A stretch of DNA of 64,000 nucleotides. Origin: Steroidobacter agaridevorans. Its GTDB lineage: Bacteria > Pseudomonadota > Gammaproteobacteria > Steroidobacterales > Steroidobacteraceae. The notes beneath the pieces are model-generated. The model saw nothing but the letters and a program-made list of their open reading frames with translations, was not told where the DNA came from and ran no database searches. Position numbers and translations under genes: made by a program. Shown piece after piece: positions 1 to 64,000 of the stretch (within the stretch, counting starts at the first letter, position 1; each line of letters begins with the position of its first letter). The stretch spans positions 454,367-518,366 of the forward strand of contig NZ_BLJO01000004.1 in the NCBI RefSeq assembly GCF_009932555.1, written 5' to 3'.

Positions 1-190
1 GTTTCTGGCAGAACAGCTGGGGACAGATCCGGGCCGCGTCCTCGCCTTCGATGGGATCGCAGCCCTTCACGACCACCATCTTCTTCGAGCGCAGCAGTTC
101 CGGCTCCTCCAGATTGCCGAGCAGCCAGAACAGCCCGGACAGGGCGATCCCGAAGACTCCGGCGAAGATGGCGAGGCGTAGCGGCAGCAT
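1..190 (-). CDS. Unknown membrane-anchored protein (N-terminal part, runs off the left edge)
   Basis: Only 63 codons are visible, read from an ATG at 190. Residues about 4-23 form one hydrophobic segment that could be a signal anchor. The following part is polar and has cysteines in KGCDP and CPQLFCQ, which could form disulfides or bind a cofactor if exported. The start lies 12 nt after the stop of the cyclopropane synthase gene on the same strand, so it is probably the last visible gene of that operon. I do not recognise the family. Confidence 0.55.
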   Translation of the reverse strand, partial: MLPLRLAIFAGVFGIALSGLFWLLGNLEEPELLRSKKMVVVKGCDPIEGEDAARICPQLFCQK

Positions 191-202
191 GTGCCGCCAA
201 CT

Positions 203-1458
<1,256 letters not shown>

Positions 1459-1462
<4 letters not shown>

Positions 1463-2256
1463 GGCGTCACGGTCCACTTCGGATGAGTGAAGAATGGCGT
1501 GCGTCGGAACCACAGGCGCAGGGCCTGCCAGTAAATCGCACCGGAAATTTTGGCGGTCATGAGCGGGTATCGATACAGCACGCGCGCGAGCGCGGCGCTG
1601 GAGATTTCCTCTCGTTGCAGCGTGAGCGTGGCGTCGAACACGCGGCGGGTGTGCCCGTCCTTCTGCTGCAGGTTGTCCATGTGGATGCGCAGTTGCTCGC
1701 CCGGCACGCTCAGACGCCAGTCGTAGCTCATGTCCATGGGCCAGAACGGCGAGACGTGAAATTCCTTGCCGAACTCGAAGCGCATCACACTGTCGTTGCG
1801 CGTCGCTGACGCGACGGGAAGGACGTACGCGTGTCGTTCCTTCCACGGCGTGTTGGTGATTTCGGCGAGGATGGTTTGCACCTTCGTGCCGCTGCTGTCG
1901 AAGCAGTAGTAGAACGACACCGGGTTGAAGATGTAGCCGAAGTAGCGCATGTGGGTGAGCATGCGGATCGGGCCATCCGGGCGGCGGCCGGTCTGCGCGG
2001 TGACCGTACGACGCACGGCTTCGTCGAGGCTCAGCTCGTCATGATGTTCGTCGCTGTCGTCGAGCGTCTGGTGATAGTCGGACCGTTCGAAGCGAGCGAG
2101 CGCGGGCCGGCGCGCCGACCAGCACCAGTACGAATCGAACAGATGCGGCAGCTCGGCCAGGTCCAGATACATCATGAACAGTTCGTAGCGGAACTGATGA
2201 CCGGACGGTTCGTGACGGCGGTGACGGACCCAGCCGTTGTAGATACAGCTTTGCAT
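1459..2256 (-). CDS. DUF1365 domain-containing protein
   Basis: A 265-residue protein with the DUF1365 signature FGYIFNPVSFYYCFD (about 104-118) and an N-terminal block YNGWVRHRRHEP. No catalytic role is established. The family is repeatedly encoded between an FAD oxidoreductase of the COG2907 type and a cyclopropane synthase, exactly as here, which suggests a role in modifying membrane acyl chains. It starts 23 nt after the oxidoreductase stop and shares 4 nt with cfa, so translation of the three is probably coupled. Confidence 0.9.
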
Positions 2257-2279
2257 GGGTGCTCGCGGCTATGCCGCTA

Positions 2280-3584
2280 TCAGGCAACGCTCGCCGTAAC
2301 GGGCTGAGCTTGGGATTCTGGAGTGGCCTCGCCGCGCGACGTGAGATCCCACTGGAAATGCTCGAGCGCGCGCATCGCAGTCACGACGCCGTCCTCGTGG
2401 AATCCATAGCGCCAATAAGCGCCGCAGTAATAAGTGCGGCGTGCGCCGTTGACTTCGCGATGGCGGGCTTGAGCGGCCACGCCTTGCGGCAAGTAAACCG
2501 GGTGGTGATAAGCGATGCGCTGAATGATCTTGCTTGGATCGATGGCGTCCGCATGATTGAGCGTGACCAGAAACCTGGTCGGCGCATCCAGCGTCTGCAG
2601 GATGTTCATGTCGTACGTCAGCGCGACCGGCTGCTGCGGGTTCTTCAGCGCGTGATAGTTCCAAGCGGCGCGAGCGAGCGGACGACGCGGCAGGAGCGAT
2701 GTGTCCGTGTGCAGGATCGCTTCGTTCGCGGCGTACGGAAATGCCTTCAACACTTCCCGCTCGGCGGGCGACGGATCGCTCAGCATGTCGAGCGCCTGAT
2801 CGCTGTGACAGGCGATGAAGATGTGATCGAAGCGATGCACTTCGCCTTTGTTCGTGCACACCTCGACTTCATGCGTCCGGCGACGGATGCTTTCGATGGG
2901 CGTCGACAGCCGCACGTCGGCCTTCATCGAGGCCATCAGCTTGCGCACATATTCGCGCGAGCCGCCCTTGACCGCCTGCCACTGCGGGCGGTTGTCGATG
3001 TTCAAGAAGCCGTGGCGCTCGAAGAAATCCACGAAGAAGCGCGCCGGGAACGACAGCATCGCATCGGCTTCGGCGGACCAGATCGCACGACCCATTGGCA
3101 GGATGTAGCGCTCGGCGAACGATTGGGAGTAGCCGTTCGCGCGCAGGTATTCGTTCAACGTCAGCTTGTTGTCGTTGGTCTTCAGCAGCGCGCGCGATTC
3201 GCGGTTGAAGCGCAGGATGTCGTAGATCATGCGCAGGAACGACGGGCTCACGATGTTCGAGCGCTGCGCGAACAATGCGTTCAACGACGTGCCGTTGTAC
3301 TCGAGGCCGGTGCGCTCACAGCGCAGACTGAAGCTCATGTTCGACGGTTGCCACTCCACGCCGAGCTCGCGGAGCATCGCGATGAAGTTCGGATACGTCC
3401 AGTCGTTGAAGACGATGAAGCCAGTGTCGACCGCGTACTGCTTGCCCTGCCAGTCGACATCGATAGTGTTGGTGTGGCCGCCGGGATAGTTGCCCGCTTC
3501 GAACACCGTGACCTGGTGCTGCCGGCTCAGCCGCCAGGCTGCATAAAGCCCTGCGATTCCCGCGCCGATGACTCCGATGCGCAT
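2280..3584 (-). CDS. FAD/NAD(P)-binding oxidoreductase, COG2907 type (amine-oxidase-like fold)
   Basis: A 434-residue flavoprotein. The dinucleotide-binding motif VIGAGIAGLYAAWRLS is at residues 5-20, followed by the FAD-contact segment VFEAGNYPGGHTNTI. It resembles phytoene-desaturase/amine-oxidase-fold proteins annotated as predicted NAD/FAD-binding proteins. Some members encoded beside CFA-like methyltransferases desaturate methylated fatty acids; that function here is an inference from context. The gene is 39 nt downstream of the desaturase gene and 23 nt upstream of DUF1365. Confidence 0.9.
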   Translation of the reverse strand: MRIGVIGAGIAGLYAAWRLSRQHQVTVFEAGNYPGGHTNTIDVDWQGKQYAVDTGFIVFNDWTYPNFIAMLRELGVEWQPSNMSFSLRCERTGLEYNGTSLNALFAQRSNIVSPSFLRMIYDILRFNRESRALLKTNDNKLTLNEYLRANGYSQSFAERYILPMGRAIWSAEADAMLSFPARFFVDFFERHGFLNIDNRPQWQAVKGGSREYVRKLMASMKADVRLSTPIESIRRRTHEVEVCTNKGEVHRFDHIFIACHSDQALDMLSDPSPAEREVLKAFPYAANEAILHTDTSLLPRRPLARAAWNYHALKNPQQPVALTYDMNILQTLDAPTRFLVTLNHADAIDPSKIIQRIAYHHPVYLPQGVAAQARHREVNGARRTYYCGAYWRYGFHEDGVVTAMRALEHFQWDLTSRGEATPESQAQPVTASVA

Positions 3585-3622
3585 GATGGTTCCTTACCCG
3601 GTAAGTGATGAAATGCTTGTTG

Positions 3623-4663
3623 TTAGTTGGCTTCGGCGCGCATGCGGGTGCGCGCGTCGCGCACCTCACGCGGCACCGGTTTGAGATCCCAGACGATGCC
3701 GAACAGCGCCAGGACGCGCAGCCCGTAGTACGTCAGGTCGATCTCCCACCAATAAAACCCCTGGCGCGTCGAGACGGGATAGTGATGGTGGTTGTTGTGC
3801 CAGCCTTCGCCGAAGGTGAGCAGGGCGAGCCACAGGTTGTTGCGGCTGTCGTCGGGGGTCTCGTAACGGCGCTTGCCGAAGCGATGACACAGCGAGTTGA
3901 TGGTGTAGGTCGCGTGATAAGTGACGACCGTCGAAACGAAGAAGCCCCACACCAGCATCTGCCAGCGGGTGGTGTGCAGGCCTGGGGCGACGTGTTCGAG
4001 CAGTGCGCCCAGGCCGAACAGACCGACCGCGAGCGCCACCGGCACCAGGATGTCGAAACGATCCAGCAGCTTCAGCTCGGGAAACTTCAGCAGGTCGCGG
4101 ACGCGGGACAGATCGGGCTGGAAGTGACGGCGCGACAGGAACCAACCCATGTGGCTCCAGAGGAAGCCGCGTTGCACCGGCGAGTGAACGTCGTGCTCGG
4201 TGTCGGAGAACGCGTGATGATGACGGTGGTGCGCAGCCCACCAGATCGGGCCGCGCTGCACGGCTGAAGCGCCGAGCAGAGCGAACACGAACTGGCCGGC
4301 GCGCGAAGTCTTGAACGAACGGTGCGAGAAGTAGCGATGGTAGAAGCCGGTGATCGCGAACATGCGGATCACGTACATGCCGATCGCGACGCCGGCGGCA
4401 ATCGGACTGACGCCGACGAACAGCACTGCCACGCAGGCGATGTGCATGCCGATGAAGGGAATCACGCGCAGCCAGTCGATGCTGTCGATCCTGGCTTCGT
4501 CGTAATTTGCCAGCCCTGCGCGCACGTCGAGCCAGCTGGTCAAGCTGGTCAACAGGCTCACTTTCTTCTTGTCGAAAGCGGCCGAGGCCCTTTCGACCCG
4601 CCCGTCAAAAGGCGTGACTTTTGACGGGCTCGTCCGGGGTGCGGCTTCAGGGTTGGTGCTCAT
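3623..4663 (-). CDS. Acyl-CoA / fatty acid desaturase
   Basis: An integral membrane di-iron desaturase of the stearoyl-CoA type. All three histidine boxes are visible: HRYFSH, HHRHHH and, near the C-terminus, HNNHHH, separated by hydrophobic segments (about 65-110 and 195-245). Three in-frame ATGs occur at 4693, 4669 and 4663. I prefer 4663 because GAGGA lies nine bases upstream of it. It would supply the unsaturated acyl chains used by the methyltransferase and oxidoreductase in the same operon. Confidence 0.9.
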   Translation of the reverse strand: MSTNPEAAPRTSPSKVTPFDGRVERASAAFDKKKVSLLTSLTSWLDVRAGLANYDEARIDSIDWLRVIPFIGMHIACVAVLFVGVSPIAAGVAIGMYVIRMFAITGFYHRYFSHRSFKTSRAGQFVFALLGASAVQRGPIWWAAHHRHHHAFSDTEHDVHSPVQRGFLWSHMGWFLSRRHFQPDLSRVRDLLKFPELKLLDRFDILVPVALAVGLFGLGALLEHVAPGLHTTRWQMLVWGFFVSTVVTYHATYTINSLCHRFGKRRYETPDDSRNNLWLALLTFGEGWHNNHHHYPVSTRQGFYWWEIDLTYYGLRVLALFGIVWDLKPVPREVRDARTRMRAEAN

Positions 4664-4726
4664 GCTCATGCGTCCTCGTGACGGATTTCGCATGAGCGAC
4701 GAGCTGTGGATTCAATCGCTAATTCA

Positions 4727-6178
4727 TTAACGCAGTTGGGAATAAACCTGAAGCGCGCGCTTGCGGGATTCCCCCAAATCGAGCACCGGGCGCGGATAGG
4801 TTTTGTCGAATTCGACGCCGGCCCGCTGTAAAACAGCTTCGGGCGCGGCCCACGGTTGATGAATCCAACGGTCCGGCAGGCGCGCGAGCTCGGGCACCCA
4901 ATGCCGAATGTAGCCACGCACGGGATCGAAGCGCTTCGCCTGCAGCACAGGATTGAAGATGCGGTAGTAGGGCGCGGCATCGGCCCCGCAGCCCGCAACC
5001 CATTGCCAACCGAGTGTATTGTTCGCCAGATCCGCATCGACCAGCGTCTCCCAGAACCATTGCGCGCCCTGCAGCCAGTGGATCTGCAGGTTCTTGGTTA
5101 GTACGGAGGCGACGATCATTCGGATGCGGTTGTGCATCCAGCCGGTGCGCCACAGTTCGCGCATCCCGGCGTCGACCAGTGGAATGCCGGTCGCGCCTCG
5201 CTGCCAGGCTCGCAGGTCGGAAGCACTGCGCCGCCATTTCTGTTTCGCGAAGCGTTGGTCGAGAGGCTGGTTGGTCGTAGCGGGAAAATGAAACAGCAGG
5301 TGATGTGCGAACTCGCGCCAACCAATCTGTCGCAGATAGCTGTCGACGCCTTTGGTCCGCGCCGCTTCGGTGTCCGAGTGTCGGAGAGCGGCGACAATCT
5401 GCCGCGGTCCGACTTCACCGAAATGCAGATGCGGCGACAGGCGCGAGGTCTCGATCAGATCGGGTCGATCGCGACCGGTCGGGTAGCCGGCAATATGTTT
5501 GCTGAATTGTGCGAGCTGTTTCAGTGCGCCGGCTTCACCCGGTGTCCACATCTGGGCCAACCCCTCATCCCAGTGGATCTTCGGCGAGAGCGCGAGATCG
5601 TCGATGTCGATGCAAGACACGCTGCGTGGCACCGGCGGCAACTTGCGCGGCGCTTTGGCTGGCGTGAGCAAAGTCGGCAAGTGCTTTTCGACGGTGCGCC
5701 AGAACGGCGTGAACACTCGATACGGCAGCCTTTGCCCATTCAAGATCGTGCCCGGCTCGAACAGCAAGGCCGCGTTGCTTTGTTCGACCGACACGCCGTC
5801 GTCATCCAGCGCGGCGACGATCCTGGCATCGCGCTTCAATGCCGCCGGTTCGTAGAGCTTGTTCCAGCACACCAGCGTCGCGCCCGTTTCCCGAATACAA
5901 CGGCGCAGCGCCGCCAGAGAGTCGCCTCGTTGTACCACCAGCCGGCTGCCGATTTTACGCAGACCGGCGTCCAGCGCGACCAAGCTGTGATGCAGCCACC
6001 AGCGACTGGCCGCGCCCGGCGCCCAGGGTCGTTCCTCGTCCGGCGAATAGACGAAGACAGGCACCACGCGCCCGGCGTGTTCGAGAGCATGGCGCAGCGA
6101 AGGATTGTCGGCGAGGCGGAGATCGCGTCGGAACCAGACTATGGCAGTCCGGACGGAGGCGGATCGTTGCGCGTTCAC
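4727..6178 (-). CDS. phrB: Deoxyribodipyrimidine photolyase (CPD photolyase family)
   Basis: Repairs UV-induced pyrimidine dimers with light. The 483-residue protein starts with the antenna-domain block VWFRRDLRLADNPSL (about 14-28). Its C-terminal half holds the FAD-binding signature: WREFAHHLLFHFP, GIPLVDAGMRELWRTGWMHN, and WQWVAGCGADAAPYYRIFNP. Start codon is GTG. It is the first gene of the operon, with 63 nt before the desaturase start. A photolyase in one operon with CFA-type lipid enzymes matches the conserved core of the ChrR/sigma-E photo-oxidative stress regulon known from Rhodobacter. No sigma/anti-sigma pair is visible here. Confidence 0.95.
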   Translation of the reverse strand: MNAQRSASVRTAIVWFRRDLRLADNPSLRHALEHAGRVVPVFVYSPDEERPWAPGAASRWWLHHSLVALDAGLRKIGSRLVVQRGDSLAALRRCIRETGATLVCWNKLYEPAALKRDARIVAALDDDGVSVEQSNAALLFEPGTILNGQRLPYRVFTPFWRTVEKHLPTLLTPAKAPRKLPPVPRSVSCIDIDDLALSPKIHWDEGLAQMWTPGEAGALKQLAQFSKHIAGYPTGRDRPDLIETSRLSPHLHFGEVGPRQIVAALRHSDTEAARTKGVDSYLRQIGWREFAHHLLFHFPATTNQPLDQRFAKQKWRRSASDLRAWQRGATGIPLVDAGMRELWRTGWMHNRIRMIVASVLTKNLQIHWLQGAQWFWETLVDADLANNTLGWQWVAGCGADAAPYYRIFNPVLQAKRFDPVRGYIRHWVPELARLPDRWIHQPWAAPEAVLQRAGVEFDKTYPRPVLDLGESRKRALQVYSQLR

Positions 6179-6220
6179 GAGGGCGCGCTTATCGCTGTGC
6201 GAGGGAGGGAGTTTTGGAGT

Positions 6221-6249
6221 GACCGCGCCGCGTTAGACCGGGCGCGGTC
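6221..6249. terminator. Inverted repeat between the acidic-protein gene and the photolyase operon
   Basis: GACCGCGCC (6221-6229) pairs with GGCGCGGTC (6241-6249) over an 11-nt loop. It lies after the stop of the acidic-protein gene and before the photolyase start, both minus strand. There is no T-tract, so termination is only possible; it might equally be an operator for the photolyase operon. Confidence 0.35.
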
Positions 6250-6294
6250 GCCATGTTGACCGTCAGACCGCAGAGGAATCGGCAGAAGGGGCGC

Positions 6295-6645
6295 TCAGGC
6301 GTCGTCCCGATCGTTGTAATCGTCATCGTCGTCGTCGAGGTCTTCGTCCTCGTCGTCGTCCCAATCGTCGTCGTCCTCGTCCCAATCGTCCTCGTCTTCG
6401 TCGTCCTCTTCGTCCTCTTCCTCTTCTTCCTCGTCGTCACTGGCCCAGCCTTCCGGCTCCTGGGACAGCTCCAGGTCGAGCTCGTGCCAGGTATCGAGGT
6501 CGATTTCCTCGATATCGCCGTTCTCGTACTGGACTTCGACCAGTTCCTGGTCGGGATCCACGGACAGGACCTTGAAGACCTCGTTTTCTTCGAGATCCTC
6601 ATACCATTTTCCCTGGACCGGGTCGTAATCTCTGGCCACGCACAC
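6295..6645 (-). CDS. DUF6763-like protein with a very acidic C-terminal tail
   Basis: A 116-residue protein. Residues 1-66 form a small domain with GKWYEDLEENEVFKVLSVD and VEVQYENGDIEEIDLDTWHE, which resembles short gammaproteobacterial DUF6763 proteins. Residues 69-116 are almost only Asp and Glu with a few Trp and Tyr, giving a GTC/CTC-repetitive DNA stretch at about 6296-6435. A start two codons downstream (GTG) is possible. The acidic tail is longer than I expect for the family and could mimic nucleic acid, bind cations or contact a basic partner; none of this is shown. Confidence 0.7.
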   Translation of the reverse strand: MCVARDYDPVQGKWYEDLEENEVFKVLSVDPDQELVEVQYENGDIEEIDLDTWHELDLELSQEPEGWASDDEEEEEEDEEDDEDEDDWDEDDDDWDDDEDEDLDDDDDDYNDRDDA

Positions 6646-6808
6646 ACCTCAAACGACGAGAACCGGTGTATTCACCGGCGGCGGAATATTAGGGGCATTC
6701 TCCAAGACTGCCAAGTGAGTGAAACAGCGGCGGCGCGGACTTTCATGGGGCGGATGGACTGGGGTCCGGTCGGTGCCTACACTGCCGCGCCCTTTCACAC
6801 TTCATGCC

Positions 6809-7954
6809 ATGACTACGACCCCACGAGTACAGACGTCCGCCCAGCCGCTATTGCAGGCACGGCGTATCGTCATCAAGGTCGGCTCGGCCTTGCTGGCCGA
6901 TGCCGCCAGTGGCGCGGTCCGGCGCGACTGGCTGGAGACCCTGGCGGCCGATATCGGTGCTTTGCGCCGGCGGGGTCAGGAAGTGCTGCTGGTGTCCTCG
7001 GGCGCCATCGCGCTGGGCCGGCGCCAGCTCGGACTGGCTCCAGGCAAGCTGAAACTGGAAGAGAAGCAGGCAGCCGCGGCGGTCGGCCAGATCCGCCTGG
7101 CGCACGCATGGACCGAAGTCCTGGAGCACCACGAGCTGAGCGTCGCGCAGATTCTGCTGACCCCGGGCGATACCGAGCAGCGACGCCGGTACCTGAATGC
7201 TCGCAACACCCTGCGTACTTTGTTGAAGCTCGGCTCGGTGCCGGTCATCAACGAGAACGACACGGTCGCTACCGCCGAAATACGTTATGGTGACAACGAC
7301 CGCCTGGCCGCGCGCGTCGCGCAGATGATCAGCGCCGACTGCTTGATCCTGTTGTCGGATGTGGACGGCCTCTACACCGCCGATCCCACGCGCGATCCCA
7401 ACGCGCAATTCATTCCCGAAGTGCGCACCATCACGCCCGAAATCCAAGCCATGGCGGGCGGGTCGGCATCCGCCGTCGGCACCGGCGGCATGGCGACCAA
7501 AATTACCGCGGCGAAAATTGCCGTCGGTGCAGGCTGTCATATGTGCGTGTCGCTGGGCCGGGAGTTGCATCCGGTCAAGCGGATCGAGGACGGCGCGCGT
7601 TGCAGCTGGTTCTATCCTTCGGCGAGTCCGTCGACCATGCGCAAGCAATGGATCGCGGGCACGTTGCAACCGGCGGGCGAGCTTTATGTCGATGAAGGGG
7701 CTGCTGCCGCCCTCAGCCGCGGCAAAAGTTTGTTGCCGGCCGGCGTCACTCGAATCGTCGGTCCGTTTCAGCGCGGCGATGCGCTGATCGTGCGTGATGC
7801 GATGGGAAAAGAAATCGCGCGCGGGCTGGTTGCGTATTCAAGCGCCGACGCCGAGCGCCTGCTCGGACACAAATCCAGTGAGATCGAGACGCTGCTTGGA
7901 TTCCATGGGCGCGATGAAATGATCCATCGAGACGATCTAGTACTCACGAGCTAA
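6809..7954 (+). CDS. proB: Glutamate 5-kinase
   Basis: Catalyses the first step of proline synthesis, ATP-dependent phosphorylation of glutamate. The 381-residue protein has the amino acid kinase domain: [21 protein letters not shown], and [20 protein letters not shown]. It ends with a PUA domain (about residues 285-370), as in Escherichia coli ProB. The ATG at 6809 is chosen because the 30 residues upstream are not family-like. It is not adjacent to proA, which lies about 9 kb downstream on the same strand. Confidence 0.96.
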
Positions 7955-8029
7955 CGCGGGTTTCACCCGGCTGACTCGCAGGGCGGGTTTGTTAGTATCG
8001 ACCGCTTGGACACTCGTCCATCAGCGGAT

Positions 8030-9442
8030 ATGCAAGTTCTACAACAACCTTCCCTGCGCCGGAATCGCGCGCTGGTCGCTACGATTGCGCTCAGCTTTTT
8101 GCTGCTGTTGGGCTCGGCCGCGCTGACGTTTCATGTGTCGCGTCAAGGCGTCGAAGCGGACGCGCTGGTCGTGCACACGATGGAAGTGCAGCGAGCACTC
8201 AATACGACTCTGCTCACGCTCGGCGGCGCCGAATCGGGGCTGCGCGGCTTTCTGTTGACCGGCAACGAAGCTTTTCTAAAGCCCTATCAGGATGCCGGCG
8301 AGCAGTTGCCGGCGCAGCTGATCACGTTGCGCGAGAGCGTCGCCGACAGTCCTCTGCAACTCGCCAATGTCGAAGCGGTCGCGCCGTTGATCGAGCAGCG
8401 ACTGGCGGGCATCGACATGGCATTGACTGCATATCGCGACGGTCGCCGTGCCGATGCGATCGCCGCGCTTCAACGCTCCGGACTGCCGACGTTGAATGAC
8501 GTCCGCTCGCGCATCGAGGCGGCCACCGAGTTCGAGCAGAAATTGCTGGTCGAGCGTCAACGCGCGGCGGCCGGGTTGCGCGATCGTTTCACCAGCGCCG
8601 TCCTCGTGATGCTGATCGCGTGCGGCCTGCTGGCGTTGTTCGCATTGATCAGCGTGCGTCGGTATGTGGCAACGGTCCACGAAAGTCGGTTGCGGCTCGC
8701 TTCTCACAATGTCGAGCTCGAGCAGCGAGTGCAGGCGCGGACCGAAGATCTGGCGAAGGCCGCCGACGATGCGAATCGCGAGCGCGCCCGAGCGGAGTCG
8801 CTGTTGACCGACGTCAATCATCGAGTGGGCAACAATCTCGCGCTGGTGTCGTCGTTCCTGACGATGCAGCAGCGCGCGGTGAAGAATCCGGATGCGGCTC
8901 GAGCCTTGAGCGCCGCCCGCATGCGAGTGCAGGCGATCGCGTCGGCGCATCGCAAGCTGCGCCTGGGCGCGGACTTCGCGACTGTGAAGGTCAACGAGGT
9001 GCTCGGCGCCGTGCTCGAGGACATCAGCGCCGGCCTGCCGCCGGGAGATTTGATCCGGATCCAGTGCCAGGTCGAGCCGCTGGAAATCAATGCGCGCGAC
9101 GCGGTGTCGCTCGGCGTGTTGACCAGCGAGCTGGTGATGAACGCGGTCAAGCATGCGTTCGCGCCGGGCGAGACGGGCGAAGTGAGCGTAGTACTCGTGC
9201 ACGGCGCGGATTCGGTTGCCGTGTTGGAAGTATCGGACGATGGAGTGGGCTGGCATGACAACAAACATTCACAAGAAACAGGCGGGCTGGGCGCAAAGAT
9301 CATCGACATGGTCGCGCGGCAGTTCGGCGGGCGCCCGGAGCGTACTGCTCGATTTCACGAAGGCGCTGCTGCGCCGGGGCGTCGGCCTGGCACGCGGATC
9401 CGCGTCAACCTCACCAAGCTCCAGGTCATGCCCGCCTCCTGA
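8030..9442 (+). CDS. CHASE3-domain sensor histidine kinase (HisKA_2/HWE-like)
   Basis: A membrane sensor kinase of about 470 residues from the ATG at 8030 (a TTG at 8006 is possible). TM1 is at about 14-34, a helical CHASE3-like sensor domain at about 40-175 with the motif AESGLRGFLLTGNE, and TM2 at about 189-210. A coiled linker leads to the H-box NHRVGNNLALVSSFL with His at about 264. The ATPase part has ELVMNAVKHAF, DDGVGW and GGLGAKII. This HisKA_2 class often partners receiver-only regulators, and the next gene encodes one. Confidence 0.9.
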   Translation: MQVLQQPSLRRNRALVATIALSFLLLLGSAALTFHVSRQGVEADALVVHTMEVQRALNTTLLTLGGAESGLRGFLLTGNEAFLKPYQDAGEQLPAQLITLRESVADSPLQLANVEAVAPLIEQRLAGIDMALTAYRDGRRADAIAALQRSGLPTLNDVRSRIEAATEFEQKLLVERQRAAAGLRDRFTSAVLVMLIACGLLALFALISVRRYVATVHESRLRLASHNVELEQRVQARTEDLAKAADDANRERARAESLLTDVNHRVGNNLALVSSFLTMQQRAVKNPDAARALSAARMRVQAIASAHRKLRLGADFATVKVNEVLGAVLEDISAGLPPGDLIRIQCQVEPLEINARDAVSLGVLTSELVMNAVKHAFAPGETGEVSVVLVHGADSVAVLEVSDDGVGWHDNKHSQETGGLGAKIIDMVARQFGGRPERTARFHEGAAAPGRRPGTRIRVNLTKLQVMPAS

Positions 9443-9581
9443 AGTCGTTCGCACCGGCAGCTCGCCGATGACGCGGCCGGCAGTGATGCGCGATCCGCGC
9501 GTCCTGCTGTTTCCGTTACGGCGCGCCCCGCACCGGGAAGGCGGCGACGGCACCGGCACGGAAGGCACGACGAAAGGGCCG

Positions 9582-9938
9582 ATGTCGGGCATGGCGGTGC
9601 TGGTCGTCGAGGATGACTTCATCGTCGCGTACGACATGCAGATGATGCTGGAAGAGCAGGGCGCGCGCGTGCTCGGGCCGGCCACCAGCCTTGCCGAGGC
9701 GCAGGAACTGCTGGCGAAGGAGCGGCCGACGGTCGCCGTGCTCGACGTGAATCTCAACGGCGAATATGTGTTTCCGCTGGCCGAGGCACTGTGCACGCAG
9801 AAGGTGCCGTTTGTATTCGCGACGGCCTACGCGGATGAAGATCGGCTGTTTCCGCAGGCCGCCCGCGGCGCGCCGCGTTTGGCGAAGCCGGTGTTGCCGA
9901 ATGTGCTGATCGCGCAGCTGATGCGGCTCAAGCGCTGA
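9582..9938 (+). CDS. Single-domain response regulator (receiver only)
   Basis: A 118-residue receiver domain with the acidic pair in VVEDDF (about 9-12), phospho-acceptor Asp in VAVLDVNL (about D55), Thr in FATAYAD and the conserved Lys in LAKPV (about K102). There is no output domain. In-frame starts exist upstream (9468), but the added residues are low complexity. It lies 139 nt after the kinase stop and is the likely phosphate acceptor of that kinase, possibly passing the signal to a further protein. Confidence 0.85.
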   Translation: MSGMAVLVVEDDFIVAYDMQMMLEEQGARVLGPATSLAEAQELLAKERPTVAVLDVNLNGEYVFPLAEALCTQKVPFVFATAYADEDRLFPQAARGAPRLAKPVLPNVLIAQLMRLKR

Positions 9939-9939
9939 G

Positions 9940-10224
9940 TCAGTGGGTGGTGTCGCGCCGATTCACCGGAATGTCGACATAACGATGGGCCGGTGCGTCG
10001 CTGGCCGGGAAGGTTTCCTTCAACGACTCGTCGATCTGGTCTTCGCAGGCCGCGATGGGATTGCGCACTCGATAACGGCGGGCAATGCCTTTGATCGCGG
10101 GCATCGCGATCAGCGCCAGTGCACCCAATAGCAGGACGGATTCCACCGCATCGAAGACCGAGCGCCGTCTCGGTGCGTAGTCAGCCAGGTCGTCATCGTC
10201 GTCGTAGCGCTCGTAGTCACGCAT
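9940..10224 (-). CDS. Small membrane protein with FPASD motif, unknown function
   Basis: A 94-residue protein. An acidic, Tyr-rich N-terminus (YERYDDDDD) precedes one hydrophobic helix at about 28-46. The C-terminal part carries IDESLKETFPASDAPAH, a short motif recurrent in small proteobacterial proteins (E-L-K-E-T/S-FPASDPPA) without known function. It is convergent with the response regulator gene, one base apart. Confidence 0.65.
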   Translation of the reverse strand: MRDYERYDDDDDLADYAPRRRSVFDAVESVLLLGALALIAMPAIKGIARRYRVRNPIAACEDQIDESLKETFPASDAPAHRYVDIPVNRRDTTH

Positions 10225-10279
10225 GAGCCTTCTCCCATGAATGTCCTACCGAGACGCTTCGCCGACCGGCGCGGTTCCG

Positions 10280-11092
10280 TCAGGGCACGCGGGGCGGGAC
10301 GATGGGATGCGAGCTGGACAGGCCGCCATCGACCGGGAATGCCTGCCCGTTGACGTACGACGCCGCGTCCGACGCCAGGAACAGGGCCATGCGTGCAATT
10401 TCGATGGGAGCGCCTGCGCGGCGCAGCGGGTTGAGCTGGCCAATCTTATTGTCGGTGCCGCGGGCCCGTGCCTGGTCGAAGATGGGCTTGGTCATGCCGG
10501 TTTCGATCAGGCCGGGACAAATGGCATTGATACGTACGCCACTGCCGGAGAGTTGATAGGCCGTGGTTTGTACCAGGCTGATCACGCCGGCTTTGCTCGC
10601 GCTGTAGGGCGAGCCGCCCGCGCCCGAGCGCAGGCCAGCGACCGAGGCAGTGCAGATGATCGAGCCTCGCTTGCGCGGTGTCATCACTCGGGCTGCATGC
10701 TTCACGGCGAGGAACGTGCCGATCAGGTTGATGGTCAGCACCTGCAGCCAATGCTCCGGTGTCTGCTCGTTGAGCGGCACCAGTCCGCCGCTGATGCCGG
10801 CATTGGCAAAACAAACATCGAGCGCGCCGTATTCGCGGACCGCGCTGTCGATGGCCTCGGAAATGTTCGCTTCCTGCGACGAATCGCTGACGAGGGCTGT
10901 GGCGCGGCCGTTGTCCTTGCGGATCGCGGCCACCGTTTCTTCCACTTCAGGTGCGCGATCCAGAGCCACGACGGCGGCGCCTGCCTGCGCGAACACGATG
11001 GCGCTGGCGCGGCCAATGCCGCTGGCGGCGCCGGTGACGAGCGCGACCTTGCCCTTGAGCTGGCCTTCGACGGCGGGATCGGGAATTTGCAT
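10280..11092 (-). CDS. Short-chain dehydrogenase/reductase (classical SDR)
   Basis: A 270-residue NAD(P)-dependent oxidoreductase. The cofactor motif TGAASGIG is at 20-27, NAGIS follows, and the catalytic Ser and YSASK motif are present. The C-terminus ends with YVNGQAFPVDGG, typical of FabG-like SDRs. D in LDRAPE suggests NAD preference. Start at ATG 11092; the longer frame upstream lacks family similarity. It is divergent from the acyl-CoA ligase, and the two may act in degradation of the same carboxylic acid. The substrate cannot be told. Confidence 0.92.
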   Translation of the reverse strand: MQIPDPAVEGQLKGKVALVTGAASGIGRASAIVFAQAGAAVVALDRAPEVEETVAAIRKDNGRATALVSDSSQEANISEAIDSAVREYGALDVCFANAGISGGLVPLNEQTPEHWLQVLTINLIGTFLAVKHAARVMTPRKRGSIICTASVAGLRSGAGGSPYSASKAGVISLVQTTAYQLSGSGVRINAICPGLIETGMTKPIFDQARARGTDNKIGQLNPLRRAGAPIEIARMALFLASDAASYVNGQAFPVDGGLSSSHPIVPPRVP

Positions 11093-11266
11093 GGTTGTCC
11101 TACCGGTTCGGGAACGTTTTTTCGCAGACCGGAATTGGGCTGCAAACGCTTCTGATCGATTAGGCGTCGAGTGTGTCCGTGAGTATGAATTAATGCAATG
11201 CCACCCCGGCCTGGCTGTCGACGCGCATGGCTTTGTGGCATGGTGCCGGCCCACTAAACAAAACCC

Positions 11267-12835
11267 GTGACGATCGCAATGAATGTCACTTCCCCCGAGA
11301 CCTTGTTCGAGCAGGAGTTCGGCCTGATCGCCGACCTGGTGCATGCCTATGCCCAGGAGCGCCCCCGGCATCCGGCGCTGATCGACGAGCAACGCAGTCT
11401 CAGCTATGGCGAGCTGGATCAGTCAATGGATCGGGTGGCCGTTGCCTTGCAGCGGGATCGTGTGGGCAGCGGCGAAGCGGTGGCGATCTGCGCGGCTTCC
11501 TGTGTCGACTATGGCGTTGTGTTTCTTGGCGCCCTGCGCGCCGGCGTGGCGGTCGCGCCATTGTCGCCTTCGTCGACCCCCGAGTCGTTGGTGACCATGC
11601 TCGCCGACAGCGGCTCGAAGATCCTGTTTTTGGATGAGAGCGTCGCCGTCGCGCTGGCGACGGTTGCGTTGCCGGCCGGCTTGCAGCTGGTGCGCCTGGA
11701 TCGCGCTCCGGGTGTGCGCTCGCTCGACGCCTGGCTCGCTCCTGCGGGCGGCGTGCCAGTGCCGGTGGCCATCGCACCGGATGCGCCGTTCAACATCATC
11801 TATTCCTCCGGCACGACCGGCACGCCCAAGGGCATCGTGCAGCCTCACAGCATGCGTTGGGCGCACGTTCGCCGCGCGCGGAGCTTCGGTTATGACCGTG
11901 AGGCGGTGACGATTTGCTCCACGCCGCTGTACTCCAACACCACGCTCGTGAGTTTCTTTCCCGCGATTGCCGGCGGCGGCAGCGTGGTGTTGATGCCCAA
12001 GTTCGAGGCGGGAAAGTTCCTCGAGTTGTCGCAGCGGCATAAGGTGACGCACGCGATGCTGGTGCCGGTCCAGTATCAGCGGCTGATGGATCGGCCGGAC
12101 TTCGATCAGTTCGACCTCGGCAGCTATCGCATGAAGTTCTGCACCAGCGCGCCGTTCGCCGCTGCGCTCAAGTCGGACATCCTGCGCCGCTGGCCGGGCG
12201 GCTTGATCGAGTATTACGGCATGACCGAAGGCGGCGGCACGTGCCAACTGCTCGCCCACGAGTTTCCGGAGAAGTTACATACGGTCGGCAAGCCGGTGCC
12301 GGGCCACGACATCCGCCTGATCGACGAGCAGGGCGAGGAAGTGGCCCCAGGGCAGATCGGCGAAGTCGTCGGTCGCTCGCCCGCGATGATGAAAGGTTAT
12401 TTCAACCAGCCCGGCAAGACTGCCGAGGCGGAGTGGTTCGACGCCGCCGGCAATCGTTTCATCCGCACCGGCGACGTCGGCCGCTTCGATGCCGACGGCT
12501 TCCTGACCCTGATGGATCGCCGCAAGGACATGATCATCTCCGGCGGCTTCAACATTTATCCCAGCGACCTGGAAGCCGTGCTGTTTCAGCATCCGGCCGT
12601 GCGCGACGGTGCTGTCATCGGCGTGCCGTCGAAAGAATGGGGCGAGACGCCGGTCGCGTTCGTCGTGCTACGCGCCGACGCGTTGGCCACCGCCGACGAC
12701 ATCAAGCAATGGACCAACGAGCGTCTCGGCAAGACGCAGCGGCTGTCCGCCGTCCGACTGGCAGCGGAGCTGCCGCGAAGTGCGATCGGCAAAGTCCTGA
12801 AACGCGAACTGCGCGATCAGTACTCGGCCGCTTAG
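11267..12835 (+). CDS. AMP-dependent acyl-CoA synthetase/ligase
   Basis: Activates a carboxylic acid to its CoA thioester through an acyl-adenylate. The 522-residue protein has the P-loop-like YSSGTTGTPKG, the YGMTEGG motif, TGDVGRFDADGFL, the hinge DRRKDMIISGGFNIYP, and the catalytic C-terminal Lys in RSAIGKVLKREL. Starts are GTG 11267 or ATG 11279. Overall shape fits medium/long-chain or aromatic acyl-CoA ligases; specificity is unknown. It is divergent from an SDR gene and overlaps the next gene tail-to-tail by 4 nt. Confidence 0.92.
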   Translation: MTIAMNVTSPETLFEQEFGLIADLVHAYAQERPRHPALIDEQRSLSYGELDQSMDRVAVALQRDRVGSGEAVAICAASCVDYGVVFLGALRAGVAVAPLSPSSTPESLVTMLADSGSKILFLDESVAVALATVALPAGLQLVRLDRAPGVRSLDAWLAPAGGVPVPVAIAPDAPFNIIYSSGTTGTPKGIVQPHSMRWAHVRRARSFGYDREAVTICSTPLYSNTTLVSFFPAIAGGGSVVLMPKFEAGKFLELSQRHKVTHAMLVPVQYQRLMDRPDFDQFDLGSYRMKFCTSAPFAAALKSDILRRWPGGLIEYYGMTEGGGTCQLLAHEFPEKLHTVGKPVPGHDIRLIDEQGEEVAPGQIGEVVGRSPAMMKGYFNQPGKTAEAEWFDAAGNRFIRTGDVGRFDADGFLTLMDRRKDMIISGGFNIYPSDLEAVLFQHPAVRDGAVIGVPSKEWGETPVAFVVLRADALATADDIKQWTNERLGKTQRLSAVRLAAELPRSAIGKVLKRELRDQYSAA

Positions 12836-14412
12836 AAGCCGTCGAAGAACGACTGCACGGCCGCCAGACAGAAAGGCGGCACCAGCGAGCTGTGATATGC
12901 ATCCGCCACGGCTTGCGCGCCACCGTCGGTTGCACCGCCTGCGATAGCGGCAGCAGCGACAGATTCCTTTGCAGTATTGAAGCCGAGCTTGATCGCTGCG
13001 TCGTCATCGTCGAGCGACGGCTCGTCGTCGACGTCCAGCACGCGAATCGATGCCGTCACGCCGGCGGCGGTCCAATAGCGTTGCATCAGCTCCGTGTTCA
13101 TGTACTGAACCGTCGGATCGTCATGGCCCGCACACAACAACACCGGTGAAGTCGGGCTCCAGTTGCGCAGGTCGTTCGCCTTGAAGGCGACGCGCAGTGG
13201 ATGCGCCGGCGCAGCGGCGGGCAAGCCATCGGTGACTGTTGGGAAGCCGCCGTCAGGGTGTGCCAGCGAGTCCTGCAGATAGCTGCCTCGGAATGCATTT
13301 GTGACCAGAAAATCAGCGCCGAAGCCGCGTGCGAACACGGGCGCCAGTTCAGCCGGTGTCGTTGCAGGTGTGTAGGCGGCGTACGCTGGATCTGGCGGCG
13401 TGCTGCTGAACACTTGCTCTCGCGGCAATCGGCCTTCGTCGTAGAGCTGCCCTCGCGTGCCGGTCGTTGGTAACAACGTATCGATGCCGGTTGCGTATTT
13501 AGCCTCGAAGGCATCGGTCGGGGCGGAGTAGATGTTGCCGTAGATGCGTTGATACGCAGTCATGATCCAGCTCACCAGCAGTGGCCCGCTCTGGATGACC
13601 TGGCCTTGAAACACGGCATCGCCAAACGCGCCGAGTGCATAAGGTCCCGACATGGGCGCGGCTGCCGTCACCGCTACACCGTTCTTTTGTAACAATCGAT
13701 GCGTAGCCATGGCGACGAAGCCGCCCTGCGAATATCCAGTGATGAACAGGCGGCCGCTGTCGGTGATGGTGGGCGCGGTGCTCGTCGGCAGCGCGCTGCG
13801 CGCGCCCGCCAATGCATCGGATGTATCTTTCGCCTGTTGGTCGGCGTGCAGATACGGATGATAGGGCAAGGTCGAAGTGTCATAGCCCGCGTAGTTCGGC
13901 GCCACGACGATATAACCTTGCGCCGCGAACGCAGCTGCGATCAGCAAGCCTTCGGCGTTCTCGGTGTTCGACAGGTCCGCGATGTTGAATGCTTTCTCGG
14001 CCCGAGTGCCATGGGCGTACACCACCACGGGTCGCGGCCCCTGGCACGCCGCATTCGTTCCTGTCGGAATCATCAGCGCGCCGGACGCGGTGGTCGGCTG
14101 TTGAGCCGGATCCTGCGTGTTGTATCGAATCTGGTGGACGTCGACGCCGCATTCCGGGTCGACGATGAAATCCAACACGCGCCCGGCCGTGGAATTCGCA
14201 CCGATCAGATTGATCAGATCCGGAATCGAGAACGAGGCGATGCGCGGCGGCGGATTCTCGATCAGCGTGCCCGAGGTCGGTGGAGGTGGCGGTTGCTCGG
14301 CTTCGCCGGTATCGGGCGAGTCATCGTCATTGTTGCTGCAAGCGGCGAGCATCAACGCGCTGCCGAGTACCGCAATTACTTTCCATCCAACGGAGCTGAA
14401 CGCAGCTGACAT
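12832..14412 (-). CDS. Secreted lipoprotein of the alpha/beta-hydrolase fold (lipase/esterase-like)
   Basis: A 526-residue exported protein. A signal peptide ends in a lipobox-like LMLAACSNN (Cys about 25), followed by a Pro-rich stretch, so it is probably anchored in the outer membrane. The nucleophile elbow GYSQGG and oxyanion-side block VVVYAHGT fit an alpha/beta hydrolase; the late CAGHDDPTVQ could hold the acid residue. ATG 14412 is preferred over upstream codons because it places the signal peptide at the N-terminus. It resembles secreted lipases of the LIP family, but the substrate is uncertain. Confidence 0.83.
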   Translation of the reverse strand: MSAAFSSVGWKVIAVLGSALMLAACSNNDDDSPDTGEAEQPPPPPTSGTLIENPPPRIASFSIPDLINLIGANSTAGRVLDFIVDPECGVDVHQIRYNTQDPAQQPTTASGALMIPTGTNAACQGPRPVVVYAHGTRAEKAFNIADLSNTENAEGLLIAAAFAAQGYIVVAPNYAGYDTSTLPYHPYLHADQQAKDTSDALAGARSALPTSTAPTITDSGRLFITGYSQGGFVAMATHRLLQKNGVAVTAAAPMSGPYALGAFGDAVFQGQVIQSGPLLVSWIMTAYQRIYGNIYSAPTDAFEAKYATGIDTLLPTTGTRGQLYDEGRLPREQVFSSTPPDPAYAAYTPATTPAELAPVFARGFGADFLVTNAFRGSYLQDSLAHPDGGFPTVTDGLPAAAPAHPLRVAFKANDLRNWSPTSPVLLCAGHDDPTVQYMNTELMQRYWTAAGVTASIRVLDVDDEPSLDDDDAAIKLGFNTAKESVAAAAIAGGATDGGAQAVADAYHSSLVPPFCLAAVQSFFDGF

Positions 14413-14577
14413 CTCATGCTTCCTCGCTATCGGCGTACGTACTAATGCCTGAGCGAGCAATCTGGATCGTCGCTATCCGAAAATTTTGTAGGACACTCGT
14501 GCGGGCCGCGGCGTCGGGAACCTTCCGACGGGTCGTGACTTTGATAGTGTTCGGTTTTCTGCAACGAGCGCCGAGAC

Positions 14578-15141
14578 ATGTCCTCGAAAAAATTACCAGC
14601 AGGCTGGGCCGACGACGTGCTGCATTTCTGGTTCGAGGAGCTGAGCCAGAAGGATTGGTTCGGCAGCAGCACGCGAGTCGATGAGATATGTCGCGCGCGT
14701 TTCGGCGATATCTATGCGGCGCTGAAGGCTGAACCACCGGCGCCCGAAAGCCTGGATGCACGCACGCTGCTTGCGGCGGTCATCGTGTTCGATCAATTCC
14801 CACGCAACATCTTCCGCAAAACGCCGGACGCGTACGCGACCGACGCCAATGCGCTGGCACTAGCGAGGCACGCGGTGGAGGCCGGCAAGGATCGGTCGTT
14901 GCCCGAGATGCAGCGGCACTTTCTTTATATGCCGTTCATGCATAGCGAGGACTTGATGGCGCAGGCGGAGTCGGTTCGCTTGATTACCGCGCTGGGAGTT
15001 CCGGACGGCGTGAAGTACGCACGCCATCATCATTCCGTCGTCGAGCGCTTCGGGCGTTTCCCCCATCGCAACAGCATCCTCGGGCGTCGTTCGACCCCCG
15101 AGGAGCTGGAATTCTTGAAAACGGAGCCGCCGCTGGTTTGA
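14578..15141 (+). CDS. DUF924 family protein
   Basis: A 187-residue soluble helical protein. Family features are VLHFWFEE near the N-terminus, the DQFPRNIFR block (about 72-80), MPFMHSEDL and VERFGRFPHRN. DUF924 has a TPR-like fold of unknown function. It is convergent with the MFS gene, leaving 4 nt between the stops. Confidence 0.9.
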   Translation: MSSKKLPAGWADDVLHFWFEELSQKDWFGSSTRVDEICRARFGDIYAALKAEPPAPESLDARTLLAAVIVFDQFPRNIFRKTPDAYATDANALALARHAVEAGKDRSLPEMQRHFLYMPFMHSEDLMAQAESVRLITALGVPDGVKYARHHHSVVERFGRFPHRNSILGRRSTPEELEFLKTEPPLV

Positions 15142-15145
15142 TGAC

Positions 15146-16534
15146 TCAGAGGCCGGCTGCGGCGCGCGCCTGGTTGCCGGTTTCGATGTCCTCGCGCAGC
15201 GTCTTGGCGGCGAGATAATAGTGCAGTGCCGACCAGAGATTGATCAGCAGCGTCACACGGATCGACCAGCGCAGGCCGTCGGCGAGCGCCACCTTGTCGG
15301 CGATGCCTTGCGACACGAAATACTCCTTGAACAGATCGCTCAACGCGCCGGTGAACATTGGCCCAAGGCCGAGGCCGATGAAGTTGAGGATGAGCAGCAG
15401 AAACGCCGAGGCAAGGGCGCGTTCGCGCAATCCGACCAGCCGATGCGTCGACGCGATGCTCGGTCCGAGATAGGCGGCAGCCAGGGCGATATACAAAGTG
15501 AGCAACAGCATCGCCGCGACCGTGTTGTTCAGCGAATAGACCACCAGGCCGAACGGCACGACGATGACCAGCGTGATTGCCGGAATCCACACATACCAAC
15601 GCGGATCCTGCGTGCGTGCGAAATAGCGATCGCACCAGGCGCCGCCCAGGTAGGTGCCGGAGAGCCCGCCGAGTGCGACGACCAGGGACAGCCACGCGCC
15701 CACATCGCCCAGGCTCATGCCGTGGCTGCGCATGAAGAACGGCGAATAGAACGAGCTCAAGCCATAGCTCACGAACGCGTGCAGACCGGCGGCGAGCGAG
15801 AGATGGCGGAAAGATTTCTTGGCCCACAGGTTGCCCATCACCTGCCGGAACGGCGGCGGCTCGGCGATCGCAACCGGCGTGGGCTCGGAGAAGCCCCGCG
15901 GCGGCTCTTTGACCGTGAGCTTCAGGATCAGCGCGACCACCAGGCCGGGCAGGCCGACGGTAAAGAACGCGGCACGCCAGCCATATTCATGGGCTACCAG
16001 ACCGCCCACCAGAAAGCCGAGCGCGCTGCCGCCATACACGCCCATCGAATAGATCGACAAGGCGGTGGCGCGTTTCTTCGGCTCGACATAGTCGCTGATG
16101 ATCGAATAGGCGGAGGGACTGCAGCCTGCCTCGCCGATGCCGACGCCGATGCGCGCGAACAGCAGGTGCCAGAAATTCTTCGCCATGCCGCAGAAGACGG
16201 TGAACGCGCTCCAGATCACGATCGAGGCGGTGATGATGTTGACGCGATTGCGCGTGTCGGCCATGCGCGCGATGGGAATGCCGAGCGTCGAATAGAACGC
16301 GGCGAACGCGAGGCCGCTCAGCATGCCGAGCTGCCAGTCGTGCAGGTCGAATTCCTGCTTGATGGGCTCCAGCACGATCGACAGGATCTGCCGGTCGACG
16401 TAGTTGAAGACGTAGATGACGAACAGCAGCCAGACGACGTAGTTGCGGTAGGCATTGCTGGCGCTGAACGTGCTTGCGCCCGCGCCGCTTGCACTGACGG
16501 CTCGGTCGCCGACCGATCCTGCCTCTACTGCCAT
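15146..16534 (-). CDS. MFS transporter (Spinster-like family)
   Basis: A carrier of about 462 residues with twelve predicted membrane segments. The first helix and loop contain YVFNYVDRQILSIVLEPIK, the hallmark of spinster-like MFS proteins, followed by the loop 2-3 motif GIPIARMADTRNR and GIGEAGCSPSAYSII. The ATG at 16534 removes a short unlikely N-terminal extension. Members export or import organic acids and lipids; nothing here fixes the substrate. Confidence 0.88.
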   Translation of the reverse strand: MAVEAGSVGDRAVSASGAGASTFSASNAYRNYVVWLLFVIYVFNYVDRQILSIVLEPIKQEFDLHDWQLGMLSGLAFAAFYSTLGIPIARMADTRNRVNIITASIVIWSAFTVFCGMAKNFWHLLFARIGVGIGEAGCSPSAYSIISDYVEPKKRATALSIYSMGVYGGSALGFLVGGLVAHEYGWRAAFFTVGLPGLVVALILKLTVKEPPRGFSEPTPVAIAEPPPFRQVMGNLWAKKSFRHLSLAAGLHAFVSYGLSSFYSPFFMRSHGMSLGDVGAWLSLVVALGGLSGTYLGGAWCDRYFARTQDPRWYVWIPAITLVIVVPFGLVVYSLNNTVAAMLLLTLYIALAAAYLGPSIASTHRLVGLRERALASAFLLLILNFIGLGLGPMFTGALSDLFKEYFVSQGIADKVALADGLRWSIRVTLLINLWSALHYYLAAKTLREDIETGNQARAAAGL

Positions 16535-16711
16535 GTCATCCCCCCGGTGCAATGTCGGGGCATTGTGTCATCGCGAGGCGCGTTTGACATCGCGCGAGCA
16601 GTCAAGAAATGACCAAGACTGTCCCGCCTGGGCCCGCCAGTTTCGCGATGTAGAAGTACGGCGGCCGGTTGACACTTCTTTACCCGGGCAGGGTGCCGCT
16701 AGAATGAAGTC

Positions 16712-18001
16712 ATGAACGCGAACAAGCTGAAGACCGAGGGCGACGCCGCCGCGGTTGCTGAATCGATGCAGGCCCTGGGCCGCGCCGCCAAGAGTGCCGC
16801 CAAGTCCCTGGCTCAGGCGACCACCCACGCCAAGAACGCCGCTTTGAAAGCGGCCGCCGCCGCAATCCGCGAGCGGCGAGCCGATTTGCTGGCCGCCAAT
16901 CGCGCCGATGTCGAGCAAGCCACACAGCGGGGCCTGTCGTCATCGCTGCTCGATCGGCTCGTCTTGAATGAGCAACGCGTCGAAGCCATGGCGCGTGGCA
17001 TCGAGGATATCGTCGCCTTGCCGGACCCCATCGGCAGCGTCATCACCAGCTGGACTCGCCCGAACGGGTTGAAGATCGAGCGCGTGCGCGTGCCGCTGGG
17101 CGTCGTCGGCATCATTTATGAGAGCCGGCCCAACGTCACCGCCGACGCCGGTGCGCTTTGTTTGAAATCGGGCAACGCGGTCATTCTTCGCGGCGGCAGC
17201 GAGAGCAACCGCTCGATCAAAGCGATTCACGAATGTCTCGCCGCCGGGCTGCGAGCCGCGGGTTTGCCCGAAGCGGCGATTCAGGTCGTGCCGACCACCG
17301 ATCGCGCGGCGGTGGGTTACATGCTCTCGAGCATGACCGAATTCATCAATGTGGTCGTGCCTCGCGGCGGTCGTAGTTTGGTCGAGCGCGTACAGAAGGA
17401 AGCGCGCGTTCCCGTGATCGGTCATCTAGATGGCAATTGCCACGTGTATGTGGATCGCGATGCCGATGTCGGCATGGCTCGCGAGGTCGTGCTCAACGCG
17501 AAGCTGCGTCGCACGGGTGTGTGCGGAGCCGCCGAGACAGTGTTGTTCGATCGCGCCGGCAATGCCGCTGCGACTGTTTTGAAGTCGCTGCTCGATGCGG
17601 GCTGCGAAGTGCGCGGCGATGAAACGTTGCAGCGTCTCGACGCGCGCATCGTGCCCGCGTCCGAAGCGGACTGGAGCACCGAATATCTCGAGCCCATCAT
17701 TGCCGCCAAAACGGTCGACGGCGTCGACGAAGCCATCGCGCACATTGCGAAGTACGGCTCGGCGCACACCGAGTCCATCGTCACGGCCAATTCAGCTACG
17801 GCCGAGCGCTTTCTCGGCGGCGTCGACAGCGCCATCGTTTTGCATAACGCATCGACCCAGTTCGCCGACGGCGGCGAATTCGGCATGGGCGCGGAAATCG
17901 GCATTTCCACCGATAAATTCCATGCGCGCGGCCCGGTGGGCGTCGAGCAGCTCACCAGTTACAAGTATGTGGTGCGCGGCTCGGGCCAAATCCGGCCCTG
18001 A
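16712..18001 (+). CDS. proA: Glutamate-5-semialdehyde dehydrogenase (gamma-glutamyl phosphate reductase)
   Basis: Second enzyme of proline synthesis, reducing gamma-glutamyl phosphate with NADPH. The 429-residue sequence has the [14 protein letters not shown] block, [14 protein letters not shown], the catalytic Cys in [11 protein letters not shown], and the C-terminal [15 protein letters not shown]. The N-terminal helix is Ala/Lys-rich. It stands alone from proB, with an OmpA-like gene 40 nt downstream. Confidence 0.96.
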
Positions 18002-18041
18002 CGTTATACTCACCGCCAGTTTCGATTCCGGGCCCGTTCGT

Positions 18042-19499
18042 ATGTTGCAGCTATTCGCGCTGATCGTTGTTGTGTTCCTGAGTTTCGGCGCCCTGCCGGC
18101 GTCGGCCGCCGGCAATCTCGATGCCGCTGCGTTGGCCGCCGCCGTTGAAAAAGGCCGCGCCGAGCAGCTCGACGTGCTCGCGCCAAGGACGTTTGCGGCG
18201 GCGGTTCAGGCCAGCCAGAACGCCACCAAGGAAGCTGAACGAGGCCGTGGCACTGAAAAAGTTGCCGCCCGTGTGCAGGAAGGCGAGGCGGCCCTGCAGA
18301 AGGCCCGCACTGTCGCAACGAATGCCCGCCAGACGCTGGGTGGCGTCATCAAGACCCGGCAGGATGCATTGGTTGCCGAAGCGCCGAAATTCTCGGGCGA
18401 GGCATGGACCAAGGCCAACGATCGTTTCCTGCAGGCCATGCGCGAGAACGAGAGCGGCGATCTGCCGAACGCGCAGAAGCGGGCCGCTGAGGCCGAGGTC
18501 CTGTTACGCGATGCGGAGCTGATCGGCATCAAAGGCGGCATTCTCAACGAAGCGCGCAATCTGATCGCCCAGGCCGATGAGGCAAAGGTGGAGCGCTACG
18601 CGCCACGCACGCTGCAATCGGCGAAGCGTCACCTCGCCGAGGCGGAGCAGGAAATCCAGCGCAATCGCTACGACGTTGCTCAGCCTCGCAAGCTCGCTGC
18701 TCAGGCACGGTACGACGCGCGTCATGCGACTTATCTGGCCGCGCAGGTCCAGCGCGTCATGCAACAGGAGAAGGACGATCAGGCGGGCATCGAGGCGTTG
18801 ATCCTGTCTTGGGAAGAGCCGCTCCAGCGCATTGCCGACGACATGGAACTCGACATTCGCTTCGACGAAGGCCACCAGGCGCCGATGAAGGAGCTGGGTG
18901 AGTACGCTCAGCAGCGCACGGCGGAAGTGCGTCGCTTGAAGCAGGAACTGCAGGATCGCGAAGAGCAGATCGCCGCGCTGAATAATCAGTTGAAGCGAGT
19001 CGAGTCGCGCTTGGGCGGCGAGTCGCAGGAGCGCATCGCGCTTCAGCGCCAGGTCGACGCGCAGGCACAGCTGCGAGCGAATATCGCCGCGATTGAGGCG
19101 TCGTTCTCGTCGGATGAGGCGCGCGTGTATCGGCAGGGCGAACATGTGGTCATGTCATTGCTGGGCATCAACTTCCCCTCGGGTCGCAGCACCATCGATG
19201 GCAGCAGCGCAGCGCTGATGAAGAAGGTGCAGAGCGCCCTGGCGCGATTCCCGGATGCGACCGTCGTCGTCGAAGGTCACACCGATGCGAACGGCAGCGA
19301 CTCGGCCAACCTGATCCTGTCACAGGATCGCGCGGACGCGGTGAAGCAGTATCTCGTGAGTCAGTTCGGCGCGAATGCCGAGAAGGTCAGCTCGATCGGA
19401 TATGGCGAGGCAAGGCCGGTCGCGACGAACGAGACGGCCGCGGGTCGTGCGCGCAATCGGCGCATCGACCTGGTGATTCACGTGCAGGGCAGCGGCTGA
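18042..19499 (+). CDS. OmpA-family peptidoglycan-associated protein with long coiled-coil region
   Basis: A 485-residue exported protein. A signal peptide (1-22, ends at SAAG) is followed by a long Ala/Glu/Arg-rich helical region (about 25-345) that should form coiled coils. The OmpA C-terminal domain (about 365-480) has FPSGRSTIDG, VVVEGHTDANGSDSANLILSQ and RARNRRIDLVI, which bind peptidoglycan. The start is 40 nt after proA. Likely function is envelope anchoring or structure. Confidence 0.88.
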   Translation: MLQLFALIVVVFLSFGALPASAAGNLDAAALAAAVEKGRAEQLDVLAPRTFAAAVQASQNATKEAERGRGTEKVAARVQEGEAALQKARTVATNARQTLGGVIKTRQDALVAEAPKFSGEAWTKANDRFLQAMRENESGDLPNAQKRAAEAEVLLRDAELIGIKGGILNEARNLIAQADEAKVERYAPRTLQSAKRHLAEAEQEIQRNRYDVAQPRKLAAQARYDARHATYLAAQVQRVMQQEKDDQAGIEALILSWEEPLQRIADDMELDIRFDEGHQAPMKELGEYAQQRTAEVRRLKQELQDREEQIAALNNQLKRVESRLGGESQERIALQRQVDAQAQLRANIAAIEASFSSDEARVYRQGEHVVMSLLGINFPSGRSTIDGSSAALMKKVQSALARFPDATVVVEGHTDANGSDSANLILSQDRADAVKQYLVSQFGANAEKVSSIGYGEARPVATNETAAGRARNRRIDLVIHVQGSG

Positions 19500-19502
19500 G
19501 TT

Positions 19503-19976
19503 TTAGCGGTCATGCGCATGAGGATGCTCATGCGTATGGTCATGACCCGGAACGGCGCAGCGCTCGCAATTCACCCAGCCTGAGTCGCCGTTGACGTAGT
19601 GCTCCTTCTTCCAGATGGGCACGCGGTGTTTCACTTCATCGATGATGTAACGACACGCGGCGAAGGCCTCGGCGCGATGCTTCGAGCTGACGCCGACCCA
19701 GACGGCGACGTCGCCGATCGCGAGTGAGCCGACGCGGTGGACGCAGGCGGCTTTCAATATGCCGAAGCGAGCGATGGCTTCGTTGACGATGCGCTCGCCT
19801 TCCTTGTTCGCCAACGCTTCGAACGCCTCGTATTCCAGGCGAGTGACGGCGTGGCCTTCATTGTGATTGCGCACCCAGCCTTCGAAGGAGGCATAGCCGC
19901 CGGCGGCATCGTCGGCGAGCTCGCGACGGTATGCGTCGAGGGTCAGGGCGGTTGTGCTGAAGGAGAAAGGTTTCAT
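19503..19976 (-). CDS. moaE: Molybdopterin synthase catalytic subunit
   Basis: MoaE takes sulfur from the MoaD C-terminal thiocarboxylate and inserts it into cyclic pyranopterin to make molybdopterin. The 157-residue protein contains FEGWVRNHNEG, EAFEALANKEGERI, HRVGSLAIGD and the catalytic VPIWKKEHY. The C-terminus adds a His-rich tail (GHDHTHEHPHAHDR, 144-157), which could bind a metal. It overlaps the MobA-MoaD fusion gene by 4 nt, so subunits are probably made in a coupled way. Confidence 0.95.
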   Translation of the reverse strand: MKPFSFSTTALTLDAYRRELADDAAGGYASFEGWVRNHNEGHAVTRLEYEAFEALANKEGERIVNEAIARFGILKAACVHRVGSLAIGDVAVWVGVSSKHRAEAFAACRYIIDEVKHRVPIWKKEHYVNGDSGWVNCERCAVPGHDHTHEHPHAHDR

Positions 19977-21166
19977 CCGCCTGCCACCGGGGGTATGAAG
20001 ACGACGGTGTCGCCGTGACGAAGCGGCGTGTTCCAGTCGCTGAAGTCGGAGTTCAACGCGACTTTGAGTTGCGTTGGGTTCAATTGGAAAGGATGACGGT
20101 TGCGGAGCTCCTCGTAGAGCTCGGCTGGAGTTGCTGCGGTCGTGTCCAATGTTTCTTCGCTGCGGCCGGCTTGTTCGCGGAGGATGGCGTAGTACTGGAC
20201 ACGGAGGGTCCGTGGTTTGTCGGCTTTCGCTCCTAACGCAGCGGCAGTATTTTTTTGAACCTCGCCGGCCTGGCCCGGAGAAGAGCGGTGGCTGGTGTTG
20301 CCGCCGGCCTGGTCCGGAGAAGAGCGGTGGCTGGTGTTGCCGCCGGCCTGGTCCGGAGAAGAGCGGTGGCTGGTGTTGCCGCCGGCCTGGTCCGGAGAAG
20401 AGCGGTGGCTGGTGTTGCCGCCGGCCTGGCCCGGAGAAGAGCGGTGGCTGAGGTCGCCGCCGGGCTGGCTTGGAGAAGAGGGGCGGCTGATGTCGCCGCG
20501 GTGCTGGTCCGGAGCAGAGGCGCGGCCAGCGCCGTCCTGGTTCAAAGAGGGCGGGTGGGTGGGCAAAAAAGAAGCCCCGCCGAAAGCGGCCACCGTCGAC
20601 CGATACTCATCAGCAGTGTTCACATTATCCAACGCTCGCACATCCGGCAGATCGAGCAGCAACGTATCCGCGTTGATCAGGAATTTGCGCGGGCACTGCT
20701 TGCCAGCGGCAACGTAAGCGAGCACAGGCTCGCGAGCCGCAGGTTCCCAAATCGCGCACAAAGGTTCGGGCAAGCCATCGTGACTGCTCTTGAACGCGGT
20801 CGCGAGCCGGCGTGGATCACGATGCTCGATCAAATATCGCAGCGTCTGCTCGTTCAAAAACGGCAGGTCGCACGCGACAACGAGCCACGCCGCTTTCGGA
20901 TGTGCATGCAGCGCAGCCGAGATGCCCGCAACAGGCCCAATCCCAGGCTGAAGATCCACAATCTGCGGCAAGCCCGCCCGAGTCGGCTCCTCCCGCTGAT
21001 CCGGCCTCACAGAAACGAACGTCGCCGCGCACACCTGCGACAGCAACTGAAACGTCCAATGCAGCTGCGACTGACCGTGATACTCGATCGCCGCCTTGTC
21101 TCGCTGCATGCGAGTGCTGGCGCCGCCGGCCAGCACCAGGCCGAACAGAGGTGCGTCAGCCGACAT
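19973..21166 (-). CDS. mobA-moaD: MobA-MoaD fusion: molybdenum cofactor guanylyltransferase joined to molybdopterin synthase sulfur carrier
   Basis: A 397-residue fusion. Residues about 6-195 are MobA, which attaches GMP to molybdenum cofactor: [12 protein letters not shown], the Lys in QRDKAAI, and VVACDLPFL. Residues about 200-318 are a Ser/Gly/His/Gln-rich linker built from 13-residue repeats of the [13 protein letters not shown] type. Residues about 320-397 are Moa[15 protein letters not shown], an ubiquitin-like fold, and the free C-terminal PPVAGG needed for thiocarboxylation. An upstream ATG at 21181 would add five residues. No separate moaD is present in the operon, so the C-terminal domain probably does the job. 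Confidence 0.9.
20264..20563. repeat. 39-bp tandem repeat (minisatellite) inside the mobA-moaD linker
   Basis: Unit starts at 20264, 20303, 20342, 20381, 20420, 20459 and 20498 are exactly 39 bp apart, with an eighth degenerate unit from 20531 that is 6 bp short. The first five units are nearly identical; units six to eight diverge. Because 39 is a multiple of three, copies can be gained or lost without a frameshift, and all plus-strand frames also stay open, giving false ORFs. Divergence toward the MobA side suggests recent expansion near the MoaD side. Confidence 0.93.
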
Positions 21167-21623
21167 CGCTCTTGCCTCCACGCTTTTCGACCAGCCGCGT
21201 CTCCGCGATCACGATGTCGTGCGACAGCGCCTTGCACATATCGTAGATGGTGAGCGCAGCCACGCTCGCGCCCGTCAGCGCTTCCATCTCGACGCCGGTC
21301 TTGTGATGAACCGATACCGTACAGCGAACGACGGCATCGTCACCGTCCATCTCAATCGCCACAGTGCACTTCTCGATCCCGAGCGGATGACAGAACGGAA
21401 TCAAATCGTGCGTCCGCTTCGCCGCCATCGTGCCCGCGATGATGGCCGTCTGAAACACAGGCCCCTTCGGCGTGTTGAACTGCTGCGAACGCAGCGCCTC
21501 AGCGACCTCCGCCGGGAACCGAACGCGGGTTTGCGCCGTCGCCGTGCGCTTGGTCACGACCTTGTCGCTCACATCGACCATGGTCGGTCGCGAGCTCGAG
21601 TCGATATGAGTAAACGTCGCCAT
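21156..21623 (-). CDS. moaC: Cyclic pyranopterin monophosphate synthase
   Basis: Converts the MoaA product into cyclic pyranopterin monophosphate. Family blocks are [43 protein letters not shown] (with the conserved KRT and CHPL elements) and [24 protein letters not shown]. The start at 21623 leaves a 4-nt gap after moaA; an ATG at 21635 would overlap moaA by 8 nt. It overlaps mobA-moaD by 11 nt. Confidence 0.96.
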
Positions 21624-21627
21624 CCCT

Positions 21628-22677
21628 TCAACCACCGATGTAATACATCTCGATCTTGCGCAACGGCTGCTCGCCGTTCTTCAGCGAAGAGCGGATCTCG
21701 CTGTAACGATCGCCGCGCTTCAGCCAGGTGTTCGAGATCAGCTGGCTCAGCTCCGCATCCGACGCGCCCTCGCGCAGGGGCGCGCGCAAATCGACGCCGG
21801 AGCGCGCGAACAAACAAGTATAGAACACGCCTTCCGACGACAGCCGCGCCCGCGTGCAGTCACCGCAGAAGGGATTGGTAATCGAGGAAATGAACCCGAC
21901 CTCGCCGAGCCCATCGTCGAACGCGTACCGCTCAGCAACCTCGCCGCGATAATTTGGATCGACCGGATGCAGCGGCCAGCGCTGCCCGATACGTTCCACC
22001 AGTTCGCGCGAGGAAACGACGCGATCCAGGCTCCAATGATTCCGATTGCCCACATCCATGTATTCGATGAAGCGCACGATCACGCCAGTGCCACGGAAGC
22101 GCTCGATCAGATCGATCGCAGTGTGATCGTTCAAGCCGCGCTCGATGACCGAGTTGATCTTGATCGGCGCGAGCCCCGCTTCCTGCGCGGCGCGAATGCC
22201 GTCGAGCACGCGGTCCAGATCGCCCATGCCGCCGCTCATCTGTTTGAAGATGGCCGGATCCAGCGTATCGAGGCTGACCGTGATGCGATTCAGGCCATTG
22301 GCCTTCAACTCGACGGCATGCTGAGCGAGCAGCACGCCGTTGGTCGTCAACGCAACGTCCTGCACGCCCTCGATGGCGGTGAGATCGCCGATCAAATCGG
22401 CGAGATTCGAGCGCAGCAGCGGCTCGCCGCCCGTGAGGCGCACTTTCTTCACGCCGATGTCGACGAACAAGCGGGTCAGCCGCGCGATCTCTTCGAACGA
22501 CAGCCGCTCGTTCGACTTCAGGAAACGATAGTTCTCATGAAACGTTTCCTTCGGCATGCAGTACGGGCAGCGGAAGTTGCAGCGGTCCATCACCGAGATC
22601 CGCAGGTCGTGCAGCGGCCGGCCCAGCGTATCGTGCGGGCGGAGCTTCACGGGCAGTTCGGCAACGGTGGATGGCAT
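21628..22677 (-). CDS. moaA: GTP 3',8-cyclase, radical SAM enzyme
   Basis: First step of molybdenum cofactor synthesis from GTP. The 349-residue protein has the radical SAM cluster motif CNFRCPYC near residues 32-39, the SAM-binding [10 protein letters not shown], the C-terminal second cluster ligands in [13 protein letters not shown] and YTCLF, and the C-terminal MYYIGG with its functional Gly-Gly. ATG 22677 is chosen because the upstream part of the frame overlaps moeA and is unlike MoaA. There are 5 nt between moeA and moaA. Confidence 0.97.
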
Positions 22678-22682
22678 GCAAG

Positions 22683-23894
22683 CTACCAGCGATAAAGAGG
22701 CAACGAAGCGTCTTCCATAACGACCCGTGGGCCGGGCGGCAGTTCCACGAAGCCTACGGTGCCGATCAATGAGGTGAAATCGCCGGAACCGCGTGTCGGG
22801 TGCGGCAAGGCGCATTGCCCCGCGACCGATTGTGTGAGCGTCACAGGCAAAAACACCGCGAGCGGCGGTTTGACTTCGTAGCTTTGGGCAAGCGAAATGG
22901 TTTCAACAGTCCTGGCCGTGGCGCCTTGCGCCGCCTGCAGCCCCGGCAGGACATAGCGCGTCAGACAAACCAGCGTCGAGACGGGATTGCCAGGCAACGC
23001 GTACACGGTTTGTCCGCCGCTGCCTACGCCGAACCAGAGCGGTTTGCCCGGGCGCTGCGCGACCTTGTGGAAGATCATGCGCACGCCGAGCTCCTCCAGG
23101 ACCTGCGGAACATAGTCGAAGCGGCCCATCGAGACGCCGCCGCTCAGGATCATCACATCGTTGGCTGCGAGATGAGATCGCAGGCGCTCGCGGAGTTTGG
23201 GCAGATCGTCCGGCACATGATCGTGCGAGAGCGTGGAATATCCGTGCTGTCGCAACGAGGCGAGCACGGCATAAACGTTGGAGCGCGAGATCTGCCAATC
23301 CTGCAGCGGTTGGCCGGGCTCGACCAGTTCGTCGCCCGTGGAGATCACGACGATGCGCGGCGGCCTTGCGACCGACGCATGCGTTTGCCCGTTCGAGGCG
23401 ATCACTGCAACTTCGGCGGGGCCGAGCCGGCAGCCCGACGGTAATAACAAATCGCCGCGACGGGAGTCGATGCCGCGAGCATGCACGTTGACGTTGCGCA
23501 CGGGAGCAGGGGCGTCGTCGCGGAGTTGAGCGATGCCGTCGCTCACGTCGATGTTCTCGACCGGCACGACACAATCGCAGCCGATCGGGAGCATCGCGCC
23601 CGTCATCACTTCGATGCAGTCAGTGCGGTCGGGCAGGGTCAGCGGCGCCGCGCCCGCGGCCTGGGTCCCCGCGATCCGGAAGCTATTCCGGCCGCCCTGC
23701 CAGCTTTCGAACGAGAACGCGATGCCATCCATCGTGACCCGGTCGAACGGCGGCTGATCGCGGGTCGAAGTGATGGACTCGCGCAGCACCGCGCCCGACA
23801 ACGCGGCCAGGGGCAAATGAACGGCCGGCAGCTGCGTCGCCTGCTGACGGATCGCGGCTTCGGCTTCGGCGGGTGAAAGGAGGCGGCTGGACAC
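22683..23894 (-). CDS. moeA: Molybdopterin molybdenumtransferase
   Basis: Inserts molybdate into adenylated molybdopterin. The 403-residue protein has an N-terminal RDQPPFDRVTMDGIAF block, MTGAMLPIGCDCVVPVE, VISTGDELVEPG, SGGVSMGRFDYV and YALPGNPVSTLVCL, in the usual order. Start codon is GTG. It leads the operon moeA-moaA-moaC-mobA/moaD-moaE, whose promoter should lie in the 347-nt gap upstream. Confidence 0.95.
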   Translation of the reverse strand: MSSRLLSPAEAEAAIRQQATQLPAVHLPLAALSGAVLRESITSTRDQPPFDRVTMDGIAFSFESWQGGRNSFRIAGTQAAGAAPLTLPDRTDCIEVMTGAMLPIGCDCVVPVENIDVSDGIAQLRDDAPAPVRNVNVHARGIDSRRGDLLLPSGCRLGPAEVAVIASNGQTHASVARPPRIVVISTGDELVEPGQPLQDWQISRSNVYAVLASLRQHGYSTLSHDHVPDDLPKLRERLRSHLAANDVMILSGGVSMGRFDYVPQVLEELGVRMIFHKVAQRPGKPLWFGVGSGGQTVYALPGNPVSTLVCLTRYVLPGLQAAQGATARTVETISLAQSYEVKPPLAVFLPVTLTQSVAGQCALPHPTRGSGDFTSLIGTVGFVELPPGPRVVMEDASLPLYRW

Positions 23895-24241
23895 CGGGAA
23901 AGTGTGTCACGAGCCACCGGGACGCGCTATATCCGGTCGGAAATTGCGCACGATCGTGCAATGTTGGGCCAGTCCCAGGCACGACCGGCCTTAAAGACGC
24001 GCGAGCGGTACCCAAATCCGTGGTCCCACGTCCGCGCGTAAGCAGGGAAACTGAGTCCGTAGCGTCCCCATGGAGCGGCTGATTCGCTCCATTCCTTGGC
24101 CGTTGGCCTGCCTCGCCGATGGCACATCAATCCAGCGGCGCTGCAAGCGCCCGGCTTGTCAAATCGAATCGGGCGTCCTGCCCAGGATGTGCCTGGCTTT
24201 GTCGACTTCGGCCCGCAACGCAGGCCGATTAAAACTCTGTC
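23895..24241. other. Intergenic region upstream of the molybdenum cofactor operon
   Basis: This 347-bp gap holds no convincing gene. It contains a perfect 12-bp palindrome GCACGATCGTGC at 23948-23959, about 54 bp before moeA, and an ATGGAGCG/CGCTCCAT inverted repeat with a 7-nt loop at 24070-24092. A Moco riboswitch would be expected in some gammaproteobacteria at such a place, but I cannot establish that fold by eye. Confidence 0.5.
23948..23959. promoter_or_regulatory. 12-bp palindrome upstream of moeA, possible operator
   Basis: GCACGATCGTGC is a perfect palindrome 54 bp before the moeA GTG. Its position suits a repressor site on the moe/moa promoter. No regulator is linked to it by sequence. 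Confidence 0.3.
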
Positions 24242-24592
24242 TTACCCGCGAGCCTTGAACACACGCACCTGCTCGTTGAACAGCTTGGCCTTGGTCTGCA
24301 GTTCGTCGATGGCGGCGTTGTGCTTCTTGGTCTGCATGGTCTTCAGCTGCATCAGCTGCGCCGTGCCGGCGGCCTTGCTCTTGGTCTCCTCTTCGAGGCA
24401 GGCGCCGAACGCGTTCACTTCCTCGTTGTAGGACTTGAAGGCCTGCATGGCGGCGACCATTTCCGCTTCAGAAGCGGTCTTGCCGTCGGGGATGGAGGCC
24501 GGGGGCTTCGGGAAGGCGCATTCGGCCTGGGCGGTAGCCACGCCAAAGGCGAGGGCGAGGGCAGCGCCGATGGTGAGCAACTTGCGATTCAT
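24242..24592 (-). CDS. Small secreted protein of a tandem paralogous pair
   Basis: A 116-residue protein with a clear signal peptide (1-23, ALALAFGVATAQA). The mature part starts ECAFPKPPASIPDGKTASE, then is helical, with a second Cys in GACLEEE and an ending NEQVRVFKARG. The two cysteines match those of the neighbour at 24825-25196, and could form a disulfide. I do not recognise the family. It lies downstream of its paralogue on the same strand, separated by 232 nt. Confidence 0.75.
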   Translation of the reverse strand: MNRKLLTIGAALALAFGVATAQAECAFPKPPASIPDGKTASEAEMVAAMQAFKSYNEEVNAFGACLEEETKSKAAGTAQLMQLKTMQTKKHNAAIDELQTKAKLFNEQVRVFKARG

Positions 24593-24784
24593 TTCTCTTG
24601 TCTCCAGCTGATCCGTGAGCGTGAGCCGATGTAACGGCGGACACAGCGGGCATCGGCCCTACGCGCGTTCGCTTAAGGGTCGATCTCTCAGTACCTCGTA
24701 CAACTGCGACGGCGGTCGCACAGATTCGAGGGGTCTGCTGGAAAACGTGAAATGGGTCGCCGGGGGGGCGCGCGGCGAGGGGCA

Positions 24785-24808
24785 GCGGTGCTTTCACATA
24801 AGCACCGC
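24785..24808 (-). terminator. Hairpin after the first paralogue, terminator-like
   Basis: GCGGTGCTT (24785-24793) pairs with AAGCACCGC (24800-24808) over 6 nt, a perfect 9-bp stem 16 nt beyond the stop of the 24825-25196 gene. There is no T-tract on the minus strand, so it may only partly terminate or stabilise the 3' end. Confidence 0.45.
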
Positions 24809-24824
24809 GCCCGGATACGTCAAA

Positions 24825-25196
24825 TCAGCTCTTCTTTTCGCGGGCCTTGAACACTTTCACCTGCTCGTTGAAGCGGGCGGCGGTGGACTCCAGTTCCTCG
24901 ACCGCGGCGTTGTGACGCTTGGTGTGGATGGCCTTGATCTGCTCGACCTGGTCGGCCGGCGCCTCGGGGCCGGCGGCCTCGATGCGGGTGTTCATTTCGG
25001 TTTCCAGGCAGTTCAAATAGGTCGTGACCGCGCTGTTGTATTCCTTGATGGCCTTCATCCCGCCGACCATTTCGTCCTGGGTTGCGGTGGCGCCGTCCGG
25101 CAGGCCGCTCGGGGACTTGGGATAAGAGCACTCTGCGCTTGCGGTGGCGGCCGCGAGGCTGGTCAGCAGCGTGACGCCAATAATGGTTTTGATCAT
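24825..25196 (-). CDS. Small secreted protein, paralogue of the 24242-24592 product
   Basis: A 123-residue protein with a signal peptide (1-21) and a mature start ECSYPKSPSGLPDGATAT. A second Cys is in LNCLETEM and the C-terminus is NEQVKVFKAREKKS. Shared positions with the neighbour include the E-C-x-[FY]-P-K start, the PDG turn, K-x-Y-N, CLE, KxHNAA and FNEQVxVFKAR. The frame upstream of ATG 25196 is not protein-like. Sequence divergence outside these blocks shows an old duplication. Function unknown; periplasmic location is likely. Confidence 0.78.
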   Translation of the reverse strand: MIKTIIGVTLLTSLAAATASAECSYPKSPSGLPDGATATQDEMVGGMKAIKEYNSAVTTYLNCLETEMNTRIEAAGPEAPADQVEQIKAIHTKRHNAAVEELESTAARFNEQVKVFKAREKKS

Positions 25197-25315
25197 GACG
25201 AATCCTCTAGCGGCTTTCCGAATACGCCAGCATCTTAAGGCGCGCCCGCGCCGCTTGGCTATGCTCAAAACGTCGACGGCCGGGCCGGTTGCATGACTCC
25301 TCTATACTGTCGCTC

Positions 25316-26005
25316 ATGATGCTCACTGCCGCCGAGGTGGACGCCGTCCGCCTGAGCCTGTCGATCGCCCTGCGCAGCGTGCTGTTCAGCCTGCCGCTGG
25401 CGATCCTCGTGGCCTGGCTGCTGACCCGGCGGCAGTTGCGCGGCGGGCTGTTGCTCGATGCTTTCGTGCATTTGCCGCTGGTGCTGCCGCCCGTCGTGGT
25501 CGGCTACTTGCTGCTGTTGTTGTTTGGAATGCGCGGGCCCATCGGCGGCTGGCTATATGCGCACTTCGGCATCCAGCTCGTCTTTACCAGCGCCGGCGCG
25601 GCGCTGGCCACGGCGGTCATGAGTTTTCCGTTGATGGTGCGAGCCATTCGGATCTCCCTGGAGGGCGTCGATGCCGGCCTGGAAGATGCGGCTCGCACGC
25701 TCGGGGCCGGGGCGTGGGATCGATTCTTCACGGTGACGCTGCCGCTGATGTTGCCCGGCATTCTCGCCGGTGCGGTCACGGCGTTTTCAGCAGGACTCGG
25801 CGAGTTCGGTGCGGTCATCACGTTCGTTTCAAACATTCCCGGCGAGACGCGCACGCTGCCGTTGGCGCTCTACACCGCGTTGCAGACACCGGGCGGCGAT
25901 GCAGTGGCGGCCCGGCTGGCGGCGGTTTCTTTCTCGCTCGGCCTGATCGGATTGATCGCGGCTGAATTCATCGCGCGCCGTGTGCGCCGGATGCTGGGAA
26001 GGTAG
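25316..26005 (+). CDS. modB: Molybdate ABC transporter permease
   Basis: Inner-membrane permease of the molybdate importer, about 229 residues, with five or six membrane segments. The ABC-interaction loop reads GVDAGLEDAARTLGAGAWDRFFTVTLPLMLPGILAG, and FSAGLGEFGAVITFVSNIPGETRTLPLALY is typical for ModB. ATG at 25316 or 25319; the TTG at 25289 looks too early. It starts 120 nt from the divergent secreted-protein gene and is followed by modC after 8 nt. Confidence 0.94.
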   Translation: MMLTAAEVDAVRLSLSIALRSVLFSLPLAILVAWLLTRRQLRGGLLLDAFVHLPLVLPPVVVGYLLLLLFGMRGPIGGWLYAHFGIQLVFTSAGAALATAVMSFPLMVRAIRISLEGVDAGLEDAARTLGAGAWDRFFTVTLPLMLPGILAGAVTAFSAGLGEFGAVITFVSNIPGETRTLPLALYTALQTPGGDAVAARLAAVSFSLGLIGLIAAEFIARRVRRMLGR

Positions 26006-26013
26006 CGCGCCGC

Positions 26014-27168
26014 ATGTTCAGTATCCGCGCCAAGAAGCGCCGCGATGGCTTCGTGCTCGATGTGGACATCGAAGTTTCGGCGCCCGGCGTGGTTGCGTTG
26101 TTCGGCCGCTCCGGCTGCGGCAAGACCACGCTGGTCAATATCATCGCGGGGCTGCTGCCGGCGGATGAAGCGCACATCGTGATCGACGGCTGGGCGCTCG
26201 ACAAGGATGGCAAATCGCTGCTGGCCGAGCATCGGGGCATTGGCTATGTGTTCCAGGATGCGCGCTTGTTTCCGCACTTGGATGTGATGGGAAATCTGCG
26301 CTACGGCGAGAAGCGGGCGAAGGCGCGCTCCGTTCAAAACAACGAGAACTTGCGGATCAACCCGCGCCGGGATGCTCCGCGCATCACGCTGGATGTAGTT
26401 GCGCCGTTGCTCGGGCTCGAGCCGTTGTTATCGCGTCGGGTTCATCAGCTGTCAGGCGGCGAGCGCCAGCGCGTCGCGTTGGGGCGGGCGCTATTGACCC
26501 GCCCACGTCTGTTGATTCTCGATGAGCCGCTGGCCTCGCTCGATGCCGCTCGCCGCGAGGAAGTGCTGCCGTATCTCGAAAAGCTCCGTGACGAGCTGGC
26601 GATTCCGATGATCTATGTCAGCCATCAGTTCGAAGAAGTGCTGCGGCTCGCGACCCATGTCGTGCTGATGGATAAAGGCAAGGTCCTGTCGCAGGGCTCG
26701 CTGGATGAGCTCAGCTTACATCCGGAGTTGCGCGCCATCGTCGGGCCGGAAGCCGTGGGCGCGGTCGTTCATGGCCTCGTTGAATCGGTCGATGGCGGCA
26801 CCGGCCTTGCGAACATTCGAGTCGGCGCGAACGTCCTGCGAATTCACTTGCGGGAGGCGCGAGCGGGTGCTCACATTCGTGCACAACTGCTCGCGCGCGA
26901 CATCATTCTCGCGACTACTCGACCCGACAATCTCAGCGTTCGAAACATCATGACCGGAACGATCGCGCGGATCGTTCCGGATGATGAGGATACCGAGCTG
27001 GTCTACGTCGACATCGGCGGCGCTTCGATTCTGTCGCGCGTAACGCGGGCCGCGTCGGTGGCGCTCGATCTGCGCGCTGGATTGCAGGTGTGGGCGCTGG
27101 TGAAGTCAGTGTCGATTCGCGGCCATGCGTTCGTCGAAGGGCCGGCCCGGCAGCAGCCGGCGATTTAG
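26014..27168 (+). CDS. modC: Molybdate ABC transporter ATP-binding protein
   Basis: ATPase of the molybdate importer, 384 residues. Walker A is GRSGCGKTT (about 31-39), the signature is LSGGERQRVALGRAL, Walker B is LLILDEPLASLD, and the switch His is in YVSHQFEE. The C-terminal part (about 255-375) is a TOBE/MOP-type domain. An insertion QNNENLRINPRRDAPR follows the Q-loop region. The 3' end overlaps the opposing modA by 63 nt. Confidence 0.95.
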   Translation: MFSIRAKKRRDGFVLDVDIEVSAPGVVALFGRSGCGKTTLVNIIAGLLPADEAHIVIDGWALDKDGKSLLAEHRGIGYVFQDARLFPHLDVMGNLRYGEKRAKARSVQNNENLRINPRRDAPRITLDVVAPLLGLEPLLSRRVHQLSGGERQRVALGRALLTRPRLLILDEPLASLDAARREEVLPYLEKLRDELAIPMIYVSHQFEEVLRLATHVVLMDKGKVLSQGSLDELSLHPELRAIVGPEAVGAVVHGLVESVDGGTGLANIRVGANVLRIHLREARAGAHIRAQLLARDIILATTRPDNLSVRNIMTGTIARIVPDDEDTELVYVDIGGASILSRVTRAASVALDLRAGLQVWALVKSVSIRGHAFVEGPARQQPAI

Positions 27169-27975
27169 TTTGCGGTCGTGCCCGTTGCCGCTGCTCAGAA
27201 CGGTGAAGCCTGCCTTGGTAAAGATGGCGCGCGCTGCGTGGCTGCGCAGGAACTTCAGGAACGACTCAGTCTCGGATGATGCGCTCGTCATTGCGGCGAC
27301 CGGATAAGTAATCGGCGCGTGTGACGACGCGGGAAACAAATCGACGACGCGGACCTGCGGCTCGACGGCAGCGTCCGTCGCATACACGATGCCTAGCGGC
27401 GCTTCGCCGCGGGCGACGTACATCAGCGCGACTCGAACGTTGTCCGCTCGCACGAGGCGCCGTTCGATCGAAGGCCACAGATCAAGGTTGCTGAGCGCGG
27501 TCTTCGCGTACTTGCCGACGGGTACGGAGTCCGGATCCCCGGTAGACAGGCGGCCGTTCGGGCCGAGCGCGGCCAGCAAAGGTGCGCCTTTCTGTAACTT
27601 CAATGTGATCTTGCTGTCCCTCGGCGCGATCAGCACCAGGCGATTGCCGAGCAGGTCGCTGCGGGTGCCGGCCTTGATCAGCTTGCGCTCCTGCAGGTAG
27701 TTCATCCAATCCTGATCGGCGGACAGGAAGGCGTCGGCCTGCGCGCCTGACTCGATCTGCTTGGCCAGCGCGGAGCTCGCGGCGAACGAGAACTTCACCG
27801 GCACGTTGGATTGCTGGGTGTACAACGGCCCGACCTGCTGCAAGACATCGGTCAGCGACGCCGCTGCGAACACGAGCAAGGGTTCGCGCTGCGCTTCGGC
27901 CGCCGTCGCCGTCTGGGTCAGCCACAGGGCCGCGATGACGAAATGCGCAAGGCCGCGCGCCAGGACTTTGATCAT
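27106..27975 (-). CDS. modA: Molybdate-binding periplasmic protein
   Basis: Periplasmic substrate-binding protein of the molybdate importer, 289 residues with a signal peptide of about 25 residues. Recognised by LLVFAAASLTDVLQQV, SFAASSALAKQIESGAQADAF, and DPDSVPVGKYAKTAL. It is encoded against modBC rather than upstream of it. About 29 C-terminal residues after FTKAGFTVLSS are encoded antisense to the 3' end of modC and look like an extension beyond the usual ModA end. Confidence 0.94.
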   Translation of the reverse strand: MIKVLARGLAHFVIAALWLTQTATAAEAQREPLLVFAAASLTDVLQQVGPLYTQQSNVPVKFSFAASSALAKQIESGAQADAFLSADQDWMNYLQERKLIKAGTRSDLLGNRLVLIAPRDSKITLKLQKGAPLLAALGPNGRLSTGDPDSVPVGKYAKTALSNLDLWPSIERRLVRADNVRVALMYVARGEAPLGIVYATDAAVEPQVRVVDLFPASSHAPITYPVAAMTSASSETESFLKFLRSHAARAIFTKAGFTVLSSGNGHDRKLNRRLLPGRPFDERMAANRH

Positions 27976-28055
27976 GGTGATACCTCGATGACGGCCGGTG
28001 CTTGGATCGCGGCCGGCCGTGCGTTACTTTCGCCTTTCGCCCGCGGAGACCCACA

Positions 28056-28481
28056 ATGAGCCGGCTCAAGATTACGTTGCGTGTGGATTTCGATTCCGAC
28101 CATGCCATCGGGCCGGGCAAGGTGGCGCTGCTCGAGAAGATGCGCGACTCCGGCTCGCTGTCGCAGGCCGCCCGCGAGCTGGACATGAGCTATCGCCGCG
28201 CCTGGCAACTGCTCACCAGCCTCAATCAGACCTTCCGCGAGCCGCTCGTCCTGACCAGCACCGGTGGCACCGGCGGTGGCGGCACGACGCTGACGAAGTT
28301 CGGCGAGTCCGTCGTGGCGGCGTATCGGCAGTTCGAAAAAGAAACCAACACTCGCGCCGAGAAGTACTTCGGTTCCATGCTCAAGACCGTGAGCACTCAG
28401 CGTGAGGGCACGCGCCGTTCGCTCACTCGCACGCAACGCTCGCCGGCCACGGCGGCGGCTAAGCGCGCGGCGTCTCGTTGA
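28056..28481 (+). CDS. modE: ModE-type DNA-binding regulator lacking the molybdate-binding domain
   Basis: A 141-residue winged helix-turn-helix protein of the LysR-like ModE N-terminal family: LRVDFDSDHAIGPGKVALLEKM, SGSLSQAARELDMSYRRAWQLLTSLN, and LTKFGESVVAAYRQFE. The C-terminal tail is basic (TRRSLTRTQRS). There is no MOP/TOBE domain, so it may not sense molybdate itself. It is divergent from modA with 80 nt between the starts, a natural site for control of both. ATG 28056 is used; the upstream frame is not family-like. Confidence 0.88.
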   Translation: MSRLKITLRVDFDSDHAIGPGKVALLEKMRDSGSLSQAARELDMSYRRAWQLLTSLNQTFREPLVLTSTGGTGGGGTTLTKFGESVVAAYRQFEKETNTRAEKYFGSMLKTVSTQREGTRRSLTRTQRSPATAAAKRAASR

Positions 28482-28562
28482 TGGAGTTGAGTTCACTTGA
28501 TTGAAAGTCCATGCGCGATATCCCTGAGGATATAACGGGGGTGCGGTGGGGCGCTATGGCCG

Positions 28563-29093
28563 ATGGAGGGGCAGGTGAACGATCGTATGAGGTACCAGGT
28601 CGCTCGACGACAAACCACCTTTTGGGATTTCACCGACTCGGAAGGGACAACTCGAGTGCACTTCATCGCTAAGAAGGAGTTCGGCTTCACGCAACCTGCA
28701 GTCGCAAGCTTCTCGATCGAAGCTGACCACCCCTTGCTTGCTGACTACAGCAACGGCTGGGTGCAGATTTTCGTATCAGCCCCTGTTATTGAGCCGGGAC
28801 TGCTCGTCGCGAAGATCGACGAAGCGGTTAAAGAAATGTCCAAACACTGGCGAACGTTGGCCACTTACCGCGAGCCAGACGTGACATTGGACGTGTTGGG
28901 TAGTGGCTACGGTGCGCTAGGCGGATTCCCAATGCCGATGGCCACTGCCATCGCTGCCATCCTCATTCGCGAAGGAATTCGCCATACGGTGCTTCCCTCT
29001 TTCGGGCCTCGCGGGAAATTTCAGGTGTTGATTGCCGGTAAGAACTGGGTGGTGGCGGAGTCGTTTCGCATCGAAGAGTTGCCACTTGACTAG
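28563..29093 (+). CDS. Protein of unknown function, possibly acquired
   Basis: A 176-residue soluble protein with no signal peptide or membrane segment. Visible features are VHFIAKKEFGFTQP, GWVQIFVSAPVIEPG, and a Gly/Pro/Met-rich GSGYGALGGFPMPMAT. I do not recognise the family. ATG 28587 and GTG 28578 are alternative starts; AGGTG lies at good spacing before 28587. Codon choice is less GC-biased than in neighbouring genes, which fits later arrival. Confidence 0.6.
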   Translation: MEGQVNDRMRYQVARRQTTFWDFTDSEGTTRVHFIAKKEFGFTQPAVASFSIEADHPLLADYSNGWVQIFVSAPVIEPGLLVAKIDEAVKEMSKHWRTLATYREPDVTLDVLGSGYGALGGFPMPMATAIAAILIREGIRHTVLPSFGPRGKFQVLIAGKNWVVAESFRIEELPLD

Positions 29094-29462
29094 TTTGGCA
29101 GGTTCAACGCCTCGCTCAGCAATTTAACATTCGGCGCTTCCGCGGAAACGTTTGTTTTCGGAAACTGGGGCGCAACCCTCCTCAAGCTACGCGGTACACC
29201 GCCGTTTGTTCCCTCAAGCGGCCATTCGTTATCACGTGGAGTGCAACGGCGGATCGCTGTTGTACAAGGCCGTTTCGACCCGCAGCGATAGACGCTCTTC
29301 CGGATGGCCGATGGCCGCATTGCCGAGGAATGGATGTGCGCCACTCGCACGGGCTGATGAAGCATTTGGGTATGCTGCCAACGCGGGCGACGGGGGCGGC
29401 GACTGGAGGCGGCCCGGCCGATGGCATAACTCGCTAGAGAAGAACACGAAGGGGCTCGACCA
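29094..29462 (+). other. Intergenic region holding a decayed SnoaL-like remnant
   Basis: No intact gene fits this 369-bp gap. The only coding-like signal is the SnoaL-like fragment entered separately at 29241-29357. The rest shows no hairpin or promoter I can support. Confidence 0.5.
29241..29357 (+). pseudogene. Remnant of a SnoaL/NTF2-like protein (C-terminal part)
   Basis: Plus-strand translation gives RIAVVQGRFDP, then an in-frame TAG at 29289-29291, then TLFRMADGRIAEEWMC and a TGA at 29355. The pattern V-x-V/Q-G-R-F ... LFR-x-x-DGRIAEEW is typical of the C-terminal strands of SnoaL-like proteins. No start or N-terminal half remains. Assignment is by pattern only. Confidence 0.42.
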
Positions 29463-30542
29463 ATGGTGCAGAACAGGTCCGAAATCGGCCGCCGGGCCAT
29501 GGCCATTCTGGCAGCGTGGACACTGGTCGCGATGCTCTTCGCCGGGCAGGCTTGGTTTGCCGCACAGGTGCGCGGCGAACCGTTGGCGTGGGCACGCGCG
29601 AGTGCCATCTGGCTCGTCTGGGCCACGGTTTGGGCTGCCCTCACGCCGATCGCCCTGCGACTCGAGGCGCGGTTCCCGCTCCAGCGACCGCGCTTCCTTG
29701 GCGCGCTTGCGGTGCATGGCGTCGCTTCGGCCACCTGCGCTCTGGTCAACCTGGCGCTCTTCGCGCTGGCGGCGCCAGTCATCGGTGCGACCCAGGTCGA
29801 ACCCACCTGGCTCGGCACCTTCAGCCGGCTGCTCAGCACGACGCTTCTGCTGAACCTCCCGGTGTACTGGCTGATCGTCGCCGCGGCACATGTGGAGCGA
29901 CTCGTGCGGACCGCCCGAGAAAAGGATCGTCGGCAACTCCGCCTCGAAGCGCAGCTGGCCGATGCCCGCCTGCAGACATTGCGCGCCCAGTTGCAGCCGC
30001 ACTTCCTTTTCAACGCCCACAACACGATCTCGGTGCTGATGCGCGAGGATGTCGACTCAGCAGATCGGATCCTCCTGCAGCTCAGCGCGTTGCTACGCCG
30101 CTCGCTTGACAGCACCGAGGCGCATGAGGTGACGCTCGGCGAAGAGATTGCCTTTCTCGAGAGCTATCTCGAGATCGAGCGGGCCCGCTTCGGCGAGCGT
30201 CTGAGCTACCGGATCCTCATTCCTGAGCATGTTCTCGAAGCGCGGGTTCCGAACCTGATCCTCCAGCCCTTGGTCGAGAACGCACTACGCCATGGACTAG
30301 CCACGCGCGCTGGACCGGGACGAGTGGAAATCAAAGCGGACCGGCAGGCCGACTCCCTCCTGTTGTGCGTGGTCGATGACGGCCGAGGTCTACCGCCGGC
30401 GACGATCGAACGCGTCGGCCTGGCGAACACCAGGGCGCGGTTGCGCTTGCTGTATGCGGACAGGCAACGCTTCGACGTGCGAAATTCCGACGACGGCGGC
30501 GTCATCGCCGAGATCGAGCTACCTTGGCGCACTCTCCCATGA
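29463..30542 (+). CDS. LytS-family sensor histidine kinase
   Basis: A 359-residue membrane kinase. Four hydrophobic segments (about 12-35, 42-62, 78-100, 115-142) precede the His_kinase (PF06580) block LRAQLQPHFLFNAHNTISVL, with the phospho-accepting His in QPHFLFN. The ATPase part has NLILQPLVENALRHGL and VVDDGRGLPP, and ends GLANTRARLRLLYAD. It shares an ATGA overlap with the LytTR regulator gene. The signal is unknown. Confidence 0.93.
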   Translation: MVQNRSEIGRRAMAILAAWTLVAMLFAGQAWFAAQVRGEPLAWARASAIWLVWATVWAALTPIALRLEARFPLQRPRFLGALAVHGVASATCALVNLALFALAAPVIGATQVEPTWLGTFSRLLSTTLLLNLPVYWLIVAAAHVERLVRTAREKDRRQLRLEAQLADARLQTLRAQLQPHFLFNAHNTISVLMREDVDSADRILLQLSALLRRSLDSTEAHEVTLGEEIAFLESYLEIERARFGERLSYRILIPEHVLEARVPNLILQPLVENALRHGLATRAGPGRVEIKADRQADSLLLCVVDDGRGLPPATIERVGLANTRARLRLLYADRQRFDVRNSDDGGVIAEIELPWRTLP

Positions 30543-31300
30543 CCATCCGCGTACTGATCGTTGACGATGAACCGGTCGCCCGCCGCGGGATATTGCGGCT
30601 GCTGCGGCAGGAGCCGGACATCGAAGTCGTCGCAGAGTGCGGAGACGGTGAAGCTGCGATCTCAGCGATCAGCGCGCTTTCGCCCGACCTCGTCTTCCTC
30701 GATGTGCAGATGCCCGAGCTCGATGGGTTCGCCGTCATTGAGGCCATCGAGGGCGAGCGCATGCCAGCGGTCGTATTCGTGACCGCATTCGATCAACATG
30801 CCGTGCGAGCGTTCGATGCTCAAGCGCTCGACTACGTGCTGAAGCCGATCGATCCGGAACGCTTTCGCCGGGCCCTGCAGCGCGCTCGTTCCCACTTGGC
30901 CCATCCCGATGACGGCTTCGTCCGCCGCGTTTCTGAGGCCTTGAAGTCGATCGATCGAGGAGAACTGCAGCGTTATCCCTTGCGACTCGCAATCCGTTCC
31001 GAGGGTCGCGTTCGATTGCTCGACATCGGCGAGGTCGATCGCATCGTCGCCGCAGGAAATTACGTCGAGATCCACACAGGCGCGAAACAGCACCTGCTGC
31101 GCGAGACGATGGCCAGCCTCGAGTCCCGCCTGGACCCACAACGCTTCATCCGAGTATCGCGGGCGGCAATCGTCAGCATTGCCCAGATTTGCGAAGTGCA
31201 GCCACTGTTCAATGGAGATTTCGTCGTTCTCCTCAAGAATGGCGCGCAGGTGAACGGCAGCCGCCGCTATCGGGCGGCGCTCGACGTGTTGCTTCGCTGA
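30539..31300 (+). CDS. LytTR-family response regulator
   Basis: A 253-residue regulator. The receiver has VLIVDDEPVARRG, LVFLDVQMPELDG (phospho-Asp about 54), VTAFDQHAVRAFD and YVLKPIDPERF. The LytTR DNA-binding domain (about 150-252) includes VDRIVAAGNYVEIHT, LLRETMASLESRLDPQRFIRVSRAAIV and the ending NGSRRYRAALDVLL. It is translated from the ATGA overlapping the kinase stop, so the two form one signalling pair. Targets are not evident; the following exported protein gene is a candidate. Confidence 0.94.
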   Translation: MTIRVLIVDDEPVARRGILRLLRQEPDIEVVAECGDGEAAISAISALSPDLVFLDVQMPELDGFAVIEAIEGERMPAVVFVTAFDQHAVRAFDAQALDYVLKPIDPERFRRALQRARSHLAHPDDGFVRRVSEALKSIDRGELQRYPLRLAIRSEGRVRLLDIGEVDRIVAAGNYVEIHTGAKQHLLRETMASLESRLDPQRFIRVSRAAIVSIAQICEVQPLFNGDFVVLLKNGAQVNGSRRYRAALDVLLR

Positions 31301-31436
31301 ACGCTGTCACTGCGCAGCCTCCACTCCTCCCACCGCCGCGTCCGCCTGACACCAAGGGGGCGCGAGCGACCGCACGACAGCTCATCATCCGCAACACGCA
31401 CTTCCGCGTCGTCGAGATGTTGACATGCAGAAAGAA

Positions 31437-31886
31437 ATGAATCGGATTATCGCTGGCGTGGCATTGGCATTGGTAGCTGTTCCGGCGGCAGCAAGCGAGG
31501 CCGTAAACATGCGTTTTGAGTGCCCCGCGTCGACCACAAAGCCAAGTCAGCCGACTGAACTTTCGGGTCTGTGGGACGTGCTCATGGATGTGGGAGGTGT
31601 TCCCAGCTTCGGTCTTCTCTCGCTTGGAATGTCAGGTACAGAGTTGGCAGGATCGCTTGCGCTCAATGCCGGCGTGGTGGTGGTTCGCAGCCTAAAGTCC
31701 GACGGCCAGACCGTGGCGATGGTTGTCGCATCCGCCGAGGGGGACGTTCGCTTCGACGGCTCTCTCGCTTCCGATGGGAAGCGGATGTGCGGCGTCGTCA
31801 GCTACCATGGCGGTCAGAAGTTCGAGATGATAGTGCAAAAAAGGCCGGACCGAAGAAGTGGCGCACAGAGTAGCCAGGAAAGGTAA
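31437..31886 (+). CDS. Small exported protein of unknown function
   Basis: A 149-residue protein from ATG 31437 (ATG 31425 is also possible), with a signal peptide MNRIIAGVALALVAVPAAAS. The mature part is rich in short beta-strand-like segments: GLWDVLMDVGGVPSFGLLSLGMSG, VVVVRSLKSDGQTVAMVVAS, RFDGSLASDGKRMCGVV. Such repeated hydrophobic strands suggest a small beta-barrel or lipocalin-like fold. It lies 136 nt after the LytTR gene. Family not recognised. Confidence 0.65.
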   Translation: MNRIIAGVALALVAVPAAASEAVNMRFECPASTTKPSQPTELSGLWDVLMDVGGVPSFGLLSLGMSGTELAGSLALNAGVVVVRSLKSDGQTVAMVVASAEGDVRFDGSLASDGKRMCGVVSYHGGQKFEMIVQKRPDRRSGAQSSQER

Positions 31887-31988
31887 GTAGAGTCGCTGGC
31901 GAAAGAAAGTTCGCATGACGAACGCTCCGTCAGTTCGCACGCGAGAGCGCCGAACTCCGGCGCTCCATCTCTTTTCCGGCCAAACCTC

Positions 31989-32026
31989 TTACAACGGCGC
32001 CAGCTGCTTACAACGGCGCCAGCTGC
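31989..32026. repeat. 19-bp tandem duplication spanning the phytase stop codon
   Basis: TTACAACGGCGCCAGCTGC occurs twice in a row (31989-32007 and 32008-32026). The second copy holds the stop codon and last residues of the minus-strand phytase gene; the first is the same sequence repeated downstream. It looks like a recent slippage or repair duplication. Confidence 0.85.
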
Positions 32027-33075
32027 AGAGCCTCCGCAATCCTTTCCCACGGCACCAACTTGAAGTTCTGCGCCGCCGACGGCGACGTGTTCTTCCCATC
32101 CTGCGCGACAAATACGCCTTGCGGAAACGCGGAGCCAAGCGAGGCGCTGGTTACATCGATGCCATCGGTATCGCTCGTCCCATCGATGCCCGAAGGGCTC
32201 GGCACGATGGCGAACTTGCCGATGAACTTGTTGTCACCGTCGCGGCGATACACGTTGTACTCGTTCGAGCCTTGGCTCGACACGAGCAGATAGCCGCTCT
32301 CGCCGGAGCCGTAGAAAATCGCCACACCTTCGGCGTCAGCGGTCAGATTGCCGTCAGCAACCGTGTCCACGGAAGTGCGATCGCTGCCGCCGTTCGGAGC
32401 AGCGGAGTACCGCCAAAGGCCGACGTCTTCTTCAGCGACGTACAACACGCCGGTCCCATCATCAGCAGCACAACCTTCCGCTTGTGAGCCAACACCAAAC
32501 TCGCGAACCAGTCGAGCGCCAACTCGCTCGCCGCGGGCTTCGAGTTGCCATTGTTTGAAGTGACCGGAGTCGCCGTCGTTGGCGAATACGAAGTACTCGC
32601 CGGCAGCGCTGCGATACATGCAAAGCCCGTAAGGATCGGCCATGCCAGTGGGAATCTTCCCGTCGGCGACGTTGCTGAGTCGGCCGTTAGCATCGACCGC
32701 ATAGAGCGCCAATGTTTGATCGGTACGACTCGTTGCCGCGACGATGGCGACCTCACCGCCGCCGAGCGAGAACCCGTAGCGAAGGTCGACGTTGTTCATC
32801 CGGCCATCCGGCAGCGACTGCACGCGCTTGCCGGCGAGGTCGTAAACATCCAGTCCGTTCTTCTTATCCGTGCCGATGATCAAGCTGCGAGATGGGTCGG
32901 TCGGATGCACCCAGATTGCAGGATCGTCCGCGGCGTCATTGACGCTGGCGACAGGTTCGGTTTCGACCGAGGCGAAGACCGGCTTGGCGGCTTTCGACGG
33001 CAGGCCATTGTCCTGGGTGATGCCGCAGCCGGCGAGCAGGGTGAGCGAGAGCAGGCAAGGAATCGAGCGTTGCAT
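32008..33075 (-). CDS. Beta-propeller phytase lipoprotein
   Basis: Predicted to release phosphate from phytate, with calcium. The 355-residue protein has a lipobox LTLLAGC at the end of its signal peptide (Cys about 17), so it is probably surface or periplasm anchored. Family blocks are NDAADDPAIWVHPTDPSRSLIIGTDK, NNVDLRYGF, DPYGLCMY, CAADDGTGVLYVAEEDVGLW, LTADAEGVAIFY and SSQGSNEYNVYRR. These give the metal-binding acidic residues of the six-bladed fold. It stands alone. Confidence 0.92.
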   Translation of the reverse strand: MQRSIPCLLSLTLLAGCGITQDNGLPSKAAKPVFASVETEPVASVNDAADDPAIWVHPTDPSRSLIIGTDKKNGLDVYDLAGKRVQSLPDGRMNNVDLRYGFSLGGGEVAIVAATSRTDQTLALYAVDANGRLSNVADGKIPTGMADPYGLCMYRSAAGEYFVFANDGDSGHFKQWQLEARGERVGARLVREFGVGSQAEGCAADDGTGVLYVAEEDVGLWRYSAAPNGGSDRTSVDTVADGNLTADAEGVAIFYGSGESGYLLVSSQGSNEYNVYRRDGDNKFIGKFAIVPSPSGIDGTSDTDGIDVTSASLGSAFPQGVFVAQDGKNTSPSAAQNFKLVPWERIAEALQLAPL

Positions 33076-33237
33076 TCAATGACTCCGCCGACACGTCGTG
33101 CGTCGGCCTGACGAAATTTTAGCGGGCGTGTATTGCGATTCTTCTACGTCGTTGCGCCCACTTTATAGAGCGGCAGCTGACGGATGCCTGTCAGGCGGCG
33201 TCAGCGAGAAATCAGTTTCGTAACTTCGACGTCATCT

Positions 33238-33699
33238 TCATCGGATGGGCAGTTCACGCGCCTTCTGCACCGTGCGCAGCGCGAAGCTCGAATGGACCCG
33301 CGCGACGCCGGGCAGGCGGGTGAGGTGCTTGCTGTGGAGCCGTTCGAAGTCGGCGGTGTCCGCGACGACGACGCGAACGAAGAAGTCGTAGTCCCCGGTC
33401 ATCAGGTAGCACTCCATCACCTCGGGAATCTTGCGCACGGCGTCTTCGAATTTGCGCAGGTCGGTTTCGTCCTGCCGGTCGAGCGTGATGTTGACGAATA
33501 CGTTGACCGGGCAGCCGACCTTCTGCTGGCTGATCAGCGCCGTATAGCCCTCGATCACGCCCGATTCCTCGAGTTGGCGGATGCGTCGCAGGCAAGCGGA
33601 TTCCGACATGTTGACGCGTTCGGCCAGCGCGCTGTTCGGGATGCGGCCTTCGTGCTGCAGCGCCTGAAGGATGGCGCGGTCGAAGCGGTCGAATTTCAT
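33238..33699 (-). CDS. Lrp/AsnC-family transcriptional regulator, likely of ald
   Basis: A 153-residue regulator. The N-terminal helix-turn-helix reads FDRAILQALQHEGRIPNSALAERVNMSESACLRRIRQLEESGVI; the C-terminal RAM/AsnC ligand domain includes VMECYLMTGDYDFFVRVVVAD and LPGVARVHSSFALRTV. ATG 33699 matches the family start. It is divergent from alanine dehydrogenase (138 nt between starts), the classical arrangement where the regulator senses an amino acid and switches ald. Confidence 0.93.
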   Translation of the reverse strand: MKFDRFDRAILQALQHEGRIPNSALAERVNMSESACLRRIRQLEESGVIEGYTALISQQKVGCPVNVFVNITLDRQDETDLRKFEDAVRKIPEVMECYLMTGDYDFFVRVVVADTADFERLHSKHLTRLPGVARVHSSFALRTVQKARELPIR

Positions 33700-33836
33700 G
33701 GCGCAAGAATCCGTCAGGATTTCGGAGAAGTGTCGCAGAGTCTGCCACAAATCCGTTGGAAAGCGCCTGATTGGGGCGACTTCGTGCGCCGGCGCGGCTC
33801 TACATTTTTTAGCGTCGTCGCCCTCAACGAGGTCTT

Positions 33837-34949
33837 ATGCGTATCGGCGTCCCGAAAGAGATCAAGAATCACGAGTATCGCGTCGGTCTGGTGCCTGCAG
33901 GGGTTCGAGAGCTGGTGGCGTCGGGCCATCAGGTGCTCGTGCAGAGCACGGCGGGTGCGGGCATCGGGGTCGAGGATGCGGCGTATGTCGCGGCGGGCGC
34001 CAGGATCGTGCCGACCGCGAAGGATGTGTTCGATGCGGCGGAGATGGTCGTGAAGGTCAAGGAGCCGCAGCTGGTCGAGTGCCAGATGTTGCGCCGGGGC
34101 CAGACGCTGTTTACCTATTTGCATCTCGCCGCCGACCCTGCGCAGGCGAATGCGTTGATGGCATCCGGCGCGACCGCCATCGCTTATGAAACAGTCACCG
34201 CCGCCAATGGCTCGCTGCCCCTGCTCACGCCGATGAGTGAAGTGGCGGGGCGCATGTCGGTGCAGGTCGGCGCGTCGTCGTTACAGAAGGCGAATGGCGG
34301 ATTGGGTGTGTTGCTCGGCGGTGTCCCGGGTGTCGCGCCCGCAAATGTTGTGGTGCTGGGCGGTGGTGTGTCGGGCACGGCCGCTGCGGAAATAGCAGTC
34401 GGCATGCGTGCCGACGTGACCGTGGTCGATCGCTCGCTCAAGCGTTTGCGTGAGCTGGATGCGTTGTTCGCCGGTCGTTTGAAGACGATGGCGTCGACCG
34501 CCGAGGCCATCGAATCGTTGGTGATCCAAGCCGATCTCGTCATCGGCGCCGTGCTGGTGGTGGGAGCCGCCGCGCCGAAGCTCGTGACGCGAGCGATGGT
34601 GAGCAAGATGAAAAAGGGCGCGGTGATGGTGGATATCTCCATCGACCAGGGTGGCTGCTTCGAAACCAGCCGGCCGACCACGCATGCCGATCCGACGTTC
34701 GTCGTCGATGGTGTCGTTCACTACTGCGTCACCAACATGCCCGGCGCCGTGCCGCGTACCTCGACGTTCGCGTTGACCAACGCGACGTTGCCCTACGTGA
34801 AACAACTGGCGGATCTTGGCGTCGAGAAAGCATTGGCGGCCGATCCGCATCTGGCGGCGGGCTTGAATGTTCATGCGGGCGCCATCACATGTGAGGCAGT
34901 GGCTCGCGATTTGAAGCTGGCGTATCGGCCGTATCGTGTCGCAGCCTGA
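33837..34949 (+). CDS. ald: Alanine dehydrogenase
   Basis: Interconverts L-alanine with pyruvate and ammonium using NAD. The 370-residue sequence begins [20 protein letters not shown] and has the substrate Lys in [16 protein letters not shown], the NAD motif [31 protein letters not shown] and the ending [15 protein letters not shown]. Length and motifs fit a functional enzyme. It is followed by a structured 3' region and a strong terminator. Confidence 0.97.
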
Positions 34950-34972
34950 CGACTGAACGTACTTTTGAACAA

Positions 34973-35016
34973 GTGTCAACGAGCGGTGAGGATGATTACA
35001 TAGCGACCGTTGACAC
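34973..35016 (+). other. Long inverted repeat downstream of ald
   Basis: GTGTCAACG (34973-34981) and CGTTGACAC (35008-35016) can form a perfect 9-bp stem closing a 26-nt loop. It lies between the ald stop and its terminator. The sequence could be a structured 3' UTR element or the first hairpin of a short RNA ending at 35059. Confidence 0.5.
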
Positions 35017-35032
35017 CCAGATCCCCCTGTTG

Positions 35033-35059
35033 AGCCCGCTGTATGGCGGGCTTTTTTTT
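35033..35059 (+). terminator. Rho-independent terminator after ald
   Basis: AGCCCGC (35033-35039) pairs with GCGGGCT (35046-35052) over a 6-nt loop, followed by eight T residues. It is 84 nt beyond the ald stop and directly before the end of the opposing MFS-acyltransferase gene. Confidence 0.9.
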
Positions 35060-35066
35060 GGGCGGA

Positions 35067-36953
35067 CTATTGAGCGGCGCCGCGCAGCTCGACGACGCGT
35101 TGTCGCAGATCTTGCACTTCGGCTCGCTCGGCGGGCACCGGCTCGCCCACTTTCAGTGTGATCTTCGCCAGGAAGCGGCGCGGCCAGCGTTTCCACACTT
35201 GTTTGTATTTGCGCGAGAGCATCGAGTCCCACAGCCCCGACAGCGACAGGGGCACGACCGGCACCGGTGTTTCTTTCAGGATGCGCATCATGCCGGCGCG
35301 GAACTCGCCGATCTCGCCATCGGGCGTGAGCCGGCCTTCGGGGAAGATACAAACCAGATTGCCATCGCGCAGCTCGGCGGCCACCAGCTGGAACGCGCGC
35401 TCGTACACTTCGGGATTTTCCTTCTGCGGCGCGACCGGGATGGCTTTCATGCCACGAAAGATCGTGCTCAGCACCGGGATCTTGAAGATGCTGCTTTCCA
35501 TGATGAAACGAATCGGCCGCGGACACGCCGCCGAGATCACGATGGCGTCGGCGAAGCCGACGTGATTGCAGATCAGCAGGGCCGGGCCTTCTTCCGGAAT
35601 GTTGTCGATGCCGCGCCGGTCGAGTCGATACACGAAGTGGATCAGCAGCCAGGCGACGAAACGCAGCAGGAACTCCGGCACCAGGCTGTAGATGTAAATC
35701 GCGACGAACGCATTCAGCACGCCTGTCAGCAGCAGCAACTGAGGGATCGTCAGGCCAGCGTTCAGGGCGACGGCGGCGAGTCCGGCGGCGACCACCATGA
35801 ACACAGCGTTGAGAATGCTATTCGCGCCAATGACACGCGACATGATCTCGCGACGCGTGCGCTGCTGAACCATTGCGTACAGCGGCACGATGAACAAGCC
35901 ACCGAACAGGCCGATCAGCGCCATGTCCATGAGCACGCGCCAAGAGCCCGCGGTCTGGATGAAATCGCGAGCCGACAAGTCGGTTCCTGCCATCGCGGGC
36001 GTCGCGAGATACAAATCGACCGCGAACACCGTCAGACCGATGGAGCCGAACGGCACCAGGCCGATTTCCACTTTGCGGCCCGACAGGCGCTCGCACAATA
36101 ACGAACCGATGCCGACGCCGGCGGAGAACATCACCAGCAGCACCGTGACGACTTCTTCGCTGCCGCCGAGCACGTCCTTGGTATAGAGCGGCAGCTGCGC
36201 GAGCACGACTGCGCCGTAGAACCAGAACCAGGAGATGCCGAGGATGGAAAGAAATACTGTGCGCGACTCACCGGCAGCGCGCAGGTTCTCCCAGGTCGAC
36301 GTCCATGGGCGCCAGTCGATCTTCAGCGTGGGCGCGGCCGGTTGCAGTTTCGGGATCGCGAGACTGCTCAGAAAACCCAGCAATGAAATGGCCACGAGCG
36401 TCGTTACGATCAGCGCGATTCCGCCGTGCGCAGCGAGCAGGCCTGCGACCAGCGTGCCCAGCACGATCGCCACGAAGGTGCCCATCTCCACCATGGCGTT
36501 GCCGCCGACCAGCTCCGAGTCGCGCAGCACTTCGGGCAGCAGTCCGTATTTGGCCGGGGCGAAAAACGTGGAATGCATGCCCATCAGGAATAGCGCGCCG
36601 AGCAATACCTCTATGCTGTGTGTGGCGAAGCCGAAGCCGGCAATGGCCATGATGGCGATTTCGGCGGCCTTCACGAACTTCAGCACGCGCGCCTTGTCGT
36701 AACGGTCCGCCAGCTGCCCGGCCATGCCGGAGAACAGCACGAACGGCAGGATGAAGAGTCCGGCCGCGATGTTGGTCAGCAGCGCCGGCTCCAGCTGCGT
36801 ATAGCTCGCGGCCTGGTAGGTCGCGAGGATAACGAGCGTGTTCTTGTAGACATTGTCGTTGAACGCGCCGAGCGCCTGGGCGCCGAAGAACGGCAGAAAA
36901 CGGCGTTGGGCCAGCAGTTGGAATTGTGATTGTTCGGCCATTCGCTCATCCAT
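35067..36953 (-). CDS. MFS transporter fused to a 1-acylglycerol-3-phosphate acyltransferase (LplT-PlsC-like)
   Basis: A 628-residue fusion. Residues about 15-420 are an MFS carrier of the LplT type (GAFNDNVYKNTL, SGMAGQLADRYDKARVLKF). Residues about 430-628 are a PlsC-type acyltransferase with the NHVGFADA motif (NHX4D) and FPEGRLTPDG. This joins lysophospholipid flipping with re-acylation in the inner membrane, like LplT and Aas combined but without the acyl-ACP synthetase domain. ATG 36953 or 36941. Confidence 0.9.
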   Translation of the reverse strand: MDERMAEQSQFQLLAQRRFLPFFGAQALGAFNDNVYKNTLVILATYQAASYTQLEPALLTNIAAGLFILPFVLFSGMAGQLADRYDKARVLKFVKAAEIAIMAIAGFGFATHSIEVLLGALFLMGMHSTFFAPAKYGLLPEVLRDSELVGGNAMVEMGTFVAIVLGTLVAGLLAAHGGIALIVTTLVAISLLGFLSSLAIPKLQPAAPTLKIDWRPWTSTWENLRAAGESRTVFLSILGISWFWFYGAVVLAQLPLYTKDVLGGSEEVVTVLLVMFSAGVGIGSLLCERLSGRKVEIGLVPFGSIGLTVFAVDLYLATPAMAGTDLSARDFIQTAGSWRVLMDMALIGLFGGLFIVPLYAMVQQRTRREIMSRVIGANSILNAVFMVVAAGLAAVALNAGLTIPQLLLLTGVLNAFVAIYIYSLVPEFLLRFVAWLLIHFVYRLDRRGIDNIPEEGPALLICNHVGFADAIVISAACPRPIRFIMESSIFKIPVLSTIFRGMKAIPVAPQKENPEVYERAFQLVAAELRDGNLVCIFPEGRLTPDGEIGEFRAGMMRILKETPVPVVPLSLSGLWDSMLSRKYKQVWKRWPRRFLAKITLKVGEPVPAERAEVQDLRQRVVELRGAAQ

Positions 36954-36981
36954 TGGTGCGATGCTGGCGGCATCCTACACT
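36953..36981 (+). promoter_or_regulatory. Sigma-70-like promoter for a candidate small RNA
   Basis: TTGGTG (36953-36958) and TACACT (36976-36981) are 17 bp apart and match the -35 and -10 consensus moderately. They point to a start near 36988 and into a region with no plus-strand gene but a strong terminator. Confidence 0.35.
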
Positions 36982-36987
36982 TTCGGG

Positions 36988-37080
36988 GAACTGCCGCGCC
37001 CGGCCACGGTCGAAATCCGTGACCCCCTGCTGTAACCTCGATCCCCCTTGAGAGCCCACCCTTGGTGGGCTTTTGTTTTT
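36988..37080 (+). ncRNA. Candidate small RNA
   Basis: About 93 nt between the promoter-like sequence and a strong terminator, in a gap with no plus-strand gene before it. A CACGG/CCGTG hairpin with a 7-nt loop is flanked by G-rich and C-rich segments that could pair. The 3' part, GATCCCCCTTGAG just before the terminator, resembles GATCCCCCTGTTGAG before the ald terminator. It does not match tRNA or 4.5S RNA. Start and existence are inferred. Confidence 0.35.
37053..37080 (+). terminator. Rho-independent terminator without an upstream plus-strand gene
   Basis: AGCCCACC (37053-37060) pairs with GGTGGGCT (37064-37071) over a 3-nt loop, then TTTGTTTTT. It precedes the rhomboid gene and follows only the start region of a minus-strand gene. 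Confidence 0.85.
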
Positions 37081-37122
37081 GGGTATGCTTTAACTTGCTT
37101 GGTCTGCCCGCATACAGTATCG

Positions 37123-37743
37123 ATGCCCACGATTACGCCTCTAAATAGAGCACTGATCCTTATCAACGTGGTCGTGTTCGTGCTGCAGTCGCTGACCGGC
37201 GGCCCCGAAGCAAGCATGATCAACGCGCTGTTCGGCTTGTGGCCGCCACAGGCGGGCCAGTTCGGCTACCCCGAGTTCCATGTCTGGCAGTTGCTCACTT
37301 ATGGGTTTCTGCATGGCGGCTGGGCGCATCTGTTCTTCAACATGTTCGCGCTGTTCATGTTCGGTTCCGACATCGAGCGGCTGTTCGGCTCGCGGCGCTA
37401 TCTCTTCTACTATCTGGCGTGCGTCGTCGGCGCAGCGCTGATGCATCTAATCGTGACCGCCGGGGGCGGCGGAGTGCCGGCGCAGGTCGTCGGCGCATCC
37501 GGCGGCGTCTTCGGCTTGCTGCTCGCCTACGGGATGGCGTTTCCGAAGCGCACGCTGATGCTCATGTTTCCGCCCATCCCCATGCCGGCGTGGTTGTTCG
37601 TCACCTTGTACGGCATCTTCGAGCTGGTGATGGGCGTGACCCAGACCGCGTCGGGTGTCGCCCACTTCGCGCACTTGGGCGGCATGGCGACCGGCTTCGT
37701 CATCATTCGTTACTGGCGGGCGCGAGCCCGAGCTCGCAGATGA
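37123..37743 (+). CDS. Rhomboid-family intramembrane serine protease
   Basis: A 206-residue membrane protease with six predicted helices. Catalytic Ser is in VVGASGGVFG (about S126) and catalytic His in HFAHLGG (about H184); the HxxxN element is HLFFNMF (about 69-75). Start at ATG 37123 because the upstream frame runs through the terminator. The 3' end overlaps the opposing MFS gene by 34 nt. Confidence 0.93.
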   Translation: MPTITPLNRALILINVVVFVLQSLTGGPEASMINALFGLWPPQAGQFGYPEFHVWQLLTYGFLHGGWAHLFFNMFALFMFGSDIERLFGSRRYLFYYLACVVGAALMHLIVTAGGGGVPAQVVGASGGVFGLLLAYGMAFPKRTLMLMFPPIPMPAWLFVTLYGIFELVMGVTQTASGVAHFAHLGGMATGFVIIRYWRARARARR

Positions 37744-38999
37744 ACGAATAGCAGTGCGGTCGCAATGGCGAACGCGGGCGCAATGACGGTGATGATGGAA
37801 ATGTCCAGGGCGGCGTGATCGCGATACAGGCGGTCGGTAGCCAACGCCACGAGCGTCGGGCCCATGCCCAGCCCGAATAGCATGTTGCCCAGGGAAGTGA
37901 AGGCGCTGCCGACACCGCGCAGTTCGTTGGGCAGGCGCAGTTGAATCGTGATCACGCAGATGATGGAGCAGATCGACGACGCCGTCGATTGCACCAACAA
38001 GATCGCCAGCAGCCAGTGCGGATCCGGCGCCACAGCGTAGCTCGCCGTTACCAGTGCGATCCCGGCCGACAATAGTGCCCAGCGCAGCGCGCCTTCCGAG
38101 GCGCCTTTTTTGGAAGCGCGATCGGTGAGCCATCCCGAGACGACCGCTGCGACCACACCGGATGCGAACAAACATCCGCCGAACCACACTCCGATCCGAG
38201 TCGCGGGCCAATCGAATTCGCGCACCAGCAGGGTGGGCGTCCACGAGCCGATGGAAAAGTCACTGATCGCCGCGCACGCGAGCGTCAAGTACAACGGCAG
38301 CAGCACATCGCGACGGGCAACGAACTCTGCGAAGACGTTGCGCACACCGCGCGCATCGCCCAGTCCGCGCTCCGATCGTTGCGGCTCGCGAAGGCACAGC
38401 AAGGCGAGCACGAGCGGCGCACCCAGCAGGCCGACGAGCCACAAGACCACGCGCCACGAGGGCGTGCCTGTGAGATTCAAAGCAGCCAGGGCGGCGTTGA
38501 AGCTACCGCCTTGGGCCAGATCGAAGAGCACTCCGCCGGCAGTGACGGCCAATGCGCCGCCGATCACTTGTCCCATCACAAAGATGCTCAGCGCGAGGCC
38601 GCGCCGTTCCAGGCGCACGCCATCTCCAATCATCGAGGTCGCTGCCGGCACCAGTGCCGCTTCGCCAACACCGACCAGGATGCGAGCCGCTGCCAGTTCG
38701 GCGAACGAGCTGGCGAAACCGCAGGCGATGGTGGCGCCACACCAGATGACCACCCCGGCAATCACGATCAGCCGGCGATTCCAGCGATCCGCCGCGATGC
38801 CGAGCGGGACTCCCGCTATAGCGTAGATGACTGCGAACGACGCGCCTTGCACCAGGCTGGCCTGTGTATCGCTCAACGCCAGGTCCTGACTGAGCGGAAC
38901 GAACAACACGCTGAGGACCAGCCGATCGATGTAGGCGACGATGGCGGCGATGCTCAGCACCGCGACCATGCCCCAGGAGTTGTGTTGGGGCGAGGTCAT
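37710..38999 (-). CDS. MFS transporter linked to dipeptide epimerase
   Basis: A 429-residue carrier with about twelve helices. Motifs are IVAYIDRLVLSVLFVPL, GVPLGIAADRWNRRL (loop 2-3) and GVGEAALVPAATSMIGD. ATG 38999 overlaps the epimerase stop (ATGA), so the pair is co-translated. By context it may import peptides or cell-wall fragments that the epimerase processes; this is inference only. Confidence 0.87.
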   Translation of the reverse strand: MTSPQHNSWGMVAVLSIAAIVAYIDRLVLSVLFVPLSQDLALSDTQASLVQGASFAVIYAIAGVPLGIAADRWNRRLIVIAGVVIWCGATIACGFASSFAELAAARILVGVGEAALVPAATSMIGDGVRLERRGLALSIFVMGQVIGGALAVTAGGVLFDLAQGGSFNAALAALNLTGTPSWRVVLWLVGLLGAPLVLALLCLREPQRSERGLGDARGVRNVFAEFVARRDVLLPLYLTLACAAISDFSIGSWTPTLLVREFDWPATRIGVWFGGCLFASGVVAAVVSGWLTDRASKKGASEGALRWALLSAGIALVTASYAVAPDPHWLLAILLVQSTASSICSIICVITIQLRLPNELRGVGSAFTSLGNMLFGLGMGPTLVALATDRLYRDHAALDISIITVIAPAFAIATALLFVHLRARARARQ

Positions 39000-39994
39000 C
39001 CCCACACATCCGCATCGAAGGGAGCGATGATTCCGCCGTCGTAACGCAGGCCCGGACTGCGATCTGTTTGTAACAGGCGAGCTCCGTCGAGATCGACGAA
39101 CGACGCATCGCTCGCCAACAGCATCGCTGGCGCCATCGCAAGCGATGTGCCTCCCATGCAACCCACCATGATGCGCAAGCCCCGGCGTTCCGCTTCGACC
39201 TTGATGCGCAGCGCCTCGGTCAAGCCGCCGGTCTTGTCGAGTTTGATGTTGACGACCTGATAGCGATCGCGGGTCCGCTCGAATAACTCGAGGCCATGGA
39301 ATGACTCGTCGGCTCCGAGCGGAATGCTCGTGCGCACGCCATCCAGTTGCGAATCGTTGCCGGCACGCAGCGGTTGCTCGATCAATTCGACATCGCACGA
39401 AACTGCGGCCGCCGCGAAGCTCTGCAGTTGTGGGAGCGTCCAGGCTTCATTCGCATCGACGACGATGCGGGCGGACGGTGCAGCCTCGCGTACCGCACGC
39501 ACGCATTCGATATCGGCGTCTCCGCCCAGCTTCAGTTTCAGTAGCGGCGACCATGCTCGAGCTGCCATCGACGCCATGGTCGCGGGTGCGCCCACTCCGA
39601 TGGTCTGCGAGGTCAATGTGGGGCGCGGTGCTGGCACGCCGGCCAGCTCCCAAACGCGGGTCTTGGTCAGCTTCGCTTCCAGATCCCAAAGCGCGCAGTC
39701 GATTGCATTGCGAGCTGCGCCCGCCGTCATTGCTTGCTGCAACTCCGCTCGATCCAACCCTGCCTCGAGCGCTGGAATCAATGCCTCGATCGCGCGCAAC
39801 GATTGTTCCGGGGTTTCGTCGAAGCGCCGGTTCGGACTGCTCTCGCCGCGACCGACCACGCCTTTTTCAGCAACGGTGACCACTATCACGTCTTGCCCTG
39901 TAATCACGCCGCGCGAGATCGCAATCGGTTGCCGGTATGGCCAATGCTGGTGTCCGCACGCGACGCGCCGTCGATACACGCTCGTCTCCCGCAA
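38996..39994 (-). CDS. Dipeptide epimerase, enolase superfamily (L-Ala-D/L-Glu epimerase-like)
   Basis: A 332-residue enzyme. The acid/base Lys motif is LKLKLGG, metal ligands are in VDANEAW, EQPL and GADES, the second Lys in IKLDKTGG, and the C-terminal specificity loop GCMGGTSLAMAPA fits dipeptide epimerases. It begins with TTG (39994) or GTG (39976); no ATG is available, though the frame is open upstream to about 40110. It probably recycles murein dipeptides or similar substrates. Confidence 0.9.
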   Translation of the reverse strand: MRETSVYRRRVACGHQHWPYRQPIAISRGVITGQDVIVVTVAEKGVVGRGESSPNRRFDETPEQSLRAIEALIPALEAGLDRAELQQAMTAGAARNAIDCALWDLEAKLTKTRVWELAGVPAPRPTLTSQTIGVGAPATMASMAARAWSPLLKLKLGGDADIECVRAVREAAPSARIVVDANEAWTLPQLQSFAAAAVSCDVELIEQPLRAGNDSQLDGVRTSIPLGADESFHGLELFERTRDRYQVVNIKLDKTGGLTEALRIKVEAERRGLRIMVGCMGGTSLAMAPAMLLASDASFVDLDGARLLQTDRSPGLRYDGGIIAPFDADVWG

Positions 39995-40089
39995 TGTCGA
40001 AAAGGCTTCGATCGCGGCAGGGTAGAAGCGGGCAAGGGGCGGGTCTTGTATGAACAGCCAATCGACGTTGTATGTATCGGGCGCAGCCG

Positions 40090-41112
40090 TCAGCTGCGCC
40101 GGCGGGCAAAATCATTACGGTATTGCAGGGGAGTGGTGCCAAACGCGGCCCGGAATGCGCGCGTCAGATGCGCTTGATCGTAAAAGCCCGCTTCCTGGCT
40201 CACTGCCTTGATCGGCAGCTGACCGTCGACCAGCAACTGCTTGGCTCGCTCCACGCGAGCGCGCAGGCGATATTGAGCGACGCTGAAGCCGGTCGAATGT
40301 TTGAAAGCGCGCGCCAGGCGAATCGGGTCGGTGCCGATGACCCGGGCCAACGCAGCCACGTCGGCATCGTCCGTCAGATTTTCATGCAACCAATCGGTGG
40401 CGCGGCGTAGATCATGTGCGGCGAGCGTAGTTGCACGCTTGCCCGTCGGCTGTCCCGAGCGGCTATTGCGGCCTTCCTGCTCCGAGAGCAGCACCAGCAT
40501 CGACAGCGCCAGGTCACGCGCTTTCACCTCGCGATAGGCTCGGGTAAGCGGCGGCGTGCAGCCCGGCTTCATCAGCTCAATGGTCGTTTGTCTCATCCGC
40601 GCGCTCAAGCGGGCTCGATCGAAACAACGCGCGCCGGAACGACCCAGCAGGAACGAGCGCACCGGCTCTGGCGTGTGTTCGGGATCGAGGCCCAGATCCT
40701 GCTGAAAGAACGAGTCATCGCAGTGAAGTGTCACCGAACGTTCGGCGACATTGCGGGTCAGGCGCTCGTGTTGCAGCTCTCTGGGCGAGTACACGCTCAC
40801 GGAACAGTGCTCGCCGAGCATGGACACGTCGCCGTCCTTGAACTGCAGCAGGCTGCAGCCGCTCAGCTTGAAGCGCATTTTCAGCAGGGGCGCGCTGTTA
40901 TTGCTGAGCGCCATGCGCTTGTCCTCGAAGCAGCGAAAGTCGCTGATATCGAGCAACAGGTTACGGCTGACTTGCAGAAAATCGACCTGCCCGACGCCTT
41001 CCTCGCCGCGAAAACGCCAGCCCACTCCCTGGCAGCCCGACGCGTCGAGCGAGACGACATCGAACAGATGCGACTGCTCGGCGACCCGACGCAGCAGTGG
41101 ATTAAGTCTCAT
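40090..41112 (-). CDS. AraC-family transcriptional regulator
   Basis: A 340-residue regulator. The C-terminal double helix-turn-helix (about 240-335) has DDADVAALARVIGTDPIRLARAFKHSTGFSVAQYRLRARVERAKQLL and AGFYDQAHLTRAFRAAFGTTPLQYR. The N-terminal sensor half matches AraC proteins next to TonB receptors. ATG 41112 has AAGG upstream. It is divergent from the receptor gene and probably controls it. Confidence 0.9.
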   Translation of the reverse strand: MRLNPLLRRVAEQSHLFDVVSLDASGCQGVGWRFRGEEGVGQVDFLQVSRNLLLDISDFRCFEDKRMALSNNSAPLLKMRFKLSGCSLLQFKDGDVSMLGEHCSVSVYSPRELQHERLTRNVAERSVTLHCDDSFFQQDLGLDPEHTPEPVRSFLLGRSGARCFDRARLSARMRQTTIELMKPGCTPPLTRAYREVKARDLALSMLVLLSEQEGRNSRSGQPTGKRATTLAAHDLRRATDWLHENLTDDADVAALARVIGTDPIRLARAFKHSTGFSVAQYRLRARVERAKQLLVDGQLPIKAVSQEAGFYDQAHLTRAFRAAFGTTPLQYRNDFARRRS

Positions 41113-41163
41113 AAGGGACCTTGTGGCTGGGAGCGCCCGCTCGCGGTTCGTACAAACCTTACC

Positions 41164-41208
41164 CGGGCAAATACAATACTGCCCGATCCGCTTCAGGAAA
41201 TCTGCCCG
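41164..41208. promoter_or_regulatory. Candidate operator and -10 element between araC-type gene and TonB receptor
   Basis: CGGGCA at 41164-41169 and TGCCCG at 41180-41185 form an inverted repeat, and a third TGCCCG is at 41203-41208. TACAAT at 41172-41177, between the first two, is a good -10 element for the receptor. Position suits binding by the divergent AraC-type regulator. Confidence 0.4.
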
Positions 41209-41231
41209 GACAGGGGAAGCGGAGAGCTGCG

Positions 41232-43601
41232 ATGAAATCGAATCGGTCGGTGTTGAGTGCGCATCGGTCATGGGGCGTGTCCGCGGCCATCGCTGCGTGC
41301 CTGGGGTGTGCACCGAGCCTGGCACAACAGAGCCCGCCGCAGGGCGAGTCCAGCCCGGCGGCACTCGGGCTCGAAGAAATCGTCGTCACCGCCCAAAAGC
41401 GCGAAGAGAAACTCAATCGAGTTCCGATCAGTATCTCGGCGCTGAGCGAGTCGCACCTCGAGCAGATCGGCGCCAAAGATCTCGCGGGCTTTGCTCGTGA
41501 GATTCCAGGACTGAGCGTTCAAGCCGCGACCAATGGCGGCGCGCCTTCCATCGTGATTCGCGGCATTTCCTCCGCCGCCGGCGACGCCACCGTCGGTGTC
41601 TATATCGACGACACGCCGGTGCAGGCGGTGAAGTCCAGCTTTTCGGCCGACCCGACGCCGAAGCTCTTCGACATCGAGCGAGTCGAGGTGCTGCGCGGCC
41701 CGCAAGGGACGTTGTACGGCGCCAGCTCCGAAGGCGGCACCGTGCGCTTCATTACGCCGAAGCCGAGCCTCACCAACTTCACCGCGCGTGCGCGGACGGA
41801 GTTTTCCTCCACCGAGGACGGCGAGCCCAGTTATGAGATCGGTGCTGCCGCGGGCGGCCCGGTCGCGGAGCAGCTTGGGCTGCGAGGTTCTGTTTACTAC
41901 CGAACGGACGGCGGTTACGTAGATCGCGTGTCCCGGATCGATGGGGCAGTCATCGACGAGGATGCCAACAGCAGCGAGTCCCTCGCGGCGCGGCTGGCGG
42001 CGAACTACTCGCCGAGCGACAACCTCGAAATTCTGCCCTCGATCTACTATCAGCGGATTCGCAACGATCATCTGCCGCTGACGTATTCGACCTCGGGTCC
42101 GCTGCAAGTCGCCGACACCACGGCAACGCCCGGCGAGGACCGGTTCGTGCTGCCGGGCCTGACGATCAATTACGACTTCGGCAGCGCTCAGTTCACATCG
42201 GTGTCGTCGTACTTCGATCGGCGCAACGACCAGCGCTTCGACTACTCGACCATCACCGGCGACCTGCTGTTCGGAACGGCGATCGTGCCTGGGTTCGAGG
42301 ATTATCGCTCCGTCGGCGACACGCGCACCACGCAAGAGAATTTCACTCAGGAATTCCGGCTGAGCTCGCCGAATGACTCGGGGCCGTTCGGCTACACGGT
42401 CGGCGTGTTCTATCAGCATGCGCAGACCGATTTCCAGCAGAGTGTCGCGGAGCCAGAGCTCGAGGGACTCGTGCAAACGCTGACGGGCGCCCCCTTGGAA
42501 GCGGTCCTCGGCATGGGCCTGCTGCCCGGCGGGCTGACTTATCTGCAGACGTCGGCAACGACAGTCGAACAGGTCGCTGCGTTTGGAGAAGCGAGCTATG
42601 AGCTGACATCTCAGCTCAAGCTCACGGTGGGCGCACGCGTTGCGCAGGTCGATGTCGAGAGCGAGTTCTACGCCGATGGCTTGTACAACGGCGGCCCGAC
42701 GGCGCCGGAGCTGTTGGGCGTACAGCGCGCGAGTGAGACGCCGATCAATCCGAAATTGACCCTGTCCTATCAAATCACCGACGACGATCTGATGTATGCG
42801 ACAGCGTCGCGTGGCTTCCGCGCGGGCGGACCGAATACTCCGGTGCCGGTCGGAAGATGCGGCGCCGACCTGGCAGCGCAAGGAACCAGCGCCGCTCAGC
42901 TGCGATCGTTCGACTCCGACAGCGTGTGGAACTACGAGCTCGGCGCCAAGACCTTGCTGCTCGACGGTCGCCTGTCACTGAACGGCAGTGTGTTCTACAT
43001 CGACTGGTCGGACATCCAGCAAGCGCTGGCGTTGCCGACTTGCGGCTTCGGCTACGTTGCGAACCTGGGGAATGCGACCAGCAAGGGCTTCGACCTGGCG
43101 ATCCAATATCAGCTGATCGATGGCCTCACGCTCGGAGTCACTGCCGGCTATACGGACGCGACTCTCGATGAAGATATCTACGCCGGCGCCGATCCGATCA
43201 CCGGCGCTCGCGCGCTGATCGCACGCAAAGGCGACCAAACACTGCTGACGCCGGAGTGGAGCGGTAACGTCGCATTGAACTACCAGCGTGAGTTCGCCAA
43301 CGGCGTGCAAGGTTACGCGCGCGCCGATTTGCAACGTTCCAGCGCCTTTTATCGCACCACGTCCGAAGGTACGACCAGCTATGACGCTGACTTGTATCGC
43401 GGACCTGCATACAGCTTCGGAACTCTGCGCATCGGCATGATCCGTGACGGGCTGAATGTTTCGGTATTCGTCGACAACATCTCGAATGAGCAGCCGGTGC
43501 TGTTCGCGACCTACGCCCAGAATCCCAGCTCACGCATGTTCCAACAGCAAACTACGCTACGGCCGCGCACGATCGGCATCAGCGCCGCATACGACTTCTA
43601 A
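41232..43601 (+). CDS. TonB-dependent outer-membrane receptor
   Basis: A 789-residue receptor with a signal peptide of about 31 residues. The TonB box/plug region has LEEIVVTAQKREEKLNRVPISISALS and DIERVEVLRGPQGTLYGASSEGGTVRFIT. The remaining residues form the 22-strand barrel and end with the outer-membrane signature ISAAYDF. This subtype, common in sphingomonads and Steroidobacter-like bacteria, imports organic nutrients rather than only siderophores. The ligand is unknown. Confidence 0.95.
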   Translation: MKSNRSVLSAHRSWGVSAAIAACLGCAPSLAQQSPPQGESSPAALGLEEIVVTAQKREEKLNRVPISISALSESHLEQIGAKDLAGFAREIPGLSVQAATNGGAPSIVIRGISSAAGDATVGVYIDDTPVQAVKSSFSADPTPKLFDIERVEVLRGPQGTLYGASSEGGTVRFITPKPSLTNFTARARTEFSSTEDGEPSYEIGAAAGGPVAEQLGLRGSVYYRTDGGYVDRVSRIDGAVIDEDANSSESLAARLAANYSPSDNLEILPSIYYQRIRNDHLPLTYSTSGPLQVADTTATPGEDRFVLPGLTINYDFGSAQFTSVSSYFDRRNDQRFDYSTITGDLLFGTAIVPGFEDYRSVGDTRTTQENFTQEFRLSSPNDSGPFGYTVGVFYQHAQTDFQQSVAEPELEGLVQTLTGAPLEAVLGMGLLPGGLTYLQTSATTVEQVAAFGEASYELTSQLKLTVGARVAQVDVESEFYADGLYNGGPTAPELLGVQRASETPINPKLTLSYQITDDDLMYATASRGFRAGGPNTPVPVGRCGADLAAQGTSAAQLRSFDSDSVWNYELGAKTLLLDGRLSLNGSVFYIDWSDIQQALALPTCGFGYVANLGNATSKGFDLAIQYQLIDGLTLGVTAGYTDATLDEDIYAGADPITGARALIARKGDQTLLTPEWSGNVALNYQREFANGVQGYARADLQRSSAFYRTTSEGTTSYDADLYRGPAYSFGTLRIGMIRDGLNVSVFVDNISNEQPVLFATYAQNPSSRMFQQQTTLRPRTIGISAAYDF

Positions 43602-43612
43602 GGTTGGCCTGA

Positions 43613-43951
43613 ATGATGGATCGTAAGGGGCTGTGGGCCGCCGCGTGCGTCTGGATGACGATGATTGTCCAGCCGGCGGCGGGTCAGGACGCCGAGCACA
43701 CGCATTACTCGCCGCTGTCGAAGGTTACAGCGGCGAATGTGCGAACGGGACGAGAATTATGGGTTTTCGATCCGAAGGTGGCGGGTGCGTGGGCGCGCAA
43801 AGCGTGCTGCGACGTGGTCAATCGCGGCGTGGCGGTATCGAACGGAAATGTTTATGTCGGCACGGTCGACGGATATCTCGTCGCCTTGAATGCGCGCGAC
43901 GGCCGAGTGAAATGGCGAGTCGATACGTTAACTGATCGCAGCCGCGGTTAG
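43613..43951 (+). pseudogene. Remnant of a PQQ-dependent alcohol dehydrogenase
   Basis: A 112-residue frame with a signal peptide, then THYSPLSKVTAANV joined directly to TGRELWVFDPKV and ACCDVVNRGVAV (the vicinal disulfide region), and NVYVGTVDGYLVALNARDGRVKW. Intact quinoproteins have about 60-70 more residues between the first two blocks and several hundred after the last. The fragment stops at a TAG. It therefore looks like an internally deleted and C-terminally lost enzyme, though a short product could still be made. Confidence 0.8.
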
Positions 43952-44496
43952 TGAGTTCGATCTCGATGCCGAGCGCGTCTCAGCCGCTAAGAAGGTATGG
44001 GGAGTTGTCCGCGCTCACCGGCGCCGGCTCCGATCAACAGGGGCGCGCGCGTTTGGTTCGTTGGATTGCGCGTCATCACGGCGCAAGGGTCGAATCCGAG
44101 GATCTGTTGCACGATGCCTTCGTGCGCTTCGAGCAGCAGCGTCGTCGCGCCATGGTTTCCGATCCGATCGGATTTCTGTTGCACACGGCGTCGAACCTGG
44201 TCATCGACGACTATCGAAAGCGTCGCACGCGGCGGCTGGCCAGTGACGATGCCGAGCTGGCACGCATTCCCGATCCCGAGCCAGCGGTGGAGGAGATACT
44301 CACGGCGCGCTCGCGTCTGGAGCGGGCCGCGCAGGTGTTGGATGCGCTGAGCGAGCGCACGCGTGCGGTGTTCCTCATGCATCGATTGGATGGGCGCAAG
44401 CACAGTGAGATTGCAAGCTCACTCGGCATCAGCATCAGCGCCGTGGAAAAGCATATCGCCAAGGCGGCATGTCTGCTGATGCAGCTGGGCGAGTGA
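43951..44496 (+). CDS. ECF sigma factor, FecI-like
   Basis: A 181-residue sigma factor. Region 2 has ARVESEDLLHDAFVRFEQQ and IGFLLHTASNLVIDDYRKRR; region 4 has LDALSERTRAVFLMHRLDGRKHSEIASSLGISISAVEKHIAKA. Start is GTG 43951 touching the remnant stop, or ATG 43966. FecI-like factors normally sit with a FecR anti-sigma gene and a TonB receptor; the receptor is nearby but no fecR is seen. Confidence 0.9.
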   Translation: MSSISMPSASQPLRRYGELSALTGAGSDQQGRARLVRWIARHHGARVESEDLLHDAFVRFEQQRRRAMVSDPIGFLLHTASNLVIDDYRKRRTRRLASDDAELARIPDPEPAVEEILTARSRLERAAQVLDALSERTRAVFLMHRLDGRKHSEIASSLGISISAVEKHIAKAACLLMQLGE

Positions 44497-46812
44497 TTAC
44501 CGGCGAGGCAATCGCAATACTCGAGGCGGGCTGATAGCTGCTGCCGCAACGGCCTCGGCAGTGAATGGCAACCGCGACCATTGCTTGCGTGAATAAGCAA
44601 TCGTCTGGTCCGCGTAGTACGGCGAGTCCGGTTCGGGCGACTGAGAGCTGGCGAGAATCGCCTCGGCGCGCGGCCCGGACGCATCGAAACTCACAACTAG
44701 CATGTACGCGTTCGACGGCGCTATCGGGTCCGTGTAGCCGAGCCCCGGCACCAGCGTGGCATTCATCGAGCTGAAGGTCGGGCCGCCGTGCAGCGGGATG
44801 CGAGTGCCATTGCGGATGACGAACTGCACCGTGCCGAGCTTCGCGTCCAGTGGCAGCCGTGCCTGATCCAGGCGATCCACGGCACTGCTCATCGCTTTCC
44901 AGACGGAGGGCTGAGTAGCATCGAAGTCGCGTGGAGTATGCAAGGGATCGTTCGCATCGAAGGGAATATTCCACAGAGACGCAACGGCGCCGAGATCTTC
45001 GCCGGCGGGCTGCTTCAGGCGATTGACGAATTCGTTGAAGAGATGCGCGCCGGTGCTTTCCAGGTCGTAGCGGCGATCCCATCCGCTCAGCGCCTCGCAG
45101 CCACGCTCGACCCGGCGTCGCTCGACTGCATCGGTGATCTGCGCCGTCGCCTGCGCGCAAGCGGGCAGAAGCTTTTGCAGAACGAGATCGGCTTGCAGTG
45201 AGTCGCCCGAGAGCAGCAGCTTCTGCAGGGCCTCCGCTGAGATGCGCGGCGCGGTGCTCGGATCTGACGCGGCGATCCAGGGTTGTAGCTGAAGCACGCC
45301 TTGCCGCGTGCGCAGCTTTCTGACGCTGCGCTCTGCGCCGACGATGGCAGGGAAGCCCTCCAAAGGCGCATCCGGATGGGTGAGCCAATGACTGTCATTG
45401 GAGTTGGCAACGAAGTCGGTTCGTAACATTGACGGGCGCGCCGAGGCCGGCAACACGCCACTGTTTGAAAAGCAGCTGCTGCGCGAACCGTCGAGCACGG
45501 CCAACAGACTCTCGAAGCCGGTTACCGTCGAAACTGCGCAATTGCCCAGCGTGGCATCGCTGAGATCCGGCGCCACAGAAAAGTCTGCATAGAAGGCATT
45601 GCCCTCGCTGTCCGCGGCGACAGTGTTGACCCAGGGCAGACCGAGCGTTCGGTGCAGTTCCGACTTCAGTTCAGGCGCATTCCGGCTGCGGCCGATGGCG
45701 AGCCACTGTTGCAACAGCCGATCGTTTTCCCGATTCGCGTCCAGCAGTGCATACGCATGCTCGCGCGACCAGGGCATGCTTTTGCTCATCAGCACGGGCC
45801 CGAATCGGGTCATCCAGAAATCGTGGCTGTGTGCGATGGGCTTGCCAGCAGCGTCGAGCGACTGAGTCGTCACGCGTTGGCGCTGCATCGGTAGGGAACG
45901 CCCGTCGAGCATGTATCGCGTCGGATCTTCCGGATCCAGCGTCAAGCGGTACAGGATGCCGCGTTTGTCGGTGGAGACGGTGTGCGTCCAGGCCAGAGAT
46001 CGATTGAAGCCGATCATGACGAGCGGCACGCCCTGCACAGCCGCGCCCATCGCGTCGTACTGGCCGGGCACGGTCAGATGAAGCTCGACGAATCTTTGCG
46101 GCCCGTCCCAGAGAAAGTGAGGATTGCCCAGCAGCAGTCCACGTCCGTTGTCGGTCAGCGACTTGCCGAACGCATAGGCATTGCTGCCTGCCGAGCCAAC
46201 ACCGACTTGCTCTGCAGCGCTCGCGGTCCGTTCGGCGGAGTCCGACGTGGGCGGTTTCGCATCGAAGATTTCCTGTCGCAGCAGGCCGGAGCTGAGGAGC
46301 ATCGCCAGTCCTTGCATGCGACGCTGAATGTCGGCGGGCTGGATGGGTTGCAGCGATCCTCGACCTGCGCAGGCTTTCGCCCGCGCCGGTTCGGAGCGTA
46401 GATATTCGTTGAAGCCTTCGGCGTAGCCTTGCAACAGCCCATCGATCTCCCGCGGCGACCTTCGCTGAGCGCGGCGGACATGAGCGTCATCGATCATCAG
46501 CCGCATCACTAAATCGCTGACAACGTTGTTTACGGGGCGGCGACCGAGCAGGTAATTGAGATCGATGCCGTCCGCTCCGTAGTGCATCGCGCGTTCGCCG
46601 CTGTAAGTGGCGAACATCGCGGCCATACCGCAGAGGTCATTCTCGGCCATGACATATCCATAGCCGAAGCCGAGTGCGCGGTAGGTCGGAGCGACGATGT
46701 GCGGGATGCCATGCTCGGTCGTGGTGACAGTGGCTGCGGGGCGGGCTGCCTCGCCGGCACTCGTGAGGAAAACGCATGCGAGCAGGAGGGTGTGCAATCG
46801 GGTAGTGAGCAT
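44497..46812 (-). CDS. Penicillin acylase family protein (aculeacin A / AHL acylase-like)
   Basis: A 771-residue Ntn-hydrolase with a signal peptide (about 1-22). The precursor would cut itself before the catalytic Ser in GSAGSNAYAFG (about S210), giving small and large subunits. Further blocks are LLGNPHFLWDGPQRFVELHL, GVPLVMIGFNRSLAWTHTVS and NSNDSHWLTHP. Members hydrolyse acyl amides such as acyl-homoserine lactones or lipopeptides. Substrate is not determined. The gene is divergent from a serine hydrolase gene. Confidence 0.9.
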   Translation of the reverse strand: MLTTRLHTLLLACVFLTSAGEAARPAATVTTTEHGIPHIVAPTYRALGFGYGYVMAENDLCGMAAMFATYSGERAMHYGADGIDLNYLLGRRPVNNVVSDLVMRLMIDDAHVRRAQRRSPREIDGLLQGYAEGFNEYLRSEPARAKACAGRGSLQPIQPADIQRRMQGLAMLLSSGLLRQEIFDAKPPTSDSAERTASAAEQVGVGSAGSNAYAFGKSLTDNGRGLLLGNPHFLWDGPQRFVELHLTVPGQYDAMGAAVQGVPLVMIGFNRSLAWTHTVSTDKRGILYRLTLDPEDPTRYMLDGRSLPMQRQRVTTQSLDAAGKPIAHSHDFWMTRFGPVLMSKSMPWSREHAYALLDANRENDRLLQQWLAIGRSRNAPELKSELHRTLGLPWVNTVAADSEGNAFYADFSVAPDLSDATLGNCAVSTVTGFESLLAVLDGSRSSCFSNSGVLPASARPSMLRTDFVANSNDSHWLTHPDAPLEGFPAIVGAERSVRKLRTRQGVLQLQPWIAASDPSTAPRISAEALQKLLLSGDSLQADLVLQKLLPACAQATAQITDAVERRRVERGCEALSGWDRRYDLESTGAHLFNEFVNRLKQPAGEDLGAVASLWNIPFDANDPLHTPRDFDATQPSVWKAMSSAVDRLDQARLPLDAKLGTVQFVIRNGTRIPLHGGPTFSSMNATLVPGLGYTDPIAPSNAYMLVVSFDASGPRAEAILASSQSPEPDSPYYADQTIAYSRKQWSRLPFTAEAVAAAAISPPRVLRLPRR

Positions 46813-46928
46813 GACTCAAGGACGTGGTCGCGCCGGAATTCCTCATCTCGCGACGTCGAGCGAAACATGGCTGAGGAAAACAGCCGTTGCTACGTCCTTG
46901 GCTGATCGTCTGCAGTCGTGGGGTCGAG

Positions 46929-48845
46929 ATGAGGATCGTCAGAGCGTTGCTGCTGTTCGCCGGGTTGGCCCTTCAGCCACTGGCCGTCTCAGCGCAGACT
47001 CCTTTGTCCAGGCACGATCTGGAAACCTACCTCGACGGTTTCTTTCCGTACGCTTTACAGCGGGGCGATATCGCAGGAGCAGTGGTGTCGGTGGTCAAGG
47101 ATGGGGAGGTGCTGCTGCTGAAAGGCTATGGCGTCGGCGACGTAGGGACGGGGCTCCCAGTCGATCCGGGCACCACGATGTTTCGGCCCGGCTCGATCTC
47201 CAAGATGTTCACGGCGACCGCGGTGATGCAACTGGTCGAGGCCGGCCAGTTGCAGCTGGATCGGGACGTGAACGATTACCTGGACTTCGACATTCCGGCG
47301 ACCTTCGAGCAGCCGATTACGTTGCGCCAGCTGCTGACTCACACGGCTGGGTTTGAAGATGTCTTCAAGAACGTGCTGCTGGATCGTGCGGAGGACACGC
47401 CGACGTTGGAGGCGTACGTCAAGCAGGCGTTGCCGCGGCGAGTATTCGCGCCGGGCTCGACGGTCGCGTACTCGAACTATGGAGTGACGTTGGCGGGCTA
47501 CATCGTGCAACGGATCAGCGGCGAGCCGTACGAGCGTTACATGCAAAGTCACATTCTCGAGCCTCTCGGAATGACGCACTCGACGTTTCTGCAGCCGGTG
47601 CCGGAGTCGATCGCTGCACGGCCTCCGCAAGGTTACATAGCGGCCTCGCAGCCGGCCTCGTCGTTTGAATTCCTGGGAACGCCGCCGTCCGGCGCGCTAT
47701 CGTCGACCGGCGCCGACATGGCCAGGTTCATGCTCGCCCAGCTCGGTGCCGCTGCGTCGGGTACGCCCGCTATTCTGCGTCCCGAAACGATTGAGCAGAT
47801 GCACCAGCCTGCGTTCCGATCCGCCCCGGAGCTGCAGGCCATGATGTTCGGTTTCTATGGCGAGGACCGCAACGGTCAACGAATCGTCGGGCACGCGGGC
47901 GATCTGATGAGTTTTCATGCGGATCTGCATCTGCTGCTCGATGCCAGGATCGGGCTATTCGTCGGGATGAACAGTCTCGGGCGCGACGGCAGCAGTACGG
48001 CGCTGCGCACGGCGCTCTTCAAGGGGTTCATGGATCGCTACTTCCCTGCGCAACTGCCCGACGAGCCCACGCTCGCCACTGCCCTGGAACACGGGCGATT
48101 GATCTCCGGTCGCTATATTCCCAGCCGGCGAGCGGAGCATTCGTTCGTGGCGTTGGGCAATCTCCTGAGTCAAGGCAAACTGACGGTCAATCCGGATGCC
48201 ACCGTTACGCTATCCACTCTCAAGGGCTTGAACGGTGTGCCGAAGCGCTGGCGAGAAGTGGCTCCGTTTCGCTGGCGGGAAGTGAATGGCGGCGCACAGC
48301 TGGTGGCGACACTGGATCGAGGGCAGGTGAAGTACCTTGCCACGGACGACGCTCCACCGGTCGCGGTCTGGCAACCCGTGGCAGCGCTCGATAACGCTGC
48401 GTGGAATCTGCCTCTCTTGTTTGCGACTTGCGCCATTCTTCCAGGCGCGCTGATTGCGTGGCCGGTCGCCGCCCTGGTCAATCGTCGCAAACGCGCTCTG
48501 CAGGTGCTGGCGCCCGCTCAGAAGCGCCAGCGTATCGCGACTCGGCTGATCCTCCTCGCGGGCGGTTTGTCGCTGTTTGGCTGGATCGCATTCCTGTTGC
48601 GTGCGGGCACTGATCTGGCGCTGCTCGCTGACGCCAGCGACAGCTTCCTGCGGCTGCTTCAGCTGCTGGGGGTCGTAGCTGTGCTCGGGCTGGCGCTGGT
48701 TATCTGGAATTTCTTGAAGATGCTGCGCCGGAGTGACGTCACAGCGTGGTCCAGGATTGCGCAGGGTGCGCTCGTCCTCGCGTGCGCGGCTTCGGTGTGG
48801 TTCATATTGCGGTTCGATCTGCTGCGGGTCCGATTGGACTACTAG
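46929..48845 (+). CDS. Serine hydrolase of the beta-lactamase (class C / esterase) family with C-terminal membrane domain
   Basis: A 638-residue protein with a signal peptide (about 1-22). Catalytic motifs are SISK (S89, K92), YSN (Y181) and HAGD. A middle beta-rich domain follows, then four hydrophobic helices after about residue 510, so the enzyme is held in the membrane with its active site in the periplasm. Related proteins are esterases, D-amino peptidases or act on peptidoglycan. ATG 46929 places the signal peptide correctly. Confidence 0.88.
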   Translation: MRIVRALLLFAGLALQPLAVSAQTPLSRHDLETYLDGFFPYALQRGDIAGAVVSVVKDGEVLLLKGYGVGDVGTGLPVDPGTTMFRPGSISKMFTATAVMQLVEAGQLQLDRDVNDYLDFDIPATFEQPITLRQLLTHTAGFEDVFKNVLLDRAEDTPTLEAYVKQALPRRVFAPGSTVAYSNYGVTLAGYIVQRISGEPYERYMQSHILEPLGMTHSTFLQPVPESIAARPPQGYIAASQPASSFEFLGTPPSGALSSTGADMARFMLAQLGAAASGTPAILRPETIEQMHQPAFRSAPELQAMMFGFYGEDRNGQRIVGHAGDLMSFHADLHLLLDARIGLFVGMNSLGRDGSSTALRTALFKGFMDRYFPAQLPDEPTLATALEHGRLISGRYIPSRRAEHSFVALGNLLSQGKLTVNPDATVTLSTLKGLNGVPKRWREVAPFRWREVNGGAQLVATLDRGQVKYLATDDAPPVAVWQPVAALDNAAWNLPLLFATCAILPGALIAWPVAALVNRRKRALQVLAPAQKRQRIATRLILLAGGLSLFGWIAFLLRAGTDLALLADASDSFLRLLQLLGVVAVLGLALVIWNFLKMLRRSDVTAWSRIAQGALVLACAASVWFILRFDLLRVRLDY

Positions 48846-48870
48846 CAAGCTGACGCGCTTGTCAGCTTGC
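48845..48870 (+). terminator. Hairpin directly after the serine hydrolase stop
   Basis: GCAAGCTGAC (48845-48854) pairs with GTCAGCTTGC (48861-48870) over 6 nt, a perfect 10-bp stem starting at the stop codon. No T-tract follows, so it may protect the 3' end more than terminate. Confidence 0.5.
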
Positions 48871-48988
48871 GTATGACATCGGTGCAAGCAAGGATACATT
48901 TGGTCACGCGGCGTTCGCCTCTGCGCCATCATCACTAAACACCGACGCTGAACAATCTCATCTCCAAGAATGATGAGGGGTTTAGCCA

Positions 48989-50428
48989 ATGACCGATCAA
49001 ACTCGTGAACCGAGCATGGACGACGTCCGTCCAGTCTCGAACCGTCGTGATTTCATCCGCAACGGTGTGGTGGGTGCCGCATCGATTTCTTTCGCCGCGA
49101 TGCTGGCGCGCAATGAAGCCGGTGCGGCCGAGCTGCCGTACTCGGATGACTACGGGCCGGTTGCTCCGGTCAACGATCTCACCACCGGCTTGCCGCTGAT
49201 CGCGCTGCCCGCCGGCTTCACCTATCGCAGCTTCGGCTGGACCGGTCAGCCCATGAGCGACGGTCAGCGCACCCCGGGCGCGCACGACGGCATGGCCGTC
49301 GTCGCAGCGAAGGGCAGCCAGATCGTGATGGTTCGTAATCATGAGCAGGGCACGGGCGGCATCGCCTTCAATGCGCCCGCTGCTTACGACCCGACCTATG
49401 CTCGCGGCGGCACGACCAACGTGTTGTTCGACACCGCGACCGGCCGCTTCGCCGGCTCTTATGCTTCGCTCACTGGCACAGTGCGTAATTGCGCTGGCGG
49501 TCGCACCCCTTGGGGCTCGTGGTTGAGCTGCGAAGAAGCGGGCGATGTTTCTCCGGCCGGCGTGCGTCACGGCTGGATCTTCGAAGTGCCGGGCTACGGC
49601 GCGGCGACGGGTCAGCCGTTGCGCGCGATGGGCAAGTCGGAGTGGGAGGCTGTCGCCGTCGATCCTGCGACAGGCATCGTGTATCAGACCGAAGACGTCA
49701 CGCCGAGCGCGTTCTACAAGTTCGTGCCGAATGCGTACGGCAAGCTGAGCCAGGGCGGCACGCTGTGGGCGATGAAGGTGGCGGGCACCGACAATTTCAA
49801 CTTCAGCGGCCTGGGCAACGTGTACGTCGACTTCGCGGCCGGCACGACCTGGAACGTCGAGTGGGTGCAGGTGACGGATGTCGAAGCGATCAACGGTCGC
49901 ATCTACAACTCCGCTCCGGGCCGGGCTGCGTTTGCACGTCTGGAAGGCGCTTACTACGACAGCGGCAAGATCTATTTCGTCAGCACCAGCGGCGGCGTCG
50001 CTCGTCAGGGCCAGGTGTTCTGCTACGACCCGCGCCGTGAGACGTTGACGATGGTGTTCAACTCGGCCGGCGCCGGCGTGGGCAACAACCACGTCAACAT
50101 GCCGGACAACATCGCTGTCAGCCCGCGTGGCGGCATCGTGTTGTGCGAAGACGGCGGCAACAGCATCCAGCGTTTGCGTGGTCTGACGCAGAGTGGCGGT
50201 ACGTTCATCTTCGCGGAGAACCGCATGAACTTCACCGCGGCCCAGGTGCAGCAGGCCGATGCGGCGTTGAACGCGGGCGGTCAGGTCGCCGCGCTGCTTT
50301 CACCGGGCAACTACACCGGCACTGAGTGGTGTGGCGCGTGCTTCTTCGAGAAGTGGATGTTCGTGAACCTGCAGACGCCGGGCATCACGCTCGCGATCAC
50401 GGGTCCTTGGGACAACGGCGCGCTGTAA
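48989..50428 (+). CDS. PhoX-like alkaline phosphatase (DUF839), Tat-exported
   Basis: A 479-residue protein. The N-terminus has the twin-Arg sequence SNRRDFIRNG followed by a hydrophobic stretch ending near AGAAELP, so it should be Tat-exported. Family blocks are GAHDGMAVV, VRNHEQG, NCAGGRTPWGSWLSCEEA, WEAVAVDPATGIVYQTEDV, YKFVPN and PDNIAVSPRGGIVLCEDGG, the last two providing metal and active-site residues of PhoX. Likely frees phosphate from organic esters. A CTERM protein gene follows after 11 nt. Confidence 0.93.
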   Translation: MTDQTREPSMDDVRPVSNRRDFIRNGVVGAASISFAAMLARNEAGAAELPYSDDYGPVAPVNDLTTGLPLIALPAGFTYRSFGWTGQPMSDGQRTPGAHDGMAVVAAKGSQIVMVRNHEQGTGGIAFNAPAAYDPTYARGGTTNVLFDTATGRFAGSYASLTGTVRNCAGGRTPWGSWLSCEEAGDVSPAGVRHGWIFEVPGYGAATGQPLRAMGKSEWEAVAVDPATGIVYQTEDVTPSAFYKFVPNAYGKLSQGGTLWAMKVAGTDNFNFSGLGNVYVDFAAGTTWNVEWVQVTDVEAINGRIYNSAPGRAAFARLEGAYYDSGKIYFVSTSGGVARQGQVFCYDPRRETLTMVFNSAGAGVGNNHVNMPDNIAVSPRGGIVLCEDGGNSIQRLRGLTQSGGTFIFAENRMNFTAAQVQQADAALNAGGQVAALLSPGNYTGTEWCGACFFEKWMFVNLQTPGITLAITGPWDNGAL

Positions 50429-50439
50429 GGAGTACCGCC

Positions 50440-51006
50440 ATGAAAAGCATGATTCGTGCGGTATGGCTGTGGGCCGTGCTGTTGCTGCCGGTGGCTTCGT
50501 TCGCTCAAGTGTTGAGCGGCGATGTCACGGGCGGCAGCTCGGTGACCAGCAGCGTGACCAGCTCCGATGCCTGGATCCAGTCGAACGCTCTCGATGGCGA
50601 CGCGGTCAACTTCTGGTCGTTCACCGCCAATGCGGGCGACACGTTGTCCATCATTGTCGAGTCGTCGGCGATCGAGTTCGGCGTGAGCGTGTATCAGGGC
50701 CTGGTCGAAGCGCAGGAGCTGCTCATTCCGGGCTTCAGCAACTTCAGCAGCTTCGGCGACAACATTTTTGTCGCCGGCACCAATCCAGTGACTGGCGCCA
50801 TCGGCACCAGCCTGTTGAATCTGGTGCTGCCCTCGAGCGGCCTATACACGATCGCCGTCGGCGGCGAGTCGGGCTTTCCGCTGGAAGGCATCTTCGCCTA
50901 CGACATGAACGTAACCATCGCGCCCGTGCCGCTGCCCGCCGCCTTCTGGCTGCTCGGCTCGGCGCTCGCCGGGTTGGGAGTGTTCAGTCGGCGTCGCGCT
51001 GTCTGA
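50440..51006 (+). CDS. VPLPA-CTERM (PEP-CTERM-like) exported protein
   Basis: A 188-residue protein. A signal peptide (about 1-22) precedes a Ser/Thr/Gly-rich beta-sandwich region with NFWSFTANAGDTLSIIVE, resembling pre-peptidase C-terminal domains. The C-terminus is a VPLPA-CTERM sorting signal: VPLPAAFWLLGSALAGLGVF followed by SRRR. An exosortase would process it; none is in the window. GGAG stands before ATG 50440, and the gene is probably in one transcript with phoX. Confidence 0.88.
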   Translation: MKSMIRAVWLWAVLLLPVASFAQVLSGDVTGGSSVTSSVTSSDAWIQSNALDGDAVNFWSFTANAGDTLSIIVESSAIEFGVSVYQGLVEAQELLIPGFSNFSSFGDNIFVAGTNPVTGAIGTSLLNLVLPSSGLYTIAVGGESGFPLEGIFAYDMNVTIAPVPLPAAFWLLGSALAGLGVFSRRRAV

Positions 51007-51037
51007 AGGACGTTTGACTGGGAAGGGATTCCATCTG

Positions 51038-51067
51038 AAGGCCGCGCCGGCTCTACGGCGCGGCCTT
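51038..51067 (+). terminator. Terminator hairpin after the VPLPA-CTERM gene
   Basis: AAGGCCGCGCCG (51038-51049) pairs with CGGCGCGGCCTT (51056-51067) over 6 nt, a perfect 12-bp stem. It sits between convergent genes and ends with few T residues, so it may act in both directions. Confidence 0.75.
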
Positions 51068-51085
51068 CATCGTTCTGACTTGCGC

Positions 51086-51436
51086 TCAGATTGGCTTGCG
51101 ATACTCGCCAATGACCTCGATGAGCCCGACGATGTTGTCGTTGAGCTGCTCCAGCTCCTCCGCAGGAACCCACCATTCCGTGTGATAGGAGCCGCCGACG
51201 GTCTGGATTTCGTAGCGATCCATGAAGGAGCGCCGCACCTCGAACTTGGTGACATAGCCTACGGCGTCGTCCTTCACGTTCCAGCGGCTGGCGATCTCGA
51301 TCGCGTATTGCTCGTTCGTGACCGGATAGAATATCGGCTGCTCCGGTAGCCGCGGCGGCCAGCGACGAAAGCCGCTGTCCTTGAGCAGCTGCAATTCTTT
51401 GGGACCGACGGGGCGGTACAGGGTGCGGGTTTCCAT
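51086..51436 (-). CDS. Conserved protein, ADP-ribosylation/crystallin-J1-like annotation family
   Basis: A 116-residue soluble protein: TLYRPVGPKELQLLKDSG, FPPRLP-like RWPPRLPEQPIFYPVTNEQYA, VTKFEVRRSFMDRYEIQTVGG, WWVPAEELEQLN. This pattern is shared by short proteins in many bacteria that databases loosely name ADP-ribosylation/crystallin J1; the name is not evidence of function. ATG 51436 is preferred to 51466, which would overlap the VOC gene. Confidence 0.8.
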   Translation of the reverse strand: METRTLYRPVGPKELQLLKDSGFRRWPPRLPEQPIFYPVTNEQYAIEIASRWNVKDDAVGYVTKFEVRRSFMDRYEIQTVGGSYHTEWWVPAEELEQLNDNIVGLIEVIGEYRKPI

Positions 51437-51462
51437 GCGCGGCGATTCTAGCGTTACATCCT

Positions 51463-51873
51463 TCAAAGCTCACCCACCATGTCGCCTCGATACGTGATAT
51501 GCACTTTGTTTCCATCGGGATCGCGAAGATAAGCGCCGTAGTAGCCTTTGCCATAGTGGAGGCGCTCGCCCGGTGGGCCTTCGTCCGTGCCGCCGGCGGC
51601 CATGCCGGCGCGATAAGCTTCGTCGACTGAAGCTGGGCTGGGGGCCATGAAGGCGACCATGGTGCCGTTGCCGGCGTTCGCTTCCTGTCTGTTGAACGGC
51701 AAAGTCACATAGAACCGAGGTAGCGCACGATCGGGTGAGACCCAGCACGCGCAGTCAGGACCGCCGTCGGGAATGACCTGCCGTCGTTTCAAACCGATGG
51801 GAAGAAGCACGGCATCGTAGAACGCCTCGGCGCGAGGCAGGTCGCGGGTGCCGAGGTTGATGTGACTGAACAT
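51463..51873 (-). CDS. VOC family (glyoxalase/bleomycin-resistance-like) protein
   Basis: A 136-residue protein of the vicinal oxygen chelate fold. It starts MFSHINLGTRDLPRAEAFYDAVL (metal His in FSHI) and ends GYYGAYLRDPDGNKVHITYRG, the second half signature. Proteins of this type bind a metal and small electrophiles, or act as lyases and dioxygenases. The substrate is unknown. It lies 26 nt upstream of the crystallin-J1-like gene on the same strand. Confidence 0.9.
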   Translation of the reverse strand: MFSHINLGTRDLPRAEAFYDAVLLPIGLKRRQVIPDGGPDCACWVSPDRALPRFYVTLPFNRQEANAGNGTMVAFMAPSPASVDEAYRAGMAAGGTDEGPPGERLHYGKGYYGAYLRDPDGNKVHITYRGDMVGEL

Positions 51874-52025
51874 GGCGATAGGCTCTTAGGTTGCTCCTGA
51901 GTGGCTGAATATCCTGCCGAAAAACGCCCTAGCATTCCATGTCCGCAGCGCCGCTGCTAACGTAGCTATGGCATTGCGGAGGCTCGGATTGCGTTAACTC
52001 CATCGGGAAGATCAAGGAGAGTTGC

Positions 52026-52508
52026 ATGAACGCACGGCCCTGGCGTCTCTCGGCTTTTGTAATGCTTGCCTTGGCGCTGACGGTGCCGGTCCAAGCGGCG
52101 ACGACCGACTCGGCCGAGGCAGCGAACCGGGCCCTCGTCTCGGCGTTCGAGGCCGCATGGAACAGTCACGACATGAAAGCTTTCGGGAGCCTTCTCACCG
52201 CCGATGTGGTCTGGATCAACGTCGATGCGGGCCGAGGCACGGGTCGGGAGACGGTGGAGGCAGGTCATGCTCGAGTGCATGCGAACAAGTTCAAGGACAG
52301 CGTGATCACGATAAAGAACGTCGAGGTCGCGCTGCTCAAGCCAGATGTGGCGCTAGTGTATGTAACGTGGGGCATTCGCGGCGATCGCGACAATGACGGC
52401 ACTCCGCGCCAACCTCGGGAAGGTCTGTTCTCCTGGGTGACGGTCAAGCAGGGCGATGTCTGGAAGATTCGATCGAGTCACAATACCAATAAGAATGTGG
52501 TGCGCTGA
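52026..52508 (+). CDS. Exported SnoaL-like / DUF4440 family protein
   Basis: A 160-residue protein with a signal peptide (1-24). The mature part is a SnoaL/SgcJ-type fold: ALVSAFEAAWNSHDMKAFGSLLTADVVWINVD, GRETVEAGHARVH, VALVYVTWGIRGD and WKIRSSHNTN. Such proteins are small cone-shaped ligand binders or isomerases. It has AAGGAGA ahead of ATG 52026. Confidence 0.87.
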   Translation: MNARPWRLSAFVMLALALTVPVQAATTDSAEAANRALVSAFEAAWNSHDMKAFGSLLTADVVWINVDAGRGTGRETVEAGHARVHANKFKDSVITIKNVEVALLKPDVALVYVTWGIRGDRDNDGTPRQPREGLFSWVTVKQGDVWKIRSSHNTNKNVVR

Positions 52509-52552
52509 AGGCTGGAAGGAAACCTATGCCGGGAATAAAGTCAGCTGTGGCG

Positions 52553-53650
52553 TTAGCCGCAGACGACGCGCAGGTCGAGCCCTTCGCCGACGGAGATGAT
52601 GTCGTCGACGGTGAGTAAGCCCATGCAGGGCATGGCGCCACGAATCGATATTTCATCTCGCACCAGCTTGCGGGCCAGCGCGATGGCAGGGAAGCAAGGA
52701 ATGAAAGGTCCGTGATCCTGATCCGCCAGCAGAAACCAGCTGCGCACGGCAGGCTCGCCGTTCAGAGCGACGCCACGCACAGTCACATGCATGGCGCTGC
52801 GCTTCGATCCGTAGCGCGCGAGGGCGCTGGCAGTTCGGTGCAGCGTTGGCACCCAACTCTGCAGCGAGGCGAGCACTCCGATTCTCACCAGCCACGACGC
52901 GAACCAGAGCGCGATCATGTTCGAGGCCGGATCGACACCGGCGCGAAACTGCACCGTCTGCACCCCTCGATAGCGCTCGGGAAACAAATCGAGGTCGGGA
53001 ACATCGCAATTCGCGATCCAGCGGCCCTTGATGGGCGTCGGATACGAACGACGCGTCAGATCCTGCCAGCCGCGCACCTGATGCCATTGTCCATCGCGCC
53101 ATTGTTTGAACGGCTTGCCGGCGTAGGCGAGCACGCCGTCCATCGTCGCTTTGCCGGGCGGTCTGGCGCCGGAGCTGATGCCGTGGTCGATGCTTTCGAT
53201 CGATGCGAACTGTGCGCCGAGTGCGTCGACGACCGCGGATGAAAGGGCCGGCACGGAGCTCGCGCCACTGACGACCAGCGTGCCGTTCAGCTTTGCTTCT
53301 GCATCGAGCGCGGTGATTCCGCACACGAAGCCGCGTCCGTCGGCGAGGTCGATGTAATGCGTGCCGGCCGCGACACATGCTTGGGGTATTGAATAGTTCT
53401 GTCCTTGGAACGGACCGGCTGTATGAACCACCAAGGTGGCGCCGGCCTTGCGCAGCTCGGCCGTGAAGTCACCCGCGTGAGCATCGAGACGAAGTGGCTC
53501 CGCCGCGCCGCCAATCTCCTGCGCAACAGCGGTCGCTTGTTTTAAGTCGCGCCCGGCAACAAACACACGAACGTCGGGCTCACGAGCCAGTGCCTCGACG
53601 ATGCGACGGCCGAAGTTTCCATACCCGCCGAGGACGACGACCGACTTCAT
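52553..53650 (-). CDS. Saccharopine dehydrogenase-like NAD(P)-binding protein
   Basis: A 365-residue oxidoreductase-like protein. The Rossmann motif is VVVLGGYGNFGRRIVEAL (about 4-21), followed by VVHTAGPFQGQNYSIPQACVAAGTHYIDLADG, typical of the Sacchrp_dh_NADP family. The C-terminal half is different from lysine-pathway enzymes, so true saccharopine activity is unlikely. It ends an operon of DUF4166, DCC and this gene, 3 nt after the DCC stop. Confidence 0.85.
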   Translation of the reverse strand: MKSVVVLGGYGNFGRRIVEALAREPDVRVFVAGRDLKQATAVAQEIGGAAEPLRLDAHAGDFTAELRKAGATLVVHTAGPFQGQNYSIPQACVAAGTHYIDLADGRGFVCGITALDAEAKLNGTLVVSGASSVPALSSAVVDALGAQFASIESIDHGISSGARPPGKATMDGVLAYAGKPFKQWRDGQWHQVRGWQDLTRRSYPTPIKGRWIANCDVPDLDLFPERYRGVQTVQFRAGVDPASNMIALWFASWLVRIGVLASLQSWVPTLHRTASALARYGSKRSAMHVTVRGVALNGEPAVRSWFLLADQDHGPFIPCFPAIALARKLVRDEISIRGAMPCMGLLTVDDIISVGEGLDLRVVCG

Positions 53651-53653
53651 AGG

Positions 53654-54052
53654 TCAGCTCAAAAACCGATCCGCGGTCTGTGCGCTCGGAACGATGCAGA
53701 CGTCGTGTCGCCCAAACAGCTTATAGCGGTTGCGCGCGGTCGCTCTATAGAGCGCGTCTCGCAAGAAACGAGGCGTGAGTTGAATCAACGTCGCGACGGC
53801 GCGCCAGCGTCCACCGAAGGATTTGAGCACTCGAATGAGGGCATCCGTGTCCATATAGCCTCGTCCGCCTTCCAGCAACAGAAACGACTGCGGATCGTTC
53901 GGATCCAGTCCATGACTCCTCAAGAGCTCGCGCCCGGTGGCGGTCTGCATGGCCGCGAACTTGTACAAACGATGCCGGTCGTGCTCGAGCACGAAGCCGA
54001 CCCAGTGGCCGCACAACACGCAGACGCCGTCGAACACGAGCACTCTATCCAT
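53654..54052 (-). CDS. Thiol-disulfide oxidoreductase DCC family protein (DUF393)
   Basis: A 132-residue protein named for its DGVCVLC motif (about 9-15), which carries a redox CxxC pair. Also seen are FAAMQTATGRELL, DTDALIRVLKSFGG and ATARNRYKLFGRHDVC. Probable role is thiol exchange in the cytoplasm or at the membrane face. It overlaps DUF4166 by 8 nt and is 3 nt from the saccharopine-like gene. Confidence 0.9.
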   Translation of the reverse strand: MDRVLVFDGVCVLCGHWVGFVLEHDRHRLYKFAAMQTATGRELLRSHGLDPNDPQSFLLLEGGRGYMDTDALIRVLKSFGGRWRAVATLIQLTPRFLRDALYRATARNRYKLFGRHDVCIVPSAQTADRFLS

Positions 54053-54578
54053 GATGTTCGACCAGCCAGCCCTTGTAGTGAACGATCAGGCCGACGCCGC
54101 GCATGGCCGCGCTGACGTCGAAACCGTAGCGACCGTCGTGAACGGACTCCGTCGCGGCGCACTCCAGCAGCCAGGTCACCGGCAAAGGTAACAATGCCAG
54201 CCGCGCGCTGTACAACGACCAAACGATACGTTCCCGATCCGCAGACAAGGTGAACGTGAGCACCAGCGGTCCGAGCCGCTCTTCCACTCGCTGCCGGCGA
54301 CAGGTCAGTCGCGATTGCATGCGCTGACTGCCGAACTTTCGTATCCAGTGTTCGTTCGCATCCGTGGTGTTAACGGTGACTTCGATGGGAACATCGGTCT
54401 GGGCGATGGGCAGTCCCGCGAGGCGGGCGATGGTTCTGGCAATCAGTCCGCCGCCGCGGATATCGCATCGGCCGACGAAGCGCTTCGCGCAGCGGGCGTC
54501 GTGAATGCTCTTGAGAGCGGGTGCAAGTCGCTCGAAGGCCGGGCCGAGAATTTTCGAATACAGAGAAGTTGCTGACAT
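54045..54578 (-). CDS. DUF4166 domain protein
   Basis: A 177-residue protein starting MSATSLYSKILGPAFERLAPALKSIHDA. The core includes GRCDIRGGGLIARTIARLAGLP and ESVHDGRYGFDVSAAMRGVGLIVHYKGWL, which matches DUF4166 proteins. The domain is often fused to or encoded beside Rossmann-fold proteins of the saccharopine dehydrogenase type, as here. Function unknown. ATG 54578 is used because the extra upstream residues are not conserved in character. Confidence 0.8.
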   Translation of the reverse strand: MSATSLYSKILGPAFERLAPALKSIHDARCAKRFVGRCDIRGGGLIARTIARLAGLPIAQTDVPIEVTVNTTDANEHWIRKFGSQRMQSRLTCRRQRVEERLGPLVLTFTLSADRERIVWSLYSARLALLPLPVTWLLECAATESVHDGRYGFDVSAAMRGVGLIVHYKGWLVEHHG

Positions 54579-54858
54579 TAGCGAAGGCGGCGACAACTCT
54601 GTTCGCTCACCGGCCGTCATTATAGTGATTCTCGCCACGCCGCGCTTTAGTGCCGGAAAAGCTGAATGCGAGCGCGCGCTGCTGTAAAGAAGATCGGCAT
54701 TTGTACGCATGGCTGGCCCGAGGGCTGCTATCTAGAGTTCGGTTGACCCAGCAATACAAAACGTACTCAACCAGTGCCCAACGCACCCAGACGACTGGGT
54801 AAGTAACGGAATGACTTTTGGGAGAGCGCCAGCCGCACCTGGCGTCGAGGAGAGAGTC

Positions 54859-55308
54859 ATGAACGTAAGCGAGCACTGCTGTCGCGGTGTGATCTCCATT
54901 GCGGATACGGCCGACATCGTGACCGCTGCCCGCGTGATGCGGGATCAGCACGTGGGCCTGCTGGCCGTCTATCGTCAGGATGACGATTCGCATCGACTCA
55001 CCGGTGTGCTGACCGATCGGGATATCGTCATGCAGGTCACTGCCGCCGACCGCAATCCTCACACCGTCAGGGTTCAAGAGGTCATGACCCGGCAGCCCAT
55101 CCTGGCGTACGAGCACGACGAACTAAGAGACGTTCTGCAAGTCATGCGCCTGGCGGGCATTCGTCGCGTGCCGGTGGTGGATGCCAGTGGTGCGGCGGTC
55201 GGCATCATCGCGCTCGATGACGCGATCGAGTTGATCACCGGCCTGCTGTGCGATATTTCCGGATCGATCCGCAGCGAGCGTCACCACGAGTGGCGTGCGC
55301 ACGCCTGA
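54859..55308 (+). CDS. CBS-domain-pair protein
   Basis: A 149-residue protein composed of two CBS motifs: ISIADTADIVTAARVMRDQHVGLLAVY with LTGVLTDRDIVMQV, and LAYEHDELRDVLQVMRLAGIRRVPVVDASGAAVGIIALDDAIELI. Such stand-alone pairs bind adenine nucleotides and sense energy state. GAGGAGAG gives a good ribosome site before ATG 54859. Partner is unknown. Confidence 0.92.
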   Translation: MNVSEHCCRGVISIADTADIVTAARVMRDQHVGLLAVYRQDDDSHRLTGVLTDRDIVMQVTAADRNPHTVRVQEVMTRQPILAYEHDELRDVLQVMRLAGIRRVPVVDASGAAVGIIALDDAIELITGLLCDISGSIRSERHHEWRAHA

Positions 55309-55311
55309 TCG

Positions 55312-57990
55312 TCACTGCGCCTGTGAGTCGATGGCATTCAGCAGTTGCGCGGCTTCCGGCCGATCGGGCTGTACCTGCTGCAATTCGCTCAGCAAGGAGC
55401 GTGCGGCCGCGCTGTCCTCGCCGGCGAGGGCAGCGGCCATGCGGACCAGCGGGTCATAAGCCGGACGGAAATCCGGACTGATGTGCAGCACTTCCAGCAA
55501 CGGCTGGCGCACCTGAGCCAGCATGTCGCGGACATCCGCGGTCGGGCGTACATCGCGGCCCGCTTCGATGAAGCGATTGCGCGCTGTCCAATAGGCCGCG
55601 AGCCGGCTGTTCCAGGCTGAGTTTGGTTCGCCCGCCAGGAGTTCTTCGGGACTGATTTCGACGTCGCTCAATAATTCCAGCAAGCGTTCGCGCGGCGTCG
55701 ACACCGGTGAGTAAGTGATGGTCGGTGCGCGATACGCGACGATGGGACGATCGTCGGTGTTGAGCGGCGCAGCGCCGGCAAACGTTGCCAGTGAGCGCGG
55801 GCCGGCAAAGAAGCTGCCGAGCAGCGCCAGATCGTCGTGGAGGCCGAAGCCTTCTACGTCATAAGAACTCGCGGCGGACAGTTGCGCGCGTACTTGTTCG
55901 CGGCTGAAGAGTTCGCCGTCGCGATGGGCGATCAATCCGATGGTGGGTGTGTCGAGGCTGAGCGTTGCCAGGACTGCCGAGCCGTTCGGATACACGGCGA
56001 GGAAGGATCGGACGATACTCCGCAGAGTGTCGAGGTCCAGCTGATGCAGTGGCAGCCACTGGCAGAACACGCCACCTTCCGCCAGCCGTTGCTGGACGGC
56101 TTCGAAGTGCTCGACGGTGTATAGAGATGCGGAGCCGCTGCGGGCTGGATGGAAGTTGTCGGCGACGATCACATCGTACTGTTGCTCGCTCGTGCGAACG
56201 AAGCGTCGGGCGTCGGCGCTCATCGTGTGCAGGCGTGAGCGGTCGGCCGCTTCTGAGTACGAGGTCTCGAAGTGCCGAGCCGCATCGATTACTTCTGGCA
56301 CCAGCTCGACGACATCGACTTGCAGCGACGGTTGCAGTGTCGCCGAGGATGCGGTCAGTCCAGTACCGAGACCGAGAAACAACGCACGCTTGGGATTTGG
56401 ATGAAGGAGGATTGGGACGAGCGCTTGGCGCGCATCCGCCGGAAGAGTGGCGCTGCTGCCTTCCTGTTGCCGGTTGTTGATATGCAGGGTCGCGACGCCG
56501 GATTCGTCCTCGATCACGCTCACGCTGGCCATCACGCCTTCGAAGTAACTGGCCAATCGACCGCCGGGCGGGATGTGCGTGTTGTGTAGCGATGGACTCC
56601 AGATGACGCTGGCTGTAGTCGCCGCGAGCACTGCGCATTGCGCAGGTCGCGACCATGCGGATCGTGCGGCTAGTAATAAGTAGCCGACGGAGATCAGGAG
56701 CAAGGCCGGTTTCAGTCCCAGCAGGGGCAGCAGTACGACACCGAAGAGCAGAGGTGCGATGGCTGCGCCCAAGGTATTCACGCCGATGGCGTGGCCGAAG
56801 CTGATGCCGCCGTCGCGAGCCTCGGTGCTGAGATGACTGAAGAGTGCGCCCATCACGATGGTCGGCAGCAAGAAGGCGATGACTGCCATGGCGACTTCGC
56901 CCGCCAGCGCCGCTGTGACGCTCGGGCCGAAGATGCTAATCAGCGAGCTCTTTATTTCGTCTGCGCCGGCGAGGAGGAGCGTGCCAAGGAGGCAGGTGGC
57001 GGCGAGCGCTTGTATAAGAGGAGTGCGCAAGCGATTGGAGGCCGCTTTGAATGCGACACTATCGTTCGCCGTCGTGCTGATGTTGGACGACTGCCAACGG
57101 CTGTACGCGGCCGCACCGAGCGCTGTGCCGATCAAATAGACCGCGAGCAGCAGAGCGAACGTATAGACCGTGTTCTCCGCGACCTGGCTCAGCGCACGAA
57201 CGACGAGTACTTCATAGCCGATGCCGAGCAAGCCGGTTGCAGCGAGCAGTACGAGAACATGATTCGGCTGTCGCGCGATCTCGCTGCGCGGTGCGGGCAT
57301 TTCGGTCGCGCCGTTCGTCTGCAAACTCAGCGCCGCTGCTGCGCAGACAAAGTTCAGGACGGCGCAGGCGAGTGCCGAGTGCGCCAATCCCAGTTGCGGC
57401 ACGAGCCAGAACGCGGCGGCAATCACTCCGACAACGGCGCCAGCTGTGTTCGCCGCGTACAGCGCGCTGATCGAGATATTCCGAGACGACGTTTTTGCGA
57501 ACACGCGCTCCATCGCAGGCAGCGTCGCGCCCATCGCCACAGTGGCTGGAAGGAGCAGCAGCGCCGTGCCGAAGAACGCGACGAACCAGTGCCACGTCGC
57601 CGAGGGCTGCGGACCGATCAACTCAAGCAGCGCACTCGATGCCGGCTCGAGCAACGCCGCAAGCGTCAGGCTCCAAACGCCGATGACAATCTCACAGCCC
57701 GCATACCACCGCGCCGGCCGCGCACTCCGATCAATACGCGAGCCAAGCGTCAGCGCGCCGAGCGCCAAGCCACCGAAGAACGCCGCGACAACGGCAAGCA
57801 CGGCCGCCGACTCGTGACCAAGCCAAGACGTGCTCTGCTGAGTCCAGACGATTTGATAGGCGAGTCCGGCAAATCCGGAGGCGACCATCAACAAGCAAGC
57901 GAGCAAGATCCGACGCGAGCGCCCTCGCTCGAGCTCACTCGCTCTGGCAGCGAGGCTCGTGAGGTCTAACAATCGCTCGCTGCTAGCCAT
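55312..57990 (-). CDS. Fused MFS-like membrane domain and spermidine-synthase-like methyltransferase fold
   Basis: An 892-residue protein. Residues about 25-480 form ten or more membrane segments (ASGFAGLAYQIVWTQ, GATLPAMERVF). Residues about 500-750 are spermidine-synthase-like, with ALFLGLGTGLTASS, VDVVELVPEVIDAA and YDVIVADNFHPARSGSASLYTVEHFEAV. The C-terminal part is helical and TPR-like. These fused proteins are common but have no proven polyamine activity. The stop is convergent with the CBS gene. Confidence 0.9.
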   Translation of the reverse strand: MASSERLLDLTSLAARASELERGRSRRILLACLLMVASGFAGLAYQIVWTQQSTSWLGHESAAVLAVVAAFFGGLALGALTLGSRIDRSARPARWYAGCEIVIGVWSLTLAALLEPASSALLELIGPQPSATWHWFVAFFGTALLLLPATVAMGATLPAMERVFAKTSSRNISISALYAANTAGAVVGVIAAAFWLVPQLGLAHSALACAVLNFVCAAAALSLQTNGATEMPAPRSEIARQPNHVLVLLAATGLLGIGYEVLVVRALSQVAENTVYTFALLLAVYLIGTALGAAAYSRWQSSNISTTANDSVAFKAASNRLRTPLIQALAATCLLGTLLLAGADEIKSSLISIFGPSVTAALAGEVAMAVIAFLLPTIVMGALFSHLSTEARDGGISFGHAIGVNTLGAAIAPLLFGVVLLPLLGLKPALLLISVGYLLLAARSAWSRPAQCAVLAATTASVIWSPSLHNTHIPPGGRLASYFEGVMASVSVIEDESGVATLHINNRQQEGSSATLPADARQALVPILLHPNPKRALFLGLGTGLTASSATLQPSLQVDVVELVPEVIDAARHFETSYSEAADRSRLHTMSADARRFVRTSEQQYDVIVADNFHPARSGSASLYTVEHFEAVQQRLAEGGVFCQWLPLHQLDLDTLRSIVRSFLAVYPNGSAVLATLSLDTPTIGLIAHRDGELFSREQVRAQLSAASSYDVEGFGLHDDLALLGSFFAGPRSLATFAGAAPLNTDDRPIVAYRAPTITYSPVSTPRERLLELLSDVEISPEELLAGEPNSAWNSRLAAYWTARNRFIEAGRDVRPTADVRDMLAQVRQPLLEVLHISPDFRPAYDPLVRMAAALAGEDSAAARSLLSELQQVQPDRPEAAQLLNAIDSQAQ

Positions 57991-58032
57991 TCGATATCTC
58001 GCGTGTGGCCGGCATTCGCGAATCAGCGCCGC

Positions 58033-58665
58033 TCAACCACTGAACCCGATCTTGTATCCCCACGAATCCAGCTGCGTCGGGATCGCATTGAACGCCAACG
58101 TGATCCGCCGCTCGCCCGGATTGGGTGGCACGGCATGCATGATGTAGCTGGGGAATAGAACGATATCGCCCGGCTCGGGCTGCGGACTGACCCACTTCTC
58201 GGCGTTGTACGGCCCCGTGACCACGCCGGCATGATCGTTCTTGAACGAGAACTCCGTACCGCCCGGCGACTTCATGAACACAGTTCGCGAATCCGGATGT
58301 GTAGGCGTCAGATAGGCGACCCCGGAGATAAAACTGTTGGCATGGTTGTGCATGGCCTGACGCCCGCCGGTGTCGAGCAGGTTCACCCACATCTCTTTCA
58401 GGGCCCACGGCAGCCGCTCGCCGAACATCAATGCGCCGAACTCGCTCAGCATCGGCGTGATCACCGTAGCGGCAGTCACCAGCAGCGGACTGTCCGACGG
58501 CTTGAGCATCGTCGTATGCGAAAGATTCGCCGAAGAATTGTTCAAGGTGCGCGCGTGCGCGCTGAAGTGACTGACCAATCCAGCGACCAGCGGACGATCC
58601 AGCGCGCCGGCTATCCTCATGAACGGCGTGGGAAAAAGGCCAATGACCTCAGGCGTACCAGACAT
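58033..58665 (-). CDS. 2OG-Fe(II) oxygenase family protein (TIGR02466-like)
   Basis: A 210-residue putative iron and 2-oxoglutarate dependent oxygenase. Signatures are LFPTPFMRI at the start, EMWVNLLDTGGRQAMHNHANSFISGVAYL (iron His region), EPGDIVLFPSYIMHAVPPN (second His) and RRITLAFN (2OG Arg). Substrate unknown. ATG 58665; the frame upstream is unlike the family. Confidence 0.87.
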   Translation of the reverse strand: MSGTPEVIGLFPTPFMRIAGALDRPLVAGLVSHFSAHARTLNNSSANLSHTTMLKPSDSPLLVTAATVITPMLSEFGALMFGERLPWALKEMWVNLLDTGGRQAMHNHANSFISGVAYLTPTHPDSRTVFMKSPGGTEFSFKNDHAGVVTGPYNAEKWVSPQPEPGDIVLFPSYIMHAVPPNPGERRITLAFNAIPTQLDSWGYKIGFSG

Positions 58666-58871
58666 TTCCAAGAGCTGCTTCGATGGCTTCGCGCGGTTGC
58701 GCAACCTTCTATTGTAGGAAGCCGATTGCTACAGCTTCGTGACAGCGACGCCGACGCAAGTCGCAGATCGGTCGCAAGGATCATCTATTGTTCACAATGT
58801 AGTCATATCCGCTCTCTACGCTGCGGCACTTCTCACAACACCCCGACAGCTTGAAGGGAGCTTCGATACAA

Positions 58872-61211
58872 ATGACAGTTGCAATCACCCGGAGCCAGAT
58901 CGCGAGTGCGGTCGCGGCTGTTCTCAGTGTGGCCACGATGGCCACAGCATCAGCCACGGATTCGGGTCGCCACGGTTGGGACGGTTGGGACAAAGGTTCG
59001 CGCTCGAAGGGCCGCTACGAGACCGGTGACTTCCACAACCACACCACTTGCTCCGACGGCTCCATCTCCATGGAGAAGCTGGTCAAGAAGTCGACCGACA
59101 AGCGCGACACGCCCTGGGGCCTCGACTGGTTCGTGCAGGCCGGCCACGGCGGCAGCGGCAACCGCAATTGCACGCTCGTCGAAGACGCGTCGCTGAGCAC
59201 CCCGGCATATCCGTACGTCGAAGGCCGCGGCCCGACGACCACTTGGGCGAACAGCATCGGCGCCGCCGCCGTGAAGGGCAACACCGGCTCTTCCGATGGC
59301 AGCTCGACCACGCCGCTCGCTTCGCAGGCGAATCCCAGCATGTGGCGCTGGCAGTCGATCCAGTCGATTCAATATCCGGTCACCGAATATCTGAGCGCCA
59401 AGAAGAACGTTCCGGTGTTCATGGGCCTGGAGTCGGTCGTCGCCGGTCACGAGCACACCTCGATGTCCGTCGTCAGCGGCCAGGTCGTCGGCAAGAGCGG
59501 CGACGTGAGCCCGGGCAGCTACGTGCCGGTCGGCGACGCCAACGCGCTCGCTCAGTGGTCGTACTGCTTCGATCGCGGCGACACCGACAACAGCCGCGGC
59601 GGTTCGAACAATTGGGATTGCTCGGTGCCGGGCATCGACAATTCCAGCAATCCGGATTGGAAGCCGAATGCCGCCAAGCTGTTCCCGGCCGGCGGTCCCG
59701 GCAGCGGCGTGCGCGGTCACCAGAAGACCGTGCAGGCCCTGGAGTGGATGAAGGCGTATCACCCGAACACCAGCTACTACGTGCCGGCGCACCTCGAGCG
59801 CGCTGGACCGTTCAACCCGGACGGCAACAACGGTTTCAACATCGAACACCTGCGTAACTTCAACAACGCGGCGCCGAAGGTCGCGTTCGGCTTCGAGAGC
59901 CAGCCGGGTCACGGTGCTTCCGATAACCGCGGCGAATACAGCCCGGATCGCAACAGCATCGGCGGCGTGCGCGTCGACAGCGTCGGCGGCACGACCTGGG
60001 GCGGCACCGGCGTTTATGCCGCACAGGTCGGCGGGGTGTGGGACGCGCTGCTCGGTGAAGGCCGCAACTGGTGGTTCTTCGCGAGCTCCGACTGGCACAA
60101 CCGCGGCAGCTTCGCTCCGGACGATCGCCGTTCGACCCAGGACTTCTATCCTGGCGAATATCAGCGCGACTTCGTGATGGTCCGCCAGGACAGCCGCGAC
60201 AACCGTGACAAGGACTACGGCTGGCACAACGCGCGCTGGAATCATCATGATGACAAGGACCGCATTTCCAAGCCGCACGAGATCGTCGACGGTCTGCGCA
60301 GCGGCAACAGCTTTGCTGCTTCCGGTCAGCTGATCGATCGCCTGGCGTTCGTGGCTTGCTCCGACTGGCGCTTCAAGGACTATGACCGTCGCCATGGCCG
60401 GGACAATGGTGCGGATATGCTCGAAGCCATCGCTCTCGAAGCGGCGAAGAACGGCACCGATGTAGACGTCGGTGGTGCGAACTGCGCCGGCATGGGCGAG
60501 AAGCTCAAGGTCGACAAGGGCGATGACGTGCTCGTGGCGATCGTGGTTCGCGATCCGTCCGGCACCAACTACTCGCCGTACACCTTCGCGAATCCGTCCT
60601 TGCTCCAGATCAGCAAGACTCAGCCGTTGAACAAGCCGGTGCTGGATCACCTCGACGTGATCGGCGGCCTGGTGAGCGGCATGAAGAAGCCGAGCTCGCC
60701 GGACTACGCCGGTCAGTGGCCGGACAACTGGGTCGACAATCCGGACATGAACAGCGTGCCCGCGGGTGCGAAGAACACCACGGCCGGCATTCTGAAGACG
60801 TTCGGCAACGGCACCTGGACCTCGAAGGGCGAGTACAAGGTGGCGTCGTTCCGGGTCTCCGGCGTGAAGGCTTCGCAGTACCTGCGTCTGCGCGGCACCA
60901 ACCTGCCGGCCTCCGTGCCTTATGAGACCGATGCGAACGGCAATCCGCTCGCGGACATCTACACCAACGCAAGCAATGCCTCGAAGCTGCGCATTCCCTG
61001 CACGGCCAAGATGTCCACGACGATTCCGGCCGACACGGTCTACACCGGCGCCAGCATCGACGGTTGCCCGGAACACATGGAGCGGTTTCCGGCCGTCACC
61101 GGCCAGCAGTATGTCAGCTATGACGTCGCTGCCTGGGCCGACCTGTGGTTCTACAGCAATCCGGTGTTCATCGAAGTGAAGAACGGCATCCGGGTCGCTG
61201 GCGTGAAGTAA
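58872..61211 (+). CDS. Exported DUF3604 protein (PHP-superfamily-like)
   Basis: A 779-residue exported protein with a signal peptide of about 29 residues. The DUF3604 core begins RYETGDFHNHTTCSDG (about 48-63), similar to the metal-binding start of PHP phosphoesterases, and includes VFMGLESVVAGHEHTS and FFASSDWHNRG, which bring more His/Asp ligands. The C-terminal third is a beta-rich region. A role as a secreted metallo-hydrolase is likely but unproven. It leads an operon with a PPIase-like and a HupE/UreJ gene. Confidence 0.88.
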   Translation: MTVAITRSQIASAVAAVLSVATMATASATDSGRHGWDGWDKGSRSKGRYETGDFHNHTTCSDGSISMEKLVKKSTDKRDTPWGLDWFVQAGHGGSGNRNCTLVEDASLSTPAYPYVEGRGPTTTWANSIGAAAVKGNTGSSDGSSTTPLASQANPSMWRWQSIQSIQYPVTEYLSAKKNVPVFMGLESVVAGHEHTSMSVVSGQVVGKSGDVSPGSYVPVGDANALAQWSYCFDRGDTDNSRGGSNNWDCSVPGIDNSSNPDWKPNAAKLFPAGGPGSGVRGHQKTVQALEWMKAYHPNTSYYVPAHLERAGPFNPDGNNGFNIEHLRNFNNAAPKVAFGFESQPGHGASDNRGEYSPDRNSIGGVRVDSVGGTTWGGTGVYAAQVGGVWDALLGEGRNWWFFASSDWHNRGSFAPDDRRSTQDFYPGEYQRDFVMVRQDSRDNRDKDYGWHNARWNHHDDKDRISKPHEIVDGLRSGNSFAASGQLIDRLAFVACSDWRFKDYDRRHGRDNGADMLEAIALEAAKNGTDVDVGGANCAGMGEKLKVDKGDDVLVAIVVRDPSGTNYSPYTFANPSLLQISKTQPLNKPVLDHLDVIGGLVSGMKKPSSPDYAGQWPDNWVDNPDMNSVPAGAKNTTAGILKTFGNGTWTSKGEYKVASFRVSGVKASQYLRLRGTNLPASVPYETDANGNPLADIYTNASNASKLRIPCTAKMSTTIPADTVYTGASIDGCPEHMERFPAVTGQQYVSYDVAAWADLWFYSNPVFIEVKNGIRVAGVK

Positions 61212-61290
61212 TACTTCCGCTATCGAGGAGCCATCCGAACGCCGCGCGGCAACGCGCGGCGTTCATTTGTTTCTGTCGGGGCGATTACAT

Positions 61291-62157
61291 ATGTCATCTG
61301 TTTTGTCGGGTTCCGAGCTTTCGTCGACCTCCAATGCGACCGCTGTGCCCGCGAAGCGCGTCAAGTGGACGCGCGAGCCGTTGTTTCATTTCATTCTGAT
61401 CGGCGCCGTGCTGTTCGGCGTCGACTCCCTGATCGCCGGCCAGGCCGACGATCCGAACCGCATCGAGCTGGACCGGCAGGTCGATGCCGAAGCCCAGCAG
61501 GCGTTCGAAGCCGCGCGCGGCCGCAAGCCCGATGCCGCCGAGCTGAAGGCGCTCCGGCAGGTGTGGCTGGATAACGAAGTGCTGTATCGCGAAGGCCTGG
61601 CGCTCGGTCTGGACAAGGGCGACAAGTCCATCCGCGAGCGCGTGATCTTCAAAGCGCTGAGCATGGTGGACAGCAACACCAAGCGCCCGGCGTTCGATGA
61701 CAAAGCGGTGCGCGAATGGTTCGAGAAGAACCGCGCCCGTTATGACATTCCGCAGCGGTTCAATTTCCAGGAAGCCGTGTTGTCCGGCGAAGCTTCGGAA
61801 GCGACGGTGCGCTCGTTCGTCAGCGCACTGAATTCCGGGACCACACCGGAGGTGCAAGCGGGGCTGCGCGTGTTCACCGATCGGCCGCACGCCAATCTCG
61901 TCGACAGCTACGGCGAGGAATTCGCGACTGTGCTTGAAAGCGCGCCCGCGGGCGAGTGGCGTGCGTTGCAGACCAAGAGTGGCTGGCGGGCAATGCGGCT
62001 GGATGCCGTCGTCCCAGCGGAACCTGCGGACTACGAACAGCTGCGTGGCGTCGTGACGCAGGACTGGACTGACGTTCTGATGTCGGAACAGCGCAGTGCC
62101 GCGGTGGCCGCGCTGGCGAAGAAGTACACCATCGTGATCGATGGAGTGAAGCAGTGA
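61291..62157 (+). CDS. Membrane-anchored peptidyl-prolyl isomerase-like protein (parvulin/SurA-like)
   Basis: A 288-residue protein. One helix (EPLFHFILIGAVLFGVDSLI, about 28-47) anchors it; then a charged region with DAEAQQAFEAARGRKPDAAELKALRQVWLDNEVLYREGLALGLDKGD, typical of the SurA/PpiC N-terminal helical part. The C-terminal half is a shortened parvulin-like domain without an obvious full active site. It overlaps the HupE/UreJ gene by 4 nt and may fold the exported DUF3604 protein. Confidence 0.85.
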   Translation: MSSVLSGSELSSTSNATAVPAKRVKWTREPLFHFILIGAVLFGVDSLIAGQADDPNRIELDRQVDAEAQQAFEAARGRKPDAAELKALRQVWLDNEVLYREGLALGLDKGDKSIRERVIFKALSMVDSNTKRPAFDDKAVREWFEKNRARYDIPQRFNFQEAVLSGEASEATVRSFVSALNSGTTPEVQAGLRVFTDRPHANLVDSYGEEFATVLESAPAGEWRALQTKSGWRAMRLDAVVPAEPADYEQLRGVVTQDWTDVLMSEQRSAAVAALAKKYTIVIDGVKQ

Positions 62158-63104
62158 TGCGCCGGCTGCATCTGTTGATCCTCGCTCTGCTGGCATTGAT
62201 GTCCAGCGTCGTTTCCGCTCATGAGCTGAGCATGGCGGAAATGGAAGTGCGCGAGACGTCGCCGGGCGAATTCCTGTGGCAGTGGACGGCCAGCAGCGAC
62301 AAAGCGCCAGCAGTCGTGCTTGCACCCGTGTGGCCGGAGAGCTGTGCGGTGGACATGAACATGCTCCGCTGCGGAGAAAAAGGCCTGTTCGGCACGCTCC
62401 GCGTCGACGGTGTCGGTGAGGATTACTCGGCCGCGATCGTGAAGATCTACTGGCTCGACGGTCAGAGCCGGGTGTTTACGCTCACCAGCCGCCAGCCCGA
62501 AGTGCACTTGTATGGTTCGGCCGAAGACAAGCGCGGCATGGGCGAGATCGCCTGGGCCTATGCGACGCTCGGCGTCGAGCACATCCTCGCCGGCTTCGAT
62601 CACTTGATGTTCGTGTTGTCTCTGCTGTTCCTGGTCGGCTTCAACAAACGGCTGGTGTACACGATCAGCGCCTTCACGCTGGCGCACAGCCTCACGCTGG
62701 CGCTGAGCTCGCTCGGCTTGTTGACGCTGCGTCCGCCGCCGGTGGAAGCAACGATTGCGCTGTCGATCATGCTGGTCGCCGCCGAGGCGCTGAACAAGGA
62801 ACAAACGTTGTCGCGCCGCTGGCCGGCGCTGGTTGCGTTCCTGTTCGGCCTGGTGCACGGCCTGGGCTTCGCGGGCGCGCTGTCGGAGATCGGGTTGCCG
62901 CAGAACAATCTGTTCGTCGCATTGCTCACATTCAATGTGGGCGTGGAGCTCGGTCAGTTGCTGGTGGTTGTCCTTTGTTATGGACTGTACCGAGTGCTGG
63001 CGTCGCAGCCGTTCTTCAGCGCGGCGCGTAAGCCGGCGCTCTATGCCATTGGCGGTGTCGCGGCGTATTGGTCGATCGGCCGCATCGTTGGGATCCTGGT
63101 GTAG
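62154..63104 (+). CDS. HupE/UreJ family membrane protein
   Basis: A 316-residue protein with a signal peptide and an exported N-terminal domain (about 23-125, starting AHELSMAEMEVRE), then six to seven helices. Conserved family features are GVEHILAGFDHLMFVLSLLFLVG, FTLAHSLTLALSSLG, and GLVHGLGFAGAL, with His/Asp residues suited to metal transport. Other HupE/UreJ proteins move nickel or cobalt. Here it ends the DUF3604-PPIase operon, so it may supply the metal for the DUF3604 enzyme. Confidence 0.92.
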   Translation: MMRRLHLLILALLALMSSVVSAHELSMAEMEVRETSPGEFLWQWTASSDKAPAVVLAPVWPESCAVDMNMLRCGEKGLFGTLRVDGVGEDYSAAIVKIYWLDGQSRVFTLTSRQPEVHLYGSAEDKRGMGEIAWAYATLGVEHILAGFDHLMFVLSLLFLVGFNKRLVYTISAFTLAHSLTLALSSLGLLTLRPPPVEATIALSIMLVAAEALNKEQTLSRRWPALVAFLFGLVHGLGFAGALSEIGLPQNNLFVALLTFNVGVELGQLLVVVLCYGLYRVLASQPFFSAARKPALYAIGGVAAYWSIGRIVGILV

Positions 63105-63137
63105 ACAATCGCAAGAGTCAGCATGATTCGCCAGACC

Positions 63138-63163
63138 GGCGGCGCCTCGGCGCCGCCATTTTT
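63138..63163 (+). terminator. Rho-independent terminator after the DUF3604-PPIase-HupE operon
   Basis: GGCGGCGCC (63138-63146) pairs with GGCGCCGCC (63149-63157) over a 2-nt loop and is followed by ATTTTT. It marks the end of the three-gene operon, just before the stop of the opposing HEAT-repeat gene. Confidence 0.85.
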
Positions 63164-63716
63164 ATGGCCGCTCGGCGAACGCGGCTTCGACATCGTCGAG
63201 CAGCGACTGTGCGGTCTGCGTGACGCCGTCGTTGTCGCTGTGATAAATCGCACGCCGCATGACATCGCGGACCTGGCCGTTCTCGTCGCCGTCGCGCAAG
63301 GCGAGGGCGTGCAGAGAGCGGAGCGCGATGTGACGATCGACTTCCGGCTCGCCGGCGTCGATTACTTCGCTGAGTGCGGGCAGCGCCTGCGCTGTCGGCG
63401 CGTTCGCCAGGTTGGCGATCGCGGCGGCACGGATCTTCGGATCGCTGCCTTGCGTGTCCTTGATCCATTGATCGACAGTCTCGGGACTGGGCGGGGCTGT
63501 CGCGACCGTCGTATCGGTGACAACCGATGAAGATGCAGTTGCTGTGGTTGTCGCAGCTTGATCTGGTGTGGGAGCAATCGCCTGCTCAGTGCGCGAAGGC
63601 TGCGTCGTCGCGGCGCTCGCTGCCGTCTCTGACTCGTCCCGAGTCGTCTGCATATAAACAAGGCCGCCGCACACGGCAAGCATGCCTATCGATGCAACGA
63701 TGACGGAAGGGCGCAT
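63162..63716 (-). CDS. Membrane-anchored HEAT-repeat-like protein
   Basis: A 184-residue protein. A signal anchor (SVIVASIGMLAVCGGLVYM, about 4-22) is followed by a Thr/Ser/Ala-rich flexible stretch (25-80) and two or three helical repeats with DPKIRAAAIANLANAPTAQALPALSEVIDAGE and EVDRHIALRSLHALALRDGD. It likely holds a protein-binding scaffold in the periplasm. Start at ATG 63716. Confidence 0.78.
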   Translation of the reverse strand: MRPSVIVASIGMLAVCGGLVYMQTTRDESETAASAATTQPSRTEQAIAPTPDQAATTTATASSSVVTDTTVATAPPSPETVDQWIKDTQGSDPKIRAAAIANLANAPTAQALPALSEVIDAGEPEVDRHIALRSLHALALRDGDENGQVRDVMRRAIYHSDNDGVTQTAQSLLDDVEAAFAERP

Positions 63717-63725
63717 CTGGGATGC

Positions 63726-64000
63726 TCAATGAATGCCAGGGTTCGTGCCCAACGTGTTCCACGGCAACGCCTGCACGAACGCATCGAGCGCTCGATCGCT
63801 TTCGTTACCGGCCTGCTTGGCCTGAGCCAGTACTTTCACACGCCACCGATCCGTCGTGAAGTAGTACAGATTGGTTTGCCCGCCCGCTGCCTTCGCGTCC
63901 CTTGCGTACTTGACCTTGACGCCATGCAGACCCTTCACCGCATCGATTTGAAACGACTTCTCCGATTCAACCTTTGCGCCTTCGCCCGCTTTACGCGCCG
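63726..64000 (-). CDS. Unknown protein (C-terminal part, runs off the right edge)
   Basis: The frame is open from the right edge and ends at 63726, giving about 90 residues: KVESEKSFQIDAVKG, LYYFTTDRWRVKVLAQAKQAG, FVQALPWNTLGTNPG. The internal GTG at 63938 is probably not the true start because the frame reads sensibly through it. It lies 9 nt upstream of the HEAT-repeat gene. Family not recognised. Confidence 0.6.
   Translation of the reverse strand, partial: ARKAGEGAKVESEKSFQIDAVKGLHGVKVKYARDAKAAGGQTNLYYFTTDRWRVKVLAQAKQAGNESDRALDAFVQALPWNTLGTNPGIH

Follow-up and report, generated by a model that had tools for sequence, protein, structure and literature searches.

Are MobA and MoaD, which serve a late and an early step of molybdenum cofactor synthesis, made and used as one protein in Steroidobacter agaridevorans, or are they two genes that have simply run together? 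In this pathway MoaD is charged by MoeB and in turn supplies MoaE; MoeA later inserts molybdenum, and MobA attaches GMP thereafter. The question is raised by the window, by which we mean the whole stretch of 64,000 nucleotides that was analysed, where ORF translation gives a MobA-type domain, a linker and a MoaD-type domain in a single frame of 397 residues without internal stop. The gene (mobA=moaD) lies on the minus strand at 19973..21166, with its ATG at 21166 and its TGA at 19975-19973; an alternative GTG start is found at 21181, 15 bases 5′ of the ATG, and the sequence 5′ of the ATG is GGAGGCAAGAGCG.

Both domains are recognised by Pfam. The MobA-type NTP transferase domain (20678..21142, minus strand, residues 9-163) matches NTP_transf_3 (MobA-like, PF12804) with 116.3 bits (E 1.9e-33, cut-off 27), and the MoaD-type beta-grasp domain (19976..20200, minus strand, residues 323-397) matches the ThiS family (PF02597) with 59.3 bits (E 5.8e-16, cut-off 22.5), covering profile positions 1-76 of 76, up to the last position. 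The chain ends in IPPVAGG directly followed by the stop, leaving the Gly-Gly free. The NCBIfam models for MobA (TIGR02665, 89.6 bits) and MoaD (TIGR01682, 60.3 bits) score under their respective cut-offs of 151.85 and 66.15, which we treated as naming thresholds and not as defining MobA or MoaD; for annotation this is a warning, and such genomes could also be scored as lacking moaD if only a stand-alone gene is looked for. The MobA half is of MobA type, since it reaches only 39.1 bits with the MocA model TIGR03310; it also has LAGGASTRM where a MocA-like paralogue elsewhere in the genome (L005) has LAAGAS, and we take the LAGG nucleotide-binding motif to mark MobA rather than MocA. The eight best Foldseek matches of the fusion model are MobA structures, with target-normalised TM of 0.79-0.82; the top 50 listed are NTP-transferase folds, and the MoaD half was identified from its sequence matches, which include the solved MoaD chains 1vjk, 2q5w and 1fm0. 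In the AlphaFold2 model, pLDDT averaged over 10-residue blocks is 86-98 up to residue 180 and 94-98 for residues 321-390, the C-terminal block being looser at 69.

Selection has evidently acted on both halves. The motifs LAGG..S.RM..DKA, ACDLP, N.N and P-P-V-x-G-G are invariant or nearly so in alignments of 21 and 44 fused proteins, in both of which the C-terminal Gly-Gly is invariant, and the dN/dS against the sister species G002 is 0.037 for MobA and 0.119 for MoaD, indicating strong purifying selection on each. Given the E-values and the recurrence of this domain order in 66 further distinct loci, a chance origin of the domain pairing is excluded.

The two domains are joined by a linker of 120 residues (20219..20578, minus strand, residues 197-316), most of which is a tandem repeat in frame (20263..20519, minus strand) with a 39-bp, 13-residue unit present in 6.6 copies, with 92% matches and no indels. 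Since tandem arrays are prone to misassembly, one could ask whether an assembly or sequencing error has joined two genes here. However, with a 39-bp unit any miscount would keep the frame, and two relatives with assemblies of their own, G002 and the array-free G011, also have both domains fused in one frame. A sequencing or assembly error as the source of the fusion is refuted, since 26 of 37 Steroidobacteraceae genomes are fused, and we regard its probability as negligible. The preliminary description of this DNA had placed a MobA, a repeat linker and a complete MoaD with a free C-terminus in one protein, which the Pfam domains, the in-frame 39-bp repeat, the Gly-Gly directly before the stop and the complete ThiS profile all bear out; one of the objections that it had considered, an error in the linker frame, is ruled out by the same relatives and family genomes.

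With a pLDDT below 50 for nearly all of residues 203-310, the linker is predicted to be disordered. Its dN/dS against G002 is 1.30, a rough value as repeats are hard to align, and it drifts yet stays in frame across the 118-120 codons compared between the window's genome (G000) and G002. On a common scale, on which residues are counted between the equivalents of fusion positions 196 and 317, the median linker length over 67 fused loci is 5 and the range is 1 to 120, with 120 residues in the window, 118 in G002 and 4 in G011, the closest relative. The long linkers of the window and G002 share the ends PTHPPS.NQ and AGEVQK, and the tree places G002 as sister to G000 and G011 (SH-aLRT 92), so that the simplest reading of the sequences would be a single origin of the long linker followed by its loss in G011. 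This long repeat linker is all that is unusual at the window locus, occurring in one sister species too and absent from the closest relative, and it is thus a local expansion, an ornament. Judging from sequence and model it would behave as a freely moving tether, hardly constrained beyond its frame, and since neither its length nor its sequence is conserved, no fixed geometry of MobA relative to MoaD appears to be selected. A dispersed or mobile repeat was also considered and rejected, as at E 0.001 the window's genome contains the linker sequence only once. Matches to it are found in three of the 14 genomes of the genus (the window's own, G002 and G010). Elsewhere in G002, a 46-bp stretch (L201, G002:C5:70908-70953) matches the linker's MoaD-side end at 83% and is adjoined by repeat-like frames; this one weak match seems too little to call the linker mobile.

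The surrounding genes belong to the same pathway. All on the minus strand, their order is moeA-moaA-moaC-mobA=moaD-moaE. The moaE gene (19503..19976; Pfam MoaE 125.9 bits) starts with an ATG that overlaps the fusion stop (ATGA), and moaC (21156..21635; Pfam MoaC 171.3 bits), a separate gene, overlaps the fusion start. They are preceded by moaA (21628..22815; TIGR02666 376.9 bits, above cut-off) and moeA (22683..23894; Pfam MoeA_N and MoCF_biosynth). Further along lie modB-like and modC-like transporter genes on the plus strand (25289-26005 with BPD_transp_1 and 26014-27168 with ABC_tran and TOBE in Pfam) and a gene for a modA-like solute-binding protein on the minus strand (27106..27975; Pfam SBP_bac_11 187.8 bits). 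Between moeA and modB, two small proteins are encoded on the minus strand (24242-24592 and 24825-25268); they are mutually alike by eye, have signal-peptide-like starts and gave no Pfam match.

The absence of a separate moaD from the operon, already claimed in the preliminary description, holds among the operon's genes, and the genome as a whole (8.0 Mb in 26 contigs, 97.32% complete) gives the same picture, as ThiS and NTP_transf_3 profile searches recognised neither a second MoaD of molybdopterin-synthase type nor a second MobA in it. Only three ThiS-family matches occur genome-wide, namely the fusion ORF, a short ThiS (L002) and a 92-residue protein (L003). The short ThiS adjoins thiO-, thiG- and thiE-like genes, read by eye, the thiG-like one following it, and was set aside as thiS-like; the 92-residue protein was rejected as well, its best NCBIfam match being SAMP1, below cut-off, and its neighbour a BNR/sortilin-like gene. 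The latter locus (G000:C7, about 182515-183970) is an observation in its own right: a ubiquitin-like protein resembling SAMP1 and MoaD, with Gly-Gly at its C-terminus, is encoded immediately 5′ of a 392-residue BNR/sortilin-like protein. NTP_transf_3 has 12 places in the genome, the fusion gene and 11 others. L005 has MocA as its best NCBIfam match, below cut-off, and L006 is GlmU-like by eye, so neither was retained as a second mobA; these two, the strongest of the 11, are the ones that were read, the remaining nine scoring much lower, with 51 bits at most.

The partners that a working fusion would need are present. The moaE beside it is the sole MoaE match in the genome, and only one ThiF-family protein exceeds the cut-off; this protein (L081) is MoeB-like and carries a rhodanese domain. 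The PF00384 places, read by eye, are presumably NapA-like, NasA-like, two formate-dehydrogenase-like and NuoG-like, so that enzymes expected to need the MGD cofactor (NapA-, NasA- and formate-dehydrogenase-like) are likely encoded in this genome. One formate dehydrogenase alpha-like gene (L079, G000:C14:22563-24218) has a single in-frame TGA at codon 590 within its long frame, in the context NQARV-U-HGPTV, which resembles that of selenocysteine formate dehydrogenases. At the level of computation, the genome thus combines one frame and intact domains with partners, clients and no recognised substitute.

In regards to the distribution of the fusion, 60 related genomes were drawn upon, 37 of them from the family and 23 from other families of the order. 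Among the 37 Steroidobacteraceae, the 26 with both domains in one frame include three that are partly visible, owing to masked bases in L042 and to contig ends in L044 and L056; eight have separate adjacent genes, one has a moaD without adjoining mobA, one is truncated where its contig stops and one has no match. None of the 12 loci from the other families of the order is fused, seven having the genes adjacent but separate and five having one gene. Searching 217 genomes of the family, of which 202 gave a match, added 12 further loci, 10 fused, one separate and one partial. Samples of the class (369 genomes) and the phylum (398 genomes) contained at least two genomes with both domains in one frame, both of the same family as the window, and at least three fused genomes (the window's own, G901 and G728), respectively; like those for the family, these figures count among the matches listed, and the fractions are no census. 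The fusion is common in the family and not particular to this genome; the preliminary description had anticipated neither this nor the repeated changes of state and the local nature of the repeat linker.

It also occurs beyond the family. Among the best 80 of 588 relatives, 47 loci were fused, 29 separate and four partial; four species of Gluconobacter and a MAG with the label Omnitrophota are among the fused, Dyella and Rhodanobacter among the separate. The closest named relative in this set is Peristeroidobacter agariperforans, with 96% identity, followed by Steroidobacter gossypii, a Steroidobacter MAG and Povalibacter uvarum. The fusion of G728 is about 31% identical to that of the window and its halves exceed the NCBIfam cut-offs (168.6 bits against 151.85 for MobA, 79 against 66.15 for MoaD). 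In this distant Pseudomonadota genome the MobA-MoaD frame is followed by moaE (L191, G728:C16), and the fusion there probably arose independently. In Komagataeibacter xylinus, which is related to the Gluconobacter species with the fusion, the two genes are separate on plasmid pB (L196): moaA, mobA-like and moaD genes that overlap each other, and moaE lie between an FdhF/YdeP-family gene and fdhD. Three other candidates were rejected: in Nonomuraea gerenzanensis one tblastn stretch suggested a fusion but Pfam finds the MobA half alone, and it was not counted; in G743 and G929 the matches span both domains, yet the genes are separate.

How often has the state changed? We tabulated 142 loci, some being the same gene from two collections, and after removal of 15 lacking a domain (several at contig ends, others with one gene alone), of L042 and L044 (skipped for masked bases and a contig end, respectively) and of 17 domain-identical duplicates (pairs such as L014 = L103, L016 = L104 and L017 = L106), 108 distinct loci remained, 67 fused and 41 with separate adjacent genes. 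The joined domain alignments, with the linker left out, gave a tree on which the fused or separate label changes at least eight times, six of these changes being forced by well-supported branches, against about 33 for shuffled labels; a single clade of all fused rows was rejected (p-AU 1.8e-71). A pruned tree of 92 rows, 62 of them fused, from which 16 distant or long-branch rows picked after the first tree was seen had been dropped, still shows six changes and rejects a single fused clade (p-AU 2.1e-5). The window's own clade comprises 13 rows, all fused (SH-aLRT 90). These quick gene trees, some of whose branches are long, do not tell gains from losses and leave room for transfer between species, and on them the fused state appears to have been gained or lost several times.

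We consider it probable that the gene encodes a bifunctional, tethered MobA-MoaD that is made and used as one chain. The MoaD domain would receive sulphur on its free Gly-Gly end from the MoeB-rhodanese protein of the genome, and the charged MoaD would then dock into MoaE and convert cyclic pyranopterin monophosphate to molybdopterin. The MobA domain would later add GMP to Mo-molybdopterin, yielding the MGD cofactor for the nitrate-reductase-like and formate-dehydrogenase-like enzymes of this genome; the order of the steps, with molybdenum insertion by MoeA ahead of GMP addition by MobA, is also that given in a figure legend of PMC13197769. The disordered repeat linker would tether MobA and MoaD in a 1:1 ratio and hold MobA beside molybdopterin synthase. 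In this scheme we infer both enzyme activities, the intact chain in the cell and any benefit of proximity. The eight of 37 family members in which separate genes suffice are a point against such a tethered enzyme, as are the NCBIfam scores of both halves under the naming thresholds, the unconserved linker and the possible internal starts in 37 of the 67 fused loci.

Neutral run-on fusion is a serious rival to the tethered enzyme, and we give it somewhat less than an even chance. Adjacent and overlapping mobA and moaD genes would join upon loss of a stop, and the halves would go on acting as if alone, with no channelling. Since overlapping genes merge easily, such an origin is favoured by their arrangement where they are separate: the mobA stop overlaps the moaD start in 11 of the 12 separate loci read base by base, and in 29 separate loci the MoaD core begins at most about 15 bases after the mobA stop or even before it. 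The repeated changes on the tree with its rejected single clade, and linkers that vary and drift freely, point the same way, as does a survey of archaeal fusions, the part seen of which suggests frameshifts in conserved gene blocks for some other pathway fusions (PMC11237513). Gene adjacency alone could thus be the origin of the fusion. However, the junctions of the operon are not fused alike, as mobA=moaD is found in 82 of the 142 tabulated loci, moaC=mobA in one, and moaA=moaC and moaD=moaE in none. Only moaC=mobA is a fair comparison to mobA=moaD, because MoaD and MoaA need free C-termini. The fused state has also been held through whole clades, which again speaks against neutrality. The one moaC=mobA frame is that of L046 (G025), where it stands in place of mobA and moaD.

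The tethered chain would also be undercut if MoaD were made apart from it, via an internal translation start giving two overlapping products in frame. Some possible start (ATG, GTG or TTG) is kept between the domains in 37 of the 67 fused loci, in 16 of the 67 an ATG, so that a separate MoaD is possible in those 37, and some candidates lie right before MoaD (L028, L044). However, in the other 30 of the 67, the window included, none of these codons lies in the 60 codons ahead of MoaD, or in the whole stretch from MobA where that is shorter. In the window locus one has to go back 109 and 116 codons from the MoaD match to reach the nearest in-frame candidates, both TTGs. The separate genes differ, all 41 having an ATG, GTG or TTG no more than 12 codons from the MoaD core (the search span being up to 25 codons in separate and 60 in fused loci), and a start behind a motif like that of Shine-Dalgarno (SD) was found in 17 of 41 separate against five of 67 fused loci. 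We therefore regard an internally started MoaD as highly improbable.

Cleavage after translation was weighed as well, the fusion then being a precursor whose disordered linker is cut in the cell, with free MobA and MoaD doing the work. The predicted disorder of the linker would suit this, and MoaD-MoaE fusions are known, from the part of PMC8832034 seen, to be cut by JAMM proteases. However, since MoaD is here the C-terminal half, its Gly-Gly is free without any cutting, and linker lengths of 1 to 120 residues make a common cut site unlikely. A cleaved precursor seems unlikely to us on these grounds.

If the tethered enzyme is the right reading, what would the closeness of its halves achieve? 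In Pseudomonas aeruginosa, split-GFP experiments gave signals for MoaD with a set that includes MoaC, MobA, MoaA and MoeA homologues, as far as the part of PMC3568144 seen goes, where the authors allow that such signals may reflect contact rather than direct binding. By analogy, these signals would favour closeness of MobA and MoaD, and they lend indirect support to the possible local assembly of the fusion with MoaE and MoeA that the preliminary description had suggested. A further step, doubtful but worth stating, would make MobA a physical part of molybdopterin synthase, with two fusion chains around a MoaE dimer and molybdopterin passing from MoaE to MoeA to the tethered MobA without leaving. 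If that were true, the repeated fusion would mean that early and late steps are normally close in the cell, as the split-GFP data likewise hint. In any case, the fusion is a natural construct for asking whether the labile molybdopterin passes from the synthase to the late enzymes within a complex, and what makes it interesting is not the repeat linker but the recurrent union of an early with a late step.

Fusions of cofactor-synthesis genes are already known as a kind, and the MobA-MoaD pairing is new among those we found. No description of it turned up in the literature searched, which covered few subscription papers; it is not reported in the parts seen of PMC6147048, PMC13197769 and PMC3568144, and the word MobA is absent from the main text of PMC11237513. 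Two NCBIfam models likewise describe MobA joined to another cofactor-synthesis protein. PRK14490 (MobA-MobB) is the best NCBIfam match of our MobA half (198.8 bits, residues 3-192 on profile positions 177-366 of 374), but the fusion has no MobB half and the whole-model cut-off of 354 bits is unmet; PRK14500 (MoaC-MobA) differs in its MoaC half, which here is a separate overlapping gene, and its cut-off of 606 bits is unmet too. MoaD-MoaE and MoaD-MoeB fusions are known from what was seen of PMC11237513. The former (M. tuberculosis MoaX and D. radiodurans DR2607) also join MoaD to a pathway protein, but there, according to the part of PMC8832034 seen, the C-terminus of MoaD is blocked and the fused protein becomes active only on cleavage, whereas the MobA-MoaD fusion has a free C-terminal Gly-Gly. 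The archaeal and some bacterial MoaD-MoeB and MoaD-MoeBR proteins (PMC11237513, in part) are similarly lineage-specific fusions of MoaD with a pathway protein, but they join it to its activating enzyme and not to the last enzyme. Finally, the MoeA-MobB fusions of gammaproteobacteria (PMC13197769, in part) resemble ours as fusions of late-acting cofactor proteins, but both partners are late, whereas here one is early and one late. The pathway fusions found in print, so far as these sources were seen, thus join neighbouring steps or two late steps, whereas MobA-MoaD unites the last enzyme with the sulphur carrier that serves molybdopterin formation and keeps the free end that the chemistry needs.
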